A DNA stretch of 62,236 nt from Ignavibacteriota bacterium. GTDB taxonomy: Bacteria > Bacteroidota > Ignavibacteria > UBA10030 > SZUA-254. Under the pieces are notes generated by a model. That model saw only the letters and a program-made list of their open reading frames with translations, did not search any database and was not told where the DNA came from. A program made the translations under genes and the position numbers. Shown here in pieces: positions 1 through 62,236 of this stretch. The first letter of the stretch is position 1, and each line of letters starts with the position of its first letter. Location of the stretch: positions 1-62,236 of the forward strand of contig JACREZ010000026.1 of the NCBI GenBank assembly GCA_016212665.1. The letters run 5' to 3'.

Positions 1-24
1 ATATTTAACCGCCCTACGGGTCAT

Positions 25-64
25 AGACAAAGGGCACAAAGAAGACGCAAAGTGACGCGAAGAA
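25..64. repeat. Degenerate ~10-bp tandem repeat (CACAAAG type)
   Basis: Four imperfect units of about 10 bp follow each other, with cores ACAAAG, CACAAAG, CGCAAAG and CGCGAAG. A related array lies at 36614-36653. It occupies most of the gap downstream of nuoM. No gene is visible in positions 1-110. Confidence 0.5.
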
Positions 65-110
65 AATAGTATAATAGTTCGACTGGAGGTCAGTTGATTC
101 CTCCTTATTG

Positions 111-1667
111 TCATTTAGAAGATACTTGAGGCGGGTTCTGCTGCTGCGATGCAACTGCCGGTAACGTGTATCCACGCACTAACGATACGACGCTCTTCGT
201 TGCCTGCGCTGATTTCGTGAGAAACGTATTAGGGTACACTCCAATCCAAACAATGAAGAGAAGCACAGGAACAAGCAAACCCACTTCTCTCCAATTCAGG
301 TCGAGAAGTTTCTTATTGTGGTCATTTGTGATGTTGCCGAATGCGACTCGTTGATACATCCACAACAAATAGACTGCGGCGAAGATTACTCCTGACGCTC
401 CGAGAATTGCGAACCATTTGCTCATGTATTCCGATGAGAACGAGCCGAGTAAAATCAAAAACTCACCGATGAAGCCGTTCAGTCCCGGCAATCCTGCAGA
501 AGAAAGAGAAACAATAAACAGCACAGTTGCAAAAACAGGCATTACTTTCGCTATTCCACCAAACTCTGCAATCTCACGGGTATGCCGTCGGTCGTAAATC
601 ATTCCGACAAGTAAAAAGAGTGCGCCTGTTGAAAGTCCATGATTCACCATTTGAATGATTGCACCCTGCACTCCTTCTTCAGTCAGCGCACAAATGCCAA
701 GCACAACAAATCCAAGATGACTGACTGAAGAATATGCGACAAGTTTCTTCATGTCGGTCTGCACCATCGAAACGAGCGCTCCGTAAATAATTCCAACAAC
801 GGCAAGCGTTGCCAGATATGGAACAAATACTTCTGCCGCATGCGGGAACAGCGGGAAACTAAAACGAAGCAAACCGTACGTTCCCATCTTCAATAACACG
901 CCGGCAAGAATTACGCTTCCGGCAGTCGGCGCCTGAACGTGAGCATCGGGCAACCATGTGTGGAACGGGAACAACGGAACTTTGATTGCAAAACTTAATG
1001 TGAACGCGGCAAACATCCACAACTGAATTGCGGCAGGAATGGATGGCGCGATTCGATATAAAATTGTTAAGTCTGTGGTGAACTCTCCGCCAGGTTGTGT
1101 TGATGCATAATATCCGAGCCAGATGATGGCAACAAGCATCAGCAGACTTCCCGCCATCGTGTAGAGGAAAAACTTCACCGCCGCATACACGCGGTCGCTT
1201 CCGCCCCAAATACCGATAATAAAATACATCGGAATGAGCATTGCTTCCCAGAAAATGTAGAAGAGAAACGTATCAAGTGCAGAAAATACACCCAACATTC
1301 CAACCTCAAGAAGAAGCATCATGATGGTGTATTCTTTTACTTTCTTGGTGATTGATTCCCACGATGAAAGCAATGCAATCGGAGTGAGGAACGTAGTGAG
1401 CATGACCATCATCAGGGATAAACCATCAACACCGACGCTGTAATAAATGTTGAGCGAAGGAATCCATTTGAAGTAGTGAGCATATTGCATGTCAGGAATA
1501 TGTTCTCTGAATCCAAAATAGAGAAAGAGTGAAAGAATGAACGTCGCACCGCTGATGAATAGTCCAAGTCCTTTTGCAAGAACTTCATTTTCTTTCTTGA
1601 CAAATAATAAAAGAATACTGCCAAGAAGCGGGAAGAAAATAATCGTTGTCAGAAGGTAGTTGAACAT
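111..1667 (-). CDS. nuoM: NADH-quinone oxidoreductase subunit M
   Basis: This is the antiporter-like membrane subunit M (ND4 homologue) of respiratory complex I, which moves protons across the inner membrane as NADH is oxidised by quinone. The 518-residue length fits the family, and about 14 hydrophobic helices are visible. Key family residues are present: Glu141 in the FYIFWEAMLIP segment, Lys229 in AIKVPLFPFHTWLPDAH, and Lys260 after the discontinuous helix. The ATG lies one base after the nuoL stop, so the two are surely cotranscribed. The gene is last in the visible nuoJKLM run. nuoN is not in the window and would have to lie beyond position 1. Confidence 0.97.
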   Translation of the reverse strand: MFNYLLTTIIFFPLLGSILLLFVKKENEVLAKGLGLFISGATFILSLFLYFGFREHIPDMQYAHYFKWIPSLNIYYSVGVDGLSLMMVMLTTFLTPIALLSSWESITKKVKEYTIMMLLLEVGMLGVFSALDTFLFYIFWEAMLIPMYFIIGIWGGSDRVYAAVKFFLYTMAGSLLMLVAIIWLGYYASTQPGGEFTTDLTILYRIAPSIPAAIQLWMFAAFTLSFAIKVPLFPFHTWLPDAHVQAPTAGSVILAGVLLKMGTYGLLRFSFPLFPHAAEVFVPYLATLAVVGIIYGALVSMVQTDMKKLVAYSSVSHLGFVVLGICALTEEGVQGAIIQMVNHGLSTGALFLLVGMIYDRRHTREIAEFGGIAKVMPVFATVLFIVSLSSAGLPGLNGFIGEFLILLGSFSSEYMSKWFAILGASGVIFAAVYLLWMYQRVAFGNITNDHNKKLLDLNWREVGLLVPVLLFIVWIGVYPNTFLTKSAQATKSVVSLVRGYTLPAVASQQQNPPQVSSK

Positions 1668-1668
1668 A

Positions 1669-3624
1669 TCATCCCTTGAACACTAAAATCCAGAGAATCA
1701 AGACGATGCCACCGACAAACACCATCGCGTAACTTTGTGTTACACCAAATTGAACACGACGGAACCAACTACTGACAAAGTTTACAAGCCAAGCAGTTCC
1801 GTTCACCGCACCATCTACCAACTTCACATCGAATATCTTCCACAAGAAAAATTCGGAACTGAGTTGAATCGGCTTCACGACGGTATATTCGTATGCTTCA
1901 TCAACGTAGTATTTGTTCCAGAGAAGATTGTAGAGCGGTCGGAAACTCTTTGATAATTTTTCTGCGATGCTGATTTTCTTTAAGTACACATACCGGGCAA
2001 AGAAGATTCCACAGAGAGCAATGACAACAGAAAGCGCCATCATCAAATATTCTAATGAATGATTTGTAACGTGTGCCGTGTGGAGTTTTGAATTTGCTCT
2101 CTCAAAAATCGGTTCGAGAAAATGTTCGATTGCATTGTTGCCACCGAGAGCCGCAGGGATTCCGACCAAACCACCAACGACCGAAAGAATCGCGAGAATC
2201 ATCAACGGAACAGTCATCAACCTTGGAGATTCATGCGGGTGCTTGTCGTGTCCCCAGCGCGGTTCACCTTCAAACGTAAGCGAAACAAGACGGAACATAT
2301 AAAACGCTGTCAATCCTGCGCCGAGCCAGCCAAGCAACCAATAAATCGTTGAACCATCGGAAAATGCTTTCCAGAGAATTTCATCTTTACTGAAAAATCC
2401 TGAAAGTGGAGGAATTCCGGATATTGCTAACGCGGCGATGAAAAATGTTTTGTACGCGGTCGGCATTTTGGATTTGAGTCCGCCCATGTTTTGAATATCC
2501 TGCTCTTCATGCATTGCATGAATGACGGAACCGGCACCGAGAAATAACAATGCCTTGAAGAACGCGTGAGTCATTACATGAAAAATTCCTGCAGTGAACG
2601 CTCCGACACCAAGACCGAGAAACATGTAGCCGAGTTGACTCACCGTTGAATAGGCAAGAACTTTTTTGATGTCGTTCTGAACAAGTCCCATCGTTGCGGC
2701 AAACACGGCGGTCGCAAGTCCTATGACAGCAACGATTGTCATTGCGGCGGGAGCGAGAGCATACAACACCGAACATCGTGCAACCATATAGACACCAGCT
2801 GTTACCATCGTTGCGGCGTGAATGAGCGCGCTAACCGGAGTCGGACCTGCCATTGCATCCGGCAACCAAACAAACAACGGAATTTGTGCCGACTTCCCTG
2901 TCGCACCGACAAACAACATCAACGCAATGAGAAAGATTGTATCATCACCAACGCTTTTCAATGCGTTTGCCTGTGTGAAGATACCTTCAAAGTTCAACGT
3001 CTTAAATGTTGTAAAGAGCAAAAACATCGCGATAAGAAATCCGAAGTCACCTATTCGATTGACCACGAACGCTTTCTTTGCCGCATCGGTTGTAAATGCG
3101 GTTCCGGGTTTATAGCCGCCTGTATCGAATTTTCTATCATGCCAAAAGCCAATCAACAGGAACGAGCATAAACCGACTCCCTCCCATCCGAGAAACATCA
3201 GAAGGAAATTATCCGCCAGAATGAGATTGAGCATCATGAAGATGAAGAGATTCAGGTAAGCAAAGAATCTCCACAACCCTTTGTCGCCGTGCATGTAACC
3301 AATTGAATAAACATGAATCAGGAAACCGACACCGGTGACAACAAGTGTCATCAGAATTGAAAGTTGGTCAACCTGATACGCAACATCAACCGAGAAAGAA
3401 CCGGCAGTAAGCCAAGAAAATATTGTGACAATGTGAGAGCGTTCTTCTGAAGGAAAACCGAGCATCTCAAAAAATATCGCGACGGCAATCGCGAACGACG
3501 CGCCGACAGAAAGACTTCCAATCCATCCGCTCAGTTTCTCCGAGTTCAACTTCTTACCGAACAATCCATTGATGAGGAAGCCGATGAACGGGAGTAGTAC
3601 TATGTATCCAACAAAATTGTACAT
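1669..3624 (-). CDS. nuoL: NADH-quinone oxidoreductase subunit L
   Basis: This is the largest antiporter-like subunit (ND5 homologue) of complex I, at the distal end of the membrane arm. It has 651 residues. The WEGVGLCSFLLIGFW segment (conserved Glu) and GKSAQIPLFVWLPDAM followed by PTPVSALIHAATMV are diagnostic of NuoL/ND5. A long C-terminal part after about residue 500 matches the lateral amphipathic helix plus last transmembrane anchor seen only in NuoL. It is separated from nuoK by an 82-bp gap filled with two heptamer repeat arrays, the only sizeable gap in this operon. It is followed by nuoM with a 1-bp gap. Confidence 0.97.
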   Translation of the reverse strand: MYNFVGYIVLLPFIGFLINGLFGKKLNSEKLSGWIGSLSVGASFAIAVAIFFEMLGFPSEERSHIVTIFSWLTAGSFSVDVAYQVDQLSILMTLVVTGVGFLIHVYSIGYMHGDKGLWRFFAYLNLFIFMMLNLILADNFLLMFLGWEGVGLCSFLLIGFWHDRKFDTGGYKPGTAFTTDAAKKAFVVNRIGDFGFLIAMFLLFTTFKTLNFEGIFTQANALKSVGDDTIFLIALMLFVGATGKSAQIPLFVWLPDAMAGPTPVSALIHAATMVTAGVYMVARCSVLYALAPAAMTIVAVIGLATAVFAATMGLVQNDIKKVLAYSTVSQLGYMFLGLGVGAFTAGIFHVMTHAFFKALLFLGAGSVIHAMHEEQDIQNMGGLKSKMPTAYKTFFIAALAISGIPPLSGFFSKDEILWKAFSDGSTIYWLLGWLGAGLTAFYMFRLVSLTFEGEPRWGHDKHPHESPRLMTVPLMILAILSVVGGLVGIPAALGGNNAIEHFLEPIFERANSKLHTAHVTNHSLEYLMMALSVVIALCGIFFARYVYLKKISIAEKLSKSFRPLYNLLWNKYYVDEAYEYTVVKPIQLSSEFFLWKIFDVKLVDGAVNGTAWLVNFVSSWFRRVQFGVTQSYAMVFVGGIVLILWILVFKG

Positions 3625-3638
3625 CAGTCTCGTAATTC

Positions 3639-3701
3639 GTGAGTGGTGAGTGGTGAGTGGTGATTATTTAAATCCGCAATCTGAAATCCGAAATCCGAAA
3701 T
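3639..3701. repeat. Heptamer repeat arrays between nuoK and nuoL
   Basis: Two adjacent arrays have exact 7-bp period. Positions 3639-3666 hold three copies of GTGAGTG and one variant, GTGATTA. Positions 3674-3701 hold CCGCAAT, CTGAAAT, CCGAAAT, CCGAAAT. The second array is homologous to the array inside cusA (22345-22393) and, reversed, to those at 10025-10080 and 45503-45537. The sequence is non-coding and falls inside an operon, so it would be in the transcript. Confidence 0.85.
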
Positions 3702-3706
3702 CATGT

Positions 3707-4021
3707 TCACCATTTCATTAAATTGATTTCATCAATATTCACCGTTTGCTTGTTTCGGAACAATGCGATGACGATTGCAAGTCCGACTGCGGCTTCTGCG
3801 GCGGCAACTGCCATCACGAAGAAGACGAGAATTTGTCCGGTTGGATTTCCAAGAAAAGAGGAAAATGCAACGAGCGTCAGGTTCACGGAGTTGAGCATCA
3901 ATTCAATGCACATAAATACTATGATGACATTGCGACGAGTCAACACGCCAATAACTCCGATAGTGAACAGCATCGCGCTGAGCGCAAGATACGAGTTCAA
4001 CCCGATTTCAGGCATTGGCAT
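3707..4021 (-). CDS. nuoK: NADH-quinone oxidoreductase subunit K
   Basis: This is the small membrane subunit K (ND4L homologue) of complex I. The 104-residue length and three transmembrane helices fit the family. The two conserved intramembrane glutamates of the proton path are visible: Glu40 in [12 protein letters not shown] and Glu76 in [11 protein letters not shown]. Its start overlaps the nuoJ stop by one base, as in most nuo operons. The downstream 82-bp gap to nuoL contains heptamer repeats. Confidence 0.97.
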
Positions 4022-4533
4022 TAGTCGAGTCTCCTTTTTGCAAGAACGATGACACCGACAATCGCCGCGAGTAAAATCATCGAGGTGATTTCAAACGGCA
4101 ATAAAAATTCCGAGAACAATACTTTCCCGATTGATTCCACTGTTCCGATTTGCGCGGCTTGGTTCGATTTGAAAAACCAATCAGGTCCCGTGCTGTACCC
4201 AATAGCGAGCATGATTTCAAAAAACACAACTCCGGCAACTACCAGCGCAATAATTTGTTTGTAGTTCACTTTCTCTGTCAGTTGTTCTTCATCTCCGAGA
4301 TTCAAAAGCATGATAACAAACAACACCAGCACCATGATGGCGCCTGCGTAGACAAGTATCTGGATAATGGCAATGAATTGGGCTTGAAGGAAGAGATAGA
4401 GAATTGCAAGACAAAAGAAGTTGACAATCAAATACATGACACTCATGATTGGATTGCGCTGACTAATCATCATGATGGCAGAGCCAACAGCGAGGGCAGA
4501 AATTATAAAAAAGAATACCGTCTCAAAACTCAT
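4021..4533 (-). CDS. nuoJ: NADH-quinone oxidoreductase subunit J
   Basis: This is membrane subunit J (ND6 homologue) of complex I. It has 170 residues with five predicted transmembrane helices, and the family motif [18 protein letters not shown] carries the pi-bulge helix. It is the first gene of the visible nuoJKLM set. Upstream on the same strand come about 100 bp without a gene and then a PIN toxin module, not nuoI/nuoH. The rest of complex I must therefore be elsewhere in the genome. Confidence 0.96.
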
Positions 4534-4630
4534 TTATTAGTGCATCAGTTTAAGCGGCACAAAAATACCAAAATTTTTCCACATTCAAAAAGAAATCAAC
4601 AAGGGAGCTATAACCGCTCCATGAAGCAAA

Positions 4631-4795
4631 CTATGCGGCAGGTACCACGTATTGCTTTTTTTGTTTTGATACAAACTTGTATTTCTCATTCAAGAAATTA
4701 ATCTGTTCTTCAACAGAATATTTTGCGAGTTTTTTTTCAGCGCGTTTTTGTAATTCTCTCTTAAGTTCGACTGCTTTGATTGATTTATTATTCAT
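4631..4795 (-). CDS. Small basic protein, candidate antitoxin for the adjacent PIN protein
   Basis: This is a short ORF of 54 residues starting at an ATG that overlaps the last 8 bp of the upstream PIN gene. The product is highly charged (many Lys/Glu, with KAVELKRELQKRAEKK near the N terminus) and probably helical, with a short hydrophobic C terminus. I do not recognise the family with certainty. Its overlap with a PIN-domain toxin gene, and the analogous small ORF behind the second PIN gene at 59907, suggest a toxin-antitoxin partner. The order (toxin first) is the reverse of the usual VapBC order. Function is inferred from context only. Confidence 0.6.
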   Translation of the reverse strand: MNNKSIKAVELKRELQKRAEKKLAKYSVEEQINFLNEKYKFVSKQKKQYVVPAA

Positions 4796-5243
4796 AGAGG
4801 ATTTCTTTCGGACTTCGAATATCTATAATGGGATAACCTAATTTTAAGTTTACCGCATTGTAAAGATGTATGCGATTGACATTGACAATATGTTTAAAGT
4901 TCCAACTTACAACAACATCAGCCCTGTTTACAGTAGCAATTGCAACATGCCTTGCATCAGACAAACTTTTTGAAGCAACAGCGCCTTCGTCCAGATATGC
5001 TTGTGCAAGCGCGCTTGATTCATCATCAAGCGAGACATATTCAACGATATCTTTCGAGAGACTAACAAGAAATTCTTTCACTCTTTTTGGGGCATCTTCC
5101 AATTCAAATTGCAATATGGTAGAAATAAGAATTAAGGTTTTCCTTTTCTTCATTCTCTCAAAAAAACTGAGAGAATCTTCTTTGAACTCTTTATCAAAAC
5201 ATCCCCCAATGACTGACGTATCAATATAAATTCGTTCTTTCAT
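4788..5243 (-). CDS. PIN-domain protein, probable VapC-like RNase toxin
   Basis: This 151-residue protein spans a single PIN domain, the fold of VapC-type metal-dependent ribonucleases. The expected acidic residues are visible: Asp8 in IYIDTSV, Glu47 in QFELED, Asp96 in SLSDARHV and Asp109 in NRADVVVSWNFKH. The DxxxSWNFKH ending is typical of this PIN subfamily. It is a paralogue of 59907-60365: both share the GGCFD motif near residue 15, the SWNFKHIV stretch and a C-terminal SPKE. The small downstream gene overlaps it by 8 bp. The RNase activity and any tRNA or mRNA target are inferred from the family. Confidence 0.85.
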   Translation of the reverse strand: MKERIYIDTSVIGGCFDKEFKEDSLSFFERMKKRKTLILISTILQFELEDAPKRVKEFLVSLSKDIVEYVSLDDESSALAQAYLDEGAVASKSLSDARHVAIATVNRADVVVSWNFKHIVNVNRIHLYNAVNLKLGYPIIDIRSPKEILYE

Positions 5244-5396
5244 CTACCCTGAATGTACTCCCCTCCGATGGAAAAAACAAAAGAGAACAGGATGATGTTG
5301 GACGAGGAAGCCTTTGCTACTACATTCCACATTAGGTGGGTAATGGGAACATAGAAACGAGATGAAATACCAAATTTTTCTCAAATCAAAAAGATA

Positions 5397-6641
5397 TTAC
5401 TTCGCGCGTACAATTTGAATCAACTCCATAAGACTCGGTCGTTTCCCCGTCAGCAAAATTGTTGTCCGGAAAATCTTTCCTGCAATCCACATCATACCGA
5501 CTGAAGACAATACCATGATAATCATCGTAACTATGAGTTCCCACGTATCCGGCGTTTGAATCGGGATACGAAGCGCCATCATCGTCGGAGTTGTAAGCGG
5601 GAAGAATGACAGAATTTTTGCCAACATTGAGTTCGGGTTTTGTAAGACCGCAAATGCGAACATGATGGGCATTATCAAAATCATGGTAATATAACTTGTT
5701 ACCTGTTGTGCTTCCTGCTCAGTGGAAATCGGCGCTCCAAGTGTAACAAATACCGCCGAATAAAAAACATATCCGAGGATGAAATACACAAAGGTCAGAA
5801 GTGAATGTGAAAGAGTTATCGGTAGTGAACCGAATTTGAGACTGAGAACCGCACCGAATATTGCCCACAAGACGATTTGTGTCAGCCCAAGTCCGCTCAG
5901 TCCGATAATTTTTCCTGCCATCAGTTCCGACGGAGAACAGGAGGACATCAATACTTCAACAACGCGGTTTGATTTTTCTTCAAGCATACTTCGCACAAGC
6001 ATCTGCCCGGAGGTCAGCACAAGAATAAACATCATCATCATAAAGCCATACGCCGTGAAGAAAATACTTTCAAAACCGGCTTCTTCTTCTTTTCCGTCTT
6101 TTGAAAGTTTGATACCTTTCAGTTCAATCGGTGTGAAGAATTTCTTGATGAGATTCGGGTCGAGTCCTTCCGCTTTCAGTTTTTTCTCTGTTACAATATC
6201 ACGAACAGCGCGATTCATGCGCTCAGTCAATTTAATATTGCCAACGTTTTGTGAACGATATTCAATCAACGTATCAGTCAGTATATTTCTTCCGATGATG
6301 AGGCATCCTTCAATTTCTTCTTTGATAATCATCCTGTCGGCTTCCTTTTTGGATGATTCAATATCGCCTGAAAACGTAATTGGCAAAAGAACATAGTTCG
6401 GTTTGCCATTCTTCAATGTATATTTTTCAGCAAGCAATTCATTCAGTTCGTTGATAAGTTGCCCGCTTTGGTCAATGATGCCGATGACTCGACTGTCAGA
6501 ATCTTCTTTCAATGCAAGTAAACTCGGCACAACTCCCATCCCCACCATCAACAACGGAGTGAGAATAAGCGAAATAATAAACGCTTTCGATTTTATTTTC
6601 TCGATGTATTCCCACCGCGCAACCATCCAAGATTTGTTCAT
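5397..6641 (-). CDS. ABC transporter permease, NatB-like (ABC-2 type)
   Basis: This is a 414-residue ABC-2 family exporter permease of the NatB type. One transmembrane helix lies near residues 15-35 (KAFIISLILTPLLMVGMG), followed by a large extracytoplasmic domain to about residue 185 and then a cluster of five or six helices. The MLEEKSNRVVEVLMSSCSPSELMAGKI segment, with the conserved EEK(T/S)NR, is a hallmark of this group. The ATG overlaps the stop of the ATPase gene in an ATGA, so the two are translationally coupled. NatAB exporters extrude sodium or other small substrates; the substrate here cannot be told. Confidence 0.88.
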   Translation of the reverse strand: MNKSWMVARWEYIEKIKSKAFIISLILTPLLMVGMGVVPSLLALKEDSDSRVIGIIDQSGQLINELNELLAEKYTLKNGKPNYVLLPITFSGDIESSKKEADRMIIKEEIEGCLIIGRNILTDTLIEYRSQNVGNIKLTERMNRAVRDIVTEKKLKAEGLDPNLIKKFFTPIELKGIKLSKDGKEEEAGFESIFFTAYGFMMMMFILVLTSGQMLVRSMLEEKSNRVVEVLMSSCSPSELMAGKIIGLSGLGLTQIVLWAIFGAVLSLKFGSLPITLSHSLLTFVYFILGYVFYSAVFVTLGAPISTEQEAQQVTSYITMILIMPIMFAFAVLQNPNSMLAKILSFFPLTTPTMMALRIPIQTPDTWELIVTMIIMVLSSVGMMWIAGKIFRTTILLTGKRPSLMELIQIVRAK

Positions 6642-7549
6642 GCTCTCACCTCCGACTTCATTCCGTTACCAACCATTTTCAGGAAGATTGAATTTAATGA
6701 TGGTTCAACAAACTCAAATTTCCGGACGGTGAGTTTTGTGGAAACCTCTATCAACAACTCACGAACTGACTCTTGTCCATCCAACTCCAACTCAGCGTAA
6801 TTCTCATAGACATTTGCCTGTTTGATGTACGGCAGTGAAGAAAGGAACGCACCGTCCCCGCCGTATTCAAGATGAATTGAGTTTTTCCCAAAGCGTTGTT
6901 TTACTTCCTGTAAGCCGCCTTCCAACACAATTCTTCCTTTGTTGATGAGGCAAATTTTCTCGCACAACTTTTCCGCCTGTTCCATCATGTGCGTCGAGAA
7001 AATGATTGCCTTTCCTGCATCTTTCAATTCCATGAGAATGTCTTTGAGGAGAATTTGATTCACCGGGTCAAGACCGGAAAACGGCTCATCGAGAATGACA
7101 AGTTTCGGGTCGTGCAGAATAGAGTTAATGAACTGAACTTTCTGCTGATTTCCTTTTGAAAGTTCCTCAATCTTCGCGTTCACTTTATCGAGCAGGTCGA
7201 ATCGCTTCAACCAATCAAGCGCTCGGCGTTTTGCTTCAGGAACAGAAATTCCTCGAAGCGTTGCAAAGTAGATGATGGTGTTGAGAACTTTATTTTTCTT
7301 GTACAATCCCCGCTCTTCAGGAAGATAGCCGACGATGTTTCTCGTTGATTCATCGTACGCTCTTCCGTCAATCAACACTGTACCGTAATCGGGTGTGATG
7401 ATGTTGAGTATCATCCGGATGGTTGTAGTTTTCCCCGCGCCGTTGGGACCAATCAAACCGAACATCTCTCCACTGTTGACGTTGAGCGAAACGTCATCAA
7501 CTGCTAAGACGGTGGTGTATTCTTTTCGGAGATGAGAGGCTTGTAGCAT
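6638..7549 (-). CDS. ABC transporter ATP-binding protein, NatA-like
   Basis: This is the nucleotide-binding subunit of the exporter whose permease follows with a 4-bp overlap. Walker A is GPNGAGKTT, the signature is LSKGNQQKVQF (the SKGNQQK variant typical of NatA) and Walker B is LVILDEPFSGLDP. The C-terminal 80 residues match the extra domain (DUF4162-like) of this group. I place the start at the ATG at 7549 (MLQASHLRKEY), just before the first ABC beta strand. A TTG at 7567 in the same frame would add six residues and overlap the upstream gene by 8 bp; the choice is not certain. Confidence 0.9.
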   Translation of the reverse strand: MLQASHLRKEYTTVLAVDDVSLNVNSGEMFGLIGPNGAGKTTTIRMILNIITPDYGTVLIDGRAYDESTRNIVGYLPEERGLYKKNKVLNTIIYFATLRGISVPEAKRRALDWLKRFDLLDKVNAKIEELSKGNQQKVQFINSILHDPKLVILDEPFSGLDPVNQILLKDILMELKDAGKAIIFSTHMMEQAEKLCEKICLINKGRIVLEGGLQEVKQRFGKNSIHLEYGGDGAFLSSLPYIKQANVYENYAELELDGQESVRELLIEVSTKLTVRKFEFVEPSLNSIFLKMVGNGMKSEVRA

Positions 7550-7559
7550 TATAGAATTA

Positions 7560-8381
7560 CTATTCAAGCCCTTTTCGTTTTAACAATTCAACTGCTGCGT
7601 TGATTGCTATTCTTGTTCTATCATTTTCGTCATATGTGAGAGTAACAATTTCAAAAATATCTTTCCAGTTGATGTCGGAGTTGAATTTAGAAGCACCTAA
7701 TTTGACCACAGAAAATATTGGTGGTTGAGAAAATCCAAGATCATTAAAAAGCAACTTCGACCATACTTCTGCAATATTCCAAGTTCGAGCTAATTGTTTT
7801 GTATCAAACTCCTCAGTGAGTTTTGCCTCAAATACCAGTAAAATATTGTCAATAGTAATAACCAAATCAGGTTTTGCATTGAACATTCCTTGCATTGCTC
7901 CATAAACTTTACTTTCATCTTCCTTTAAGAAAACACCTTCCTCTGAAGCTTTTTGCCTTATTTGTCTCGGATGTGTCAGCTTGCTGTTGTTTAATGGTTT
8001 CGGGAGTTGTGAAAACAACCGACAGTCAGTCGCTGCTTCCTGTTTGACTAATAGTTTAGTCAACTCATCCATGAATAGATTAATGGTCGGCTTTGCATTA
8101 CTGTAAGCATCTCGAATAATTGCCGCCTCGAAATAAATTCCTATGTTATCAAACGGCAAATTAGTCAATGAACTACTACCGTTTTTGAAAATCAATTTGC
8201 GATTAGATAGTCTTTCAAGAAGTTGACCTAATGGGCTTGCAGATTTGTCTTGAAGTTTTTCATGGAGTAACCGAAACAGGTGAGCACAAACAGATCTTTC
8301 TTCTCTGTTGTAATAATCATAGGTGTTCATTAAAAATACATTTTGCTGTTTGAGAGATGAAGCATTTCTGACAACAATCAA
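7560..8381 (-). CDS. Uncharacterised protein with a PD-(D/E)xK-like nuclease motif
   Basis: This 273-residue protein has no signal peptide or membrane segment. In the middle it has Pro171-Asp172 (KPDLVITID), then a hydrophobic strand ending in Glu185-Ala-Lys187 (LLVFEAKL). This PD-x(12)-ExK spacing is the core of PD-(D/E)xK nuclease folds. An acidic residue in the N-terminal helix (EERSVCAHLFRLLHE) could complete the site. The ATG overlaps the stop of the small UPF0175 gene by 4 bp, so the two are coupled. I infer a nuclease-like toxin or effector with a UPF0175 partner. It could instead be a catalytically active DNA-repair or defence nuclease. Confidence 0.6.
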   Translation of the reverse strand: MIVVRNASSLKQQNVFLMNTYDYYNREERSVCAHLFRLLHEKLQDKSASPLGQLLERLSNRKLIFKNGSSSLTNLPFDNIGIYFEAAIIRDAYSNAKPTINLFMDELTKLLVKQEAATDCRLFSQLPKPLNNSKLTHPRQIRQKASEEGVFLKEDESKVYGAMQGMFNAKPDLVITIDNILLVFEAKLTEEFDTKQLARTWNIAEVWSKLLFNDLGFSQPPIFSVVKLGASKFNSDINWKDIFEIVTLTYDENDRTRIAINAAVELLKRKGLE

Positions 8382-8623
8382 TGTGCTTTCTCAAATCCGA
8401 TATTATTTAAGTCGGTTTGCAAATCTTCTATAGTGTAATGCAGTGGTATTTTTCTCTTAGAAAGTTCTCGTTGAAAAAACAACTGAGGCATCTCTGCCAT
8501 TGTACTTGCCTGAGCGAGTGTGAGTTTGTCTCGTTGGAACAATGAAATAGCTAATTCTATTCTCAGTTCCTGTTCACTCAATCCAAGGTTTCTCATTAGA
8601 TCGTCAGATATTTGAATGCTCAT
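8378..8623 (-). CDS. UPF0175 family small protein
   Basis: This 81-residue protein resembles UPF0175. It has an N-terminal strand plus ELRIELAISLFQRDKLTLAQASTMAEM, a helix-turn-helix-like stretch, and a C-terminal region with PLHYTIEDLQTDL. UPF0175 members are usually proposed antitoxins next to PIN (DUF3368) genes. Here the coupled partner is instead a PD-(D/E)xK-like protein (4-bp overlap). It is the first gene of a minus-strand run UPF0175 - nuclease-like - ABC ATPase - ABC permease. Role as antitoxin or DNA-binding autoregulator is inferred. Confidence 0.75.
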   Translation of the reverse strand: MSIQISDDLMRNLGLSEQELRIELAISLFQRDKLTLAQASTMAEMPQLFFQRELSKRKIPLHYTIEDLQTDLNNIGFEKAH

Positions 8624-8700
8624 AGTTTGTTATTCCTAATATTCGAGTAATCATCCTTTCAAGAACAAAGTAATGTAATTCCAAATCATTCTCAAACACT

Positions 8701-8721
8701 ACTCACCACTAACAACTCACC
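8701..8721. repeat. Heptamer repeat (ACTCACC type) at the asnS 3' end
   Basis: ACTCACC, ACTAACA, ACTCACC follow in exact 7-bp steps, and the preceding CTCAAACACT continues the pattern loosely. The array ends two bases before the asnS stop codon. In the opposite strand it is the GTGAGTG family seen at 3639 and 45904. Confidence 0.6.
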
Positions 8722-8723
8722 AA

Positions 8724-10019
8724 CTATGGTGTAAGCCTGTAAATCATTCTCGGAAATGGAATTGTCTCCCGCACATGTTCAAGACCGCAAATCCAGGAAA
8801 CAGTTCGCTCGACTCCAAGTCCGAAACCAGCGTGAGGAACAGAACCGTAACGGCGCAAATCTAAATACCACTCGAATGCTTCTTGCGGCAAGTTGTGTTC
8901 CTTGATTCGTGAAAGCAGTGCATCGTAATCATCTTCACGCTGACTCCCGCCGATGATTTCACCATACCCTTCCGGTGCAAGAACATCCATCGCAAGCGCG
9001 AGTTTCGGATTTTGCGGGTCGCGCTTCATGTAAAATGCTTTTACTTCCGATGGATAGCGATGGACAATCAACGGACGGTCGAACTCTTCCGAGATAATTG
9101 TCTCGTCACCGCCGCCGAAATCGTTTCCATACTCAAACGCGTTTCCTTTCTTTTTCAGAATTTCAACCGCTTCATCATACGAAATTTTTGGAAGCGGCTT
9201 TTTCACGTTCTCCAGAAACTTTGTGTTTCGCTCCAATACTTTTAATTCGGCTTGACGATTCTTCAACACCGATTGAACAATGTGTTCAAGGAAATCTTCT
9301 GCAAGTTCCATATTGTCGTTCAAATCGTTGAAAGCAACTTCCGGCTCGACCATCCAAAACTCAGTCAAGTGGCGACGTGTTTTCGATTTCTCCGCGCGGA
9401 ACGTCGGACCGAACACATACACTTTTCCGAACGCCATCGCTCCCGCTTCGCCGTACAACTGTCCCGATTGCGTGAGAAATGCTTTTCCCAAATCGAAATA
9501 CTCTGTTGCAAATAATGTCGAAGTGCCTTCGCACGCCGCAGGGGTGAAGATAGGCGCATCCATCAGGACAAAGCCGCGGTTATCAAAGAACTCACGAATC
9601 GCTCTGATGATTTCATGTCGCACACGCATGATTGCATGTTGCCGCGATGAGCGTAGCCATAGGTGACGAATATCCATGAGAAATTCTACGCCATGTTCTT
9701 TTGGTGTGATTGGATATTCTTTCGCTACGCTAATGATTTTGACGTTCGATACTTCCATCTCGAATCCGCCGGGAGAACGTGGCTCTGCCTTCACTTTCCC
9801 CGTAACACTGAAGGATGATTCTTGCGTGAGAGCATCGAACGTGTTGAATATTTCTTCCGACAGATTTTGTTTCACCATCACGCATTGGAGAATACCTGTT
9901 CCATCGCGCACAACGAGAAAGCGAATCTTCCCGCTCGAACGCTTATTGTATAACCAACCGTGAATGGTGATTTCTTCACCGACATGTTTTGAAAGGTCTT
10001 CTATATAGATTCTTGACAT
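8724..10019 (-). CDS. asnS: Asparagine--tRNA ligase
   Basis: This class IIb aminoacyl-tRNA synthetase attaches asparagine to tRNA-Asn in the cytoplasm. It has 431 residues. An N-terminal OB-fold (about residues 1-105, [24 protein letters not shown]) binds the anticodon. The catalytic domain shows motif 2 ([15 protein letters not shown]) and motif 3 ([15 protein letters not shown], about 398-412). The [10 protein letters not shown] stretch fits AsnRS, not AspRS, and there is no GAD insertion. The start is ATG. A heptamer array fills the short gap upstream. Confidence 0.96.
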
Positions 10020-10024
10020 ATTTT

Positions 10025-10080
10025 AAATTTCGAATTGCGAAGTGCGAAGTGTGGATTGCGGATTAAAGATTTTAATTTTT
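10025..10080. repeat. Heptamer repeat array upstream of asnS
   Basis: Eight consecutive 7-bp units run AAATTTC, GAATTGC, GAAGTGC, GAAGTGT, GGATTGC, GGATTAA, AGATTTT, AATTTTT. The period is constant but the unit drifts from a GATTGCG type to an AATTTTT type, so two repeat families are joined in one array. It occupies most of the 72-bp gap between the response regulator gene and asnS. Confidence 0.8.
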
Positions 10081-10091
10081 TGTTTTGTACA

Positions 10092-10763
10092 TCAGGACAA
10101 ATCAATCATCTTGATGTCTTTGATGTACTTAACAGTTTTATCCTGCTTAAGTTGCTTTAATTTTTCGAGTTTCCCGGAAATACGGAAGACAGTATCATTG
10201 ATAATCTTAATGTAATTCTGTTGCGATTCGGGCATGTTCATTCCTAATTCAGTAATAATTCCCTGCATTTCAATCAACGGACGTTCCAAATCATCTATTA
10301 CGTTGGCAAGAAGTTCCTTCATTGCGTTCAGTCTTTCGCGACTTATTTCCTGCTGCGCAAGTTGTTCTTCTAATTTATGTTTTTCGATTACATTCATTAG
10401 CGTCTTTGGTAACACAGGAGAAGAAATATCATCTTTGATTAAATATTCCGCCACACCGAGTTTCATCACATTGAGTGCGACATCAAGGTCTTTGTTCACC
10501 GTGAGAAACACAATTGGAAGGTTGACTTTTCGTTCACGTAACTCTTGAGTAATTTCCAATCCGTTTTTCCCGGGTAAAAAATAATCCATAAGAATTACAT
10601 CAAGATTGGGATTGGTTTCAATTTCATGAAGTGCCGAAGTATAATTTTCTTTCCAGATAATTGTAAACAAATCTTTTTCGTACCGTTGGAGATAAACATC
10701 TAAAAGTTTTGCAAAATCTTTGTTATCTTCAACAAGGAGTATTATGGTTTTATTATCTTTCAT
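10092..10763 (-). CDS. Response regulator (receiver domain plus coiled helical tail)
   Basis: A CheY-like receiver domain covers residues 6-125. The acidic pair Glu12-Asp13, phosphoacceptor Asp60 (VILMDYFLPGKNG), Thr88 (FLTVNK) and Lys110 (YLIKDD) are all in place. The rest (130-223) has no recognisable DNA-binding domain. It is a helical stretch (LNAMKELLANVIDDLERPLIEMQG) that resembles a histidine-kinase dimerisation helix pair without the H-box. It lies 27 bp downstream of the giant hybrid-like sensor kinase and is its probable partner. Output may be by protein-protein interaction; this is inferred. Confidence 0.9.
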   Translation of the reverse strand: MKDNKTIILLVEDNKDFAKLLDVYLQRYEKDLFTIIWKENYTSALHEIETNPNLDVILMDYFLPGKNGLEITQELRERKVNLPIVFLTVNKDLDVALNVMKLGVAEYLIKDDISSPVLPKTLMNVIEKHKLEEQLAQQEISRERLNAMKELLANVIDDLERPLIEMQGIITELGMNMPESQQNYIKIINDTVFRISGKLEKLKQLKQDKTVKYIKDIKMIDLS

Positions 10764-10790
10764 GAAATCATTCTGTCTGTGTAAAAAACA

Positions 10791-13700
10791 TTATTTCGTC
10801 AACGTAAAATAAAAGGTCGTGCCCTGCCCCGGTATTGATTCTACCCAAATTGTACCTTTGTGCATTTCAATTATTTTTTTCACAATCGCAAGTCCCGCAC
10901 CTGAGCCCTCGTATTGTTCTCGTGGATGCAATCGTTGAAAAATGACAAAGATTTTTTCATAGTAATCCTTGTCTATACCAATACCGTTGTCTCGGACGAA
11001 AAAAAGATAAGAATTATTTTCTGCATTAAGAAATCCGATTTCGACCGTCGGACGCTCTTTATCATTAAATTTCAGTGCATTGCTAATCAAATTTTGAAAC
11101 AAGATTTTCAAATGAGACCGATTTCCGAATACAGTCGGCATAGGGTCTTCGAGAATGAGCATTGCATTTTTCTGAGTGAGTGTATAAACGAAATCCGCTT
11201 TTACTTCATTTATTACCTCTTCGAGATTAACCGGCTTGAAAACATCAGAGGGTCTGCTGATTCGCGAAAGCATCAACAAATCATCTATGAGTCCCTTCAT
11301 TCTTCCTGAAGCAGAAACAATTGAGTCAAGATATTCTTTCCCCTCTTCCGAAATGCTGTTGCTGAAATCACTCTGCAAAATATTACAAAATCCTTCTACG
11401 CTAATCAAAGGCTCTTTCAAATCATGCGAAACAACATAGGCAAAATCATCAAGTTCTTTATTGCGCCTCTCAATTTCTGCCGATTTTTGAATTGTCTCCT
11501 GATGCAGTTTTGCTTTTTCTAAGGCTATTGCTACAAGGTTGGCAATATTCTCTAATAATCGAATTTGAGTTTGAGAAAAATGCGCCTGTTCAGAAACCGA
11601 AAGCGACATGATTCCGAAAATCTTTTCCTTTGAAAGCATCGGAATGTGTATCAGGTTGCCAACGCTATTCAACACCGATTGCTTTGTTACTATTACTTCG
11701 TGTTCCGGTGTTCCTTCGAGAAGAGTATTTCTTACTGACGCTTTAGAAAATATTTGCATTCTCCCTTCGTTCTGTGAAACATCAAACGATGAAACAAGTT
11801 CATGAGTTTTTTCATCAAACAATCCGATTGACAACGTTTCAAACGAAAATGATTGTTGCAGATGGAGTGCAATAATATCGTAAATGTGTTCCATTTCCAG
11901 GGTAGAAGTCAATTGCTGACTTATCCGGTACAGAACGGAAAGTTGTTCGACTTGCTTTTGTAATTGATTGTAGAGTTGAACATTTTCAATTGCCGTTCCT
12001 AACTGATTGCTCACGAGAGCAAGAATCTGGCAGAGTTGGTCAGTAAAGGCATCGCGTGTTCGATAGACAATATCTATCGCACCATATACTCGCTCCCTGG
12101 AAACTAACGGAATAATTCCTAACGCTTCAATCCCTGCTAACCTGAAAAATGCTCTGAATTCCTTCAGGATTCGTGAATCATCGTACGCTTTCTGTTGAAT
12201 GAATAATGATTGGTGCGTCTTAACAACATTCCCTGTTGCAGATGTTCTCAATGATAAATTCGGAATCTGATTGAGAAGCGATTCACTTATTTCTGAATGA
12301 GCGGCAAGAAACAAATCGTCGGTCTCTTCACTTTTCAGATAGACTGCAATTGCATCCGCCTCGGTAGTTTTCTGAAGCATCGGTACCGCTGTGTGCAGAA
12401 TTTCTTCGATGCTTCGCGACGTCTGAATTTTTGTCGCAATAGAATTTAAGGCTAATAATTTTTCCGAATGTTTTTTGAGTTCAGAAGCAGATTGACGTAA
12501 TTCCGTGATATCGGTATGGCTAATGACTAATCCGAAAATATCTTTTTCTATGACGAGCGGATTGATAGTCACCTGATACATCCGTTCACCATGTAAACTT
12601 CGCAGTACAATTTCCCCTGAAGAAAATTCAATCGAACCGGCGAGCAAATCTTCGGTAACTTTTTGTAACATTGCCTTCAGTGATTCATCGGGCAGAACAT
12701 CAAATAGGTTTGTTCCTTCATATTCATTTTCTACATCTTTCTCATACGCGCGAATGAAATCATTCCACGCACGATTGACTTGAAGAATATTCAATTCTCT
12801 GTCAACAGTATAGACTACACTATCAATCGAATCAAGCAAGTTGCTGATATACCACGAATCCTCACTGACTTTATTAAAAAGTTGAACTCTATCAATGATA
12901 ACACCGAGTTGTTGCGCTACCGATTGTAAACTTTTTGTTTCAACATCTCGATACATATTCGGTGTGGTGCTACCAATGTTGAGCGTTCCAAGAATTCTCC
13001 CCTTCAACACGATTGGAAAAGACATCTGCGAACGAATTCCATAGTAATAGGAATTCAAACGGGCGTAGTCTTCATCTTCGGTCATATCTGCAATGATGAC
13101 CGGTTCATGTCCCCGAATTGTTAACTGGGTAATTGTTTGTTCAATCGGGATGAGAGCTCCTTTCGCCGATTCTGTGACGCCTTCACATGCTAACATTTCT
13201 ACATATTCTTCATCAGCGATAAGACTAATTTCGACATCTTCAAACGAAATGACTTTCTTCAATTCCCGGGCAATCTTCTCGAAAATTTCATCGAAGTCCA
13301 TTGATTCCTCTGCCGCCGTTATAATGCGATTGAGCAAATCAAGTTGGGCGTTCCGTTCTTCTAATTCTTTTGAAAGGAGTTTTCGTTCGCTGATATCGCG
13401 CGCGACAGTCAGTATTGCAGTCGGTTCATTTTTTGTAGTCGTTATAAACGCCGTACTGATACTCATGTCAAATAAAAGACCTGATTTGGTTTTCCAACGC
13501 ATGTCGAAATCGTGAAGCGTTCCTTCCTTTTTCAATTCAGACATCCACAAAACATATTTCGCTGTTTGGTCAACACTTAACCATGGTTGAGGAAATTCTA
13601 ATGTTGTTGCTTCATTCAACCGATAACCGAATTTTTTCTCAAATGCGTGATTCACTTGTAGAACAGTTCCATCCAGGCTACTGAGTATCAACACGTCTTC

Positions 13701-15482
13701 CATCGTGTTGATGATGTTGTGAAATATCTGTGTTGATTCAGTACTCTGTTGTTCGATTTGTTTCTGTTCTACAACTTTCTTTGTTTCAACTTGAAGTTGT
13801 TTATAGTCCGAGACATCTTCCATTGTTCCTTCGAACGAATCAATTTGTCCATCGGCAGATTTTACTGGCGACAAGGTATCTCTCACCCAACGATACTGTG
13901 CTTTCCCTCGAGGGCGAACACGGTATTCTATTGTGTACGCTTCCGTCAATTCCGGTAATTTGGTTTGACGTTCAAGCAATAATTTTTTATCGTCAGGATG
14001 AATAAGACTGAGCCAGAGAGAAGTAGTTCTGAAAAATTCTTTTCGTTCGTGTCCTGTCAACCGTTCAAGAGCGGAGTTAAAGGATATGAATGTTCCATTC
14101 ATGGCTAATTTGTAGAGAACGCTCGTCGTACTTTCGATAGACTGCCGAAAATCTTTTTCTGTTTTTCTCAGTTTCTCAAACGTTAATACGCGGGCAAACG
14201 CTTCGCCACCATGTTTCGTCAGTAAATTCAGGAGTTGCATTGATGGTGAGATTGCGTTTTCATTCTTCGTTGCAAGTAATAATGCACCGAGAAGTTTTCC
14301 TTTATTCACAAATGGAACGAGACACATTTTTGAAAAACCGGCATGAGTAAACGTCGCACGGAATGGCAAGTACGATGGATATTTCACAATTTCTACCACA
14401 TGGGGCTCAAGTGTTTTATGTAGAAAACCACCGATGCCTTCTTCCAGCGTAAGTGAAGTAAGTTTTTCGGTTAGTCCCGATGCAAAACCTCTGCTCTGTT
14501 GCAATTCAAGGTTCTCGTTTTTTGAATCGGTGAGATAAATCGCGTAGACAGAAAATCCAATTGCCTCAGTAACTTTTTCGGATAACGATTTCAAGAGATG
14601 CTTCAAATCATAAATTTCTCCGAGCGAAGTTACAAGTTCATCAATGACAGACCATTCGCTTGCTTTTGCATCTAATGCTTGTTTCTCTTGGATTTCAGAA
14701 GTGATATCCCGAAAACTTAGCAATAAACTCTTTTCCCTATCTATATGAATGAGGTTGACAGTCGTCTTTACATCAACGAAACTGCCATCTCCCCGATATG
14801 CTTTATGAATCAATTCGGATTGTTGACTTTTCCCTGAAAGGATTTTTTTACAAATCGTTTGAAAAGTTTGTTGATTTTCAGGGTCAATCAAACCTGAAAT
14901 TTCTGTTGAGTGTAGGTCTGTTCCATCTGCAATAAGGAAAAACTTTTGAAATGCCTGATTTGAAATAGAAATTTTTCCCGCCTGAACAACAACCAACGCC
15001 TCCGGGCTTTGTTGAAAAAACGATTCAAATAATTCAGCAGAGGAACGAATTTTTTCAAGCGACCTTTTTTCTTCCGTAATATCTTCAACAAGTATTACCT
15101 GGAGTTTAGTCCGTTCAACTTCAATCGGAGAAATTGTACATTTGAGATCGAAGAGTTCACCCGATTTCTTCTTTCCGTTCAAGTCGAAGGAAATTGCTTT
15201 CTCATCAAACAACTCCCTCAATTCCTTTTGAAATTGCTTATGTGAATCAGTTGAAAGAAGAAGTTTGAAGTTCGTCCCAAGTATCTCCTCCACTGAATCA
15301 AATTCAAATATTTTTACTGCACCAATATTTGCATAAACCGGTTTTCCGTTTTGAAAAATGAAAACCCCGCCGGGGAAACAATGATATGCAGTTTTTAATG
15401 AGTCAATGAAATGTGATTGCCTTGCCAAGAGATACTTCTTTTTAGAAAATGGAAGAAATAAAAAAGGCGTCCTGTTTTGCAA
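10791..15482 (-). CDS. Multi-PAS/GAF sensor histidine kinase
   Basis: This is a soluble sensor kinase of about 1,545-1,563 residues with no evident transmembrane segment. In order I see two PAS domains (about 25-265), GAF (285-430), two PAS (440-710), GAF (720-890), PAS (900-1010), two GAF (1030-1330), HisKA with His1353 in VVSHDLKEPL, and HATPase with N-box NLISNALKF, G1 RDNGIGI and G2 GSGAGL. The start is uncertain because there is no N-terminal Met: TTG codons at 15482 or 15428 are the candidates. The first falls inside the terminator hairpin of the upstream porin-like gene, so 15428 looks better. It probably phosphorylates the response regulator encoded next. The many sensor domains suggest redox, light or small-ligand input, not determinable here. 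Confidence 0.9.
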   Translation of the reverse strand: MQNRTPFLFLPFSKKKYLLARQSHFIDSLKTAYHCFPGGVFIFQNGKPVYANIGAVKIFEFDSVEEILGTNFKLLLSTDSHKQFQKELRELFDEKAISFDLNGKKKSGELFDLKCTISPIEVERTKLQVILVEDITEEKRSLEKIRSSAELFESFFQQSPEALVVVQAGKISISNQAFQKFFLIADGTDLHSTEISGLIDPENQQTFQTICKKILSGKSQQSELIHKAYRGDGSFVDVKTTVNLIHIDREKSLLLSFRDITSEIQEKQALDAKASEWSVIDELVTSLGEIYDLKHLLKSLSEKVTEAIGFSVYAIYLTDSKNENLELQQSRGFASGLTEKLTSLTLEEGIGGFLHKTLEPHVVEIVKYPSYLPFRATFTHAGFSKMCLVPFVNKGKLLGALLLATKNENAISPSMQLLNLLTKHGGEAFARVLTFEKLRKTEKDFRQSIESTTSVLYKLAMNGTFISFNSALERLTGHERKEFFRTTSLWLSLIHPDDKKLLLERQTKLPELTEAYTIEYRVRPRGKAQYRWVRDTLSPVKSADGQIDSFEGTMEDVSDYKQLQVETKKVVEQKQIEQQSTESTQIFHNIINTMEDVLILSSLDGTVLQVNHAFEKKFGYRLNEATTLEFPQPWLSVDQTAKYVLWMSELKKEGTLHDFDMRWKTKSGLLFDMSISTAFITTTKNEPTAILTVARDISERKLLSKELEERNAQLDLLNRIITAAEESMDFDEIFEKIARELKKVISFEDVEISLIADEEYVEMLACEGVTESAKGALIPIEQTITQLTIRGHEPVIIADMTEDEDYARLNSYYYGIRSQMSFPIVLKGRILGTLNIGSTTPNMYRDVETKSLQSVAQQLGVIIDRVQLFNKVSEDSWYISNLLDSIDSVVYTVDRELNILQVNRAWNDFIRAYEKDVENEYEGTNLFDVLPDESLKAMLQKVTEDLLAGSIEFSSGEIVLRSLHGERMYQVTINPLVIEKDIFGLVISHTDITELRQSASELKKHSEKLLALNSIATKIQTSRSIEEILHTAVPMLQKTTEADAIAVYLKSEETDDLFLAAHSEISESLLNQIPNLSLRTSATGNVVKTHQSLFIQQKAYDDSRILKEFRAFFRLAGIEALGIIPLVSRERVYGAIDIVYRTRDAFTDQLCQILALVSNQLGTAIENVQLYNQLQKQVEQLSVLYRISQQLTSTLEMEHIYDIIALHLQQSFSFETLSIGLFDEKTHELVSSFDVSQNEGRMQIFSKASVRNTLLEGTPEHEVIVTKQSVLNSVGNLIHIPMLSKEKIFGIMSLSVSEQAHFSQTQIRLLENIANLVAIALEKAKLHQETIQKSAEIERRNKELDDFAYVVSHDLKEPLISVEGFCNILQSDFSNSISEEGKEYLDSIVSASGRMKGLIDDLLMLSRISRPSDVFKPVNLEEVINEVKADFVYTLTQKNAMLILEDPMPTVFGNRSHLKILFQNLISNALKFNDKERPTVEIGFLNAENNSYLFFVRDNGIGIDKDYYEKIFVIFQRLHPREQYEGSGAGLAIVKKIIEMHKGTIWVESIPGQGTTFYFTLTK

Positions 15483-15490
15483 GACGCCTT
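15460..15490 (-). terminator. Rho-independent terminator of the beta-barrel gene
   Basis: Read on the minus strand, AAGGCGTC, an 11-nt loop and GACGCCTT form an 8-bp GC-rich stem followed by six U residues (15465-15460). It lies 20 bp after the stop of the porin-like gene and overlaps the 5' end of the kinase ORF. Confidence 0.8.
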
Positions 15491-15509
15491 AAGTTACATA
15501 TCTAAGAAA

Positions 15510-16154
15510 TTAGAAATAAACAGCTGCCGTTAAAGCGCCGGATGAACCGAAACCGAAGCCCATTGTTGAGGGTCTATCAGTTTTAACTGCCGTACCACCA
15601 GCAGGTGTATTTTCATCGCTACCTGAACCAATATTCAGCATTAGGTTATATTCACCACCTAAACTGATATTGTCCCAAGCAAACCATTCAAATCCTGCAA
15701 AACCACCAACACCAAAACTTGTTGTTGATGAAACATCTTTTTGACCATTTGCAAAACCTGCGTTATCTTGAGTTTTGTTCCAAGCTGAAAATGACGCTTG
15801 CGCACCAACATAAGCAACAACCGAACCATTGGTTGCCATATTATATTGAATTCCAGGCATGATTGAAAAACTCATTTCTGTGGTTTTGTCATCTGGACGG
15901 TTTTGTGTCGTAGGATCTTTCTTTGTAGTTGTGCTCAAATTAAATCCGAGCGAACCACGAAAAGCCATATCGTCTTGGAAATAGTACTTTGCACCAATTC
16001 CATACTGATTGCCATAGTTTCCGACTGCGAGATTGGCTAAACCACTAAACGAAAACAGAAGAGCTTCGTCTCCCATCTTTGTTTTTGGTTCGCCAGCGAA
16101 GCCTAAACTTGCGGCAAAAACGACTGTTAATAAAACTAGTGTAACTTTTTTCAT
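15510..16154 (-). CDS. Small outer-membrane beta-barrel protein
   Basis: The 214-residue precursor has a clear signal peptide (MKKVTLVLLTVVFAASLGFAG). The rest alternates amphipathic strands rich in Gly, Ser, Asn and aromatics, such as FRGSLGFNLSTTTK and VAYVGAQASFSAWNK, and ends with a Phe (TAAVYF), as outer-membrane barrels do. The length fits an 8-stranded OmpA/OmpW-like or outer_membrane_beta-barrel domain. The gene is monocistronic, with a consensus sigma-70 promoter 70 bp upstream and a strong terminator downstream, suggesting high constitutive expression. The substrate or structural role is unknown. Confidence 0.85.
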   Translation of the reverse strand: MKKVTLVLLTVVFAASLGFAGEPKTKMGDEALLFSFSGLANLAVGNYGNQYGIGAKYYFQDDMAFRGSLGFNLSTTTKKDPTTQNRPDDKTTEMSFSIMPGIQYNMATNGSVVAYVGAQASFSAWNKTQDNAGFANGQKDVSSTTSFGVGGFAGFEWFAWDNISLGGEYNLMLNIGSGSDENTPAGGTAVKTDRPSTMGFGFGSSGALTAAVYF

Positions 16155-16223
16155 TTTGAATAACTCCGATTATGAGTAATTTAGTTAATTATGAATTATG
16201 TTATCTTTAAAAATTCTGGGCAA

Positions 16224-16252
16224 AGTATAATAAAAAAAAAAATATTTGTCAA
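16224..16252 (-). promoter_or_regulatory. Consensus sigma-70 promoter for the beta-barrel gene
   Basis: On the minus strand, TTGACA (16252-16247) and TATACT (16229-16224) are separated by exactly 17 bp of A/T-rich spacer. Transcription would start near 16217, giving a leader of about 60 nt before the ATG at 16154. This is the best promoter match I found in the window. Confidence 0.8.
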
Positions 16253-16451
16253 GTTTTTCTTTAAGCAAGTTACTATATCCCTCTAAATGACAACGTTTTG
16301 AAGGAAAAAAAACTCTGTACTAATCGAAAAACCTACAAAATTTCTATTTTTCAGGCATTTCTGAAGTTTTGATTTTCAGAAAAAATAACTTACTTTTTTC
16401 CTACGAAAAATGAACATGGAATTTTTTACAAACACATTCGGTTATTAGAGA

Positions 16452-16853
16452 ATGAATTTCAGTTTGAAATATAAAAGGACTGCATTTATTCTTGCTTTGG
16501 TTTTCTGCATTTATAATGTCGGAATTCCCGTCGTCATTTCTGCATGTCCGATGATAGCAAATAATAAAGCCAAACTCGCGTGTTGTGCTGATGTTTCATC
16601 CGGTGGACTGAAAATAAAAAGTTCGAAAGATACATCGTGCTGTAAATTTGCAATCGTCGCTAAACCGAATAAAACAGAATATCTGAAGGTAAAATTTGAT
16701 TTTGAATTATCGAACTATTTTTCTTTTAGTTTTTTTCAGGTTCTGATTGATTTCAGTAATTCCAATTCCTTGTATTTTGTTTCATCTTTTACTTCCTCCT
16801 CCTCTCCACCTGTGACAGACATTCCCGTCTTCACATCTTCGCTTCTTATTTAA
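16452..16853 (+). CDS. Hypothetical secreted/membrane Cys-containing protein, head of copper island
   Basis: This 133-residue protein has an N-terminal hydrophobic segment (RTAFILALVFCIYNVGIPVV) that could be a signal peptide or anchor. It is followed by a Cys-rich stretch with single Cys in SACPMI, then ACCAD and SCCKF pairs, and a Ser/Phe-rich C-terminal half. I do not recognise a family. It is the first plus-strand gene before cusCBA, 118 bp upstream, and CC pairs after a signal suggest a periplasmic metal-binding role. That is only context. The local composition is AT-rich, and transfer of the island is possible. Confidence 0.65.
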   Translation: MNFSLKYKRTAFILALVFCIYNVGIPVVISACPMIANNKAKLACCADVSSGGLKIKSSKDTSCCKFAIVAKPNKTEYLKVKFDFELSNYFSFSFFQVLIDFSNSNSLYFVSSFTSSSSPPVTDIPVFTSSLLI

Positions 16854-16971
16854 CAAAGAAACACTCCTTCAACCCGGTTGAGTTTGTATAACTACAACCG
16901 TCCGGCTTTTTCAATCAATTTGAAAAAGCAATCATTTTATTTTTTAACATTTTCATTTAAAAAGGAAAAGT

Positions 16972-18267
16972 ATGAAATACTTTTTTGTAATTTCTCTTTT
17001 GTTTTTTTGTTCAGTATTTGCATCGAGTCAAACGGATACCATTGTTATACCCGAATCAAATTTTCTTGACCTGGAATCAATAATCATAGAAGCATTGGTT
17101 TCCAATCAGGAAATTCAATCAATGCAATATGATTGGGATATGATTATTGCCAAAGTTCCTCAGTCAGGAACCTTGCCAAATCCGATGCTTGAATATATGC
17201 ACGATGAATTTCCCGGCATTCGTTTTGGCGAGCAAATGTTTTCCCGAATCAAACTCTCTCAGATGTTTGATTATCCAACTAAACTTTCAACCGAGCGAAC
17301 GATTGCCGAAATCCAGGCAGAACATTCGCACCATGGACATTTAGAAAAAATAAATAGCATCATTGCAAATGTGAAGTCGGTTTACTTTGAATTGTGGTAC
17401 GTTCAACAGGCAATATTTTTGATGAACGAAAATATCCGTCTGATGAATCAATTCCTTTCAATTGCGCAAACAAAGTATAGTGTTGGAAACGCTACTCTTC
17501 AAGAGGTTTTGAAATCGCAGGTAGAGATAACAAAAATGCAAAACCAACTTATTGATTTGCGCGCTAAAGAACTGAGCATGAAGGCAATGTTGATGGCGTT
17601 CCTGAATCGTCAACAGGAAGATACGCTTGGCTATGCTTTCATATCCGAAATTGTTGCATTCGATACAACGCTTGATTCCCTCGAACAGTATGCCCTTTCA
17701 AATCGTCCAATGTTGATTCACGATTCGCTCATGATAAGTGAAAATCAAAAAATGTTAAAAATGGCAAAACTTGAATATTACCCCGACTTCAATGTGAGTC
17801 TCGAAAAAGTCTATTCACCAATGACACAGTTTGATGGATGGAGTATCTCGGCAGGAATTACTTTGCCGTTCGTTCCTTGGACAATCACAAGGACGGACTC
17901 CAAAATCGAAGAGGCGAATCTTGGAATCAAAAAAGCGGAGGCAGGATATTTATCATCGAAAAATATGGTCATCTCATCGGTGAGAGATTTGTACTATCGA
18001 ATCTCAAGCGGAAGAAGACAAATCAACAATTATGCAACGACGATTATCCCTCAAGCGGAACAATCGTTGCAAGCGAGTCTCACATCGTACCAAAGTTCAC
18101 AAACAGATTTTCTCATGCTCATCGATGCGTTCAGAACATTAACTGATTTACGCATGGAGTACTTCATGCTTCGAATGCAATTCGAGCAAAACGTTGCCGA
18201 ACTCGAACGAGTCATCGGCAAGTCATATTACACTGATTCTCAACTCACTCAAGGAAATGGACAATGA
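16972..18267 (+). CDS. cusC: TolC-family outer-membrane efflux protein (CusC-like)
   Basis: This outer-membrane channel belongs to a tripartite heavy-metal efflux pump. The 431-residue precursor has a signal peptide (KYFFVISLLFFCSVFASSQ) and two OEP repeats of long helices and strands (SVGNATLQEVLKSQVEITKMQNQL, then SYQSSQTDFLMLIDAFRTL), as in TolC/CusC. LPNPMLEYMHDEFP near residue 62 is common in the CusC/CzcC-like group. The start ATG is preceded by AAAGGAAAAG. The stop overlaps the cusB ATG by 4 bp. The channel function follows from the family; copper/silver specificity comes from the neighbours. Confidence 0.9.
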   Translation: MKYFFVISLLFFCSVFASSQTDTIVIPESNFLDLESIIIEALVSNQEIQSMQYDWDMIIAKVPQSGTLPNPMLEYMHDEFPGIRFGEQMFSRIKLSQMFDYPTKLSTERTIAEIQAEHSHHGHLEKINSIIANVKSVYFELWYVQQAIFLMNENIRLMNQFLSIAQTKYSVGNATLQEVLKSQVEITKMQNQLIDLRAKELSMKAMLMAFLNRQQEDTLGYAFISEIVAFDTTLDSLEQYALSNRPMLIHDSLMISENQKMLKMAKLEYYPDFNVSLEKVYSPMTQFDGWSISAGITLPFVPWTITRTDSKIEEANLGIKKAEAGYLSSKNMVISSVRDLYYRISSGRRQINNYATTIIPQAEQSLQASLTSYQSSQTDFLMLIDAFRTLTDLRMEYFMLRMQFEQNVAELERVIGKSYYTDSQLTQGNGQ

Positions 18268-19850
18268 AAAAGATTTTTGTCATTAGCTCAATTATTATAC
18301 TTGGAACACTCGTTCTGTTAGTCTATTCAAATTATTTCTCCTCAGAGAAAAAATCCGACTCAGAAACTCAATCACAGGAGAAAGAATACTACACCTGCCC
18401 GATGCACCCGTCCGTAATTTCTGACCGACCGGGCGCTTGCCCCGTTTGTGGAATGGCATTGGTGAAAAAATCAAAAATGCAAGATGCATCCGAAGAAGAA
18501 ATGAAGAATTTACAGCATGTAAGTCTTTCGGCATCACAGCGAGTAATTGCTAATGTTTCAACAACATCCGTAACACGGCAAGACATCAACAAAGAAATAT
18601 CTGCAGTCGGAGTTGTTGATTTTGCCGAGCCATTACAAACGACTGTCACTGCCCGTTTCAGAGGACGCATCGAAAAACTCTACGCCAATTTCACAGGCGA
18701 AAAAGTTAAACAAGGTCAGCCGCTGTTTGATTTGTACAGCCCGGATTTAGTTTCTGCCCAGCGAGAATTTATTATCGCTTTGAATTCTCTGGGCGATTCG
18801 CTTTTCTCCGGCACAAATCAATCTTTGATGCTGAATGCTTCACGGGACAGATTGCGTATCCACTTCGGGATGACGGAACAACAAATCGCTGCCATCGAAC
18901 AAACACGACAAACACAATCAACGATGACATATTTCTCCCCTATTTCCGGCACAGTTCTTTCGAAAGAAATTCAGGAAGGACAGTATGTTGATGAGGGAAT
19001 GTCACTGTATAAACTCGCCGACCTCTCGAACGTGTGGATTTACCTTGATGTGTATGAAAAGGATATTCGCTTTATTTTGATAAATCATCCTGTCCAAATC
19101 ACAACAGAAACATATCCCAACGAAACGTTCAAAGGCAAAGTTACTTTCATTGACCCGGTCATCAACAATGAAACACGAACCGTGCGTGTGCGAACAGAGT
19201 TTGACAATCCAAACGGAAAATTGAAACCTCAGATGTATGTAAAGGCACAGATTCATGTTCCTTCGTCGTCAGCGCTTGTTGTTCCTGCAACGGCAGTGTT
19301 GTACACAGGAAAACGGAATGTTGTTTGGGTTGAAGTTCAGGAAAATTTCTTCGAGCCGCGTGAAGTTGAACTTGGAATCAGCAGCGGTTCGTACATTGAA
19401 GTTCTTTCTGGGCTCAAAGAAGAAGATATCGTGGTTACTTCAGGAGGATATTTGCTTGAATCGGAAAGTCAACTTCAGCAACCTGGTGGCTCTTCAGGCG
19501 GACATCAACACGATGGAACGAAAAAAGAGACTGAAGAAGAACAGCAAAAGTCCGGTGACGAACACGAAGGACATCAAATGCAAAGTGATGCAAGAATTAT
19601 AGTTGATGGAAACTATACTCCAAATATTATCCATGCAAAGCGAGGAAAGAAGTTGACAATCGCATTTGAACGACACGATGAATCGAAATGCACCGACGAA
19701 GTCGTGTTTGAAGATTTTAACATTCGGAAAAAACTTCCTTCGCATCAAACCACCCTTATAGAGATTACTCCTCAAGAAGCCGGGGAATTTCGCTTTACCT
19801 GCGGCATGGATATGGTCGAAGGCAAACTTATTGTTCACCAAGAAAATTAA
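18264..19850 (+). CDS. cusB: CusB-like efflux adaptor with N-terminal metal-binding and C-terminal cupredoxin domains
   Basis: This is the periplasmic adaptor linking the RND pump to the outer-membrane channel. The 528 residues contain an N-terminal membrane anchor (4-22); a heavy-metal-binding domain (about 43-68, YTCPMHPSV ... GACPVCGMALVKK); an HlyD-like barrel-sandwich hybrid and beta-barrel domains (about 95-400); a His/Glu-rich linker (GGHQHDGTKK...DEHEGHQM); and a C-terminal cupredoxin-like domain (about 443-528). In the last, Cys476 (SKCTDEVVF) and Cys513-x-Met-x-Met (FTCGMDMVEG) look like Cu ligands. The same domain occurs alone at 24471 and 27768. Most CusB proteins lack this C-terminal fusion. 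The gene overlaps cusC by 4 bp and precedes cusA by 11 bp. Confidence 0.93.
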   Translation: MKKIFVISSIIILGTLVLLVYSNYFSSEKKSDSETQSQEKEYYTCPMHPSVISDRPGACPVCGMALVKKSKMQDASEEEMKNLQHVSLSASQRVIANVSTTSVTRQDINKEISAVGVVDFAEPLQTTVTARFRGRIEKLYANFTGEKVKQGQPLFDLYSPDLVSAQREFIIALNSLGDSLFSGTNQSLMLNASRDRLRIHFGMTEQQIAAIEQTRQTQSTMTYFSPISGTVLSKEIQEGQYVDEGMSLYKLADLSNVWIYLDVYEKDIRFILINHPVQITTETYPNETFKGKVTFIDPVINNETRTVRVRTEFDNPNGKLKPQMYVKAQIHVPSSSALVVPATAVLYTGKRNVVWVEVQENFFEPREVELGISSGSYIEVLSGLKEEDIVVTSGGYLLESESQLQQPGGSSGGHQHDGTKKETEEEQQKSGDEHEGHQMQSDARIIVDGNYTPNIIHAKRGKKLTIAFERHDESKCTDEVVFEDFNIRKKLPSHQTTLIEITPQEAGEFRFTCGMDMVEGKLIVHQEN

Positions 19851-19861
19851 AGGATGTTGTT

Positions 19862-22800
19862 ATGATTGAAAGAATAATAGACTACTGCGCACGCAATAAG
19901 TTCATCGTCATCTTATTTTATTTGATAATAATTGGCTGGGGAATTTGGGCTGTTGCTAACACGCCTCTTGACGCGATTCCTGATTTATCTGAGAATCAAG
20001 TAATCGTTTTTACAGAATGGATGGGACGGTCGCCCAAACTTATTGAAGACCAAGTCACATTTCCACTCGTCACCGCACTTCAAGGCGTTCCGGAAGTGCA
20101 TGCGATTCGCGCGCAATCCATGTTCGGCATGTCCTTCATCTATATCATATTTGATGAACGAACAGATTTGTATTGGGCAAGAAGTCGCGTGTTAGAAAAA
20201 CTTTCCACAGTACAATCCGCTTTGCCACCCGGAGCGAAGATGCAACTCGGTCCCGATGGAACAGGAGTTGGCCATGTCTTCTGGTACACGCTTGAAGGCA
20301 AACAAGATTTGGGAACACTCCGCGCAATTCAGGATTGGTACGTGAAATTGAATCTGCAAGGAGTTCAGGGCGTTGCAGAAGTTGCAAGCATTGGCGGCTA
20401 CGTCCGTCAGTATCAGGTTGATGTTGACCCGAATAAGATGAAAGCATATAGCGTCTCGCTCAACGATATTCAAACCGCAGTGATGCGTTCGAATAATGAT
20501 GTTGGTGGAAAACTTCTTGAAATTTCCGACGCGGAATATTTCGTGCGCGGACAAGGGTACATTCAATCTGTTTGGGATATAGAAAACATTGTGGTTGGAA
20601 CCGGCTCGAACGGAGTGCCGATTTATATCAGCAACATTGGTACCGTACAAATCGGACCGGATATTCGTCGTGGTTCCATCGAGAAAGATGGAAAAGGACA
20701 AGCAGTCGGTGGAATTGTTGTCATGCGGTACGAAGAAAATGCAAAAGCCGTGATAGACAGAATCAAAGAACGCATCAAAGAAATTTCACCCGGACTTCCT
20801 GAAGGAGTAGAAATCAAACCGGCATACGACCGGAGTGACCTCATCCTTGCTTCAATCGAAACCTTAAAAAGCGCTCTCATTGAAGAAGCAATTGTTGTTG
20901 GTCTTGTCGTTCTCATTTTTCTCCTTCATGTACGAAGTGTCATACGTGTCATCATCGAAATCCCCATTGCCGTTTTGATTGCATTTATTTGCATGAAAAT
21001 TTTCGGTATCACTTCCAACATCATGTCGCTGGGAGGAATAGCTATTGCCATCGGCGTCATTGTTGATGCCTCCATCGTGCTGGTAGAAAATGCGTACCGG
21101 AACGTAGCCCGTGCGCAAGAAGAAAAAGGTGAACTGACGAAACAAGAGTACATTGAAATCTCTATAGTTTCAGCAAAGCAAGTTGGTCCGGCGATTTTCT
21201 TCTCCGTTGCAATTATGGTTGTCTCCTTCCTCCCTGTTTTTTTGTTAGAGGGACAAGAAGGAAAATTGTTCCGACCTTTGGCGTTTACAAAAACATTTGT
21301 GCTTGCCGGTTCCGCGATTATTGCCATCACACTTGTTCCGATGTTGATGACCATGCTGACGCGCGGGAAATTTCGCAGTGAGAATAAAAATCCAATCACA
21401 CGTTTTCTCAACTGGATTTATGCACCGGTCATTCATTGGGTACTTAAACATCGCGCGATAACCATTGCGATTAATGTCATTGCGCTTCTGATTACCATTC
21501 CAATGATAATCAGCATCGGCTCTGAATTTATGCCGCCGCTTGATGAAGGAAGTTTACTGTTCATGCCTGTCACACTTCCCTCTGCATCAATCACAGAAGT
21601 GAATCGCATTCTGCAAGTGCAGGATGCAATTATCAAATCTGTTCCTGAAGTAGAACAGGTGTTAGGGAAAGTCGGAAAAGCGGAAACTTCAACCGACCCC
21701 GCGCCTGTCAGCATGATTGAATCCATCATCCTTCTCAAACCAAAATCTGAGTGGCGGGAAGGAATTACCAAGGACGACATTATTGCTGAACTTGATTCCA
21801 AACTACAATTCCCCGGCGTTCGAAACGGTTGGACACAGCCAATCATCAATCGCATCAACATGCTTTCGACCGGTGTACGAACTGACCTTGGAATTAAAAT
21901 CTTCGGGAAAGATTTGGACACACTCGAACGATTAGCAATTCAGGCAGAACAAATTGTGAGAAAAGTCCCCGGCGCGGCTGATTTGTACGCAGAACGAACC
22001 CAAGGCGGTTACTTCCTCGACATAAAAATTGACCGGAAAGCAGTTGCCCGCTATGGAATCAATGTCGGTGATGTACAAGATATAATCGAAACTGCAATCG
22101 GCGGACAAAATCTCGGTGTCGTCATCGAAGGACGCCAACGTTTTCCCATTCGTGTTCGCTACGAACGTGAATACCGGGACAATATTGAAGCGCTCAAGAA
22201 TCTCCTCGTTCCTGTCAACACATCTTCATCAGGACAAATGAATTCATCACCGATGCAATCCGCCTCTTCAGGAATGAACGGTGAACAAAATGGAGGAATG
22301 AATGGCGGAAAAAATGGAGAAATGGAGAAACGGAGTAATGGAGTATCCAATAATCAATCCGCAATTGGCAATCCGAAATCCGAAATCTCAAATCGAGGGT
22401 ACATTCCTCTCGCTCAATTAGCAACCATAGAAATCGTCCCCGGTCCTCCGATGATTTCAAGTGAGAATGCACAACTTCGTTCTATCGTGTTTCTCAATGT
22501 CCGAGGCCGAGACATGGGAAGTTTCGTCGGTGAAGCAAAGGAAGTTTTGGAAAAAGAACTCAAACTTCCACAAGGATACACACTTCAATGGAGCGGTCAA
22601 TGGGAAAACCAAATCAGGGCAAAAGCGCGGCTTCAAATCATGATGCCAATTGTGTTCCTCCTTATTTTTGTCATGCTCTATTTCACAACGAAAGATTATC
22701 TGGAAGCGTTTGTCGTGATGCTTTCTGTTCCGTTCGCACTCATTGGCGGTGTGTATCTGATATATTTCTTAGGATACAACTTCTCCGTTGCCGTGTGGGT

Positions 22801-23203
22801 GGGTTTCATCGCTCTCTACGGCCTTGCGGTAGAAACAGGTGTCGTCATGGTGGTCTATCTGCATGAAGCGTTAGACAGAAAACTCATTGCACATCAGCAA
22901 GGAAAGCGTGGCGCTATTACGATGCAAGACATCACTGACGCGACGATTGAAGGTTCGGTCATGCGCTTGCGTCCTAAAATTATGACTGTCGGAACGAGTC
23001 TCATCGGACTCATCCCGATCATGTGGAGTACCGGGGTCGGCGCAGATGTCATGCAACCGCTCGCCGCTCCGATGATCGGCGGTCTTATTACATCAACAAT
23101 TCACGTTCTCGTTGTAACACCCATTCTGTTCAGTTTCATGAAAGAACATAATCTGAAGAAAGGTAATCTTGAACTTTCTAAAATGGCAGGATGGATGAAG
23201 TAA
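19862..23203 (+). CDS. cusA: CusA-like heavy-metal efflux RND transporter
   Basis: This is an inner-membrane proton-driven RND pump of the heavy-metal class, exporting Cu(I)/Ag(I) through CusB and CusC. The 1,113 residues have twelve helices in the usual two blocks. TM4 is GGIAIAIGVIVDASIVLVENAYR with the proton-relay Asp. The VGKAETSTDPAPVSMIESIILLKP region is typical of CusA and includes one putative Met ligand. The protein is about 60 residues longer than usual. The excess lies at residues 787-845 in a periplasmic loop of the second half: a Met/Gly/Asn/Ser-rich insert partly made of 8-bp and 7-bp tandem DNA repeats. The strongest evidence for function is the cusCBA order. Confidence 0.95.
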   Translation: MIERIIDYCARNKFIVILFYLIIIGWGIWAVANTPLDAIPDLSENQVIVFTEWMGRSPKLIEDQVTFPLVTALQGVPEVHAIRAQSMFGMSFIYIIFDERTDLYWARSRVLEKLSTVQSALPPGAKMQLGPDGTGVGHVFWYTLEGKQDLGTLRAIQDWYVKLNLQGVQGVAEVASIGGYVRQYQVDVDPNKMKAYSVSLNDIQTAVMRSNNDVGGKLLEISDAEYFVRGQGYIQSVWDIENIVVGTGSNGVPIYISNIGTVQIGPDIRRGSIEKDGKGQAVGGIVVMRYEENAKAVIDRIKERIKEISPGLPEGVEIKPAYDRSDLILASIETLKSALIEEAIVVGLVVLIFLLHVRSVIRVIIEIPIAVLIAFICMKIFGITSNIMSLGGIAIAIGVIVDASIVLVENAYRNVARAQEEKGELTKQEYIEISIVSAKQVGPAIFFSVAIMVVSFLPVFLLEGQEGKLFRPLAFTKTFVLAGSAIIAITLVPMLMTMLTRGKFRSENKNPITRFLNWIYAPVIHWVLKHRAITIAINVIALLITIPMIISIGSEFMPPLDEGSLLFMPVTLPSASITEVNRILQVQDAIIKSVPEVEQVLGKVGKAETSTDPAPVSMIESIILLKPKSEWREGITKDDIIAELDSKLQFPGVRNGWTQPIINRINMLSTGVRTDLGIKIFGKDLDTLERLAIQAEQIVRKVPGAADLYAERTQGGYFLDIKIDRKAVARYGINVGDVQDIIETAIGGQNLGVVIEGRQRFPIRVRYEREYRDNIEALKNLLVPVNTSSSGQMNSSPMQSASSGMNGEQNGGMNGGKNGEMEKRSNGVSNNQSAIGNPKSEISNRGYIPLAQLATIEIVPGPPMISSENAQLRSIVFLNVRGRDMGSFVGEAKEVLEKELKLPQGYTLQWSGQWENQIRAKARLQIMMPIVFLLIFVMLYFTTKDYLEAFVVMLSVPFALIGGVYLIYFLGYNFSVAVWVGFIALYGLAVETGVVMVVYLHEALDRKLIAHQQGKRGAITMQDITDATIEGSVMRLRPKIMTVGTSLIGLIPIMWSTGVGADVMQPLAAPMIGGLITSTIHVLVVTPILFSFMKEHNLKKGNLELSKMAGWMK
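22313..22393 (+). repeat. Tandem repeats (4 x 8 bp, then 7 x 7 bp) captured inside cusA
   Basis: Four 8-bp units (AATGGAGA, AATGGAGA, AACGGAGT, AATGGAGT; 22313-22344) abut seven 7-bp units ending in AAT (22345-22393, including CCGCAAT and CCGAAAT twice). The total of 81 bp is 27 codons, so the frame is kept (residues 818-844). The 7-bp part matches the intergenic array at 3674-3701. Confidence 0.85.
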
Positions 23204-23206
23204 TCA

Positions 23207-23234
23207 ATGCAAAATGAAAAATTCAAAATTAAAA
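23207..23234. repeat. Heptamer repeat after cusA
   Basis: ATGCAAA, ATGAAAA, ATTCAAA, ATTAAAA form four 7-bp units directly after the cusA stop. It is the reverse-complement relative of the arrays at 44261 and 45561. Confidence 0.7.
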
Positions 23235-23268
23235 AAATTTCTCACAACCTATTTATCAAGGAAACCCT

Positions 23269-23757
23269 ATGACAACCTTAAAATTATTCCTCGCAATTCT
23301 TATCACACTCCTTTTTTCTTTGAGTGTTCTTGTTGCTCAGGGACATGAACATCAAAAAACAACACAGTCTCAGTCACAAACTAAGGAGACATACTCGTGT
23401 CCGATGCATCCTGAAGTGAAATCGGATAAACCGGGAAAATGTCCAAAGTGCGGGATGAACCTTGAGAAAGTTGCAACGCAAAAACAAAGTGCAGTCAAAG
23501 ATAAAGTAAACAAAGCTACATCACTCCTAAAAGAAGCAAAAGATGAATTGATGCAACAAGGAAAATACTCTTGCTGCATTGATGAACCGTGCAACTCTTG
23601 TTTGATTGAACATCAAAGTTGCAGTTGTTATAAAAATCTGAAAGAAGGAAAATCTGTTTGCAATGAGTGTTATGCTGGCTGGCAACGAGGTAATGGTACA
23701 GATAAAGAGATAAAGCCCTCAAATATCAAAACAAGCTACAAGAAGCACGGCTACTAA
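23269..23757 (+). CDS. Periplasmic heavy-metal-binding protein with CPMHP motif and Cys-rich tail (copy 1)
   Basis: The 162-residue precursor has a signal peptide (residues 1-23, ending VLVAQG). A heavy-metal-binding domain follows at 42-68 (YSCPMHPEV ... GKCPKCGMNLEKV), the same module as at the CusB N terminus. After a helical linker (KATSLLKEAKDELMQQ) comes a Cys-rich segment: SCCIDEPCNSC, QSCSC and VCNECYAGWQRG (residues 101-140). I know no family name for this second part; the Cys spacing suggests metal binding. It is a close paralogue of 26424-26915; a 75-bp block (23398-23472) differs there at one base. It is the first gene of the first post-cusA cassette. Confidence 0.85.
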   Translation: MTTLKLFLAILITLLFSLSVLVAQGHEHQKTTQSQSQTKETYSCPMHPEVKSDKPGKCPKCGMNLEKVATQKQSAVKDKVNKATSLLKEAKDELMQQGKYSCCIDEPCNSCLIEHQSCSCYKNLKEGKSVCNECYAGWQRGNGTDKEIKPSNIKTSYKKHGY

Positions 23758-23758
23758 G

Positions 23759-24412
23759 ATGAAGCAACAGAGTCATTACATTCCAGCATTGAAATTCCAT
23801 TGGCTCACGCCGTTGTTTGATCCTTTGATGAATATTGCTATGCGTGAGATAACGTTCAAGCGCCAGCTTATAGAACAAGCTGCGATGCAGCCAACTCATC
23901 GCGTCCTTGACCTTGGATGCGGAACTGCCACCTTATCGATCCTTCTTAAGAAAGTTCATCCAGATATAGAGGTTGTTGGATTAGATGCGGATAGAAATGT
24001 TCTCAGCATTGCTAAGAGCAAAATTGCCAATGCTGGATTGAACGTCGATCTCGTGGAAGGAACAAGCGATGCTATCCCTTATCCAGTACATTACTTTGAC
24101 CGTGTGCTTTCTAGTCTTTTCTTTCACCATCTGATTCGAGAAGAAAAAATTCGAGCATTGGCAGAGATATTTCGTGTTCTAAAACCTGGTGGAGAATTAC
24201 ATGTTGCTGACTGGGGAAAAGCATCAAATGCTCTTTTCCGAATCGCCTTCTTTCCTGTTCAAGTCCTTGATGGCTATCAAAATACGCAGGACAATGTGAA
24301 AGGTTTATTACCACAATTCTTTGTTCAAGCCGGGTTTACTGATGTTCAGGAAGTCAACAGTTATATGACAGTATTCGGAACACTTTCATTGTATAAAGCT
24401 ATTAAATCATGA
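23759..24412 (+). CDS. Class I SAM-dependent methyltransferase
   Basis: This 217-residue cytoplasmic enzyme has a Rossmann methyltransferase fold. Motif I is RVLDLGCGTATLSILL (about 48-63), the acidic loop after strand 2 is VVGLDADRN, and motif III-like DRVLSSLFFHHL and post-III EIFRVLKPGGELHVADWGK are typical of the UbiE/Methyltransf_11 group. The substrate cannot be read from sequence. The ATG lies 1 bp after the stop of the Cys-rich protein, so it is cotranscribed with copper genes. A role in modifying an arsenical or metal-stress metabolite is possible but unsupported; there are no ArsM-type Cys motifs. Confidence 0.88.
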   Translation: MKQQSHYIPALKFHWLTPLFDPLMNIAMREITFKRQLIEQAAMQPTHRVLDLGCGTATLSILLKKVHPDIEVVGLDADRNVLSIAKSKIANAGLNVDLVEGTSDAIPYPVHYFDRVLSSLFFHHLIREEKIRALAEIFRVLKPGGELHVADWGKASNALFRIAFFPVQVLDGYQNTQDNVKGLLPQFFVQAGFTDVQEVNSYMTVFGTLSLYKAIKS

Positions 24413-24470
24413 TATGGCAAATTTAAGACAAATAACCAATAAACTAATAACATATGCAAGGAATAACACA

Positions 24471-24917
24471 ATGAAAACATACTCCATATTCCTCATCACC
24501 GTTACTCTGTTCTTCATTGTTACGGTTGCAAATTCTCAATGCGGTATGATGGGCGGCGGAAGTTCACATAAACATGGACAAAGCCAATCTTCTTCGCACG
24601 AAGAACACAAAGCAACAGTTTCATCAAAAGGGTACACCTTCATCAATGATGATGGCATCCAAGAAGCAACCATCGTCATCAAAAATGGGTACCAACCAAG
24701 CACGCTTGTTGTGAAGAAAAACATTCCCTTGAAACTGAACTTCGATATGCAGGAAGAAACCTGCACAGACACGGTTGTGCTCAAGAACGTTCACATCAAG
24801 CAGGGACTTGAGCCGTACGAACTTACTTCTATAGAATTCACACCATCGGTGTCAGGTTCGTTTACGTTCAGTTGTCCAATGAATATGATCGAAGGATTGC
24901 TTGTAGTAAAAGAATAA
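24471..24917 (+). CDS. Secreted cupredoxin-domain protein (copy 1)
   Basis: The 148-residue precursor has a signal peptide (KTYSIFLITVTLFFIVTVANSQ), a short His/Ser-rich region with CGMMGGGSSHKHG, and a single cupredoxin-like domain (about 60-148). Candidate Cu ligands are Cys in EETCTDTVV and Cys-x-Met-x-Met in FSCPMNMIEG, matching the C terminus of CusB and the paralogue at 27768. I chose the ATG at 24471, not an upstream in-frame start at 24414, because it starts the signal peptide and is preceded by AAGGAATA. It is likely a periplasmic Cu(I) carrier or scavenger for the pump; that role is inferred. Confidence 0.85.
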   Translation: MKTYSIFLITVTLFFIVTVANSQCGMMGGGSSHKHGQSQSSSHEEHKATVSSKGYTFINDDGIQEATIVIKNGYQPSTLVVKKNIPLKLNFDMQEETCTDTVVLKNVHIKQGLEPYELTSIEFTPSVSGSFTFSCPMNMIEGLLVVKE

Positions 24918-24994
24918 AGTAACACAACTCATCACCATACTATCAACGTATTTTGCTCTTATAAAATCATGGAACTATCAAGAAAGACCGGCTT

Positions 24995-25972
24995 ATGACA
25001 AAAGATTTCCTTGAATTTCTGTTTTGTCCTTCTTGTAACCAACAGTTTTCAATAAAAAAGGTTGTTGAGGTTAACTCGAAGGAAATATTGTACGGAATTA
25101 TTCAATGTCATTGTTCAAACTATCCAATAGTTGATGGAATTCTTCTGTTCAAAAGGGATACACACACACAGACCATAATGAATAAAATTGAAGAGAAAAA
25201 ACTTTGGAAAGCGCTGCAATATAGTTTCGACTACAAACCAGACTTGAATAAGTTACTTCTTGCAACAGCCGCAAAAACAAGTACCGGTTATAGATTCATT
25301 GGTTACTTATTATGCTTAGTTACTTTCTCGAAGTCGCGGATAAATTTCCCACTCTATAAGTTACTCGATATTGCTTCTAAATTGAGAATACAAGTATTTT
25401 GGACAACGTATCTAAAGCACCGTTTCAGTGCGACAAGTTACTGGACAACACTCCCATTGCTAAATATTATTAAACCTAACACGGGGATTGTCCTTGATAT
25501 TGGTTGTGGGATGGGAATATTTTCGTATGTAATAAGTAAGCGCATCTCGGAAAATTCGATTATCTGTCAAAATCTGGAGTTCGCCGGATTGTATCTTGCA
25601 AAAAAATATTTCGTCCCTAATGCAAACTTCATCTGTTCAGATGCCGGTACTGAGTTTCCATTTTCAAATGAAATGCTTGACGTTGTTTTCAGTTGCGATG
25701 CAATTCAGTATGTCTCGAACAAAGAGATTTTATGTTCAGAAATTGCAAGAATGTTGAACAAGAACGGTATTGCAATTCTTGCCCATAATCATAATCCACT
25801 TTATCGGGATTATGCCTCTCAGAATTTTCGTGGTGATTTTTTCCATCCCAAGGAGATCGAAAACATATTAAAAAAATGTGATATGCGGGCAGAACTTATA
25901 GATGAGCATGTTATGTATGATAATTTATTTTCAGGTGTCTATATCACCAAAAATACAGAGGAACAATTATGA
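24995..25972 (+). CDS. Trm112-like zinc domain plus SAM methyltransferase
   Basis: This 325-residue protein starts with a Trm112p-like zinc ribbon (Cys11, Cys14, Cys38, Cys40; FCPSCNQQF ... QCHCSNYPIVDGILLF). A linker with hydrophobic stretches (about 105-160) follows, then a class I methyltransferase domain with motif I IVLDIGCGMGIFSYV (about 168-182) and DVVFSCDAIQYV downstream. This architecture is common in enzymes of secondary metabolism or cell-surface glycan modification. The substrate is unknown. The coding sequence looks more AT-rich than its neighbours. The stop overlaps the next gene by 4 bp. It splits the two copper cassettes and may be an insertion. Confidence 0.8.
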   Translation: MTKDFLEFLFCPSCNQQFSIKKVVEVNSKEILYGIIQCHCSNYPIVDGILLFKRDTHTQTIMNKIEEKKLWKALQYSFDYKPDLNKLLLATAAKTSTGYRFIGYLLCLVTFSKSRINFPLYKLLDIASKLRIQVFWTTYLKHRFSATSYWTTLPLLNIIKPNTGIVLDIGCGMGIFSYVISKRISENSIICQNLEFAGLYLAKKYFVPNANFICSDAGTEFPFSNEMLDVVFSCDAIQYVSNKEILCSEIARMLNKNGIAILAHNHNPLYRDYASQNFRGDFFHPKEIENILKKCDMRAELIDEHVMYDNLFSGVYITKNTEEQL

Positions 25973-26331
25973 TTTCTTCAAATAAATATTCTGAGTACAC
26001 TATAATGGGTACAAAATTTTCACAGCCAGAGGAAATTCAAATGAAACATCAACTTCCATGTGACCTTCTTGCTTCTGGTACAAATGGGAAACTCATCGTT
26101 AACCCTGTTTATCGTTACCTCTCAAAATCAAAGGAAGGTATTCATTATTGGAGACGAAGAGAACACGATAAATGGGAATTAGAAAATCTCCTCATGATGA
26201 AAGCGATGCCCCTGGAAATTGTGCTGCCCTGGAATATTATCCGTGCTGTTCAAGAGAATCTTATTTCTCCAGAGATGGATGCTTACTTAAAGCAAGGAGT
26301 AATTATTGAAGTTCCTTTAAATTTTGTCTAA
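25969..26331 (+). CDS. Hypothetical protein coupled to the methyltransferase
   Basis: This 120-residue protein starts at an ATGA overlap with the upstream methyltransferase, so it is a real translated gene, but I recognise no family. It has no signal peptide. Visible features are LPCDLLASGTNGKLIVNPVYRY, a basic aromatic patch (YWRRREHDKWELENLL) and a hydrophobic helix (PLEIVLPWNIIRAVQENL). It could be a regulator, a small substrate protein or a partner of the methyltransferase. AT-rich composition matches the upstream gene, so the two probably arrived together. Confidence 0.6.
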   Translation: MISSNKYSEYTIMGTKFSQPEEIQMKHQLPCDLLASGTNGKLIVNPVYRYLSKSKEGIHYWRRREHDKWELENLLMMKAMPLEIVLPWNIIRAVQENLISPEMDAYLKQGVIIEVPLNFV

Positions 26332-26423
26332 TAATTTGGTGCAGCCTGGTTATACAAAAAGTAATAAAACATATTTTACAATTCATTAATTCAAATATTC
26401 AATCACTATCATTGGAGATTTCC

Positions 26424-26915
26424 ATGAAACGCTCTATTTTAATTCTCTCAATTCTTATTACGCTTTTTCTTTCTGTAAGTGTTCTTGTTGCACAAGGATA
26501 TGACAACCATCAGAAAGAAAAGCAATCACAATCAATGACAAAAGAAACATACACGTGTCCGATGCATCCTGAAGTGAAATCGGATAAACCGGGGAAATGT
26601 CCAAAGTGCGGGATGAACCTTGAGAAAGTTAAAGCATCGAAGCAAAACTCAGCCAAAGATAAAGTGGACAAGGCGACTTCACTCTTAAAAGAAGCAAAAG
26701 ACGAATTGATGCAACAAGGAAAATACTCTTGCTGCATTGATGAACCATGCAACTCTTGTTTGATTGAACATGAAAGTTGCAGTTGCTATAAAAATCTTAA
26801 AGAAGGCAAAGCCGTCTGTAACGAATGCTATGGCGGTTGGCAGCGTGGCGATGGCGTAGATAAAAACATCAAACCCGCCGATGTGAAAACGTCGTACAAA
26901 AAGCATAAACATTGA
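26424..26915 (+). CDS. Periplasmic heavy-metal-binding protein with CPMHP motif and Cys-rich tail (copy 2)
   Basis: This 163-residue paralogue of 23269-23757 has the same three parts: signal peptide (KRSILILSILITLFLSVSVLVAQ), heavy-metal-binding domain (YTCPMHPEV ... GKCPKCGMNLEKV) and Cys-rich tail (SCCIDEPCNSC, ESCSC, VCNECYGGWQRG). The ATG at 26424 is preceded by TTGGAG eight bases upstream, so I prefer it to an in-frame TTG at 26412. The block 26556-26630 is 74/75 identical to 23398-23472 at the DNA level. That is higher than elsewhere in the gene and points to recent duplication or gene conversion. It opens the second cassette. Confidence 0.85.
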   Translation: MKRSILILSILITLFLSVSVLVAQGYDNHQKEKQSQSMTKETYTCPMHPEVKSDKPGKCPKCGMNLEKVKASKQNSAKDKVDKATSLLKEAKDELMQQGKYSCCIDEPCNSCLIEHESCSCYKNLKEGKAVCNECYGGWQRGDGVDKNIKPADVKTSYKKHKH

Positions 26916-26958
26916 AGTCTCATCAATTTAAGTTTCTTACAACAATTATGAGTTTACT

Positions 26959-27696
26959 ATGAAATTCTACAAGCAAATATTTTTTTCTATTTCTCTGCAA
27001 GCCGTGGCACTCTTGCTTTTCGTTAATGGTGTGTCAGCGCAGGATGATTCCCATCGTCCTGAATTGCCCCACCCTATGAACGCAACGATGGGGATACTTG
27101 ACCCTGTAGGTAGTTTCAACGCACGCGCCAATATGTTCCGTCAGCAAAATAGAGACGGCAATTCTGAAATTGATATCAGTGGTCATTTTAGTTATGGATT
27201 GTCGGATGTCGGCGGACTCCATCTCCGAAGCCTTGGAATTCGCACGACGCCACTCACGGAACTCATTGGCATGTTGAGTCTTTGGCAAGATGAATCAAAA
27301 CTTCAAGGAATTTCGTTCATCGGCATTTTGGGCATTCCCACGGGTAAGAAAAATGGAGATGAACATCATGGGCTTTCTTACTTAGCGGGATTGTCAGGTC
27401 GTGTCACCGTGAGCGATTTCATCAACAATGATATTATCCTCCACTATGATTTAACAGCCAAACATTATATCGCTGAAAGCGGGACTGTGGTTCGGCTATC
27501 TCCCAACATCTTCGGTCTCCTTGATACAAAAATAACAATCGGGAATACTGTACAGCCCGAAGTTCTTTTCATGCCATCGGTAAAAGTCAGAATATTTTCC
27601 GGAGGATTCGTTGGCGTTGGGTACAATACTCCAATAACGACATACTCGACGTTTAACAACCAATTGTTCATACAATTCGAGGTTGGTAGTCATTGA
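26959..27696 (+). CDS. Probable outer-membrane beta-barrel protein in the copper island
   Basis: The 245-residue precursor has a signal peptide ending GVSAQ, then DDSHRPELPHPMNATMGILDP. The body consists of alternating strand-like segments (EIDISGHFSYGLSDVGGLHL, GGFVGVGYNTPIT, NNQLFIQFEVGSH) typical of an outer-membrane barrel or a periplasmic beta-rich protein. I do not know a specific family. It takes the middle place in the second cassette where the first has a methyltransferase. A role in metal passage or sensing at the outer membrane is only a contextual guess. Confidence 0.7.
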   Translation: MKFYKQIFFSISLQAVALLLFVNGVSAQDDSHRPELPHPMNATMGILDPVGSFNARANMFRQQNRDGNSEIDISGHFSYGLSDVGGLHLRSLGIRTTPLTELIGMLSLWQDESKLQGISFIGILGIPTGKKNGDEHHGLSYLAGLSGRVTVSDFINNDIILHYDLTAKHYIAESGTVVRLSPNIFGLLDTKITIGNTVQPEVLFMPSVKVRIFSGGFVGVGYNTPITTYSTFNNQLFIQFEVGSH

Positions 27697-27767
27697 AAAG
27701 AAATCAAAATATCCATTTGTGAACACTAATAAATAACTAACCATAAAAACTATCGGAAGATACAACC

Positions 27768-28211
27768 ATGAAATATTTCCCAATCATCATTCTCATTGTT
27801 CTTTTTATGGGTAACACCTTTGCAGTCGCTCAATGCGGTATGCATAGCTCCGGAAGTCATCAACAGAAAAAGACTTCTTCACACGAGCAACATTCGAATC
27901 AACAACAGTCACTGTCTTCGAAAGGATTTGCGTTCATCAATGATGATGGAATTCAAGAAGCGACGATCGTCATTAAGGATGGTTATCAGCCAAGTACGCT
28001 TGTCGTCAAGAAAAACATTCCCTTGAGATTGAACTTTGACTTACAAGAAGAAAGTTGTACGGGAACAGTTGTCTTTAAGGATTTCCACATCAAACAGGTA
28101 TTGGAACCGTACGAACTCACTTCAGTCGAGTTCACTCCGGCGGCATCAGGTTCATTTACCTTCGCCTGTCCGATGAACATGATTGAAGGTGTGTTGGTCG
28201 TGAAAGAATAA
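27768..28211 (+). CDS. Secreted cupredoxin-domain protein (copy 2)
   Basis: This 147-residue paralogue of 24471-24917 has a signal peptide (KYFPIIILIVLFMGNTFAVAQ), a His/Ser/Gln-rich region beginning CGMHSSGSHQQKK, and a cupredoxin-like domain with the ligands in EESCTGTVVF and FACPMNMIEG. In the core (EATIVIK.GYQPSTLVVKKNIPL) the two copies are almost identical in protein but differ at many third codon positions. This duplication is therefore older than the one seen in the CPMHP gene, or was not subject to gene conversion. Confidence 0.85.
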   Translation: MKYFPIIILIVLFMGNTFAVAQCGMHSSGSHQQKKTSSHEQHSNQQQSLSSKGFAFINDDGIQEATIVIKDGYQPSTLVVKKNIPLRLNFDLQEESCTGTVVFKDFHIKQVLEPYELTSVEFTPAASGSFTFACPMNMIEGVLVVKE

Positions 28212-28320
28212 TCCACGCTTCAACTAGCATATAGAAAGGAAAACGATATGATTCATTCACTGTTTGTTCTTTTTGAAATATCTCTAATTCACAAATATCA
28301 AAATTAAGGAAAGAAACATA

Positions 28321-28911
28321 ATGAAACTCAATTTTTTAATCCTCGCTTTGATAGTTGTAATGATTCTCGTTGGTTGTTCCAACGATGATTCGATGACAAC
28401 TATGAATAATCAACCAATTAGTTCTTTGACGATTGCACCGACCGACGGTGCAACAAATGTCCGGCTTGATGAATCAATTACGTTCACATTTATCAAACCG
28501 GTTGATAAAAAAACGACCGAACGAAATATTCATCTCGTCAGTCAATTTGCTATGGCAGATTCGCTTTGTCCTGTCAATAACATGATGGCACATGGTGATA
28601 TGAACATGGCAATGATGGACTCGATGAAAATGAATCATCTTATGAATCAACATAATTCTCTGGGAAGATTTACATGGAATGGAGATAGCACGCAATGCAC
28701 ATTCACTCCCGACTCGATGATGATGCCGAATATGCAATACATGATTCACATGGGACAGGAGATGATGCAGATGATGCAAAGTCGAATGGGAAACATGGGA
28801 ATGATGAACAACCACGGCACGGGAATGACGAGTAACGACATGATGTATCACTTCCGCACGATGGATACAACACAAGCCGATGGTGGCCACGATAGCCATC
28901 ATGGAAAATAA
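28321..28911 (+). CDS. Met/His-rich lipoprotein with bacterial Ig-like domain
   Basis: This 196-residue lipoprotein has its lipobox at MILVGC, with Cys19 as the lipidated residue. Residues about 35-80 match the start of a bacterial Ig-like (Big_5-type) domain (APTDGATNVRLDESITFTF). The second half is exceptionally Met-rich with His interspersed (MMAHGDMNMAMMDSMKMNHL, GQEMMQMMQSRMGNMGMMNN) and ends HDSHHGK. Such Met/His clusters bind Cu(I) in known copper proteins, so a surface copper sponge is a reasonable inference from context. A 109-bp gap separates it from the cupredoxin gene. Confidence 0.8.
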   Translation: MKLNFLILALIVVMILVGCSNDDSMTTMNNQPISSLTIAPTDGATNVRLDESITFTFIKPVDKKTTERNIHLVSQFAMADSLCPVNNMMAHGDMNMAMMDSMKMNHLMNQHNSLGRFTWNGDSTQCTFTPDSMMMPNMQYMIHMGQEMMQMMQSRMGNMGMMNNHGTGMTSNDMMYHFRTMDTTQADGGHDSHHGK

Positions 28912-28916
28912 ATAAT

Positions 28917-28984
28917 TTGATAGGCGCTCTGGTTCAGGGTTGTTTTCGCGGCACGTTGCGGCTCGAATCAGCGGCGCCTATCAA
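28917..28984. other. GC-rich extended hairpin between lipoprotein genes
   Basis: TTGATAGGCGC (28917-28927) and GCGCCTATCAA (28974-28984) are perfect 11-bp complements. Inside, CTGGTTC and GAATCAG can extend the stem using G-U pairs. The 68-bp element is clearly more GC-rich than its surroundings and has no U-tract after it. It may be a structured RNA, a mobile-element remnant or a processing site. Confidence 0.6.
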
Positions 28985-29022
28985 CTAATTCTCACAACTG
29001 AAAACTATTACAAGGAAACATT

Positions 29023-29604
29023 ATGAAAACCATTTTATTATTAATAACAGCAGTTTTATTTTCCGGCTGTATGCACACGATGATGATGGGCAGTCACGGA
29101 GAATCTCAATCAAAGACAATGATTGTCTTGGAGAAAGAAGTTACTGTTGGAACCATCAAGGCAATTGCAACCATCCCTCCTTTTGAAATGGAAAAGGAAG
29201 TTGTAGTTTCGGTAAAATTATTTGATACAGAAACTTCTTCACCATTGTCGAATGCTGAAGTTGTCTGTCATTTCACGCCGAAAGGAAAAGAGGATTCCGA
29301 AAGTCATCAACACGAAGGGAATGAATACATCGCAACAGAAAAAGAACGCGGGATGTACGCCATTTCGTTCACCCCTTCTCATGCAGATGAATATTCAATC
29401 CACATTCAAGTGCGAAGTATTCAAGGTCGGACGCCGCAGCAACCAATTACTATCGAAACTACACGCGAAGTCACAGGCGGCGCGCATGATAATCATTCTG
29501 GCGGAATGCACGGTTCAGGAAGTTCTTCACCAATGTATATCATCGGCGGCGTTGTTATGGTAACAATGATGGTCGGAATGTTTGCATTGCGCGGAATGTT
29601 TTGA
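29023..29604 (+). CDS. YtkA/FixH-like lipoprotein with C-terminal membrane helix
   Basis: This 193-residue lipoprotein has its lipobox at LFSGC (Cys16), followed by MHTMMMGSHGES, a possible Met/His copper site. Residues about 35-150 fit a YtkA-like immunoglobulin fold (VTVGTIKAIATIPPFEM, SPLSNAEVVCHFTP, GMYAISFTPSHADEYSIHIQV). The C-terminal 23 residues (PMYIIGGVVMVTMMVGMFAL) form a transmembrane helix. YtkA-like proteins are found with copper and cytochrome-oxidase genes. The stop overlaps the ORF of the next gene, but I place that gene's start further downstream. Confidence 0.75.
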   Translation: MKTILLLITAVLFSGCMHTMMMGSHGESQSKTMIVLEKEVTVGTIKAIATIPPFEMEKEVVVSVKLFDTETSSPLSNAEVVCHFTPKGKEDSESHQHEGNEYIATEKERGMYAISFTPSHADEYSIHIQVRSIQGRTPQQPITIETTREVTGGAHDNHSGGMHGSGSSSPMYIIGGVVMVTMMVGMFALRGMF

Positions 29605-29675
29605 GTTCTGTTCAGAACTTGCAAATGAACTTCCGTTCACCTATGTTTATGCACAATTTTATCAAAGGTTCTTTT

Positions 29676-30446
29676 ATGAAACACACGTTCTTATTTTTTC
29701 TCCTGACAATCTTTCTGTGCCTTGAATTCGCGGTCGCTCACGATGCATGGCTTTCAGCAAAGTTAGATTCGACGAAAACGAAAATCCTTGTTCTCCCGCT
29801 TGTCGGAGAACATTTTCCGAAAGGTGACGCAATTAAAGACCATACACGGTTTTTACAACCAAGCGCGTATCTTTTTGAAATGAAAACACTTCCTCTCGTT
29901 AGCGACCGTTCCGACTCAACAATTCTCGGTATCGTTCCGGTTGTTTCGTCATGCATTGCAAGTGCAAGTATAAAACAGCGGGAGGTTACCTATGACGAAA
30001 AGATTGCTTTTGAATATATCACAGAAGAAATCGGGCTGTCAAAAGAAGAAGCGACGAAATTTATTACACCCGGAGTTAAAGAATTTTCAGAAGCATACAG
30101 CCGGCATTTGAAATCAATCATCACGACCGGAGATAACGAACCAAAAGATACAGTTGTCGGATTACCGATTGAGTTAGTTCTTCTTTCGTGGAAGAAGACA
30201 AAAAATCAGGCAAGCGTTCAAGTACAACTTCTTGAAAACGGAAAGTCTGTTCCTCACACAGCGGTCCGAATCTTATCGAATGGAAAAACCACAATAGCAA
30301 AGTCGGACACTTCAGGAACAATTCAGGCAACGATTGATGGCGAAGCGCCTGCTTTATTCGGATACATCCAATTGAAGAAACTAAGTGACAATAAACTCCA
30401 ATCCGTCTGGACAAATTTGTCTATCATCAGATTGAAAAATCATTGA
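29676..30446 (+). CDS. DUF4198-like periplasmic protein
   Basis: The 256-residue precursor has a signal peptide (KHTFLFFLLTIFLCLEFAVA) directly followed by HDAWL, the typical mature N terminus of DUF4198 proteins. Members are periplasmic and are often near nickel, cobalt or copper transport genes. An N-terminal His is a plausible metal ligand. The C-terminal third (SVQVQLLENGKSVPHTAVRIL ... GTIQATI) is a beta-sandwich. The ATG at 29676 begins the signal peptide; an earlier in-frame start at 29601 would put 25 unlikely residues in front. It is the last gene of the copper island, meeting the next gene tail-to-tail with 11 bp between. Confidence 0.78.
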   Translation: MKHTFLFFLLTIFLCLEFAVAHDAWLSAKLDSTKTKILVLPLVGEHFPKGDAIKDHTRFLQPSAYLFEMKTLPLVSDRSDSTILGIVPVVSSCIASASIKQREVTYDEKIAFEYITEEIGLSKEEATKFITPGVKEFSEAYSRHLKSIITTGDNEPKDTVVGLPIELVLLSWKKTKNQASVQVQLLENGKSVPHTAVRILSNGKTTIAKSDTSGTIQATIDGEAPALFGYIQLKKLSDNKLQSVWTNLSIIRLKNH

Positions 30447-30457
30447 CTTGTAAACCA

Positions 30458-32365
30458 TTAATACATCCTTTCCCAATGCCAACTTGAGAAATTTGTGAGA
30501 ACTCGCGCTGAGCCGTTTAATCCATCTCCAATAACGGTAAAATTTCCGTTATTCAATCTAAGTATCCGGTTTGTGCTCATACTTTTGTTGAGTGAATAAT
30601 TTTCGGTGATGAATAAATTACGTCCAATTGCTTTCATGCTCAGTACATCTCCCGAAAGACCGTTGCCGAATGTATTCCAGGAATTATTCGTCCAGAAGGC
30701 AATCTTACTCATAAGTGAATCACCGGATTTTGTGAATGAACCACCGGCAAAAATCAGACCATCAGCATCCCGTTCAAGCGAGTACACTGTATTGTTAAAT
30801 CCTGATGAGAGCCATTCGTAGAGAGAATTATTCCAGAGTGCAATCCGGTTCACGTTCGTTGTTCCGCTCTGTGTAAAATCACCACCGACAATGAGAGAAC
30901 TGAATGAAGTGGAAAGTGCAAATACCTGCCCGTTTACTCCGTTACCTACTGAACTCCACTGCGTTCCATCCCATCGAGCGATATTTAACACAGTGTCACT
31001 TCCGGAGAGCGAAAAACTTCCGCCTGCATATAAATCGCCTTGGTGAACCTTCAAAATGTTGACTGTACCATTCATTCCATTTCCAACCGTACTCCAACTA
31101 CTTCCATTCCATCGCGCAATGTTGGAGACAGATACTCCGCCTGCGCTTGTAAAACTTCCACCAGCGTACAACTCATTTGAAAAATTTGCCAGTGATTTCA
31201 CCACGCCATTCAAACCGTTCCCGACCGCACTCCATTTCATACCATCCCAAGATGCAATCCTGTTTACAGCAACATCCCCCGCACTTGTGAACATCCCACC
31301 GACAAATAACTTTCCTTGAAATTCCGCCATCGAATAAACCGCGCCGTTCATCCCGCTTGATAATGGAAGCCAGTTCACGTCATCCCACTCCGCTATCTTA
31401 CTGAACTCGGAACTTCCAATGACTGTAAAATCACCTCCGGCATAAAGTGAACTACGGAAGAATATTCTTACTTGATTAGAATACCCACTTGTATCGGTGT
31501 TTGTAAACGTTCGAACACGGAAGAAATAATTCTCCGTTCGTTCGAATGGAGTCGAGATTGTCGTCGTCGTTACGTTCGCGCTCAACGTACGAAGAAGTGA
31601 AAAATTGGTGCCATTCTGACTCATCTCCACTTGATACCCGGTTTCATAATTATTTTTATCAATCCATTGTAACCGAACTGTAGAATCGGAAAGTTGAGTA
31701 ACTAATAAATTTCCAGGGGGGAGAAGTTCTAATGTTGCAATCAGGACATTCGAAAATTTACTCACAAGAGAATCTGTAATTGCCCGAACGCGGAAATAAT
31801 ATGGTTTGAACGGAACATACGATTGCCGGACAGTTAACGATGTTATGTTGGATTCCACAGTATCAATCGGAGAAAACGAAAAACCGTTCTCACTCATCTG
31901 CACTTCAAATCCGGTTTCGATAGAACTATTATCATTCCACTTTATCGTCAATGAAAAATTATCCATCGCAGTCACGCGTAAATTGGTCGGTGTGAATTTG
32001 AGGATTCGGACAGTAACGGTTTTTGATGTGCCGTACTTCCGGTCGTAATCATATACCTTAGCCGAAATTGTGTGGAAACTGCTATCGGCAAATGCGCTGA
32101 CATCCCATTTGTACCGATAAGGAGGTGTAAGAATTGTTTTCGCGGAATCGGTAAGTCCATTGATGTAAAACTCAACCTTCGCGACTTGCTTATCATCGGT
32201 TGCAGCAGCTTCGATGATGACAGAATCTATAACAGCCGAACTATCAAGCGGATAAATAATTGTCACTTCGGGTCTGCCAACTCTCGGGTCATCAGACTCT
32301 TCATCGCAAGAAGAAAAAAAGAACAACGATGAAATGATAAGCAGATATGAAATTGTCTTACACAT
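30458..32365 (-). CDS. Lipoprotein with Ig-like, two fibronectin III and repeated beta-propeller-like units
   Basis: This 635-residue lipoprotein (lipobox FFFSSC, Cys20) has a bacterial Ig-like domain at about 30-125 (PEVTIIYPLDSSAV ... VRI). Two fibronectin type III domains follow (about 128-220 and 222-315, both with the NL.V...DS...W.D...ETG..V.MS.NG pattern). From about 318 there are eight or so units of 38-42 residues built on LYAGGSFT.SG....NIARW.G..WS.VGNG.NG.V, a delta-60/Kelch-like propeller repeat. It ends without a type IX sorting signal. Probably a surface-exposed adhesion or carbohydrate-binding protein; ligand unknown. Confidence 0.8.
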   Translation of the reverse strand: MCKTISYLLIISSLFFFSSCDEESDDPRVGRPEVTIIYPLDSSAVIDSVIIEAAATDDKQVAKVEFYINGLTDSAKTILTPPYRYKWDVSAFADSSFHTISAKVYDYDRKYGTSKTVTVRILKFTPTNLRVTAMDNFSLTIKWNDNSSIETGFEVQMSENGFSFSPIDTVESNITSLTVRQSYVPFKPYYFRVRAITDSLVSKFSNVLIATLELLPPGNLLVTQLSDSTVRLQWIDKNNYETGYQVEMSQNGTNFSLLRTLSANVTTTTISTPFERTENYFFRVRTFTNTDTSGYSNQVRIFFRSSLYAGGDFTVIGSSEFSKIAEWDDVNWLPLSSGMNGAVYSMAEFQGKLFVGGMFTSAGDVAVNRIASWDGMKWSAVGNGLNGVVKSLANFSNELYAGGSFTSAGGVSVSNIARWNGSSWSTVGNGMNGTVNILKVHQGDLYAGGSFSLSGSDTVLNIARWDGTQWSSVGNGVNGQVFALSTSFSSLIVGGDFTQSGTTNVNRIALWNNSLYEWLSSGFNNTVYSLERDADGLIFAGGSFTKSGDSLMSKIAFWTNNSWNTFGNGLSGDVLSMKAIGRNLFITENYSLNKSMSTNRILRLNNGNFTVIGDGLNGSARVLTNFSSWHWERMY

Positions 32366-32723
32366 GGAAATACCTATAGCTCTTGTTTAGTTTTTCTCAC
32401 AATCGTTGTTTAACTGAATGAAATGTAGCAGACTTTCAAACCAAATACAAAAGCGCGAACTGTCCACAACCATTCTTTTTTATTTGATGAAGCCATAACG
32501 TAGAAGTATTGAAAAGAAAATTGTCATCAAACAATCTATTGAGTCGAATCAAAAAATATTCAATGAGCCAGAAAACATCTGCTTTCAAATCGCTTTCTCA
32601 GTAAATACCCTTTTTAGGTGAAACTCACCCAATTATTTTCTCAAGGAGCAGTCGCTCAACTACTCATCATCCCCAATACTCCAATTTTTTTCTTATATTC
32701 GTTCCGCTTTTTAATCAGACGGA
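32366..32723. other. Divergent intergenic region, no gene seen
   Basis: This 358-bp gap lies between the minus-strand lipoprotein and plus-strand tatT. It must hold both promoters. I see no convincing sigma-70 pair, hairpin, RNA gene or heptamer array. Confidence 0.6.
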
Positions 32724-33623
32724 ATGAAATACACTTACTATATATTACTTCTCTCCCTTCTCTTTGTTGGATGTATTCAACAAATTGCCATCAGTTCTAT
32801 TGGTGGTATCATGGATAACGGTTTTGAAGTGCTGAACCGTGAAGAAGATTTAGATATTGCAGAGAAGAGCGTCGCCTCCAATCTCAAACTTCTCGAAGCG
32901 GTGATGGAAAGCGACAAAGAGAACGAGCATTTTCAACTCCTTGCTTCGATGGGATATTCGAGTTATGCACTTGCATTTGCAGAAGATGCAACTCCTGAGA
33001 GGGCAAAGATGTTCTACCTGCGTGGCAGAGATTACGGCTTAAAGATTTTAAATCAAAATAAAACATTTGCAAACGCTTTGGATAAAGACATCACGGAATT
33101 TACATCCGCATTGAATACGTTCTCGAAGGATGATGTTCCTGCTCTGTTTTGGACGGCAATCGGTTGGGGCGGATATATTTACCTCAGTCTCACTGACCCG
33201 GAAGCAATTGTCGACGTTCCGAAAGTAGAAGCGATGATGAAGTTTGTTGCAGAGAAACAACCCGATTTTTATCAAGGCGGAGCGTATTTCTTTCTCGGCA
33301 CATTGTACGGCTCAACACCGGCGGCACTTGGCGGAAAACCCGAACGTTCAAAAGCACAGTTTGACGAAGCATTGAAAATCAACAACGGCAAGTTCCTGAT
33401 GACGTATGTCTATATGGCAAAAACGTATGCTGTGCAATCGCAGAACAAAGAATTGTTTGAACAATGTTTGAATACAGTTGATACAACCTCGCTCGATGTT
33501 TTGCCTGCGCTCCGTCTTCCGAATTCAGTTGCCAAGAAGAAAGCGCAACTGCTGAGAGAACGGATGGATGAATTCTTTCTTGATGAAACAATTGAAGAGG
33601 AAGAAGAAACTCCGAACGAATAA
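32724..33623 (+). CDS. TatT-like lipoprotein component of a TRAP transporter
   Basis: This 299-residue lipoprotein has its lipobox at LLFVGC (Cys17). The helical body resembles the TRAP-associated TatT family, characterised in Treponema, which forms a TPR-like trimer with the DctP-type binding protein. Supporting stretches are NGFEVLNREEDLDIAEKSVASNLKLLE, ERAKMFYLRGRDYGLKIL and ALFWTAIGWGGYIYLS. It lies 167 bp upstream of dctP in the same direction. The gap holds an array of hairpins, so expression relative to dctPQM may be tuned there. It ends in an acidic tail (EETIEEEEETPNE type). Confidence 0.85.
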   Translation: MKYTYYILLLSLLFVGCIQQIAISSIGGIMDNGFEVLNREEDLDIAEKSVASNLKLLEAVMESDKENEHFQLLASMGYSSYALAFAEDATPERAKMFYLRGRDYGLKILNQNKTFANALDKDITEFTSALNTFSKDDVPALFWTAIGWGGYIYLSLTDPEAIVDVPKVEAMMKFVAEKQPDFYQGGAYFFLGTLYGSTPAALGGKPERSKAQFDEALKINNGKFLMTYVYMAKTYAVQSQNKELFEQCLNTVDTTSLDVLPALRLPNSVAKKKAQLLRERMDEFFLDETIEEEEETPNE

Positions 33624-33628
33624 TTACT

Positions 33629-33766
33629 GTTAGCATCACCATGAATGGTGACGCTAACGTTCTCAAAACCGCTGAAGCGGTTTCGGTTACTAAACTGATT
33701 TATTACCCACAACTGAAGTTGTGGGTTCAATAAAATAATAATAATTGAAATCGTTTTAACGATTTC
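33629..33766. repeat. Array of four unrelated hairpins before dctP
   Basis: Four near-perfect palindromes lie in 138 bp: 33629-33658 (13-bp arms, TGAA loop, one mismatch), 33666-33683 (AAACCGCT/AGCGGTTT, GA loop), 33705-33726 (ACCCACAACT/AGTTGTGGGT, GA loop), 33747-33766 (GAAATCGTT/AACGATTTC, TT loop). The arms differ, but the CTGAAG centre is shared by the second and third. They resemble REP-type palindromes associated with RAYT transposases in other genomes. None has a U-tract. Confidence 0.8.
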
Positions 33767-33790
33767 CAAGTTTAAAACATAGATCATTAC

Positions 33791-34795
33791 ATGACAAAAC
33801 TCATTCTCACAATTCTATTAATAACCTCCACCCTTTTCAGCCAACAATACACCATTAAGTTTGCCACGGTAGCGCCGGAAGGAAGCACATGGATAAACAT
33901 CATGAAAGAATATGACGCGGCAGTTCGGAAAGAAAGCGGCGGGAAAATGGGCTTTAAAATTTTTGCAGGCGGCGTGCAAGGAGATGAGCGGGATGTTCTG
34001 AGAAAAGTAAAATTGGGACAACTCCACTCAACCGGAATTACCGGAAACGGGATTACAACGATTGCACAAAAGGCACGCATTCTTGATACGCCGTTCCTGT
34101 TCAAATCAACGGCAGAAGTTGACCACGTGTTGAAAACATTCGATACGGATTTCAATAAAGCATTTAACGATGGCGGTTACGTGTTGCTCGGTTGGGCAGA
34201 AGTTGGATTTGTCAACATCTACACGAACACACCCGTTTCCAAACCGGAAGAAATGAAAGGCGTAAAAATGTGGATGTGGGAAGGCGACCCGGTTGCCGAA
34301 GCGACATTCAAGGCGTTGAACATCAACCCGATTCCGCTTTCACTCACCGATGTGATGACTTCACTGCAAACAAAAATGATTGACGGCGTTTATTCTTCGC
34401 CGCTCGGTTTGGTTGCTCTTCAATGGTTCACACGGGTGAAATACATGTTCAATCTTCCGCTTGCCGATGCTTCCGGCGCAGTTGTTATTTCAAAGAAAAA
34501 ATTCGATGGACTTCCTGCTGACATGCAAGAGATTCTTCTTCGGAACGGCAAGAAGTACATGACAAAACTGACTGAAGCGAGTCGGAAAGAAAACGCTAAA
34601 TCAATCGAGACCATGAAAAAGCAAGGAATTAAAATCATCGAGCCGCCATCGAAAGATGTTATTTCCATGTATGACGAAATCGGAAAAAAAGCACGCCGAA
34701 TGTTGGTTGGCAAATTGTATGACGAGGGTTTTATGAATAGAGTCGAACAGACTGTTTCCGAATTCAGAAAAGCGAATAACAAAACTTCTCAATGA
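33791..34795 (+). CDS. dctP: TRAP transporter substrate-binding protein DctP
   Basis: This is the periplasmic solute receptor of a tripartite ATP-independent transporter. The 334 residues include a signal peptide (TKLILTILLITSTLFSQ). The mature part starts with QYTIKFATVAPEGSTW, typical of DctP-type receptors. The hinge region GWAEVGFVNIYTNTPV and the MKGVKMWMWEGDPVAEATF and TDVMTSLQTKMIDGVYSSP motifs are also typical. The sequence WMWEGDP in place of the usual Arg-containing RVPG/SxP motif suggests a ligand other than simple C4-dicarboxylates, although this is inference. The stop overlaps dctQ by 4 bp. Confidence 0.92.
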   Translation: MTKLILTILLITSTLFSQQYTIKFATVAPEGSTWINIMKEYDAAVRKESGGKMGFKIFAGGVQGDERDVLRKVKLGQLHSTGITGNGITTIAQKARILDTPFLFKSTAEVDHVLKTFDTDFNKAFNDGGYVLLGWAEVGFVNIYTNTPVSKPEEMKGVKMWMWEGDPVAEATFKALNINPIPLSLTDVMTSLQTKMIDGVYSSPLGLVALQWFTRVKYMFNLPLADASGAVVISKKKFDGLPADMQEILLRNGKKYMTKLTEASRKENAKSIETMKKQGIKIIEPPSKDVISMYDEIGKKARRMLVGKLYDEGFMNRVEQTVSEFRKANNKTSQ

Positions 34796-35319
34796 AGTTT
34801 CTCCAATCACTAAGCAAGACTCTTGGTCTTGTTGAGAAAGTTCTTATCATCGTACTCTTGAGTACGATGGTTTTGCTTTCATTCACGCAAGTTGTTCTCC
34901 GAAATATTTTTTCGACCGGCTTTTTGTGGGCTGACCCGTTGTTGCGCCATGCAGTTTTGTGGATTGGATTTATTGGCGCTTCCATTGCTGCAGAACAAGA
35001 AAAACACATCAGCATTGACCTTGTCACTCGTTTCACTTCGGCTCGTGTTGCAAGCTACATCAAAATTCTAACAAGCTTTTTCCCCGTTATCGTTTGTGCA
35101 ATTTTAGCAGATGCCGGTTGGACATTTCTGATCAGCGAACAAGAATCAAATTCACCTCTCTTTTCGATTGGTGAAACAGAGTACCCCGCGTGGTGGTTTC
35201 AAACTGTCATTCCATTTGGGTTTGGATTGATTTCATTTCGTTTTCTTTTGAAAACTATTGAACATGCAATCACTGCGTTCAAACCGCAACAAACAGAACC
35301 AACAAAGTCTCACGCCTGA
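34792..35319 (+). CDS. dctQ: TRAP transporter small permease DctQ
   Basis: This small membrane subunit of the TRAP transporter has 175 residues and four helices. The first helix LIIVLLSTMVLLSFTQVVLRNIF, GFLWADPLLRHAVLWIGFIGAS and the charged loop after it (AEQEKHISIDL) match the DctQ signature. It overlaps dctP by 4 bp and dctM by one base (TGATG), so all three are translationally coupled. DctQ holds the large permease and docks the receptor. Confidence 0.92.
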   Translation: MKFLQSLSKTLGLVEKVLIIVLLSTMVLLSFTQVVLRNIFSTGFLWADPLLRHAVLWIGFIGASIAAEQEKHISIDLVTRFTSARVASYIKILTSFFPVIVCAILADAGWTFLISEQESNSPLFSIGETEYPAWWFQTVIPFGFGLISFRFLLKTIEHAITAFKPQQTEPTKSHA

Positions 35320-36599
35320 TGAATACATTTCTCCTCGTTCTGATTTTGATTGCGATAGCGTTACTCGGCGCGCCGCTGTTTTCGCTCATCGGCTCGATTG
35401 CGTTGCTTGCCTTTCAAGGAGAAGGGATTGACCTCTCTGCTGTTATCGTCGAGTTGTATCGAATCGCAAGCGCGCCAACGCTGATGGCTATTCCTCTCTT
35501 CACGTTTGCGGGATATATTCTTGCTGAAAGCAAAGCGCCGCAACGACTCGTGGCTCTTTCACAGGCGTTCTTCGGTTGGATTCCCGGAGGACTCGCAATT
35601 GTCGCCCTTGTCTCATGCGCAATCTTCACCGCATTCACCGGCGCATCGGGCGTAACGATTGTTGCGCTGGGCGGTTTGTTGTACCCGATTTTATTGAAAG
35701 AACATTACTCGGAAAATTTTTCTCTTGGCATTCTCACAACTTCAGGAAGTTTGGGGTTACTTTTCCCTCCAAGTCTCCCTATCATTTTGTATGGATTGAT
35801 TTCCGAGATAAGCATTGATAAACTTTTCGTCGCGGGACTTCTTCCCGGATTGTTGCTCGTTGCAATCCTTTCATTATATAGTATCCGGCAAAGTTCTAAA
35901 GCGCATGTTATAAAAATTCCGTTTGAGTGGAAAAATGTCAGAAGTTCCGTACGAGAAGCAATTTGGGAAATTCCACTTCCATTTTTCATCATCGGCGGCA
36001 TTTACGCGGGATGGTTCACTGCAACTGAGGCGGCAACAATTACTGCTTTTTATGTTCTCGTGGTTGAAGTGTTTATCTATAAAGATTTGAATCTTTTCCG
36101 CGATGTTCCACGGGTGATGCAGGAAAGCATGGTGTTGGTGGGAGCGATTCTTATCATTCTCGGCTGTGCGATGGGATTGACAAATTATTTGATTGACCAG
36201 GAGGTGCCGATGAAATTGTTCGAGTGGATTCGTTCCTTCATCAGCAGTAAAGCAGTATTCTTAATTTTGTTGAATATCTTCCTGATCATTGTTGGTATGA
36301 TGATGGATATTTTTTCTGCCATCATTGTCGTCGTCCCGCTCATCATCCCGATTGCCACTGCGTACGAAGTGGACCCCGTTCACCTCGGAATAATCTTTCT
36401 CGCCAATTTGGAAATCGGGTATTTAACACCGCCTGTCGGATTGAATTTATTTATTTCAAGTTTTCGGTTTGAAAAACCGATAACGACAGTTGTAAAATCT
36501 GTCCTTCCCTTTATCGGAATTCTTCTCGCCGCGTTGGTGATAATTACCTATGTCCCTGAGTTGAGTTTGTGGCTCGTCGAAGCGTTGAATATCCAATAA
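35319..36599 (+). CDS. dctM: TRAP transporter large permease DctM
   Basis: This is the sodium-coupled transport subunit of the TRAP system, 426 residues with about 12 hydrophobic segments in two inverted halves. The FTAFTGASGVTIVALGGLLYPILLK and TSGSLGLLFPPSLPIILYG segments contain the conserved Ser/Gly and Pro-rich hairpins of DctM. The C-terminal mirror NLEIGYLTPPVGLNLFI is equally diagnostic. It is the last gene of dctPQM. No clear terminator follows; a decanucleotide-like repeat lies at 36614. Confidence 0.93.
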   Translation: MNTFLLVLILIAIALLGAPLFSLIGSIALLAFQGEGIDLSAVIVELYRIASAPTLMAIPLFTFAGYILAESKAPQRLVALSQAFFGWIPGGLAIVALVSCAIFTAFTGASGVTIVALGGLLYPILLKEHYSENFSLGILTTSGSLGLLFPPSLPIILYGLISEISIDKLFVAGLLPGLLLVAILSLYSIRQSSKAHVIKIPFEWKNVRSSVREAIWEIPLPFFIIGGIYAGWFTATEAATITAFYVLVVEVFIYKDLNLFRDVPRVMQESMVLVGAILIILGCAMGLTNYLIDQEVPMKLFEWIRSFISSKAVFLILLNIFLIIVGMMMDIFSAIIVVVPLIIPIATAYEVDPVHLGIIFLANLEIGYLTPPVGLNLFISSFRFEKPITTVVKSVLPFIGILLAALVIITYVPELSLWLVEALNIQ

Positions 36600-36613
36600 T
36601 GTTCAGTATGTAA

Positions 36614-36653
36614 CCACAAAGTTCACAAAGGATATTCACAACGAACACGAAGT
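36614..36653. repeat. Degenerate ~10-bp tandem repeat after dctM
   Basis: CCACAAAGTT, CACAAAGGAT, ATTCACAACG, AACACGAAGT run in 10-bp steps. Same family as positions 25-64. Confidence 0.5.
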
Positions 36654-36706
36654 TAAAAATGTCCCGGTGAATTTATTTCAAATAATTCGTGCCCTTCAAA
36701 AAAAAA

Positions 36707-37327
36707 TTATTTCTTCAGTAATTCGTTCGTCTTTTTCAACAATCCCTTTCGCGAAACCGCCTGCCCGATTGCCCAAACAGTTCGCTCAAGTTTTTGCGCT
36801 AACTCCTTATGAGAAAGAGTAAGATAGTTCGTGTTCAAGAACGTTAGTTCTTCTTCTGTCCACGGGCGTTTGGGAACCGGTTTGGTCAAGCCGAGTCGTT
36901 TTGCTTTCGAGCGAATTGCAAATGTGTCTCGTCGTAGCAAATCGGAAAGTTCGTTTGAACTTTTCTTGTGATACCATTTTTTCAAAAATTGAATTTGGTC
37001 AGATGACCAAAACCGATTTGTCAGAATACCTAACTTCGAAGCGCGCCCGGCAACTGCGGCTTCGGTCCGGTTTATTTCTTTTGCAATTTCAGCGTAACTT
37101 TTCTTTCCGTACTGAGCGCTGAGATAATTGTCTTCCATGCTCGTCCACGGACGAAGTTCCTTCGTCAATCCGAGTTGACGTGCGCGTGTACTCACACCCA
37201 CTATTGTGCGTCCTAATTTACGAGCAATTGTATCGCGCGAATTCGCCGGATACATTTCTTTCAGTATCCGTTCTTCTTCATTACTCCATGGGCGATGGTG
37301 TCGTTTGAGATGATTTTTTTCTTTCAT
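36707..37327 (-). CDS. Four-repeat Myb/SANT-like DNA-binding protein
   Basis: This 206-residue protein is made of four tandem repeats of about 46-48 residues. Each begins with Trp (RPWSNEEERILKEMY, PWTSMEDNYLSAQYG, FWSSDQIQFLKKWY, PWTEEELTFLNTNY) and ends in a helix with a hydrophobic GL/GI (ARQLGLTKE, ASKLGILTN, AKRLGLTKP, VSRKGLLKK). This is the pattern of Myb/SANT-like helix-turn-helix repeats, in which a third helix contacts DNA. Bacterial proteins usually carry one or two. It is strongly basic and fills its whole length with repeats, so a sequence-specific or architectural DNA-binding role is likely. Targets are unknown. Confidence 0.82.
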   Translation of the reverse strand: MKEKNHLKRHHRPWSNEEERILKEMYPANSRDTIARKLGRTIVGVSTRARQLGLTKELRPWTSMEDNYLSAQYGKKSYAEIAKEINRTEAAVAGRASKLGILTNRFWSSDQIQFLKKWYHKKSSNELSDLLRRDTFAIRSKAKRLGLTKPVPKRPWTEEELTFLNTNYLTLSHKELAQKLERTVWAIGQAVSRKGLLKKTNELLKK

Positions 37328-37440
37328 GGCATCAAATAAAACATAATTAAAAACATTTGTTCGATACCCTAGTTGAATTCTCCACGTGACAAATATAATA
37401 CAATTGCAACTAAATGCAATGGGTAAGTCAAATATTTTTT

Positions 37441-39216
37441 TTACTGCAACAAAATCTGTTGTTGCGCTGTGAAATTCAATGATTCTACTTTGAAAAGATA
37501 CTCCCGCTTTCCAAAACCGGCAACATCAATAGTCAACAGATTTCTACCACCCGTCACTTCCTTTTCAATCGTTGCTATCTGACTGTTTGAGGATATTTCA
37601 ACAATGGAAATTTTCAATGTCGCTTTTTCGGTCAATTGCAACGGTAACGTTACTGTTTCAAAATCTTCATTATATATCAACCTATGGAGTTTAGGTTGAT
37701 ACTGAAAACGGTTGAGTATTGCCAACACCTCCGGCACTTGCATGATGCCTTCCTGTACCGGATGGCTTTCATTATTTCCGTAATCGAGCGAAGAAACTGC
37801 ATAGTGAAAATGTGCGCTGGAATTCGGTAATGTATCAGTAAATGATGTAATATTTGATTGAACAATGCGATACAAAAGATTGGCATCAGAAATGTCCACG
37901 GGAAAAACTTTCGACCGATAGATGTTGTAGAACTTCACTGTGTCTTCGCTTTCTTTGGCAAGAGGCGAAGTCCAACTCACCGTAGCAATATTCTGTTTTC
38001 TCTCTACATTCAATGCAAGTGGCGGCGAGGGTGGAACGGAATCTTTCCATTTCATCGGCGGAATGTTTGCAAGTGTTGTATATACATCTGTCGAATCAAT
38101 CACACGTCGAATGTGTTCATACCGGAAGAATGCATGACCATCCGTTTCAATATCTCTCGATGTATCAATAATAGTTGGAAGTTGTGAGAAGACATCATCT
38201 TTGTACGCGGCGATGCCAACGATAATCTGACGGTCGTTTGAACCATCAACCCAATCTTCTGTAATCATTGCAAAGTCAGGTCCCTTCGATGTATCCTTCA
38301 ACGACCAATAAACCTGAGGAGCGATGTAATCAAGTTTTCCTTCACGCAACCATCCTTTGGCGTCCTGAAAAACATCGTCAAATCCTTTCATTCCATTTTT
38401 ATAAACATCAGCATTGTAAATGCCAATCGGTGTCGCCCCGACTTTCAACATCGGCTTGATTAACATTGCTGAATCATAAAAGTCTCTCACAAATTTGTTG
38501 ATGTTCTCCCGTCGCCATTCTGCTTTGGGTTGATTCCCTCCATACTTTTTCCAAGTAGCATCATCGGGGATTCCGTTTTGCGGGTATCTCATAAAATCAA
38601 ATTGAAAGCCATCAATGTTGTAGCGACGAACAATATCCATAGCAACATGAGAAATATATTTTCTTGCTTCAGGAATTCCGGGGTCGAGCCACCACTCCCC
38701 TTTTACCAACTGAAGCCATTCCGGATGCGCTAAAATTAAATGCCTCGGTTTTGATTCGGTCGGCTTTTCTTTTCCGCTTTTTGTGAGAAATGTATTGAAC
38801 CATGCATGAACTTCAACTCCGCGCTTGTGTGATTCTTCAACCACAAATTGAAGCGGGTCCCAACCCGGGTCTTTTCCTAATTCACCTGTCAGTAAATGAG
38901 ACCATGGTTCTAAGTCTGACTTGTACATCGCGTCTGCTCTCCCACGAACCTGAAAATACATTGTGTTGAATTTTGCCTTGGCGGCTTTTTCAATCATTTC
39001 TGATAAAAGACGCTTCTGTTCATCCGCTTTCTTAATTTTTGATGGGGGCCAATCAAGCCCTAAAACTGTGGTTAACCAAATTGCTCTCACTTCTGTTTTG
39101 GGAATTGCCTGAGTTTGTGCCTGACTTGAAACGGTGTTTCGTATCAGAATCAAACAAGAAAAAAGAACAAATAGGAAAAAGAAACTGCTTTTGGAAAAAT
39201 TATTTGATGTCGTCAT
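37441..39216 (-). CDS. Family-10 glycosyl hydrolase-like protein (GHL10/DUF187)
   Basis: The 591-residue precursor has an N-terminal signal or anchor (SSFFFLFVLFSCLILIRNTVSSQ). A GHL10 domain covers about 40-370: EVRAIWLTTVLGLDWPP, MYFQVRGRADAMYKSDLEPWS, HKRGVEVHAWFNTF, YNIDGFQFDFMRYP and GKLDYIAPQVYWSL mark successive TIM-barrel strands. A fibronectin-III-like domain (about 395-490) and a C-terminal beta domain follow. GHL10 proteins are thought to act on peptidoglycan-linked or other surface glycans; the exact substrate is unknown. It is divergently oriented from secD, with a 265-bp gap. Confidence 0.88.
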   Translation of the reverse strand: MTTSNNFSKSSFFFLFVLFSCLILIRNTVSSQAQTQAIPKTEVRAIWLTTVLGLDWPPSKIKKADEQKRLLSEMIEKAAKAKFNTMYFQVRGRADAMYKSDLEPWSHLLTGELGKDPGWDPLQFVVEESHKRGVEVHAWFNTFLTKSGKEKPTESKPRHLILAHPEWLQLVKGEWWLDPGIPEARKYISHVAMDIVRRYNIDGFQFDFMRYPQNGIPDDATWKKYGGNQPKAEWRRENINKFVRDFYDSAMLIKPMLKVGATPIGIYNADVYKNGMKGFDDVFQDAKGWLREGKLDYIAPQVYWSLKDTSKGPDFAMITEDWVDGSNDRQIIVGIAAYKDDVFSQLPTIIDTSRDIETDGHAFFRYEHIRRVIDSTDVYTTLANIPPMKWKDSVPPSPPLALNVERKQNIATVSWTSPLAKESEDTVKFYNIYRSKVFPVDISDANLLYRIVQSNITSFTDTLPNSSAHFHYAVSSLDYGNNESHPVQEGIMQVPEVLAILNRFQYQPKLHRLIYNEDFETVTLPLQLTEKATLKISIVEISSNSQIATIEKEVTGGRNLLTIDVAGFGKREYLFKVESLNFTAQQQILLQ

Positions 39217-39481
39217 AGTATAATTTCGGTCAATATAGAGCGTTGTGAAGAAAGAAACAAGCCGTTCTCAATTTTACCATTGCTGGCTAATTGATTTTCT
39301 GGAAAAATTCCGTATATTTTGACCCTTGAAATTAAATAACAACTGAGCCACATCAAAAAAGCGCTTTTACTACCTCGAACAAGTGAATAATAATTTATTA
39401 CATAAACAAAATGACCTTGTTCTGCTTTTTGTGTTCGGCTCACAACTCATAACACTGTTGTAGGAGTATCAAGAATCTCAC

Positions 39482-41422
39482 GTGAAGAAGAATCGCGGTA
39501 AAATATTAATATTTCTCCTCTTTACAGGTTTGTCCCTGTATTTTCTCTATCCAACGTACAAAGACTATTCGTTCACAAAAGAACTGCGCAGTCTTGTCGG
39601 TGATGATAGTTTGAAATATGTTGAACAAAACGAAGAGGCGATGAGAGTAGCGCGCTTAAAGCGCGTCAAATTAGGATTAGACCTTCAAGGCGGAATGCGA
39701 GTCGTTCTTGAAGTAAACGTCCTCAAATATTTGGAGGACATTGCCAAGAATAAAGACGAGCAATTTATGAACGTCATCAATGAAGTTCGTGCAGAGTCAC
39801 AAACTTCAGAAGAGGAAGTGGTAGATTTGCTTGGTCGGAAGTTACAGCAAAAGCAACTTCGCGCCGCCCGGTATTATGGTAGCATCCGCGATGAAGACGA
39901 TGTTATAATCCAAAAATTAAGAGACGAAACAGTAAGCGCTGTTGACCGTGCAATCGAAATCGTCCGTAATCGTATTGACCAATATGGCGTGTCTGAACCA
40001 TCTATTCAGAAACAAGGCGGGCGAAGAATTATTGTCGAACTTCCCGGCGTCAGCAAAGAAGGCGAAGTGCGGCAGTTATTGCAGGGCACGGCACTTCTTG
40101 AGTTCAAGATTCTTTACGACCCGGAAATTATGTCAAAAGTGTATCAGGCGATTGATGCGTCACTTGCAGGCAAACCGATTGACGATTCTTTGAATGTCAA
40201 CAAGACCGATACATCAACAACGGCCGCGGCAAACGATACAACAGCAAAACCGGTTGATACAACTTCAACAGTTGCTCAAACCGATACGAACAAACCGGCT
40301 GATACTTCACTTGCCACACTTGATGACCAAGCAGAAAAAACACCGGAAGAACTGAAGAAAGAACATCCATTCTTCGCGATTGCCAATCCTATGCAACAAC
40401 CGAATCAAGGTTGGAGCGGTCAGTTGTTTACAATCGAAGAAGACAAAGGAAAAGTGAACCGCATTCTTGAGAAGCCGGAAATAAAACAACTCATTCCTTC
40501 AGGAGTCAGTTTTGCATGGTCCGCAAAAAAGTCCTTCACTGCTGAAGGAAAAAATTTCTTCGCGTTATATGCAGTAAAAAAAGAAGCGGAACTCACCGGC
40601 GGAGTTATCACAGAAGCACGCGCTACTATTGACCCGAACTTCAACACTCCAATTGTTACGATGGAGATGAACACAGAAGGCGCACGAGAGTGGGCGAGAA
40701 TTACCGGTTCAAATATCAATAAGCAAATTGCAATTATCTTAGATAACGCCATTTTCTCCGCTCCTGTAGTTCGTGGAAAAATTACCGGTGGTAATTCTCA
40801 AATCGAAGGAATGGAAAGCGTTGAAGAAGCGAAGTTGCTTGAAATCGTTCTCAAGGCAGGCGCACTTCCCGCTCCGGTTGACATTATTCAACAAACCTCA
40901 GTCGGACCTTCGCTCGGTGAAGACTCTATCAAACAAGGAATTTATTCTTCTTTGATGGCGTTACTCCTTACAATCGTCTTCATGATTTTCTATTACAGAA
41001 TGGGCGGGACTGTTGCAGATGTTGTTCTTTTTCTCAACATGCTCTTTATGCTTGCAATCCTTGCAGGATTTCAAGGAACATTAACGTTGCCTGGTATTGC
41101 AGGTATCATCCTCACAATGGCAGTTGCTGTTGATGCGAACGTCCTTATCTATGAACGTATCCGTGAAGAATCAGCAACCGGGAAAACACTCTCCGCCGCA
41201 GTTGATACAGGATACGAGAAAGCATTTACAGCAATTTTCGACTCGAACCTTACTACATTTATTACCGGTGTGATTCTCTATCAATTCGGAAGCGGACCTG
41301 TTCAGGGCTTCGCTCTCACGTTGATGATTGGTATCGTCATCAGTATGTTCACCGCTATCGTCGGAACTCGCATTATCTTTAGCATAATGCTCGAACGTGG
41401 CAAAGTTATTAATTTTGGTTAA
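39482..41422 (+). CDS. secD: Protein translocase subunit SecD
   Basis: This inner-membrane subunit uses proton motive force to pull exported proteins through SecYEG. The 646 residues start at a GTG preceded by TAGGAG. TM1 is followed by KLGLDLQGGMRVVLEV (D1 motif), the periplasmic P1 head, and five C-terminal helices with AVAVDANVLIYERIREE. A linker at about 240-290 is rich in Thr/Asp/Ala and is longer than in many SecD proteins (646 residues versus about 615 in E. coli). secF follows 21 bp downstream. Confidence 0.96.
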   Translation: MKKNRGKILIFLLFTGLSLYFLYPTYKDYSFTKELRSLVGDDSLKYVEQNEEAMRVARLKRVKLGLDLQGGMRVVLEVNVLKYLEDIAKNKDEQFMNVINEVRAESQTSEEEVVDLLGRKLQQKQLRAARYYGSIRDEDDVIIQKLRDETVSAVDRAIEIVRNRIDQYGVSEPSIQKQGGRRIIVELPGVSKEGEVRQLLQGTALLEFKILYDPEIMSKVYQAIDASLAGKPIDDSLNVNKTDTSTTAAANDTTAKPVDTTSTVAQTDTNKPADTSLATLDDQAEKTPEELKKEHPFFAIANPMQQPNQGWSGQLFTIEEDKGKVNRILEKPEIKQLIPSGVSFAWSAKKSFTAEGKNFFALYAVKKEAELTGGVITEARATIDPNFNTPIVTMEMNTEGAREWARITGSNINKQIAIILDNAIFSAPVVRGKITGGNSQIEGMESVEEAKLLEIVLKAGALPAPVDIIQQTSVGPSLGEDSIKQGIYSSLMALLLTIVFMIFYYRMGGTVADVVLFLNMLFMLAILAGFQGTLTLPGIAGIILTMAVAVDANVLIYERIREESATGKTLSAAVDTGYEKAFTAIFDSNLTTFITGVILYQFGSGPVQGFALTLMIGIVISMFTAIVGTRIIFSIMLERGKVINFG

Positions 41423-41443
41423 TCGAACAGGTAGAAAACATCA

Positions 41444-42406
41444 ATGAGATTTTTTAAAGAAACACATATTGATTTCATGGGGAAGAGACGTACATGGTAC
41501 ATGATTTCTCTCGCTGTGATTATGGTTGGAATGATTTCACTTGCCATCAAAGGAATCGGTTTCGGTATTGACTTCCTCGGAGGAACCGAATTGATTGTTC
41601 AGTTTAGCGCCGAGCCTGATGTTAGTCAGATTCGTTCCATGATGGATAACGCCGGATACCGGAACGTTGAAATTAAGACGTACGGTGACCCGCTGAGGAT
41701 TCTTCTTAGAACAGAATCGCAAGGCGAAGGAACAACCGTTGCAGACCAAATCAAAGCAACACTGCAACAAACTTTTCCAAACATGAACCCGACTGTTCTC
41801 GAAGAAACGAAAATCGGTCCGAAAATAGGAGCTGAATTAAGAAAAGACGCATTCTATGCAATCATTTTTTCGTTATTAGCGATTATGATTTACGTCGGTT
41901 TCCGGTTCAAGTTTATTTATGGTATTGGCGCAGTCGCGGCATTGTTCCACGACGTGTTGGTAACATTAGGCGTTATTTCAATTATTGACGGAATCACACC
42001 ATTCACCAATTTTGAAATTGACCAAAACATGATTGCCGCCTTGCTCACACTCGTCGGTCTTTCCGTCAACGATACCGTCGTTATCTTTGATAGAATCAGA
42101 GAGAACCAGAAAATATACAAGACTCTCAGTTTGACGGAAGTGATGAACAAGAGTTTGAACCAAACGTTAAGCCGAACGCTTATCACTTCAGGTACAATTT
42201 TTATCGTCACGGTGATTCTCTTCCTCTTTGGCGGAGAAGTAAACAGAGGATTTGGATTTGCCCTGACGTTCGGTATTATTACCGGTACATACTCTTCGAT
42301 TTACATCGCAAGCGCAGTTGTTCTTGATTACTCAAACTGGAGACTCGCGAAAAAAGCAAAACCCGTTATGAAGGGAAAAACAGTGTATGAACCTATCGCT
42401 CAGTGA
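41444..42406 (+). CDS. secF: Protein translocase subunit SecF
   Basis: This partner of SecD in the SecDF export motor has 320 residues and six helices. KGIGFGIDFLGGTELIVQF after TM1, the TVLEETKIGPKIGAELRKDA region, and VGLSVNDTVVIFDRIRENQK with the functional Asp are conserved SecF features. The 3' end overlaps the start of a STAS-domain gene by 20 bp. The two are therefore coexpressed, which is unusual for secF. Confidence 0.96.
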   Translation: MRFFKETHIDFMGKRRTWYMISLAVIMVGMISLAIKGIGFGIDFLGGTELIVQFSAEPDVSQIRSMMDNAGYRNVEIKTYGDPLRILLRTESQGEGTTVADQIKATLQQTFPNMNPTVLEETKIGPKIGAELRKDAFYAIIFSLLAIMIYVGFRFKFIYGIGAVAALFHDVLVTLGVISIIDGITPFTNFEIDQNMIAALLTLVGLSVNDTVVIFDRIRENQKIYKTLSLTEVMNKSLNQTLSRTLITSGTIFIVTVILFLFGGEVNRGFGFALTFGIITGTYSSIYIASAVVLDYSNWRLAKKAKPVMKGKTVYEPIAQ

Positions 42407-42728
42407 AACCGAAACAGTAACTATCATCAAACTTGAAGGCAGTATCCTCGGCGGACCCGATGCCGCCGCTCTCAAAGATAAAGTTCATGAACTCATCGAG
42501 AAGAAATTAAAAAACTTCGTTCTCGACCTGAAAGCAGTGAAAAACATGAACAGTTCGGGGCTTGGAATGTTGATGGCTTCTCATGCAACGATTCGAAATG
42601 CAGGCGGGCACTTGAAAATCGCCGGTGCATCGAAGAAAATTGAAAACTTGTTGGTCATAACACGCCTTACCAATGTGTTTGAGTTATTCCCGACAGTAAA
42701 AAAAGCCGTCGAAAGTTTTTCCAAGTAA
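42387..42728 (+). CDS. STAS-domain protein, anti-sigma factor antagonist-like
   Basis: This 113-residue protein spans one STAS domain. GSILGGPDAAALKDKVHEL, the strand KNFVLDLKAVKNMNSSGLGMLM with the phosphorylatable Ser of the MNSSGLG loop, and HLKIAGASKKIENLLVITRL match SpoIIAA/RsbV-type antagonists. In such systems the dephosphorylated form binds an anti-sigma kinase and frees a sigma factor. No RsbW-like gene is adjacent. The ATG lies inside secF (20-bp overlap), with an AAGGGA in secF as probable ribosome-binding site. Confidence 0.9.
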   Translation: MNLSLSETETVTIIKLEGSILGGPDAAALKDKVHELIEKKLKNFVLDLKAVKNMNSSGLGMLMASHATIRNAGGHLKIAGASKKIENLLVITRLTNVFELFPTVKKAVESFSK

Positions 42729-42749
42729 GCAAACAAATGTCTATCTTTC

Positions 42750-42786
42750 ACTCCGATGTGGTACCAACTGCATCGGAGTTTTTTTT
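42750..42786 (+). terminator. Rho-independent terminator of the secDF-STAS operon
   Basis: ACTCCGATG (42750-42758) pairs with CATCGGAGT (42771-42779) around a 12-nt loop, followed by an uninterrupted T-tract to 42786. It lies 21 bp after the STAS stop. Confidence 0.92.
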
Positions 42787-42932
42787 GCTTGATGCTTGAT
42801 TCTGGAGCCTCAATACAGGATATTGTATTTGACTCGATGTTCATTTTCTAACAACAATCATACATCTTAAATCTTTAATCAAGCACCAAGAACTAAACTC
42901 ATCTATAACGAATAAATCCAAACCGAAAGAAT

Positions 42933-44207
42933 ATGTCTGTCAAAGTTATCGTCGGCGCCCAATGGGGCGATGAAGGAAAAGGAAAAATCGTTGACTTGCT
43001 CAGCGAAAATATTGATGTTGTAGCACGCTATCAAGGCGGAGCGAACGCAGGACATACAGTTGTCATCGGCGATAAAACTTCAGTTCTTCATCTCATTCCA
43101 TCCGGAATTTTTCATCCCCATGTTTCCTGTGTGATTGGAAACGGAGTTGTGATTGACCCCGTCGCATTGATAAGCGAAATTGAACAACTCCAATCAGCCG
43201 GAATTCAAGTGAGCGGAAGATTATTTATCAGCCATAATGCACACGTCATCATGCCGTATCATAAAATGCTTGATTCGATTCGTGAGCAGTCTGGAAATGC
43301 AATCGGAACGACAGGTCGCGGCATCGGTCCCTGCTACATTGATAAGGCGATGCGCGTCGGTATCCGCATCGTTGATTTGTTGAATCGCGATGTGCTTGCT
43401 CAAAAACTCAAGCACGCCATCGAAGAAAAAAATCAAATTATTAACAAAGTGTATGGCAAAGCAGAATTCAACATCGAACAAATCACCAACGAGTACCAAG
43501 ACTTTGATAAAAAAATAGATGAATTTGTCACTGATACTTCCCTGCTTCTAAACAAAGCAATCGGCGAAGGAAAACGGGTACTTGCCGAAGGCGCACAAGG
43601 CGCTCTGCTTGATGTTGACCACGGAACGTATCCGTTCGTCACTTCATCGAATCCAACAAGCGGAGGCGCGTGTACGGGACTTGGTATTCCACCAACTTCA
43701 ATTTCTTCTGTTCTTGGAATTGTGAAAGCATATTCAACACGCGTCGGCAACGGACCTTTTCCAACAGAACTTCTCGATGAAACAGGAAATACGTTACGCA
43801 AGATTGGCGGCGAGTATGGCGCAACAACCGGTCGCCCGCGCCGTTGCGGTTGGTTTGATGCCTTCAGTCTGAAATACTCGGTTATGGTCAACGGCATTAC
43901 CGAAATTGCAATTACAAAATTAGATGTACTTGATTCATTCGACACGCTGAACATCTGCACAGGATATGAACTCAACGGCAAGACATTGAAATCATTCCCG
44001 ACCGATGTTCAAACATTAGAAAAAGTAAAACCTGTGTATGAATCGTTCGCAGGTTGGAAATCTTCCACTTCCAACATCCGTTCTTTCGATGAACTGCCGG
44101 CAAACGCACAAACGTATGTGAACACTCTTGCGAAACTTACGGGAACTCAAATCAGCATGATTTCTGTTGGTGCAAGACGAGACCAAACAATTATTCTCAC
44201 GAACTGA
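42933..44207 (+). CDS. purA: Adenylosuccinate synthetase
   Basis: This cytoplasmic enzyme makes adenylosuccinate from IMP, aspartate and GTP, the first committed step to AMP. The 424 residues fit the family. GAQWGDEGKGKIVDLL holds the P-loop-like GDEGKGK and catalytic Asp; NAGHTVV holds the catalytic His; GTTGRGIGPCYIDKAMRVGIR is the IMP-binding loop; and STRVGNGPFPTEL and GRPRRCGWFD are also conserved. The start is the ATG at 42933. It stands alone between a terminator upstream and heptamer repeats downstream. Confidence 0.97.
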   Translation: MSVKVIVGAQWGDEGKGKIVDLLSENIDVVARYQGGANAGHTVVIGDKTSVLHLIPSGIFHPHVSCVIGNGVVIDPVALISEIEQLQSAGIQVSGRLFISHNAHVIMPYHKMLDSIREQSGNAIGTTGRGIGPCYIDKAMRVGIRIVDLLNRDVLAQKLKHAIEEKNQIINKVYGKAEFNIEQITNEYQDFDKKIDEFVTDTSLLLNKAIGEGKRVLAEGAQGALLDVDHGTYPFVTSSNPTSGGACTGLGIPPTSISSVLGIVKAYSTRVGNGPFPTELLDETGNTLRKIGGEYGATTGRPRRCGWFDAFSLKYSVMVNGITEIAITKLDVLDSFDTLNICTGYELNGKTLKSFPTDVQTLEKVKPVYESFAGWKSSTSNIRSFDELPANAQTYVNTLAKLTGTQISMISVGARRDQTIILTN

Positions 44208-44260
44208 TTCGTTATCGGTTATAAGTGTTTATTGATACCACGAATGACAAATAACATTTT

Positions 44261-44288
44261 TTAATTTTTCATTTTTAATTTTGAATTG
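44261..44288. repeat. Heptamer repeat upstream of the histidine kinase
   Basis: TTAATTT, TTCATTT, TTAATTT, TGAATTG in 7-bp steps end four bases before the GTG start at 44293, in the place of a ribosome-binding site. Related in reverse to 23207-23234. Confidence 0.75.
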
Positions 44289-44292
44289 ATAC

Positions 44293-45504
44293 GTGGCTAT
44301 TCCTCGTTCGGCAAATATTAAAATCGGTCTGCTCGTTACCGCTGTAGTGATTGTCCTTGGAACGTTGTACTACACACAGAACATCGTTCAGCAATTGCTG
44401 AAGAAGGAACGGGAGATTGCTGGATTGTACGCCCGCTCGCTTGAGTTTATTGCCAACAGCCCGGCAGACCAATCCGACTACGGATTTATTTTTACAGAAG
44501 TCATCGGTTCGATTGATTTCCCGATGTTGCTTACCGATTCGCTCAACATTCCGCTCCAACCGTATCATCTCAACTCACGCAACATTGTTTTTCCCGAAAG
44601 TGCAACGGAAGAAGAAAAACTTAATCATCTCACAAGTATCATCAAAACGTTGGATGAGCAAAATAAACCCATCACGGTTACGATTCGTTTACCGTTTGGC
44701 GACATCGTTCAATATCTTCATTACGGCGAGTCGGAAATTGTCACCAAACTCCGTTTACTTCCGATAATCGAAATGATTGTCGGCGGCGTGTTTATCATCA
44801 TCGGCTATCTTGGTTTCAGTTATATCAAACGGAGCGAACAGGGAAATATCTGGGTGGGGATGGCGAAAGAAACGGCGCACCAACTCGGAACGCCACTCTC
44901 TTCTCTCCTCGGTTGGATTGAGATGATGAAGATTCATGCGGCGAACGATACAAAGCAAGCCGAAGTTGTTGCCGACATGGAAAACGATTTACAGCGGCTT
45001 CAAAAAGTCACCGACCGGTTTTCCAAAATCGGTTCGAAGCCGAGTTTCAAAGAAGAAGATTTGCATGAAGTGATTGAGTCCGTCATCAAATATTTTCAAA
45101 AGCGACTTCCCTCCCGCTACGGCGAAGGAAAGCATATTGATATTTCCATCGAAACAACCGAACATATTTCCTGCAACATCAACCGAGAATTGTTCGAGTG
45201 GGTGATTGAAAATCTTATCAAAAATGCTGTTGATGCAATTGAGGAAAGCAAGGGAAAAGTCACCTTCTCATTGGCAAAGAAAGGTAACTCCATCATCATT
45301 GATGCGAAAGATACCGGCAAGGGAATCGAAATGTCGTTGAAGAAAGATATTTTTCGCCCCGGTTACAGTACCAAAAAACGTGGCTGGGGACTCGGACTCT
45401 CACTCTCTAAACGCATTATCGAAACATATCACAAAGGAAAACTATTCGTCAAGGAAAGCAAGGTAGGAAAAGGGACGACTTTCCGAATCAAACTCCACTC
45501 TTGA
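44293..45504 (+). CDS. Membrane sensor histidine kinase
   Basis: This 403-residue kinase has two transmembrane helices (about 11-27 and 155-177) around an extracytoplasmic sensor domain of about 125 residues. The cytoplasmic part has an H-box with His196 (KETAHQLGTPLSSLLGW), N-box NLIKNAVDAIEE, G1 DAKDTGKGI and G2 RGWGLGLSLSKRII. The HQLGTPLSSL variant is common in Bacteroidota/Ignavibacteriota kinases. No receiver gene lies next to it. The start is GTG; no Shine-Dalgarno sequence is visible because a heptamer array abuts the start. Confidence 0.92.
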   Translation: MAIPRSANIKIGLLVTAVVIVLGTLYYTQNIVQQLLKKEREIAGLYARSLEFIANSPADQSDYGFIFTEVIGSIDFPMLLTDSLNIPLQPYHLNSRNIVFPESATEEEKLNHLTSIIKTLDEQNKPITVTIRLPFGDIVQYLHYGESEIVTKLRLLPIIEMIVGGVFIIIGYLGFSYIKRSEQGNIWVGMAKETAHQLGTPLSSLLGWIEMMKIHAANDTKQAEVVADMENDLQRLQKVTDRFSKIGSKPSFKEEDLHEVIESVIKYFQKRLPSRYGEGKHIDISIETTEHISCNINRELFEWVIENLIKNAVDAIEESKGKVTFSLAKKGNSIIIDAKDTGKGIEMSLKKDIFRPGYSTKKRGWGLGLSLSKRIIETYHKGKLFVKESKVGKGTTFRIKLHS

Positions 45505-45537
45505 TTTCGGATTGCGAATTGTCAATTGCGAATTAGT
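45503..45537. repeat. Heptamer repeat (GATTTCG type) after the kinase
   Basis: GATTTCG, GATTGCG, AATTGTC, AATTGCG, AATTAGT: five 7-bp units that start over the kinase stop codon. Reverse relative of 3674-3701 and of the cusA insert. Confidence 0.75.
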
Positions 45538-45560
45538 TTGGTAACTTTATATCAGCATTG

Positions 45561-45588
45561 TTAATTTTTACTTTTAAATTTTTAATTG
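45561..45588. repeat. Heptamer repeat (TTAATTT type) before the CPXCG gene
   Basis: TTAATTT, TTACTTT, TAAATTT, TTAATTG end six bases before the ATG at 45595. Same family as 44261-44288. Confidence 0.7.
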
Positions 45589-45594
45589 ATTACT

Positions 45595-45801
45595 ATGAAA
45601 CGCACTCCACACTTTCCCGACACATTGAAATTTTCATGCGAGTTCTGCGGCGAAGAAAACGTTGTCGAGTTTGACCCGACAGCAGGAGCACATCAAACGT
45701 TCACAGAAGATTGCGCTGTCTGTTGCCGACCGAATTCGGTTCGTGTGACTGTTAATGAAGTAACTGCTGAACTTCTTGTAGAAACAGAATACGAAGGTTG
45801 A
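45595..45801 (+). CDS. CPXCG-type cysteine-rich small protein
   Basis: This 68-residue protein has two Cys pairs spaced as a zinc ribbon: FSCEFCGEENVVEFD and EDCAVCCRPNSVRVTV. It matches the small bacterial CPXCG-motif family, whose function is unknown but probably involves zinc. The ATG at 45595 is preferred over an in-frame TTG at 45586, which lies inside the heptamer repeat. It follows the kinase by 90 bp. Confidence 0.85.
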   Translation: MKRTPHFPDTLKFSCEFCGEENVVEFDPTAGAHQTFTEDCAVCCRPNSVRVTVNEVTAELLVETEYEG

Positions 45802-45810
45802 CACTGAATC

Positions 45811-45938
45811 TGTTTCGTGTTTCCGGTTTACTGTTTCCGGTTTTCGATTGAAAGATACATTTCTTGTCAAAAGGTTACGGGTTACAGATTTCTGTTTTAC
45901 CATACTCACCTCTCAATGCTCAGCGCTCACCGCTCTAT
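45811..45938. repeat. Three successive heptamer arrays in one gap
   Basis: Three arrays share one 223-bp gap: 45811-45845 (TGTTTCG, TGTTTCC, GGTTTAC, TGTTTCC, GGTTTTC); 45872-45899 (AGGTTAC, GGGTTAC, AGATTTC, TGTTTTA); and 45904-45938 (ACTCACC, TCTCAAT, GCTCAGC, GCTCACC, GCTCTAT). Each has a constant 7-bp period and its own unit family. The last resembles 8701-8721 and the reverse of 3639-3666. Confidence 0.8.
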
Positions 45939-45973
45939 TTTTTTTCTTATCTTACAAATAAATTGCTGTTGAT

Positions 45974-46008
45974 GTAAACCCTTTCGTCGTGGCTGTCGTC
46001 ATGTAGAT
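45974..46008 (+). promoter_or_regulatory. Candidate autoregulated ECF sigma promoter
   Basis: GTAAACCCTTTC supplies an AAC-type -35 (AAC at 45977-45979). CGTC at 45997-46000 lies 17 bp later in TGTCGTCATGTAGA, fitting the AAC-N16/17-CGTC layout of ECF sigma promoters. The start of transcription would fall about 17 bp before the sigma gene ATG, after which comes AAAGGG. Inferred by pattern only. Confidence 0.45.
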
Positions 46009-46024
46009 AGAAAGGGCAACAAGC

Positions 46025-46570
46025 ATGGAACTACTTATGAAACAGGAGATACAACATCTTCCTGAACTACTCCGGCAAGCGCAAGCGGGAAACAGTCGGG
46101 CGTTCATCCACCTCTGCGAAGAACATACCGGTCATGTGTACGCTGTTTGTTTACGCATGTTGGCAAACGCAGAACTTGCAAAAGCAGTAACTCAGGAAAC
46201 AATCGTGAAAGCGTGGCAACAGTTGAAAAGCTTTCGGGGCGAAAGTCCGTTCGGCGCATGGATTCACCGGATTGCAATCAACACAACGCTTGATTTTCTT
46301 CGTGTCGAAAAACGGCTCGCCGCACGAGTTGTATTCACCGACGAATTCGAACCGTTCGATATGCAGGACTCCGCGTTGCCTGTTGATGTTGCCTTAGATC
46401 TGGAAGATGCTATCGCCACTCTTCCACAACAGGCACGCGCTGTTCTCCTGCTTCACGACCATGAAGGATATTCTCATGAAGAAATCGGAACCATGCTTGG
46501 CATTGCCTCTGGAACATCCAAAGCACAACTTCACCGAGCAAGAACAATTTTAAAAAAGGTGTTATCATGA
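46025..46570 (+). CDS. ECF-type RNA polymerase sigma factor
   Basis: This 181-residue sigma-70 factor of the ECF class redirects RNA polymerase to stress or envelope genes. Region 2 is LCEEHTGHVYAVCLRMLANAELAKAVTQETIVKAWQQLKSFRGES; region 4 is ATLPQQARAVLLLHDHEGYSHEEIGTMLGIASGTSKAQLHRART. AKAVTQET replaces the usual AEDLTQET/VQET motif. The gene overlaps the anti-sigma fusion gene by 4 bp, the classic sigma/anti-sigma arrangement. The ATG at 46025 follows AAAGGG; a second in-frame ATG is at 46040. Confidence 0.94.
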   Translation: MELLMKQEIQHLPELLRQAQAGNSRAFIHLCEEHTGHVYAVCLRMLANAELAKAVTQETIVKAWQQLKSFRGESPFGAWIHRIAINTTLDFLRVEKRLAARVVFTDEFEPFDMQDSALPVDVALDLEDAIATLPQQARAVLLLHDHEGYSHEEIGTMLGIASGTSKAQLHRARTILKKVLS

Positions 46571-49134
46571 ACGACAGCCATATCCTCGATTACCTGAACG
46601 ATTACATTGACGGAACACTTTCTGACAAACAGAAAGAACTCGTCGAGACACACATCCAACTCTGCCCGCATTGCGCGGAAGAACTACGTCAACTTCAACT
46701 TGTTATCAAACGAGTACAAACCTTGCCGAGCGCGATTCATCCGCCCGAAAATTTGCTTGAGGGAATTGAATCACGTCTCCACACAACAGAGAACAACCTG
46801 CTTGAACTCCGCCACAGAAATAACGGAGTTCATATTCAAAATGAACAGAAGCGATTTTCATTCTCACTTATTTATCGCATCGCGGCGGGATTTATTGTTC
46901 TCTTAGCGGCAGGAGTTGTTTGGTATTTGTTGCAGGATTCAAAACCTGAACAGCCACAGCAAACTGAGAATGAGCGCGTTCAACAATCTGAACAGAATAT
47001 TACTGAATCGAAAAGAGTTCAGACTGAAAATCAAGCCAATGAGCAGAGTGCTTCATCTTCAACGACTGCGGGTGATAGTCAGTCACAACAAAAGAAGAAA
47101 CTGACTGCCAATGTTTCTGCAGATTCTTCTCTTACAAAGATGATAACTGCTGAACCTAATGACACAGTAAAAACTATTGTGGTCCACCAAGCGGAAACAA
47201 CAGTGACGCAAACCCAAAAAAGTATAACGGGAAGAATTACAGGTAAAGTTGTTGATGAACAAGGCAATCCTCTGGTAGGCACTACTGTGGTTCTCGTTGG
47301 AACTACGCGCGGTGCTGTAACAGATAGTCATGGAAACTATACTATTATTGGAATTCCCAGCGGGACTTATTCTTTAAGGATTTCGAACATCGGCTACGCT
47401 TCTCTTGAAATAACGGATGTAAAAGTTGAATCTAATCAATCAATTTCACTTATGACTTCTACACTGCAATCAAGTGCACTTGAAATGAAGGAAGTTACTG
47501 TAACAGCAAATCGACCAATCATTAAATCCCAATCCTCATCTTCATATAAATCAGTCACTCGGAAAATGGATAATATCCCAACTGTGGGAGATGCAGGACA
47601 ACTTCAATCAGGAGTCGTGAAGCAAGGTAACAACCTCTTCCTCCGAAGTGGTCGTTCCAACGAAGGTCAGTATGTGGTTGATGGTGTTCCTGTTGAAGTA
47701 TTAACGAATTCAGTTCGAAGTGCTGAACAATATGATTTGATAACAGAAAATATTTTCCACAACGCTTTATCGTCACCTCTTTCTACTTTCTCCATTGATG
47801 TTGACAACGCATCGTACAGCAACATCCGTCGCTTCCTGAACGATGGACAACTTCCACCGAAGGATGCTGTGCGCATTGAAGAGATGATTAATTATTTCAA
47901 GTACGATTATCCACAGCCAAAAGGTTCTCGTCCCTTCTCCATCAATGCGGAAGTGTCGGAGTGTCCTTGGAACAACGACAACAAGTTACTCCTGATTGGC
48001 TTGCAGGGAAAAATTATCGAGACGGAAGAATTGCCACCAAGCAATCTCGTCTTCTTAATTGATGTTTCCGGTTCGATGAGTAGTCCCGATAAGTTGCCGT
48101 TAGTTCAATCTGCGTTTCGGTTACTTGTCAAACAACTGAGAAAGAACGATAGAGTCTCCATTGTCGTCTATGCAGGAAGTGCGGGATTGGTTCTTCCTTC
48201 AACCAAGGGAAACAGAAAAGATGATATTCTTGAAGCGATTGACCGCTTGCATGCAGGTGGTTCAACTGCAGGCGGAGCGGGAATCGCGCTTGCATACAAC
48301 ACTGCATTGGAAAATTATATTGAGGATGGAAACAATCGTGTCATTCTTGCAACCGATGGTGATTTCAATGTCGGAGTTTCGGACGATGCAGAACTTGTTC
48401 GCATGATTGAAGAGAAGCGAAACAAGGGCGTGTTTCTTTCCGTGCTTGGCTTTGGTACGGGCAACTTGAAAGATTCAAAAATGGAAAAACTTGCCGACAA
48501 AGGAAACGGCAACTACTCGTACATTGATAATATTGATGAAGCAAGAAAAGTGTTTGTCCAGCAGTTGACCGGAACATTATATACCATTGCGAAGGATGTG
48601 AAGATTCAAATTGAATTCAATCCTGCAAAAGTGAAATCGTACCGGCTCATCGGTTACGAAAACCGGTTGTTGAGGAAAGAAGATTTCCATGACGACACGA
48701 AAGATGCAGGCGAACTTGGTTCAGGGCATACCGTGACGGCACTGTACGAAATCGTTCCCGAAGATGATGAGGATGTTCAGTTGCTCGATGTGGACACATT
48801 GCGCTATCAGAAGAATAAAGTCAAAAAGTTTGCTGAAGAGACCAATGAACTGTTGACCATCAAACTGAGATACAAAGAACCTGATGCGTCAGCAAGTCAA
48901 CTGATGCAATTTCCATTGCGCGATGTAACGCTCGATTTTGATGAGACCTCTGACAACTTCCGGTGGGCGGCGGCAGTTGCAGAGTTCGGAATGTTGCTGA
49001 GAAATTCCAAATTCAAAGGTGATGCTTCGTTCCGACACGTCGTCCGTCTTGCAAACGGAGCGAAGGGTGAAGACCTTGAGGGCTACCGTTCTGAATTTAT
49101 CAAGTTGGTCGAGAAGGCGAGCGAACTGAAGTAA
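46567..49134 (+). CDS. Anti-sigma / carboxypeptidase-regulatory / von Willebrand A fusion protein
   Basis: The 855-residue membrane protein has an N-terminal anti-sigma zinc domain (1-45, His29-x3-Cys33-x2-Cys36 in THIQLCPHCAEEL) and a single transmembrane helix (about 101-122). A long Gln/Glu/Ser-rich periplasmic linker and a CarboxypepD-regulatory-like beta domain (218-310, GKVVDEQGNPLVGTTVVLVG) follow. Next comes a stretch like a TonB plug (330-380, LRSGRSNEGQYVVDGVPVE), then a YfbK-type VWA domain with MIDAS residues Asp499-x-Ser-x-Ser (LIDVSGSMSS), Thr567 and Asp597 (ATDGDFNVG). Topology suggests the outside VWA part senses a ligand or binds metal and the inside part holds the sigma factor. 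It overlaps the sigma gene by 4 bp. Confidence 0.88.
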   Translation: MNDSHILDYLNDYIDGTLSDKQKELVETHIQLCPHCAEELRQLQLVIKRVQTLPSAIHPPENLLEGIESRLHTTENNLLELRHRNNGVHIQNEQKRFSFSLIYRIAAGFIVLLAAGVVWYLLQDSKPEQPQQTENERVQQSEQNITESKRVQTENQANEQSASSSTTAGDSQSQQKKKLTANVSADSSLTKMITAEPNDTVKTIVVHQAETTVTQTQKSITGRITGKVVDEQGNPLVGTTVVLVGTTRGAVTDSHGNYTIIGIPSGTYSLRISNIGYASLEITDVKVESNQSISLMTSTLQSSALEMKEVTVTANRPIIKSQSSSSYKSVTRKMDNIPTVGDAGQLQSGVVKQGNNLFLRSGRSNEGQYVVDGVPVEVLTNSVRSAEQYDLITENIFHNALSSPLSTFSIDVDNASYSNIRRFLNDGQLPPKDAVRIEEMINYFKYDYPQPKGSRPFSINAEVSECPWNNDNKLLLIGLQGKIIETEELPPSNLVFLIDVSGSMSSPDKLPLVQSAFRLLVKQLRKNDRVSIVVYAGSAGLVLPSTKGNRKDDILEAIDRLHAGGSTAGGAGIALAYNTALENYIEDGNNRVILATDGDFNVGVSDDAELVRMIEEKRNKGVFLSVLGFGTGNLKDSKMEKLADKGNGNYSYIDNIDEARKVFVQQLTGTLYTIAKDVKIQIEFNPAKVKSYRLIGYENRLLRKEDFHDDTKDAGELGSGHTVTALYEIVPEDDEDVQLLDVDTLRYQKNKVKKFAEETNELLTIKLRYKEPDASASQLMQFPLRDVTLDFDETSDNFRWAAAVAEFGMLLRNSKFKGDASFRHVVRLANGAKGEDLEGYRSEFIKLVEKASELK

Positions 49135-49143
49135 ACTTCGTCT

Positions 49144-49199
49144 GGTTACAGGTTACAGGTTACGCAACAAAAGTAACCCGTAACCTGTAACCTGTAACC
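49144..49199 (+). terminator. Perfect 21-bp inverted repeat built from heptamers, possible terminator
   Basis: GGTTACA, GGTTACA, GGTTACG (49144-49164) are the exact reverse complement of 49179-49199, with a 14-nt loop. Each arm is three 7-bp units, and a fourth unit flanks the right arm. The hairpin lies 10 bp after the VWA fusion stop and is followed by a short T-run (CGTTTTTG). It could terminate or stabilise the transcript. Confidence 0.6.
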
Positions 49200-49271
49200 T
49201 CGTTTTTGTCCTTCCCTTCCTTTTCCGTATTTTTGCACCGCATTTTTACTCACACAAAATTCAACTCAACC

Positions 49272-51338
49272 ATGAATACGAAACTTTTCACCCTTTTTAT
49301 CATTTTGACTATGGCTCTTCTCGGATGTTCAAAAAAACAAACCACTACCACCAACTCAAACCAACAACAACAAGAGGATACACGCAAATACGCCCTTGAA
49401 CGTGTAGGACCTGCCCAGGTTGTACAAGTGTATGCGGACGGATTTGAACAACTGACCTCAAAAGAAAAAATCTTCGCGTACTACCTCAGCATGGCAAGCA
49501 TCGCCGCGCGGGATATTGCAATTGACCAGCACCACCCGAATGGATTGGAAGTCCGGGAATTGTTTGAACAGGTTTATACACACTCTACCGGAATTGATGC
49601 GGCACTACTTGGAAAAATCACTACATACCTAAAAATGTTTTGGATTAACAACGGTTCCTATGATAACCTCACTTCGAAGAAATTTGTACCCGAATGTTCG
49701 TTCGATGAATTCAAATCTGCTGTGTCAATTGCAGAAAAGAACGGCGCACAATTCGAACTTGGAAATGAAACACTTGAACAAAAATTGGAGCGATTGAAAC
49801 CAATCATTTTCGATGCAGCGTATCAACCAATGCTCACGAACAAAACTCCCGGCGATGATTGGATAAAAGGAAGCGCCGTTAATTTCTATGGAGATAACTT
49901 ATCCTACAAAGAAGTCGAACAATGGGCGAAGAAGAACGAGAAACAAGCGCTCAACTCGAAAGTTGTTAAAGAACATGGAAAGATTGTCGAGAAAGTCTGG
50001 CGCGCTGGCGGCGATGGGATTGAGCCGGGAATGTACGCGGCAGATTTGAACGCGGCAATTTCATATTTGGAGAAAGCAATTCCATACGCGGCATCGGAAC
50101 ATCAGGCGGGAACCGTGAGCAAGTTGATTACATATTTGAAGACCGGGAATTTGGATGACTTCCGCGAGTTTAATATCCATTGGGTGAAGGATAGTTCGAC
50201 GGTTGATTTTATTTTTGGATTCATCGAAGTATATCTTGACCCGCGCGGACAAAAGGCAGAGTTTGAAGCGTCCGTATTTTACACCGACCCTGAGCAGACA
50301 AAAATGATGCAGAATCTTGCAACGTACGCTCAATACTTTGAAGACAAAGCGCCGTGGAAATCTGAATACAAAAAGAAGATTGATAAATCTCCCATTGCAA
50401 ACGTCATCAACGTAACGATTGAAACAGGCGGAACCGGACCCGTCTCTCCTATCGGCATCAATCTTCCGAATGAGCAGGCAATTCGCGAACTGTATGGAAG
50501 CAAAAGCGTATTGCTTCATAACATTGTTGATGCGTATGATAAATCAAGCGGGAAAGATTTGTTGAAAGAGTTTGCATTCGACCAGCAAGAAATTGAGAAC
50601 CAGGAAAAATATGGCTCGATTGCCGATAATCTTCACACAGCAATGCACGAAGTGATTGGTCATGGTTCGGGCGCGGTCAGCCCGAAATTACAGGGGAAAG
50701 ACCCATCGGAATTTCTTCCGGGATATTACAACACGCTTGAAGAAGCCCGTGCCGATTTGGTTGCATTGTGGAATGGCTGGGATGAAAAACTCGTGGAGAT
50801 AGGAATTGCGAAGGATGCGACTGAAGCGAGAAATATCGGTGAGACGATGTTTCAACAAGCAATTCGTGTCGGACTTACACAACTTCGTCGTATCGGCAAC
50901 AGTGAGCAACTCGAAGAAGACCACATGAAGGACAGGCAACTCATTGCTCATTACATCATACAAAATTCCGATGCGGTCAACGTCGAAACGAAAGATGGAA
51001 AAACATTTTATCATATCGTTGACTACGACAAAGCCCGCGCATCAGCCGGAGAACTTCTTGCAGAACTCATGCGCATCAAAGCAGAAGGAGATTTGAAAGC
51101 GGCGAAAGAATTGATTGACAAATATGGATTGAAGGTTGATACAAAACTTCGGGACGAAGTTCAGGAACGTGCGAAGAAACTTGATGCGCCCGCATACACC
51201 GGATTTGTCATGCCGAAACTTGAACCGGTGATGAACCCCGAGGCAACCATTGTTGATATTAACGTCACCTACCCACTCGACCTTGCAACACAGATGTTGG
51301 AGTATTCTGCATTTACAAAAATGATAAAAAGAAGATAA
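49272..51338 (+). CDS. Dipeptidyl-peptidase III-like (M49) lipoprotein
   Basis: This 688-residue lipoprotein (lipobox MALLGC, Cys19) is a zinc metallopeptidase of family M49, which releases dipeptides from peptide N termini. The zinc site is His459-Glu-Val-Ile-Gly-His464 (HEVIGHGSG), the six-residue HExxGH variant unique to M49. The third ligand lies in NTLEEARADL (Glu490-Glu491), matching EExRA(E/D). I use the ATG at 49272 because it begins the signal peptide; the frame stays open upstream to 49206. Lipid attachment implies action at the periplasmic or outer-membrane face, on imported peptides. Confidence 0.92.
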   Translation: MNTKLFTLFIILTMALLGCSKKQTTTTNSNQQQQEDTRKYALERVGPAQVVQVYADGFEQLTSKEKIFAYYLSMASIAARDIAIDQHHPNGLEVRELFEQVYTHSTGIDAALLGKITTYLKMFWINNGSYDNLTSKKFVPECSFDEFKSAVSIAEKNGAQFELGNETLEQKLERLKPIIFDAAYQPMLTNKTPGDDWIKGSAVNFYGDNLSYKEVEQWAKKNEKQALNSKVVKEHGKIVEKVWRAGGDGIEPGMYAADLNAAISYLEKAIPYAASEHQAGTVSKLITYLKTGNLDDFREFNIHWVKDSSTVDFIFGFIEVYLDPRGQKAEFEASVFYTDPEQTKMMQNLATYAQYFEDKAPWKSEYKKKIDKSPIANVINVTIETGGTGPVSPIGINLPNEQAIRELYGSKSVLLHNIVDAYDKSSGKDLLKEFAFDQQEIENQEKYGSIADNLHTAMHEVIGHGSGAVSPKLQGKDPSEFLPGYYNTLEEARADLVALWNGWDEKLVEIGIAKDATEARNIGETMFQQAIRVGLTQLRRIGNSEQLEEDHMKDRQLIAHYIIQNSDAVNVETKDGKTFYHIVDYDKARASAGELLAELMRIKAEGDLKAAKELIDKYGLKVDTKLRDEVQERAKKLDAPAYTGFVMPKLEPVMNPEATIVDINVTYPLDLATQMLEYSAFTKMIKRR

Positions 51339-51674
51339 ACAACTATTGCCTCAGCGTGAAAACTTCGAATTATCTCTACAGTAATTTTTAGCAACATTGA
51401 TAGCACCAACTCCTCAAACCATGATGGTAGCCTCGTTGTCGGTGGTGTGATTTTCCAACTTATTGATATTATGTTTCATTCCTACGATTTATTTTTACTT
51501 CCAGAAGGATATCGGAAACTGATTGCAACGCTACGATAATTACGACAACAATAAAAGCAGAGAGTTTGAACTGTTTTCATATTTGATTTATTTGAATAAA
51601 AAAATGCTGAATATCTGTCCTCGCACAGGTATTCAGCATTTTGTTATACTGGTTTCACGACTTCAATCCCGATA
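51339..51674. other. Convergent intergenic region, no gene seen
   Basis: This 336-bp gap lies between the convergent M49 peptidase and T9SS cargo genes. Apart from the terminator at 51601-51642 I see no gene or repeat. Confidence 0.6.
51601..51642. terminator. Bidirectional hairpin terminator
   Basis: Positions 51601-51618 and 51625-51642 are complementary over 18 bp with a single G-U/mismatch and a 6-nt loop (CCTCGC). The stem begins with AAAA and ends with TTTT, so it has a U-run in both directions. It serves the convergent genes on either side. Confidence 0.88.
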
Positions 51675-54600
51675 TTATTTGATTATCAGCATCTTTTTAA
51701 TAGAAACAAACGATTCAGGTTTACTAACGTTATTCCCATGACTTACTTCAAGTTTGTAGAAGTAAACTCCTGAAGCAAAATTAGTTGCGTCAAATGGAAT
51801 TTGATGTTGACCTACTTCAAATTCTTTTTGGTCAACTATGTTTGCCACCAACTGACCGAGAATGTTATAAATTTTCAACGATACAACTGAACGATTGGGG
51901 AGTTCAAATGCAATCGTTGTAACAGGATTAAACGGATTGGGATAATTCTGGTGGAGTTTGAATTCCGATGGTTGAGCGTTTTCTTGTATGCCAACAACGG
52001 TCGGGTTAAATACAAATCTGTCATCAGAGGTCAGAGCCTGATATGGATAGATGACTAATGTGCCGGGGCTTTCATTCTGAACATGACCTGTTATCGTACG
52101 CAACGAAAGTATGTACATAATTGTTGCTTTCGAGCCGACAGTCAATTCTTCTTCGATCGCGTTGGGTGGCATCGAAAATTGATTCGTTCCGGTTGAATCA
52201 TATTCTTCGTCATAAATGAAAATAGGTTCGAAATGTTGCCATAAACCATCATTTCTAAAATCAAACCATGCCATAGTCAATTGACGTTTGCCGAAATGGA
52301 CACGATGGTCCCAAACTGAAAATGGAACCTCCGTAAATGAGGTTTCTGGTTGAATAATAAATCCTCTTCCAGTTCCTGCCTGTCGTAGGCGGTATGCTTT
52401 CTGTTTTTGAGTAGAATCGAATTTCACTTCAACTATGTAATTATTAGTTGTATCGAAAACAGAATTAATTCTTGCAATATAAGAACTAACACTAAATCCA
52501 GGTGCAACACCAAAATTAAAAACTGCATAAGGTCCAAGGAAATGCCCTGAGCCCTGAATCCACTGTGGGAAGTCCGAAATCCATCTGGTTGAATCGTGAC
52601 TCAGTCCTCCTTTCCTTCCCCAATTTTTTCCCCTGAACAATTTAAATCCATCAATAGCAGGAGTACCATGCCCAATATCATCAGGAAACGGTTGATTCAG
52701 GAGTAAGTCCCTCCCCTCAGAAATATCAGTCAGATTAAATCCTTGATTGGAGAGTGTATCAATTGAGTCAACAATGGAAATTAGATATTCATGGTCTTTA
52801 ACATCAGAAGGATTTACAACTCTTACATCGAATGCCCATGCACCCGTCCCTTGTGTGTGGACTTGCGGAGATGAAAAAATTCTGAACGGTATATCCTGCA
52901 CAGGAAAGCTAAAAGTTTGTCTCCATACATTTCGCTTATCATCCCGAATAATAACATCCATGCTCAACATCGAACTATCATAATCCGGCGGAACATTTAA
53001 AATGAAATATGATGAATCATCGTTCAAATTGTAAACCATCGAATAACTTGAATTATTTTCGACTTCAGGAACTGTCAGTATTCTATACCTTGGTTCCCAC
53101 GATGGACTAACTCGAAGGTTACTTAAATTTACTGAGGATGCATTTTGAAATGTTAATAGATACCGGATATTTTCACCCGGATTTGCTACACCATCGCCAT
53201 TGATATTATCAGAGACAATATTACCTGCTGCAACTGTCAATGGTCCGGCTGTAGTAATATCATCAGCAACATGTTGCCATGTGTAGCTTGAATTATCATT
53301 ATATGAAACGTTTAAATTCATATACAATCCTTCTTCTTGTTGATTCACGAGAATCGAATTTCCATAGATATGGTCGCCAGCATTTTCATCATCGTGTAAA
53401 CCATCATCATACAACTGGCCTGATGCAACATAAAAACCATTGTATTGTTTTATAATTACTCCAACCGATTGTACTGAAGTCGTATCAACATTCGCTTGAA
53501 CTTTTACTATCGTTGGTTGACCGAGACTGAAAACCGTTCGTGCTGATGCAGTCGGGATAGTAGAAAAGGGAGTTGAAAACATGAAATCATAAAAGTATTG
53601 AACTGCTTCATCATTCGACTTCAAAACAGAAACGCTGTTGAGGTGGTCGAATCCTTTACCGCCAATGAGAGCAACAACTACTTCCTGTGTATCACCGAGA
53701 GCCATCGTAAATGGTCCTGATGCGAGAACAATTCGACGGTCACTCGGAGAATCTCTTCTACCATCTATCCATCCGCGTAACGTAATTGGGTCACCGGAAA
53801 GTGTATATTTTGTCGGCTGATTGGTTGTCGGATCAATGTGAGGTTCTTCCGGTGTAATCGGGCGCGGTCTGAATCCTCTAATTAAATTCCACCACTGAAG
53901 TGTACCGGCATATTGACCGAGTGTTGGGTCGGAATCATATCCACCAGCAGCAAAATATGCAAATGAAGTCATAGGTAAATTTGTAAATCCCTGACGGTAG
54001 CCGAAATCAAACCGAGCAGTTAGCCCGCTATATGGAACAATAGGACCCTGTAACAAATCATACCCTATAGCTGGAGGGGGAAGACCAAATTTCTGATATT
54101 CATTATCAGATGCTTGCGCATTATAAACGTATCCTAATGATAATGGCACATTACATCCGGCGTAATCATCACCATAATTTCCCAAATCGGGGTCGGACCA
54201 CTTTGCAAGATACATTGAATCTATTTTTGCATTGGAGGGTGTTGTCGCCGTTCCTTTATATATCAATCTGTATCGTTGAAAGATGACATTTGCCAATTGG
54301 TCAGTCCGGTTATAAGCCCAGCAGGTAACTTGCATTTCAATACCTATCGGAGGTGAGCCGTAGAGCCCTGAAGTTGCCGATGCCCTCAAATCATTGGCAA
54401 CAAACCAAACTACCTGATCAGCATTTGCACATCCGGGTTCATCCTTCGATGAGTTGTAAACAGCTGATGTTTCAGGGTCATATACTCCGTTATAATTCCT
54501 GTCGTAATATGGCGCTCCTTTTTGCCAGGGCCATTCAAGCCAATCTTTTTTGTACTGTTCACGAACTCCATCAATCATTGCTTGAGTTACAGAATCATAC

Positions 54601-55073
54601 TTAACATCATATAGCTCTGCAGCGTCTTTTGATAAATCAGCAGTATTCCAATCTCGTCGGACTCGATATATTCGCACAGTCGAGTCACTTGGAGATTCAG
54701 CAACACCTTTGGAAACTATTCTCCCCGGAACCGTTCCATAATTATAAGTCTGACCTCCTACTCGTAGAATCACACTACTACTATCGCTGACCTTTCCTGC
54801 CCATACTAATCCACCGGCATACACCGCCGTGGCAGTTCCTCTTGGAAACGTAACACCGGAATTATCATCCTGTGGTCTTCGTTCCATTCGCCCGTCATCG
54901 CCAACCCACATAGAAATGTTGTTGATGTTGACTAATGTCGCACGAGGAGTTCCGGCTACCTGTGAAACATCCTTTTTGCGAGAAGATGTGGACTTACTTT
55001 TTATTTCTCCACTTCCCCAAACACTAAGAACAAAAATCATGATAATGACAACATTACTATGCACTCGCTTCAT
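51675..55073 (-). CDS. Large secreted protein with type IX secretion sorting domain
   Basis: This 1,132-residue protein has a signal peptide (HSNVVIIMIFVLSVWGSGE). The long mature part has Asp-rich and beta-rich segments, including DRNYNGVYDPETSAVY (EF-hand-like Asp/Asn pattern) and Ig-like regions around 600-740 (GDGVANPGENIRYLLTFQNAS). The C-terminal 90 residues form a T9SS type A sorting domain: FKLHQNYPNPFNPVTTIAF, SLKIYNILGQLV and ASGVYFYKLEV. The protein is exported by Sec, carried across the outer membrane by T9SS and then released or anchored. Biological role of the body is not recognisable. Monocistronic; a small hairpin (55112-55133) lies upstream of the start. Confidence 0.9.
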   Translation of the reverse strand: MKRVHSNVVIIMIFVLSVWGSGEIKSKSTSSRKKDVSQVAGTPRATLVNINNISMWVGDDGRMERRPQDDNSGVTFPRGTATAVYAGGLVWAGKVSDSSSVILRVGGQTYNYGTVPGRIVSKGVAESPSDSTVRIYRVRRDWNTADLSKDAAELYDVKYDSVTQAMIDGVREQYKKDWLEWPWQKGAPYYDRNYNGVYDPETSAVYNSSKDEPGCANADQVVWFVANDLRASATSGLYGSPPIGIEMQVTCWAYNRTDQLANVIFQRYRLIYKGTATTPSNAKIDSMYLAKWSDPDLGNYGDDYAGCNVPLSLGYVYNAQASDNEYQKFGLPPPAIGYDLLQGPIVPYSGLTARFDFGYRQGFTNLPMTSFAYFAAGGYDSDPTLGQYAGTLQWWNLIRGFRPRPITPEEPHIDPTTNQPTKYTLSGDPITLRGWIDGRRDSPSDRRIVLASGPFTMALGDTQEVVVALIGGKGFDHLNSVSVLKSNDEAVQYFYDFMFSTPFSTIPTASARTVFSLGQPTIVKVQANVDTTSVQSVGVIIKQYNGFYVASGQLYDDGLHDDENAGDHIYGNSILVNQQEEGLYMNLNVSYNDNSSYTWQHVADDITTAGPLTVAAGNIVSDNINGDGVANPGENIRYLLTFQNASSVNLSNLRVSPSWEPRYRILTVPEVENNSSYSMVYNLNDDSSYFILNVPPDYDSSMLSMDVIIRDDKRNVWRQTFSFPVQDIPFRIFSSPQVHTQGTGAWAFDVRVVNPSDVKDHEYLISIVDSIDTLSNQGFNLTDISEGRDLLLNQPFPDDIGHGTPAIDGFKLFRGKNWGRKGGLSHDSTRWISDFPQWIQGSGHFLGPYAVFNFGVAPGFSVSSYIARINSVFDTTNNYIVEVKFDSTQKQKAYRLRQAGTGRGFIIQPETSFTEVPFSVWDHRVHFGKRQLTMAWFDFRNDGLWQHFEPIFIYDEEYDSTGTNQFSMPPNAIEEELTVGSKATIMYILSLRTITGHVQNESPGTLVIYPYQALTSDDRFVFNPTVVGIQENAQPSEFKLHQNYPNPFNPVTTIAFELPNRSVVSLKIYNILGQLVANIVDQKEFEVGQHQIPFDATNFASGVYFYKLEVSHGNNVSKPESFVSIKKMLIIK

Positions 55074-55380
55074 TATTACCTCAATAAGTTAACATTAATC
55101 TTGTTTGAACGGTTTGTTCTGTGAGGAACAAACATGAATAGTGTGCAATTGTAAGAATATCTTCTACGAAAGACAAATCTTTGTAATGAAAAGCATCAAT
55201 GTATTTTTATTTTTAAGCGGATAGTTTACAATTTTCAGAATAAAATTAGACTGTCAATACATTTGTATTTCACTCCTTCTTTGGCTAATTTCATCCCGTG
55301 CTTTTCAGACAATCATTCACGGTCAATTCTCGTTTTGTTTTTCCGTAAGAGAAATTAGTTCTCATTTATTCATTTCAGTT
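55074..55380. other. Divergent intergenic region with weak promoter candidate
   Basis: In this 307-bp AT-rich gap, GTTTGTTC/GAACAAAC (55112-55133) form an 8-bp hairpin near the T9SS gene start. TTTACA (55225-55230) and TAGACT (55247-55252), 16 bp apart, are a weak plus-strand sigma-70 candidate for the efflux operon. Nothing else is seen. Confidence 0.4.
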
Positions 55381-56448
55381 ATGACTTCAACAACCCGAAA
55401 CCTCATTATCATCGCAGGAATATTCATCGCTCTCGTCGCTTGGAAATATTTCATATCCGATTCATCGAATGAAATCGCGAATGCTTCTGATTCCCGCAAC
55501 AATAAACCTGCACAGCAAATCTCAGTTGAATTTGTCGTTGTTCAGCCGGAATCATTCAGTGAGCGGGTGCAAACGGTCGGAACAATTCTTTCAAACGAAG
55601 AAGTAGAAATACGGAGTGAAATATCGGGCAAAATTGAAAAGATATTGTTTACAGAAGGAACCAAAGTCAACAAAGGAGATGTCCTCATTAAAATCAATGA
55701 CGATGAATTGCAGGCACGACTTCTTTCTGCACAATCCCGGTTGAAATTAGCCGAACAACAGCAAGAGCGTCAACATCAACTCTTTGAAAAGAACTTACTG
55801 AGTCAACAAGAGTTTGATGGGACCATTAACGAGTTAAACGTAGTCAAGGCAGAAGTTCAATTAGTCAAAGCGCAACTTGATAAAACCGAAATCTTTGCTC
55901 CGTTCGATGGCAATATCGGATTGAGATATGTGAGTGAAGGAAGTTATCTCTCTCCGACAACAATCATAACGACGTTGCAGGATTACAGTACGGTAAAAAT
56001 TGATTTCACGTTCCCGGAAAAATATTCTTCGGAAATCAAGAATGGAGATAAAATATTTTTTACCGTTCAAGGAACAACGAAAAAGTTTTCCGGCTCCGTC
56101 TATGCAATCGCACCAAAGATTGACCCGGCAACGCGTACACTTCGCATTCGTGCCGCCAGCCCGAACAGCGATGGAGATTTAGTCCCCGGCGGATTTGCAA
56201 ACGTGGAGGTTCAATTACAAGCGAAGGAGAGTTTAACTATTCCGTCGTATGCTGTGATTCCTGAGCTCAAACGCCACAAAGTGTTTGTGTGTGAAAATGG
56301 CAAAGCAATCGAGAGAGTAATCGAACTCGGAAACCGGGGCGATGAACGCGTGGAAGTAGTACAAGGATTACAAGCGGGGGATACCATCATCACCTCCGCG
56401 CTCTTACAACTACGTTCAGGGATGGATGTCCGTCCTCTCCAAAAGTAA
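55381..56448 (+). CDS. RND efflux periplasmic adaptor subunit
   Basis: This is a membrane-fusion protein of an RND drug-efflux pump. The 355 residues have an N-terminal anchor (8-25, LIIIAGIFIALVAWKYF) and a lipoyl-like barrel-sandwich hybrid (SERVQTVGTILSNEEVEIRSEISGKIEKILFTEGTKVNKGDVLIKI, about 60-105, and its second half APFDGNIGLRYVSEGSYL). A short alpha hairpin lies between them, followed by beta-barrel and membrane-proximal domains (IDPATRTLRIRA). It resembles MexE/AcrA-type HlyD-family adaptors. Cotranscribed with the pump gene 25 bp downstream. No TolC-type gene is adjacent. Confidence 0.92.
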   Translation: MTSTTRNLIIIAGIFIALVAWKYFISDSSNEIANASDSRNNKPAQQISVEFVVVQPESFSERVQTVGTILSNEEVEIRSEISGKIEKILFTEGTKVNKGDVLIKINDDELQARLLSAQSRLKLAEQQQERQHQLFEKNLLSQQEFDGTINELNVVKAEVQLVKAQLDKTEIFAPFDGNIGLRYVSEGSYLSPTTIITTLQDYSTVKIDFTFPEKYSSEIKNGDKIFFTVQGTTKKFSGSVYAIAPKIDPATRTLRIRAASPNSDGDLVPGGFANVEVQLQAKESLTIPSYAVIPELKRHKVFVCENGKAIERVIELGNRGDERVEVVQGLQAGDTIITSALLQLRSGMDVRPLQK

Positions 56449-56473
56449 CTCGTATTGAAAAAGGAAACTGAAC

Positions 56474-59400
56474 GTGAGTCTCTCCTCCATTTGCATTAAA
56501 CGACCAGTAATGACAATCGTTTTGTCGGTTGTCATTCTTTTGTTTGGAATCATCGGCTTCACCTATCTCGGAGTGCGTGAGTATCCGAATGTTGACCCTG
56601 CCATCATCAATGTCAACACGAGTTATCCCGGTGCGAACGCGGACGTGATTGAATCGCAGATTACTGAACGGCTTGAAGATGCCATCAGTAGTGTGCCGGG
56701 AATTCGTTCCATCAATTCCACAAGCCGCGATGGAAGAAGTTCCATCACGATTGAATTCGAGTTAGAAGTAAATTTAGAAACTGCCGCAAACGATGTGCGA
56801 GATAAAGTCGCAGGCGCAGTCGGGAACCTTCCGCCGGATGCCGACCCGCCCGTCGTTGCAAAAGCTGATGCCGATGCTTCTCCGATAGTTATCATGAACA
56901 TCAGCAGTGGAACGCGAAACTTGTTAGAACTGAGCAACATCGCTGACAGGATTTTCAAAGAACGATTACAGACTATTAATGGCGTCAGTGAGGTTCGTAT
57001 CTTCGGAGAAAAGCGCTACGCAATGCGTCTTTGGATGAACCCTGCAAAACTTGCGGCGTACCAAATTACCGCACTCGATGTCCGAAGCGCGTTGAATGCA
57101 GAAAATCTTGAATTGCCTGCCGGACGCATCGAAGGAAACGATGTCGAACTGAGCGTACGAACGTTAAGCCGACTTCAAACAGTTGATGAGTTTAACAATC
57201 TCATTATTCGTGAACAGGACGGACAAATCATTCGTTTGCGAGATATTGGATTTGCTGAACTCGGTCCTGAAAACGAGCGAACTGTCTCAAAAGGATTGAA
57301 CGGTCCTCGTGTTGCCATCGCTGTTGTTCCGCAACCCGGCTCAAATCATATCGCCATCGCCGATGAATTTTATCGCCGCATCGAACAAATCAAAAAAGAA
57401 TTGCCGGAAGATATTGAACTCAACACAGCGTTCGATACAACCCGTTACATCCGTGCATCCATCGAAGAAGTGAAAGAAACAATCATTACTGCGTTCTCAC
57501 TCGTCGTCCTTATTATCTTCCTCTTTCTTCGTGATTGGAGAACGACGCTCATCCCTGTCTTTGCCATTCCGATTTCTCTCATCGGAACATTCTTCATTAT
57601 GTACTTGGTTGATTTCTCCATCAACGTATTGACGTTGCTTGGAATTGTACTTGCTATCGGGATGGTCGTGGACGACGCGATCGTTGTCCTCGAAAATATT
57701 TTCGCGAAGATTGAAGACGGAATGGAACCAATCGAAGCGGGCTTCAAAGGTTCGAAGGAAGTCTTCTTCGCCGTCATCTCAACAACCATTGCGCTTATTG
57801 CCGTCTTCATGCCGATTGTTTTTCTGCAAGGATTTACCGGGCGACTGTTTCAGGAATTCGGCATCGTCATTGGCGGTTCGGTTGCAATTTCCGCATTCGT
57901 TGCGCTCACGCTCACGCCAATGTTAAGCGCACGATTGATTAAAGCACACGCCAAGCACAATTGGTTTTACAATAAAACCGAACCGTTCTTTGTTAAACTC
58001 ATTGCTTCGTATGAACATTCTCTCGATTCGTTCATGAAGAAACGTTGGCTTGCCTTTGTTATTATGCTCGGTTCAGGTGCGATGCTCGTTGGATTGTCGT
58101 TGATTCTTCCGCAAGAACTTGCACCGTTGGAAGACAGAAGCCGAGTTCGGATAACTTCCACCGCCCCGGAAGGAACATCGTTCGAGCGGATGGATAATTA
58201 CATGGACGACATTATTGACCTCGTGCGTTCAAAAGTTCCGGAAGTTGATGCGGTCATGGCAAACACATCGGGGTTTTCCGGCGCGGCAAATTCGGGCTCA
58301 ACACTTATCACGCTTGTTCCGCCGGATGAACGAGAACGTTCACAAAACGACATTGCTCAAGAGTTGTCCCGTTCCGTGCGGCAACTAAATGACGCGAGGA
58401 CTATCGTAACGCAAGAGCAAACCATCAGTGTTGGCGGCGGCGCGGCACGATTCGGACTTCCGGTTCAGTACGTTCTTCAAGCGCCGAATCTGGAAAAGTT
58501 ACGAGAGACGCTCCCCCGTTTCCTTGACGAAGTAAATAACAGTCCCGTCTTCAGCATTTCGGATGTCAATTTGAAATTCAACAAGCCGGAGTTGGTTATT
58601 GAAATCAAACGTGACCGCGCACGCTCGCTCGGTATTTCTGTCAGCGATATTGCACAGGCGTTACAACTTACACTCGCAGGTCAGCGGTACGGATATTTCA
58701 TCAAAGACGGAAAGCAATATCAGGTCATCGGTCAACTGACAAGAGAGAACCGCGACGAGCCACTCGATTTGAAATCCATTTTCATCCGCAACCGGCAGGG
58801 ACAATTGATTCAACTCGATAATGTTGTGACTGTTGAAGAGAATGCGAATCCGCCGCAGTTGTACAGGTTCAACCGCTACATTGCCGCAACAGTTTCTGCC
58901 GGACTCGCACCCGGTTACTCGCTCAGCGATGGCATCAAAGCGATGGATGAAATTTCTCATAAAGTGTTGGATGAATCGTTCTCGACTTCGCTCGCCGGCG
59001 CGGCTCGCGACTTTGCCGAAAGTTCATCAAGTCTCCTATTCGTGTTCCTGCTTGCGCTCGCACTCACCTATCTCATCCTTGCCGCTCAATTTGAAAGTTT
59101 CCGTGACCCGTTCATCATCATGTTCACTGTGCCGCTTGCGGTTGCCGGAGCGTTTCTGTCGCTCTGGTATTTCAGTCAAACGTTCAACATCTTCAGTCAG
59201 ATTGGATTAGTGATGCTGATTGGTTTGGTAACGAAGAACGGAATTTTGATTGTGGAGTTTGCCAACCAACGAAAGGCGACAGGACTTTCCAAAATGGAAG
59301 CGGTCAAGAGCGCCGCCTCTGCCCGCTTCCGTCCGATTTTGATGACGAGTCTCTCGACCATTCTCGGCATCTTACCAATCGCTCTCGGACTTGGCGCCGG

Positions 59401-59593
59401 TTCCGAAAGCCGCGTCTCAATGGGTATCGCCGTCGTCGGTGGAATGATTTTCTCCGGCGTATTAACGCTGTACGTTATTCCCGCGATTTATTCTTATCTC
59501 TCGAAAGAGACGAAACTTAAACCGGAAAATGGAGAAGGGATGATTGAACCTGTAAAAGCGATGACGATGAGTTCAGAGATAGAGAACGTTTGA
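56474..59593 (+). CDS. HAE1-family RND multidrug efflux transporter
   Basis: This proton-driven inner-membrane pump belongs to the hydrophobe/amphiphile efflux class. The 1,039 residues have two halves of six helices with large periplasmic loops. TM4 GIVLAIGMVVDDAIVVLENI holds the two proton-relay aspartates. The N terminus (ICIKRPVMTIVLSVVILLFG) and C-terminal GLVTKNGILIVEFANQ are typical of AcrB/MexF-like proteins. The start is a GTG preceded by AAAGGAAAC. The Asp pair and lack of CusA-like motifs separate it from the heavy-metal pump at 19862. Substrates unknown. Confidence 0.95.
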   Translation: MSLSSICIKRPVMTIVLSVVILLFGIIGFTYLGVREYPNVDPAIINVNTSYPGANADVIESQITERLEDAISSVPGIRSINSTSRDGRSSITIEFELEVNLETAANDVRDKVAGAVGNLPPDADPPVVAKADADASPIVIMNISSGTRNLLELSNIADRIFKERLQTINGVSEVRIFGEKRYAMRLWMNPAKLAAYQITALDVRSALNAENLELPAGRIEGNDVELSVRTLSRLQTVDEFNNLIIREQDGQIIRLRDIGFAELGPENERTVSKGLNGPRVAIAVVPQPGSNHIAIADEFYRRIEQIKKELPEDIELNTAFDTTRYIRASIEEVKETIITAFSLVVLIIFLFLRDWRTTLIPVFAIPISLIGTFFIMYLVDFSINVLTLLGIVLAIGMVVDDAIVVLENIFAKIEDGMEPIEAGFKGSKEVFFAVISTTIALIAVFMPIVFLQGFTGRLFQEFGIVIGGSVAISAFVALTLTPMLSARLIKAHAKHNWFYNKTEPFFVKLIASYEHSLDSFMKKRWLAFVIMLGSGAMLVGLSLILPQELAPLEDRSRVRITSTAPEGTSFERMDNYMDDIIDLVRSKVPEVDAVMANTSGFSGAANSGSTLITLVPPDERERSQNDIAQELSRSVRQLNDARTIVTQEQTISVGGGAARFGLPVQYVLQAPNLEKLRETLPRFLDEVNNSPVFSISDVNLKFNKPELVIEIKRDRARSLGISVSDIAQALQLTLAGQRYGYFIKDGKQYQVIGQLTRENRDEPLDLKSIFIRNRQGQLIQLDNVVTVEENANPPQLYRFNRYIAATVSAGLAPGYSLSDGIKAMDEISHKVLDESFSTSLAGAARDFAESSSSLLFVFLLALALTYLILAAQFESFRDPFIIMFTVPLAVAGAFLSLWYFSQTFNIFSQIGLVMLIGLVTKNGILIVEFANQRKATGLSKMEAVKSAASARFRPILMTSLSTILGILPIALGLGAGSESRVSMGIAVVGGMIFSGVLTLYVIPAIYSYLSKETKLKPENGEGMIEPVKAMTMSSEIENV

Positions 59594-59607
59594 GGTGAGT
59601 TTCACTT

Positions 59608-59663
59608 GGAGGTCACGCCTGTCTGCTCTATCTACGATACCGTAGACGAGTTGTAAACCTTTG
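59608..59663. repeat. Direct repeat flanking PIN module, copy 1
   Basis: This 56-bp sequence starts GGAGGTCACGCC and ends AAACCTTTG. It contains a small palindrome (TCTACG ATAC CGTAGA). The second copy is at 60431-60488 in the same orientation with one substitution and a 2-bp indel. Confidence 0.85.
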
Positions 59664-59712
59664 CTATATTCCCACGCTGATAACTTATTGGAGCCTCGGG
59701 AACGAGACTTTA

Positions 59713-59910
59713 TTACATGAAATTACTTTCCGCTCTGTTTTTCTTTTTGCTTATCTTTTTCATGAACGGACCTAAAATCGGGTTAGCAAGCACAACAGAA
59801 ATCTGATGGTTGTGTGCCTGTATATCTTCGATGTTTTCATATTCCTGCTGAATTATTTGCTGTATGTCCCATTTCATTTGAACGCAATCAAATTCTTTTT
59901 CTTTCTTCAT
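59713..59910 (-). CDS. Small charged protein, candidate antitoxin for the adjacent PIN protein
   Basis: This 65-residue product has its ATG overlapping the stop of the PIN gene by 4 bp. It begins MKKEKEFDCVQMKWDIQQ, a pattern (FDCV.MK..IQ) I associate with small genes next to PIN toxins. A helix with IIQQEYENIED and a basic C terminus (KKISKKKNRAE) follow. It is not obviously homologous to the 54-residue protein behind the other PIN gene, though the position and order are the same. Antitoxin role is inferred from context. Confidence 0.65.
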   Translation of the reverse strand: MKKEKEFDCVQMKWDIQQIIQQEYENIEDIQAHNHQISVVLANPILGPFMKKISKKKNRAESNFM

Positions 59911-60365
59911 AACTCGACAACTTCTTTTGGTGAGTAAATATTAATTGGCTTATAACCGTAAAGCAAATTCACTGCCTGGAATGACTGAATCTTTTCAAAA
60001 TGTACTATGTGTTTGAAGTTCCAACTTACGACAAAATCTACTTGTGCGACAGAAGCGGTTGCTATATGCTCTGCATCGGAGATAGATGATGGTGATAAAA
60101 TTCCCGCTTCAAGATACTTATCTCGAAGAAATCCTATTTCCTCAGTAAACTCTATGAATTCTATAAATTGAGGTGGTAACTCTGAAAGCACCATTTGAAC
60201 GCGTTGAGGCGCCTTATGAAGCTCTCGTAAGGTCGTCGTTGAAATCACCAATGCAAACTTTCCTTCTGTTACTTCAGCAAAGAGTTTTTTGCTCTCCTTC
60301 TCAAACTCAACATCGAAACATCCGCCAAAGACCGATGTATCTGCATAGATTGAATATTTCTTCAT
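59907..60365 (-). CDS. PIN-domain protein, probable VapC-like RNase toxin (second copy)
   Basis: This 152-residue PIN domain has candidate metal ligands Asp9 (IYADTSVFGGCFD), Glu48 (TLRELHK), Asp97 (SISDAEHI) and Asp110 (QVDFVVSWNFKH). It is a full-length paralogue of 4788-5243, sharing GGCFD, FVVSWNFKHIV and the SPKE ending, but the two genes have diverged widely. Toxin precedes the small partner gene. The whole module sits between two near-identical direct repeats (59608-59663 and 60431-60488), consistent with movement as a unit. RNase function is inferred from the family. Confidence 0.85.
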   Translation of the reverse strand: MKKYSIYADTSVFGGCFDVEFEKESKKLFAEVTEGKFALVISTTTLRELHKAPQRVQMVLSELPPQFIEFIEFTEEIGFLRDKYLEAGILSPSSISDAEHIATASVAQVDFVVSWNFKHIVHFEKIQSFQAVNLLYGYKPINIYSPKEVVEL

Positions 60366-60430
60366 GGCGTTGAAAATGTAAGAAGATTGCAGTTGAGTTA
60401 CAAGGATTTAGCACTCCTCGAACTTTACCC

Positions 60431-60488
60431 GGAGGTCACGCTTGTCTGCTCTATCTACGATACCGTAGGTACGAGTTGTAAACCTTTG
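60431..60488. repeat. Direct repeat flanking PIN module, copy 2
   Basis: This 58-bp sequence is almost identical to 59608-59663 and in the same orientation. One C/T change and an extra GT in the centre are the only differences. Confidence 0.85.
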
Positions 60489-60519
60489 GCATGAGGCCAT
60501 TCCGTGACCCAACCGTTCG

Positions 60520-60643
60520 TGTCACGGTGTGGGAGAGTGTCCGAGAACTACCTGTTTTTGTGTTTCGACTATTGAAAACAATTCAGAATCGAAATATTAT
60601 TTTCGAAAAACCTAGTTCTCGGACAGTCTCATGGACCGTGACA
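60520..60643. mobile_element. MITE-like element with 30-bp imperfect terminal inverted repeats
   Basis: The left arm 60520-60549 (starts TGTCACGGT, ends CCGAGAACT) and right arm 60614-60643 (starts AGTTCTCGG, ends ACCGTGACA) are complementary at 25 of 30 positions, with mismatches in the middle. The 64-bp centre is AT-rich and codes for nothing. Size and structure fit a miniature inverted-repeat element or a large RNA hairpin. No target-site duplication is obvious. Confidence 0.6.
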
Positions 60644-60680
60644 CCCAAGAAAAATTTTTAGACGCTACTGCCGCGATTTG

Positions 60681-62093
60681 TTAATACCAACCTAAACGAT
60701 TCAAGATATTATCCGAATATTGTTTAGAAATTTCCTGAAAACGCTCAATTGAACCGCCGAAAAATCCCGCATTAAGAAGGTCCCATTTATTTCCCTGTGT
60801 TGATGCTTCGTTGACAAGTTGATTGAATGGACTTCCAGAGCCTCTTCGGTGTTTCCAACCAAAGCGCCCGACGGGCCCCCAAGCTATTTTAGATTGATGT
60901 GCATATTCAAGAGCATAGAGTAATTCAAATCTATCAAAGAGAGTCTCGTAATCTGTGCTAAGAAAAAAAAGATCGTCAAGGTCTGGTTGAAGGACTTTGA
61001 ACAAATGTTCGCTCCTTGGAGTATAGTTCCTTTCGCGGCCAGGGATATGTTTGAAATTATCAACAGTTTCTGAAATGCCTGATGTAATAGCAAGAATAGC
61101 CGTTGTCTCCTGTTTATATCTATCAGGATCGGAGATTCGTGTATCAAAAATGGTTTTTAAGTTAGCATGATTTCCTGCTGCTAAGGCTGCGATGCCACAT
61201 TTGTACATTAGAAAAAGATTAGGATACCATCGGAGACCGATCCATACAACCTTGCCAGAGGTTGCACCAAGTCTGCTGCTGAGCCGACGAATTGGTAGTG
61301 TTAGTATTTCTCGGTGTATAGTTGTTCCCCAGTAGGCAACAAGAGCTTGCACATTAGATAATTCAGAAAGTGCAGATTCATAAGCACCTAATCTCTGAAT
61401 GAGTTGGTCTGGCGACCATTCGCTCGTTACTGGGAAATTGTCGTCTGCAGTTCGAGATAAAACTTCTCTGATTTGTTTTGAAACGAGATCGTTCAATTCT
61501 ATTCTATGTCTCTCATCGCTTAAGAGTTCCTTTGTTTGTTCGATGACTGTCATATGTTTCTCAGTATTGTTCTGCGTGAGTACGGCAGGGATTGAAATAA
61601 GTAAATCTTCATCCTCCTGTTCTGCTTTTTGGAGAGTAGTGAGCTGTGGCGCGGAAAAAATGAAATCCCCGTCACCGTCCAGATAACCAAAGTGTGGTGT
61701 TTGATGTGAATCTCTGTCGCGAGCAACCATTTGATAGACATACGCCATAACACCATTCGCGGTAATTATACCAGCTGAATCAGCTCCCTTTCCTTGAAGT
61801 GCTTCAAGAAGGTGCCCAGTGAATACAGAATGCTCAGGAAGTGGACCTCCAGCGTCTGAGACCTGCTCGTCGGCCTTACCTGCAGTAAGAACTTGACGAG
61901 TGTGGCGCAGCAACATATCTTTTAGGAAACGAGTTGCACCAGGGCTGAGATGCCGTGTAATTGCTAAGCCACCATAACAAGCATCCATAATAAAAAACAG
62001 ATGCTTTGCCTCAATTAAATCTGCATTCCTCGTCAAGTCGTCCCATCTTATGAGTTTCGCTAGATTGTTGGTACTACCGTCATACGGCACCAA
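60681..62093 (-). pseudogene. Caspase-like (C14) protein, probably N-terminally truncated
   Basis: From the ATG at 62093 there are 470 residues. The first 130 match the second half of a caspase-fold peptidase: MVPYDGS near the start, HLFFIMDACYGG with the catalytic Cys39, RQVLTAGKADEQVSD and HSVFTGHLLEAL. The usual upstream strand with the catalytic His-Gly is not found. The frame stays open upstream to a TAA at 62162-62164, adding LFNRLHDYWGVYSGDKDTWC, in which LHDYWG may be a remnant of the GHG region. After residue 150 follows a helical C-terminal region of unknown family. I infer a decayed gene or one starting unusually; the window edge limits certainty. Confidence 0.6.
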
Positions 62094-62236
62094 GTATCCT
62101 TATCCCCGCTATAGACACCCCAATAATCATGTAACCTATTGAACAATAACGCGTATGACTGTTAGACGAATTCACCGGATGGGTGAAATATCAGGAAAAT
62201 AGAACTTTTCACATTGATGCGAATACAAATAGTACC

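Follow-up and report, generated by a model that had tools for sequence, protein, structure and literature searches.

Seven-base tandem arrays within cusA and other conserved genes of an Ignavibacteria-type genome

The common expectation for a repeat within a bacterial gene is that its unit measures three bases or a multiple of three, or that it acts as a frameshift switch. Heptamers are reported to be over-represented among the repeats of many bacteria and to have been little studied, with three heptanucleotides known in Calothrix, and the intragenic share of heptanucleotide repeats is 7 to 11% in xanthomonads, while 68% of those of Nostoc are intergenic (PMC4692102). The TAACTGA repeats of Beggiatoaceae are few in ORFs, mostly at protein ends, and contain stops in one orientation (PMC4679880). 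About half of the Borg tandem repeats lie in ORFs and become disordered protein regions; all units of these ORF repeats are divisible by three, and nearly all are unique (PMC9879509). The Rickettsia palindromic elements, about 150 bp long and palindromic, are described as lying in frame within many unrelated genes, with a conserved peptide (PMC10969869).

The arrays considered here resemble the heptanucleotide repeats of cyanobacteria, of Beggiatoaceae (TAACTGA) and of Xanthomonas and Nostoc (GGGAATC, GGGGATT) in being 7-bp tandem repeats at many places in a genome. Those families are largely intergenic, whereas 45 of 102 clusters of the present AATCCGN family, drawn from 20 genomes, lie inside open frames, many of them in the middle of conserved enzymes; the units quoted for the published families also differ from AATCCGA. 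Borg repeats share with these arrays the path from DNA repeat to disordered protein, but here the unit is seven bases and thus not divisible by three, the coding loops carry a lag-7 signal, and families are shared genome-wide and between genera. Likewise, the Rickettsia elements share with these arrays the in-frame position in unrelated genes, but the arrays are about 20 to 50 bp long and non-palindromic, unlike a palindrome of about 150 bp with a conserved peptide. An STRR-like feature, a 7-bp tandem unit at many genome places, is present here, with 32 clusters of one family in this genome. The finding belongs with the heptanucleotide repeats, as a variant that often becomes protein. Titles and abstract openings, in a search with most subscription journals outside its scope, contained no mention of such arrays in Ignavibacteria-type genomes, nor of heptamers inside MutS, PolA or CusA.

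The window, i.e. the whole stretch of 62,236 nucleotides that was analysed, contains a gene (19862..23203, plus strand) for a heavy-metal RND pump of 1113 amino acids, which scored 1134.5 bits against the TIGR00914 model of the CusA/CzcA family (cut-off 701.45). The closest solved relative is E. coli CusA, which also gave the best Foldseek matches. Residues M568, M618 and M667 of the pump, invariant in 28 aligned relatives, align with the three methionines of the Cu/Ag site of E. coli CusA, M573, M623 and M672. By model score, sequence and fold the gene is thus a true cusA. It is preceded on the same strand by genes for a TolC-like outer membrane protein (16972..18267), with model matches under the cut-offs, and for a CusB-like adaptor (18264..19850), which exceeded the cut-off of TIGR01730 (158.9 against 94.9 bits) and stayed under that of the CusB model (177.4 against 390 bits).

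Although the two pumps are alike in family, fold and these methionines, a 6-residue turn of E. coli CusA corresponds here to a loop of 63 amino acids. Alignment places its edges at residues 784-846 (22211..22399, plus strand), so that the long insert put by the sequence-only reading at residues about 787-845 exists with slightly different limits. The loop modelling proposed in the same reading gave, in an AlphaFold model from 28 sequences (mean pLDDT 79.3), values under 50 for residues 788-843, between two strands; the array sits in a loop that is predicted to be disordered and that homology with CusA would place in the periplasm.

A survey of 110 CusA loci gave the loop in 106 and, after removal of duplicates and of loops with masked bases, 93 distinct loops. 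At least 25 amino acids were found in 66 of them, including Ignavibacteria-type bins, Eisenbacteria, some Myxococcales, other Deltaproteobacteria and more, while 27 were shorter, e.g. in Pontibacter, a Zixibacterium and Myxococcus xanthus. Since long loops are found across several phyla, the insert is no peculiarity of this lineage, a possibility raised earlier for orthologue alignment to decide. The named relatives are bins titled Ignavibacteriales, Ignavibacteriae, Chlorobi, Bacteroidetes or Bacteroidota, and the long loops of relatives are rich in Met, Ser and Gly.

Methionine makes up 6.7% of the 66 long loops and 3.4% of the rest of the same proteins; all 66 contain at least one and 52 contain three or more, compared with 0.4 to 0.9% methionine in the heptamer-bearing loops of PolA and HypF. 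These values would suit a Cu(I)-handling segment, in which methionines collect or hand over copper ions and the repeats are kept for lengthening the loop. We consider this doubtful, given that the heptamer codons supply no Met, His or Cys and that other CusA proteins have 6-residue loops. Clustering of methionines as a copper motif was rejected, close Met pairs being without excess (59 against 61.8, sd 7.1). In the 56 loops of at least 40 amino acids, methionine amounts to 3.1% of the last 25 residues, which is where the heptamers of this CusA sit, and to 8.9% of the remainder. By composition, the Met/Ser/Gly/Asn-rich first part (22211..22312, plus strand; delimited by sequence and by Met enrichment in the loops of relatives) and the heptamer part are separate things. 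The former may bind Cu(I), apart from the arrays; the copper reading covers this Met-rich part and is unlikely for the array itself.

The 81 bp at 22313-22393 do consist, as the sequence-only reading had it, of four 8-bp units followed by seven 7-bp units in frame with cusA. The octamers (22313..22344, plus strand) read AATGGAGA AATGGAGA AACGGAGT AATGGAGT, and the heptamers (22345..22393, plus strand) ATCCAAT AATCAAT CCGCAAT TGGCAAT CCGAAAT CCGAAAT CTCAAAT. Matches numbered 21 of 24 at lag 8 in the octamer part (shuffle mean 8.1) and 30 of 42 at lag 7 in the heptamer part (shuffle mean 11.9, sd 2.8), and the observed count was reached in 0 of 20,000 shuffles in either case. Tandem Repeats Finder reported the octamers at 22312-22343 (4.0 copies, 87% matches) and only 4.7 copies of the heptamers (22355-22387, 80% matches), so the initial units of the heptamer run are weak and partly degenerate; the firm core at 22355-22387 includes an exact AATCCGAAATCCGAAATC at 22370-22387. 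The program also found 2.3 copies of a 24-bp repeat at 22270..22324 (plus strand), where 24 bases are absent from the congener G002. The length of exactly 27 codons is correct for these 81 in-frame bases, but it has little meaning, because the array edges are fuzzy and a working gene forces the overall frame fit of any array.

The intergenic twin of the heptamer part, an array of the same family at 3670..3702 (plus strand), is flanked by two minus-strand ORFs and shares the exact 18-mer AATCCGAAATCCGAAATC. The likeness to a non-coding array, previously delimited as 3674-3701, therefore holds, with a somewhat wider extent. The octamer family is rare, its pattern having three matches at two places in the genome. 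Ten more 7-bp arrays with other units were found in the window by Tandem Repeats Finder (3639-3663, 10026-10064, 23206-23235, 44258-44287, 45511-45534, 45557-45587, 45819-45843, 45905-45935, 49144-49163 and 49173-49200).

The pattern AATCCGNAATCCGNAATC had 49 matches in this genome, grouped into the 32 clusters, and none for its reversed control. AATCCGN arrays were present in 20 of 60 relatives, the own genome counted (reversed control, one match, in G053), and in 8 of 118 phylum-wide genomes, this genome and one from its order being among the eight (reversed control, two matches, both in G066). In 441 kb of this genome, comprising the window and 19 hand-chosen pieces, the commonest tandem period at a score of 30 or more was 7, with 64 arrays, where one Markov-chain control had 9; for period 8 the counts were 24 and 16. 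Half of the period-7 arrays (32/64) lay outside ORFs, although ORFs make up about 90% of this DNA. Array length in the 102 AATCCGN clusters ranged from 21 to 103 bp, the coding ones reaching at most 47 bp, and no clear difference in length was seen between arrays in and outside genes (medians 36 and 33, p 0.11).

Arrays were counted as lying in an open frame by a mechanical rule, namely that the frame has at least 130 codons and extends at least 40 of them beyond the array in either direction. The 45 arrays so counted occupy 44 frames in 13 genomes; another 29 clusters touch a frame of at least 150 codons without falling under the rule, mostly near the frame start, and 28 were counted as intergenic. 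A Pfam scan of 30 of the 44 frames gave a family match for every one; three of the 14 frames outside the scan are CusA. In the present genome 17 of the 32 clusters lie inside open frames. Nine of these are in CusA, MutS, a class II aldolase, MetH, a sodium symporter, Mfd, PolA, HypF and a TsaB-like protein that matches the Pfam family TsaD, and the remaining eight are in type IX sorting domains. That a repeat family which also lies between genes stands in frame within cusA is thus supported; that the entry of this family into a gene is exceptional is not, given 17 of 32 clusters in open frames.

Several of these genes carry arrays in more than one genus. The PolA array occupies the same aligned place in the present genome (G000), G005 and G020, the HypF array in G000 and G014, and the CusA array the same loop in G000, G014 and G020. 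Judged by similar flanks, arrays are also shared in MetH (G000, G005), a PLP enzyme (G009, G030) and the symporter (G000, G003), and in ValRS of G002 and G020, there in opposite orientations. Draft genomes can misjoin short repeats, and the array might in principle be an assembly artefact; like arrays in frame in the cusA genes of three genomes whose assemblies are separate (G000, G014 and G020), and arrays inside open frames in 13 genomes, make this scarcely credible.

Some further features of the array-bearing genes were noted. Proteins of DNA repair and replication hold arrays, namely MutS of G000 (L115), PolA (L131, L148, L202) and Mfd (L124). A G+C-rich inverted repeat of the kind CCCGCC...GGCGGG adjoins heptamers in genes (L118 at about 1945-2000, L115 at about 1930-1965, L131 at about 2000-2050 on the minus strand, and the cusA loops of L024 and L029) and seems to be another interspersed repeat that was taken up along with them; the two cusA loops, although from different families, both contain the peptide KSPPDGRAGEI that derives from it. 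A single TAA was seen within an otherwise full-length match in one hypF (L277, genome G016) and one polA (G050:C43:98584-101397).

Because seven bases are two codons plus one and three units make 21 bp, the three frames of an array give one and the same heptapeptide apart from rotation, whatever the frame of insertion. AATCCGA yields the hydrophilic NPKSEIR, and SDFGFRI from the other strand, and is free of stops in all six frames; this openness was rejected as anything special, being shared by 50% of all heptamers. Since the frames spell one heptapeptide, an array would fit any of them as long as the total length of the insert is divisible by three, a condition that selection on the gene would enforce. 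Of 34 arrays in frames outside sorting domains, 29 are read as NPKSEIR-like and 5 in the opposite orientation; all 11 arrays in sorting domains read SDFGFRI-like. Array orientation in genes is therefore filtered.

The units themselves differ at fixed places. The CusA protein of G002, which belongs to the same genus, is 96% identical over the part present, and the DNA on both sides of the loop is 88% identical; within the loop the two genomes are separated by a 24-base in-frame gap, the octamer stretch is largely common, and the heptamer unit is AATCCGA in G000 and AATCTCA in G002. The array thus differs between congeners, and the identical insert in close relatives that would have refuted the sequence-only reading was not found in this pair. 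In the PolA loop the heptamer is AATCCGA, CAATCAG, ACAAACC, CACATCT, AGAGGTC or AGAGC-based, depending on the genome, and in the HypF loop it likewise varies between genomes.

Differences of this kind could also arise if one old heptamer array had been present in the CusA loop since before the split of families f1 and f2, its unit being rewritten by slippage and conversion, so that apparent captures are re-homogenisations. Heptamer-like DNA at the loop end in several f1 and f2 genomes agrees with this, as do the different heptamers that G014 and its near relative G009 carry in the same register of the cusA loop. On the other hand, a CusA tree of 34 rows, built with the loop left out and with 8 of 31 inner branches weakly supported, needs three changes for a perfect AATCCG array and four for any strong heptamer array, and among the rows that lack a strong array are near relatives of array-bearing ones, although some show weak traces (11/14). 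We give the old array somewhat less than an even chance. A unit that is not a multiple of three could also serve as a phase-variation switch, the pump being silenced by the frameshift that follows when a single unit is gained or lost; with only about 2.5 perfect units in the array, and an internal stop in none of the cusA matches listed, this is very unlikely.

The periodicity of the coding loops was compared with codon shuffles in 43 cusA sequences, 30 hypF sequences at two sites and 30 polA sequences. In all these loops the match fraction was raised at lags 7, 14 and 21, with lag-7 z-values of 8.8 for cusA, 9.5 and 7.1 for hypF and 11.0 for polA; other lags stayed mostly within 3, the largest exceptions being 3.5 (hypF site 1, lag 6) and about -3.8. 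Without the sequences that had been found through the pattern, the lag-7 values were 7.4, 6.8 and 6.2, and 7.8, respectively, and without family f1 as well, 6.6, 1.6 and 3.0, and 1.9. The hypF and polA signal is therefore mainly a trait of family f1, as its removal leaves only cusA firm. In the rest of the three genes the lag-7 fraction was within 0.006 of the shuffles, with z of 2 to 3 at lag 7 and of a size up to about 11 at other lags; with so much sequence small differences reach high z, which thus reflects the size of the sample rather than that of the effect. A lag of 7 does not correspond to whole codons, which argues that the process acts on DNA while selection keeps what the protein tolerates. 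The lag-7 signal is beyond what protein selection alone would produce, and selection for the heptapeptide as the driver was rejected, since the strongest lag is 7, not 21, and the units vary by genome.

Type IX sorting domains, of which this genome has at least 150 copies, present a related case. The stretch after the motif NPFNP was strongly 7-periodic in 4 of 9 copies from the hand-chosen stretches and the window and in 9 of 28 copies from the top 30 model matches, and in neither set of tested copies was strong periodicity seen at other lags from 4 to 12. Pooled, 12 of 36 distinct copies were strongly 7-periodic; the same peptides with random synonymous codons gave on average 2.26 such copies and at most 7 in 300 trials. 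The signal is thus partly forced by the protein. About one third of the sampled sorting domains here have a heptamer-encoded strand, compared with 1 of 26 in four relatives. A count of 18 out of 43 is biased, as it includes copies found via the AATCCG pattern. The units are several (ATTTCGG, ATTATCA, GTTATCA), and each fits the strand pattern. One sorting domain in the window (51726-51944 on the minus strand, within ORF 51675-55073) has a strand that is not heptamer-encoded, with 5 of 14 matches at lag 7.

On the strength of the spread of the family, its in-frame presence in conserved genes, the lag-7 signal in coding loops and the differences of unit at the same place, we propose, with a probability of about 0.75, that the cusA array stems, as one of its products, from a process at the DNA level by which tandem arrays of 7 bp, and fewer of 8 bp, are made, homogenised and dispersed in this order. 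Counterpoints are the weak hypF and polA signal outside family f1, the mechanical frame rule, the few control matches and the rarity of octamers. In the proposed process, arrays would be made and moved by replication slippage together with recombination or templated repair between arrays, and would accumulate in intergenic DNA and, in frame, in parts of proteins where change is tolerated. The acceptor in CusA would be the predicted disordered loop that stands in place of a short turn, and that many relatives have without these repeats; the array probably has no function there beyond being tolerated. The sequence-only reading thus described a real feature, but took its scope as too small and interpreted it in part wrongly.

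Non-triplet arrays thus lie in frame in conserved enzymes, in the same loops of different genera and with different units; protein sequence would not be expected to come from a repeat whose unit is indivisible by three. How much of the new protein sequence is owed to DNA repeats and how much to peptide selection can be tested by comparative genomics alone. In genomes of this kind, NPKSEIR- or SDFGFRI-like likeness between unrelated proteins should be taken as a warning of a DNA repeat, not of homology. It is conceivable, though on balance improbable, that the making of 7-bp arrays is a standing generator of protein sequence in this order, supplying loops of core enzymes such as MutS, PolA and Mfd and, read from the other DNA strand, the beta strand of the sorting domains, which would perhaps serve as a reservoir of units.
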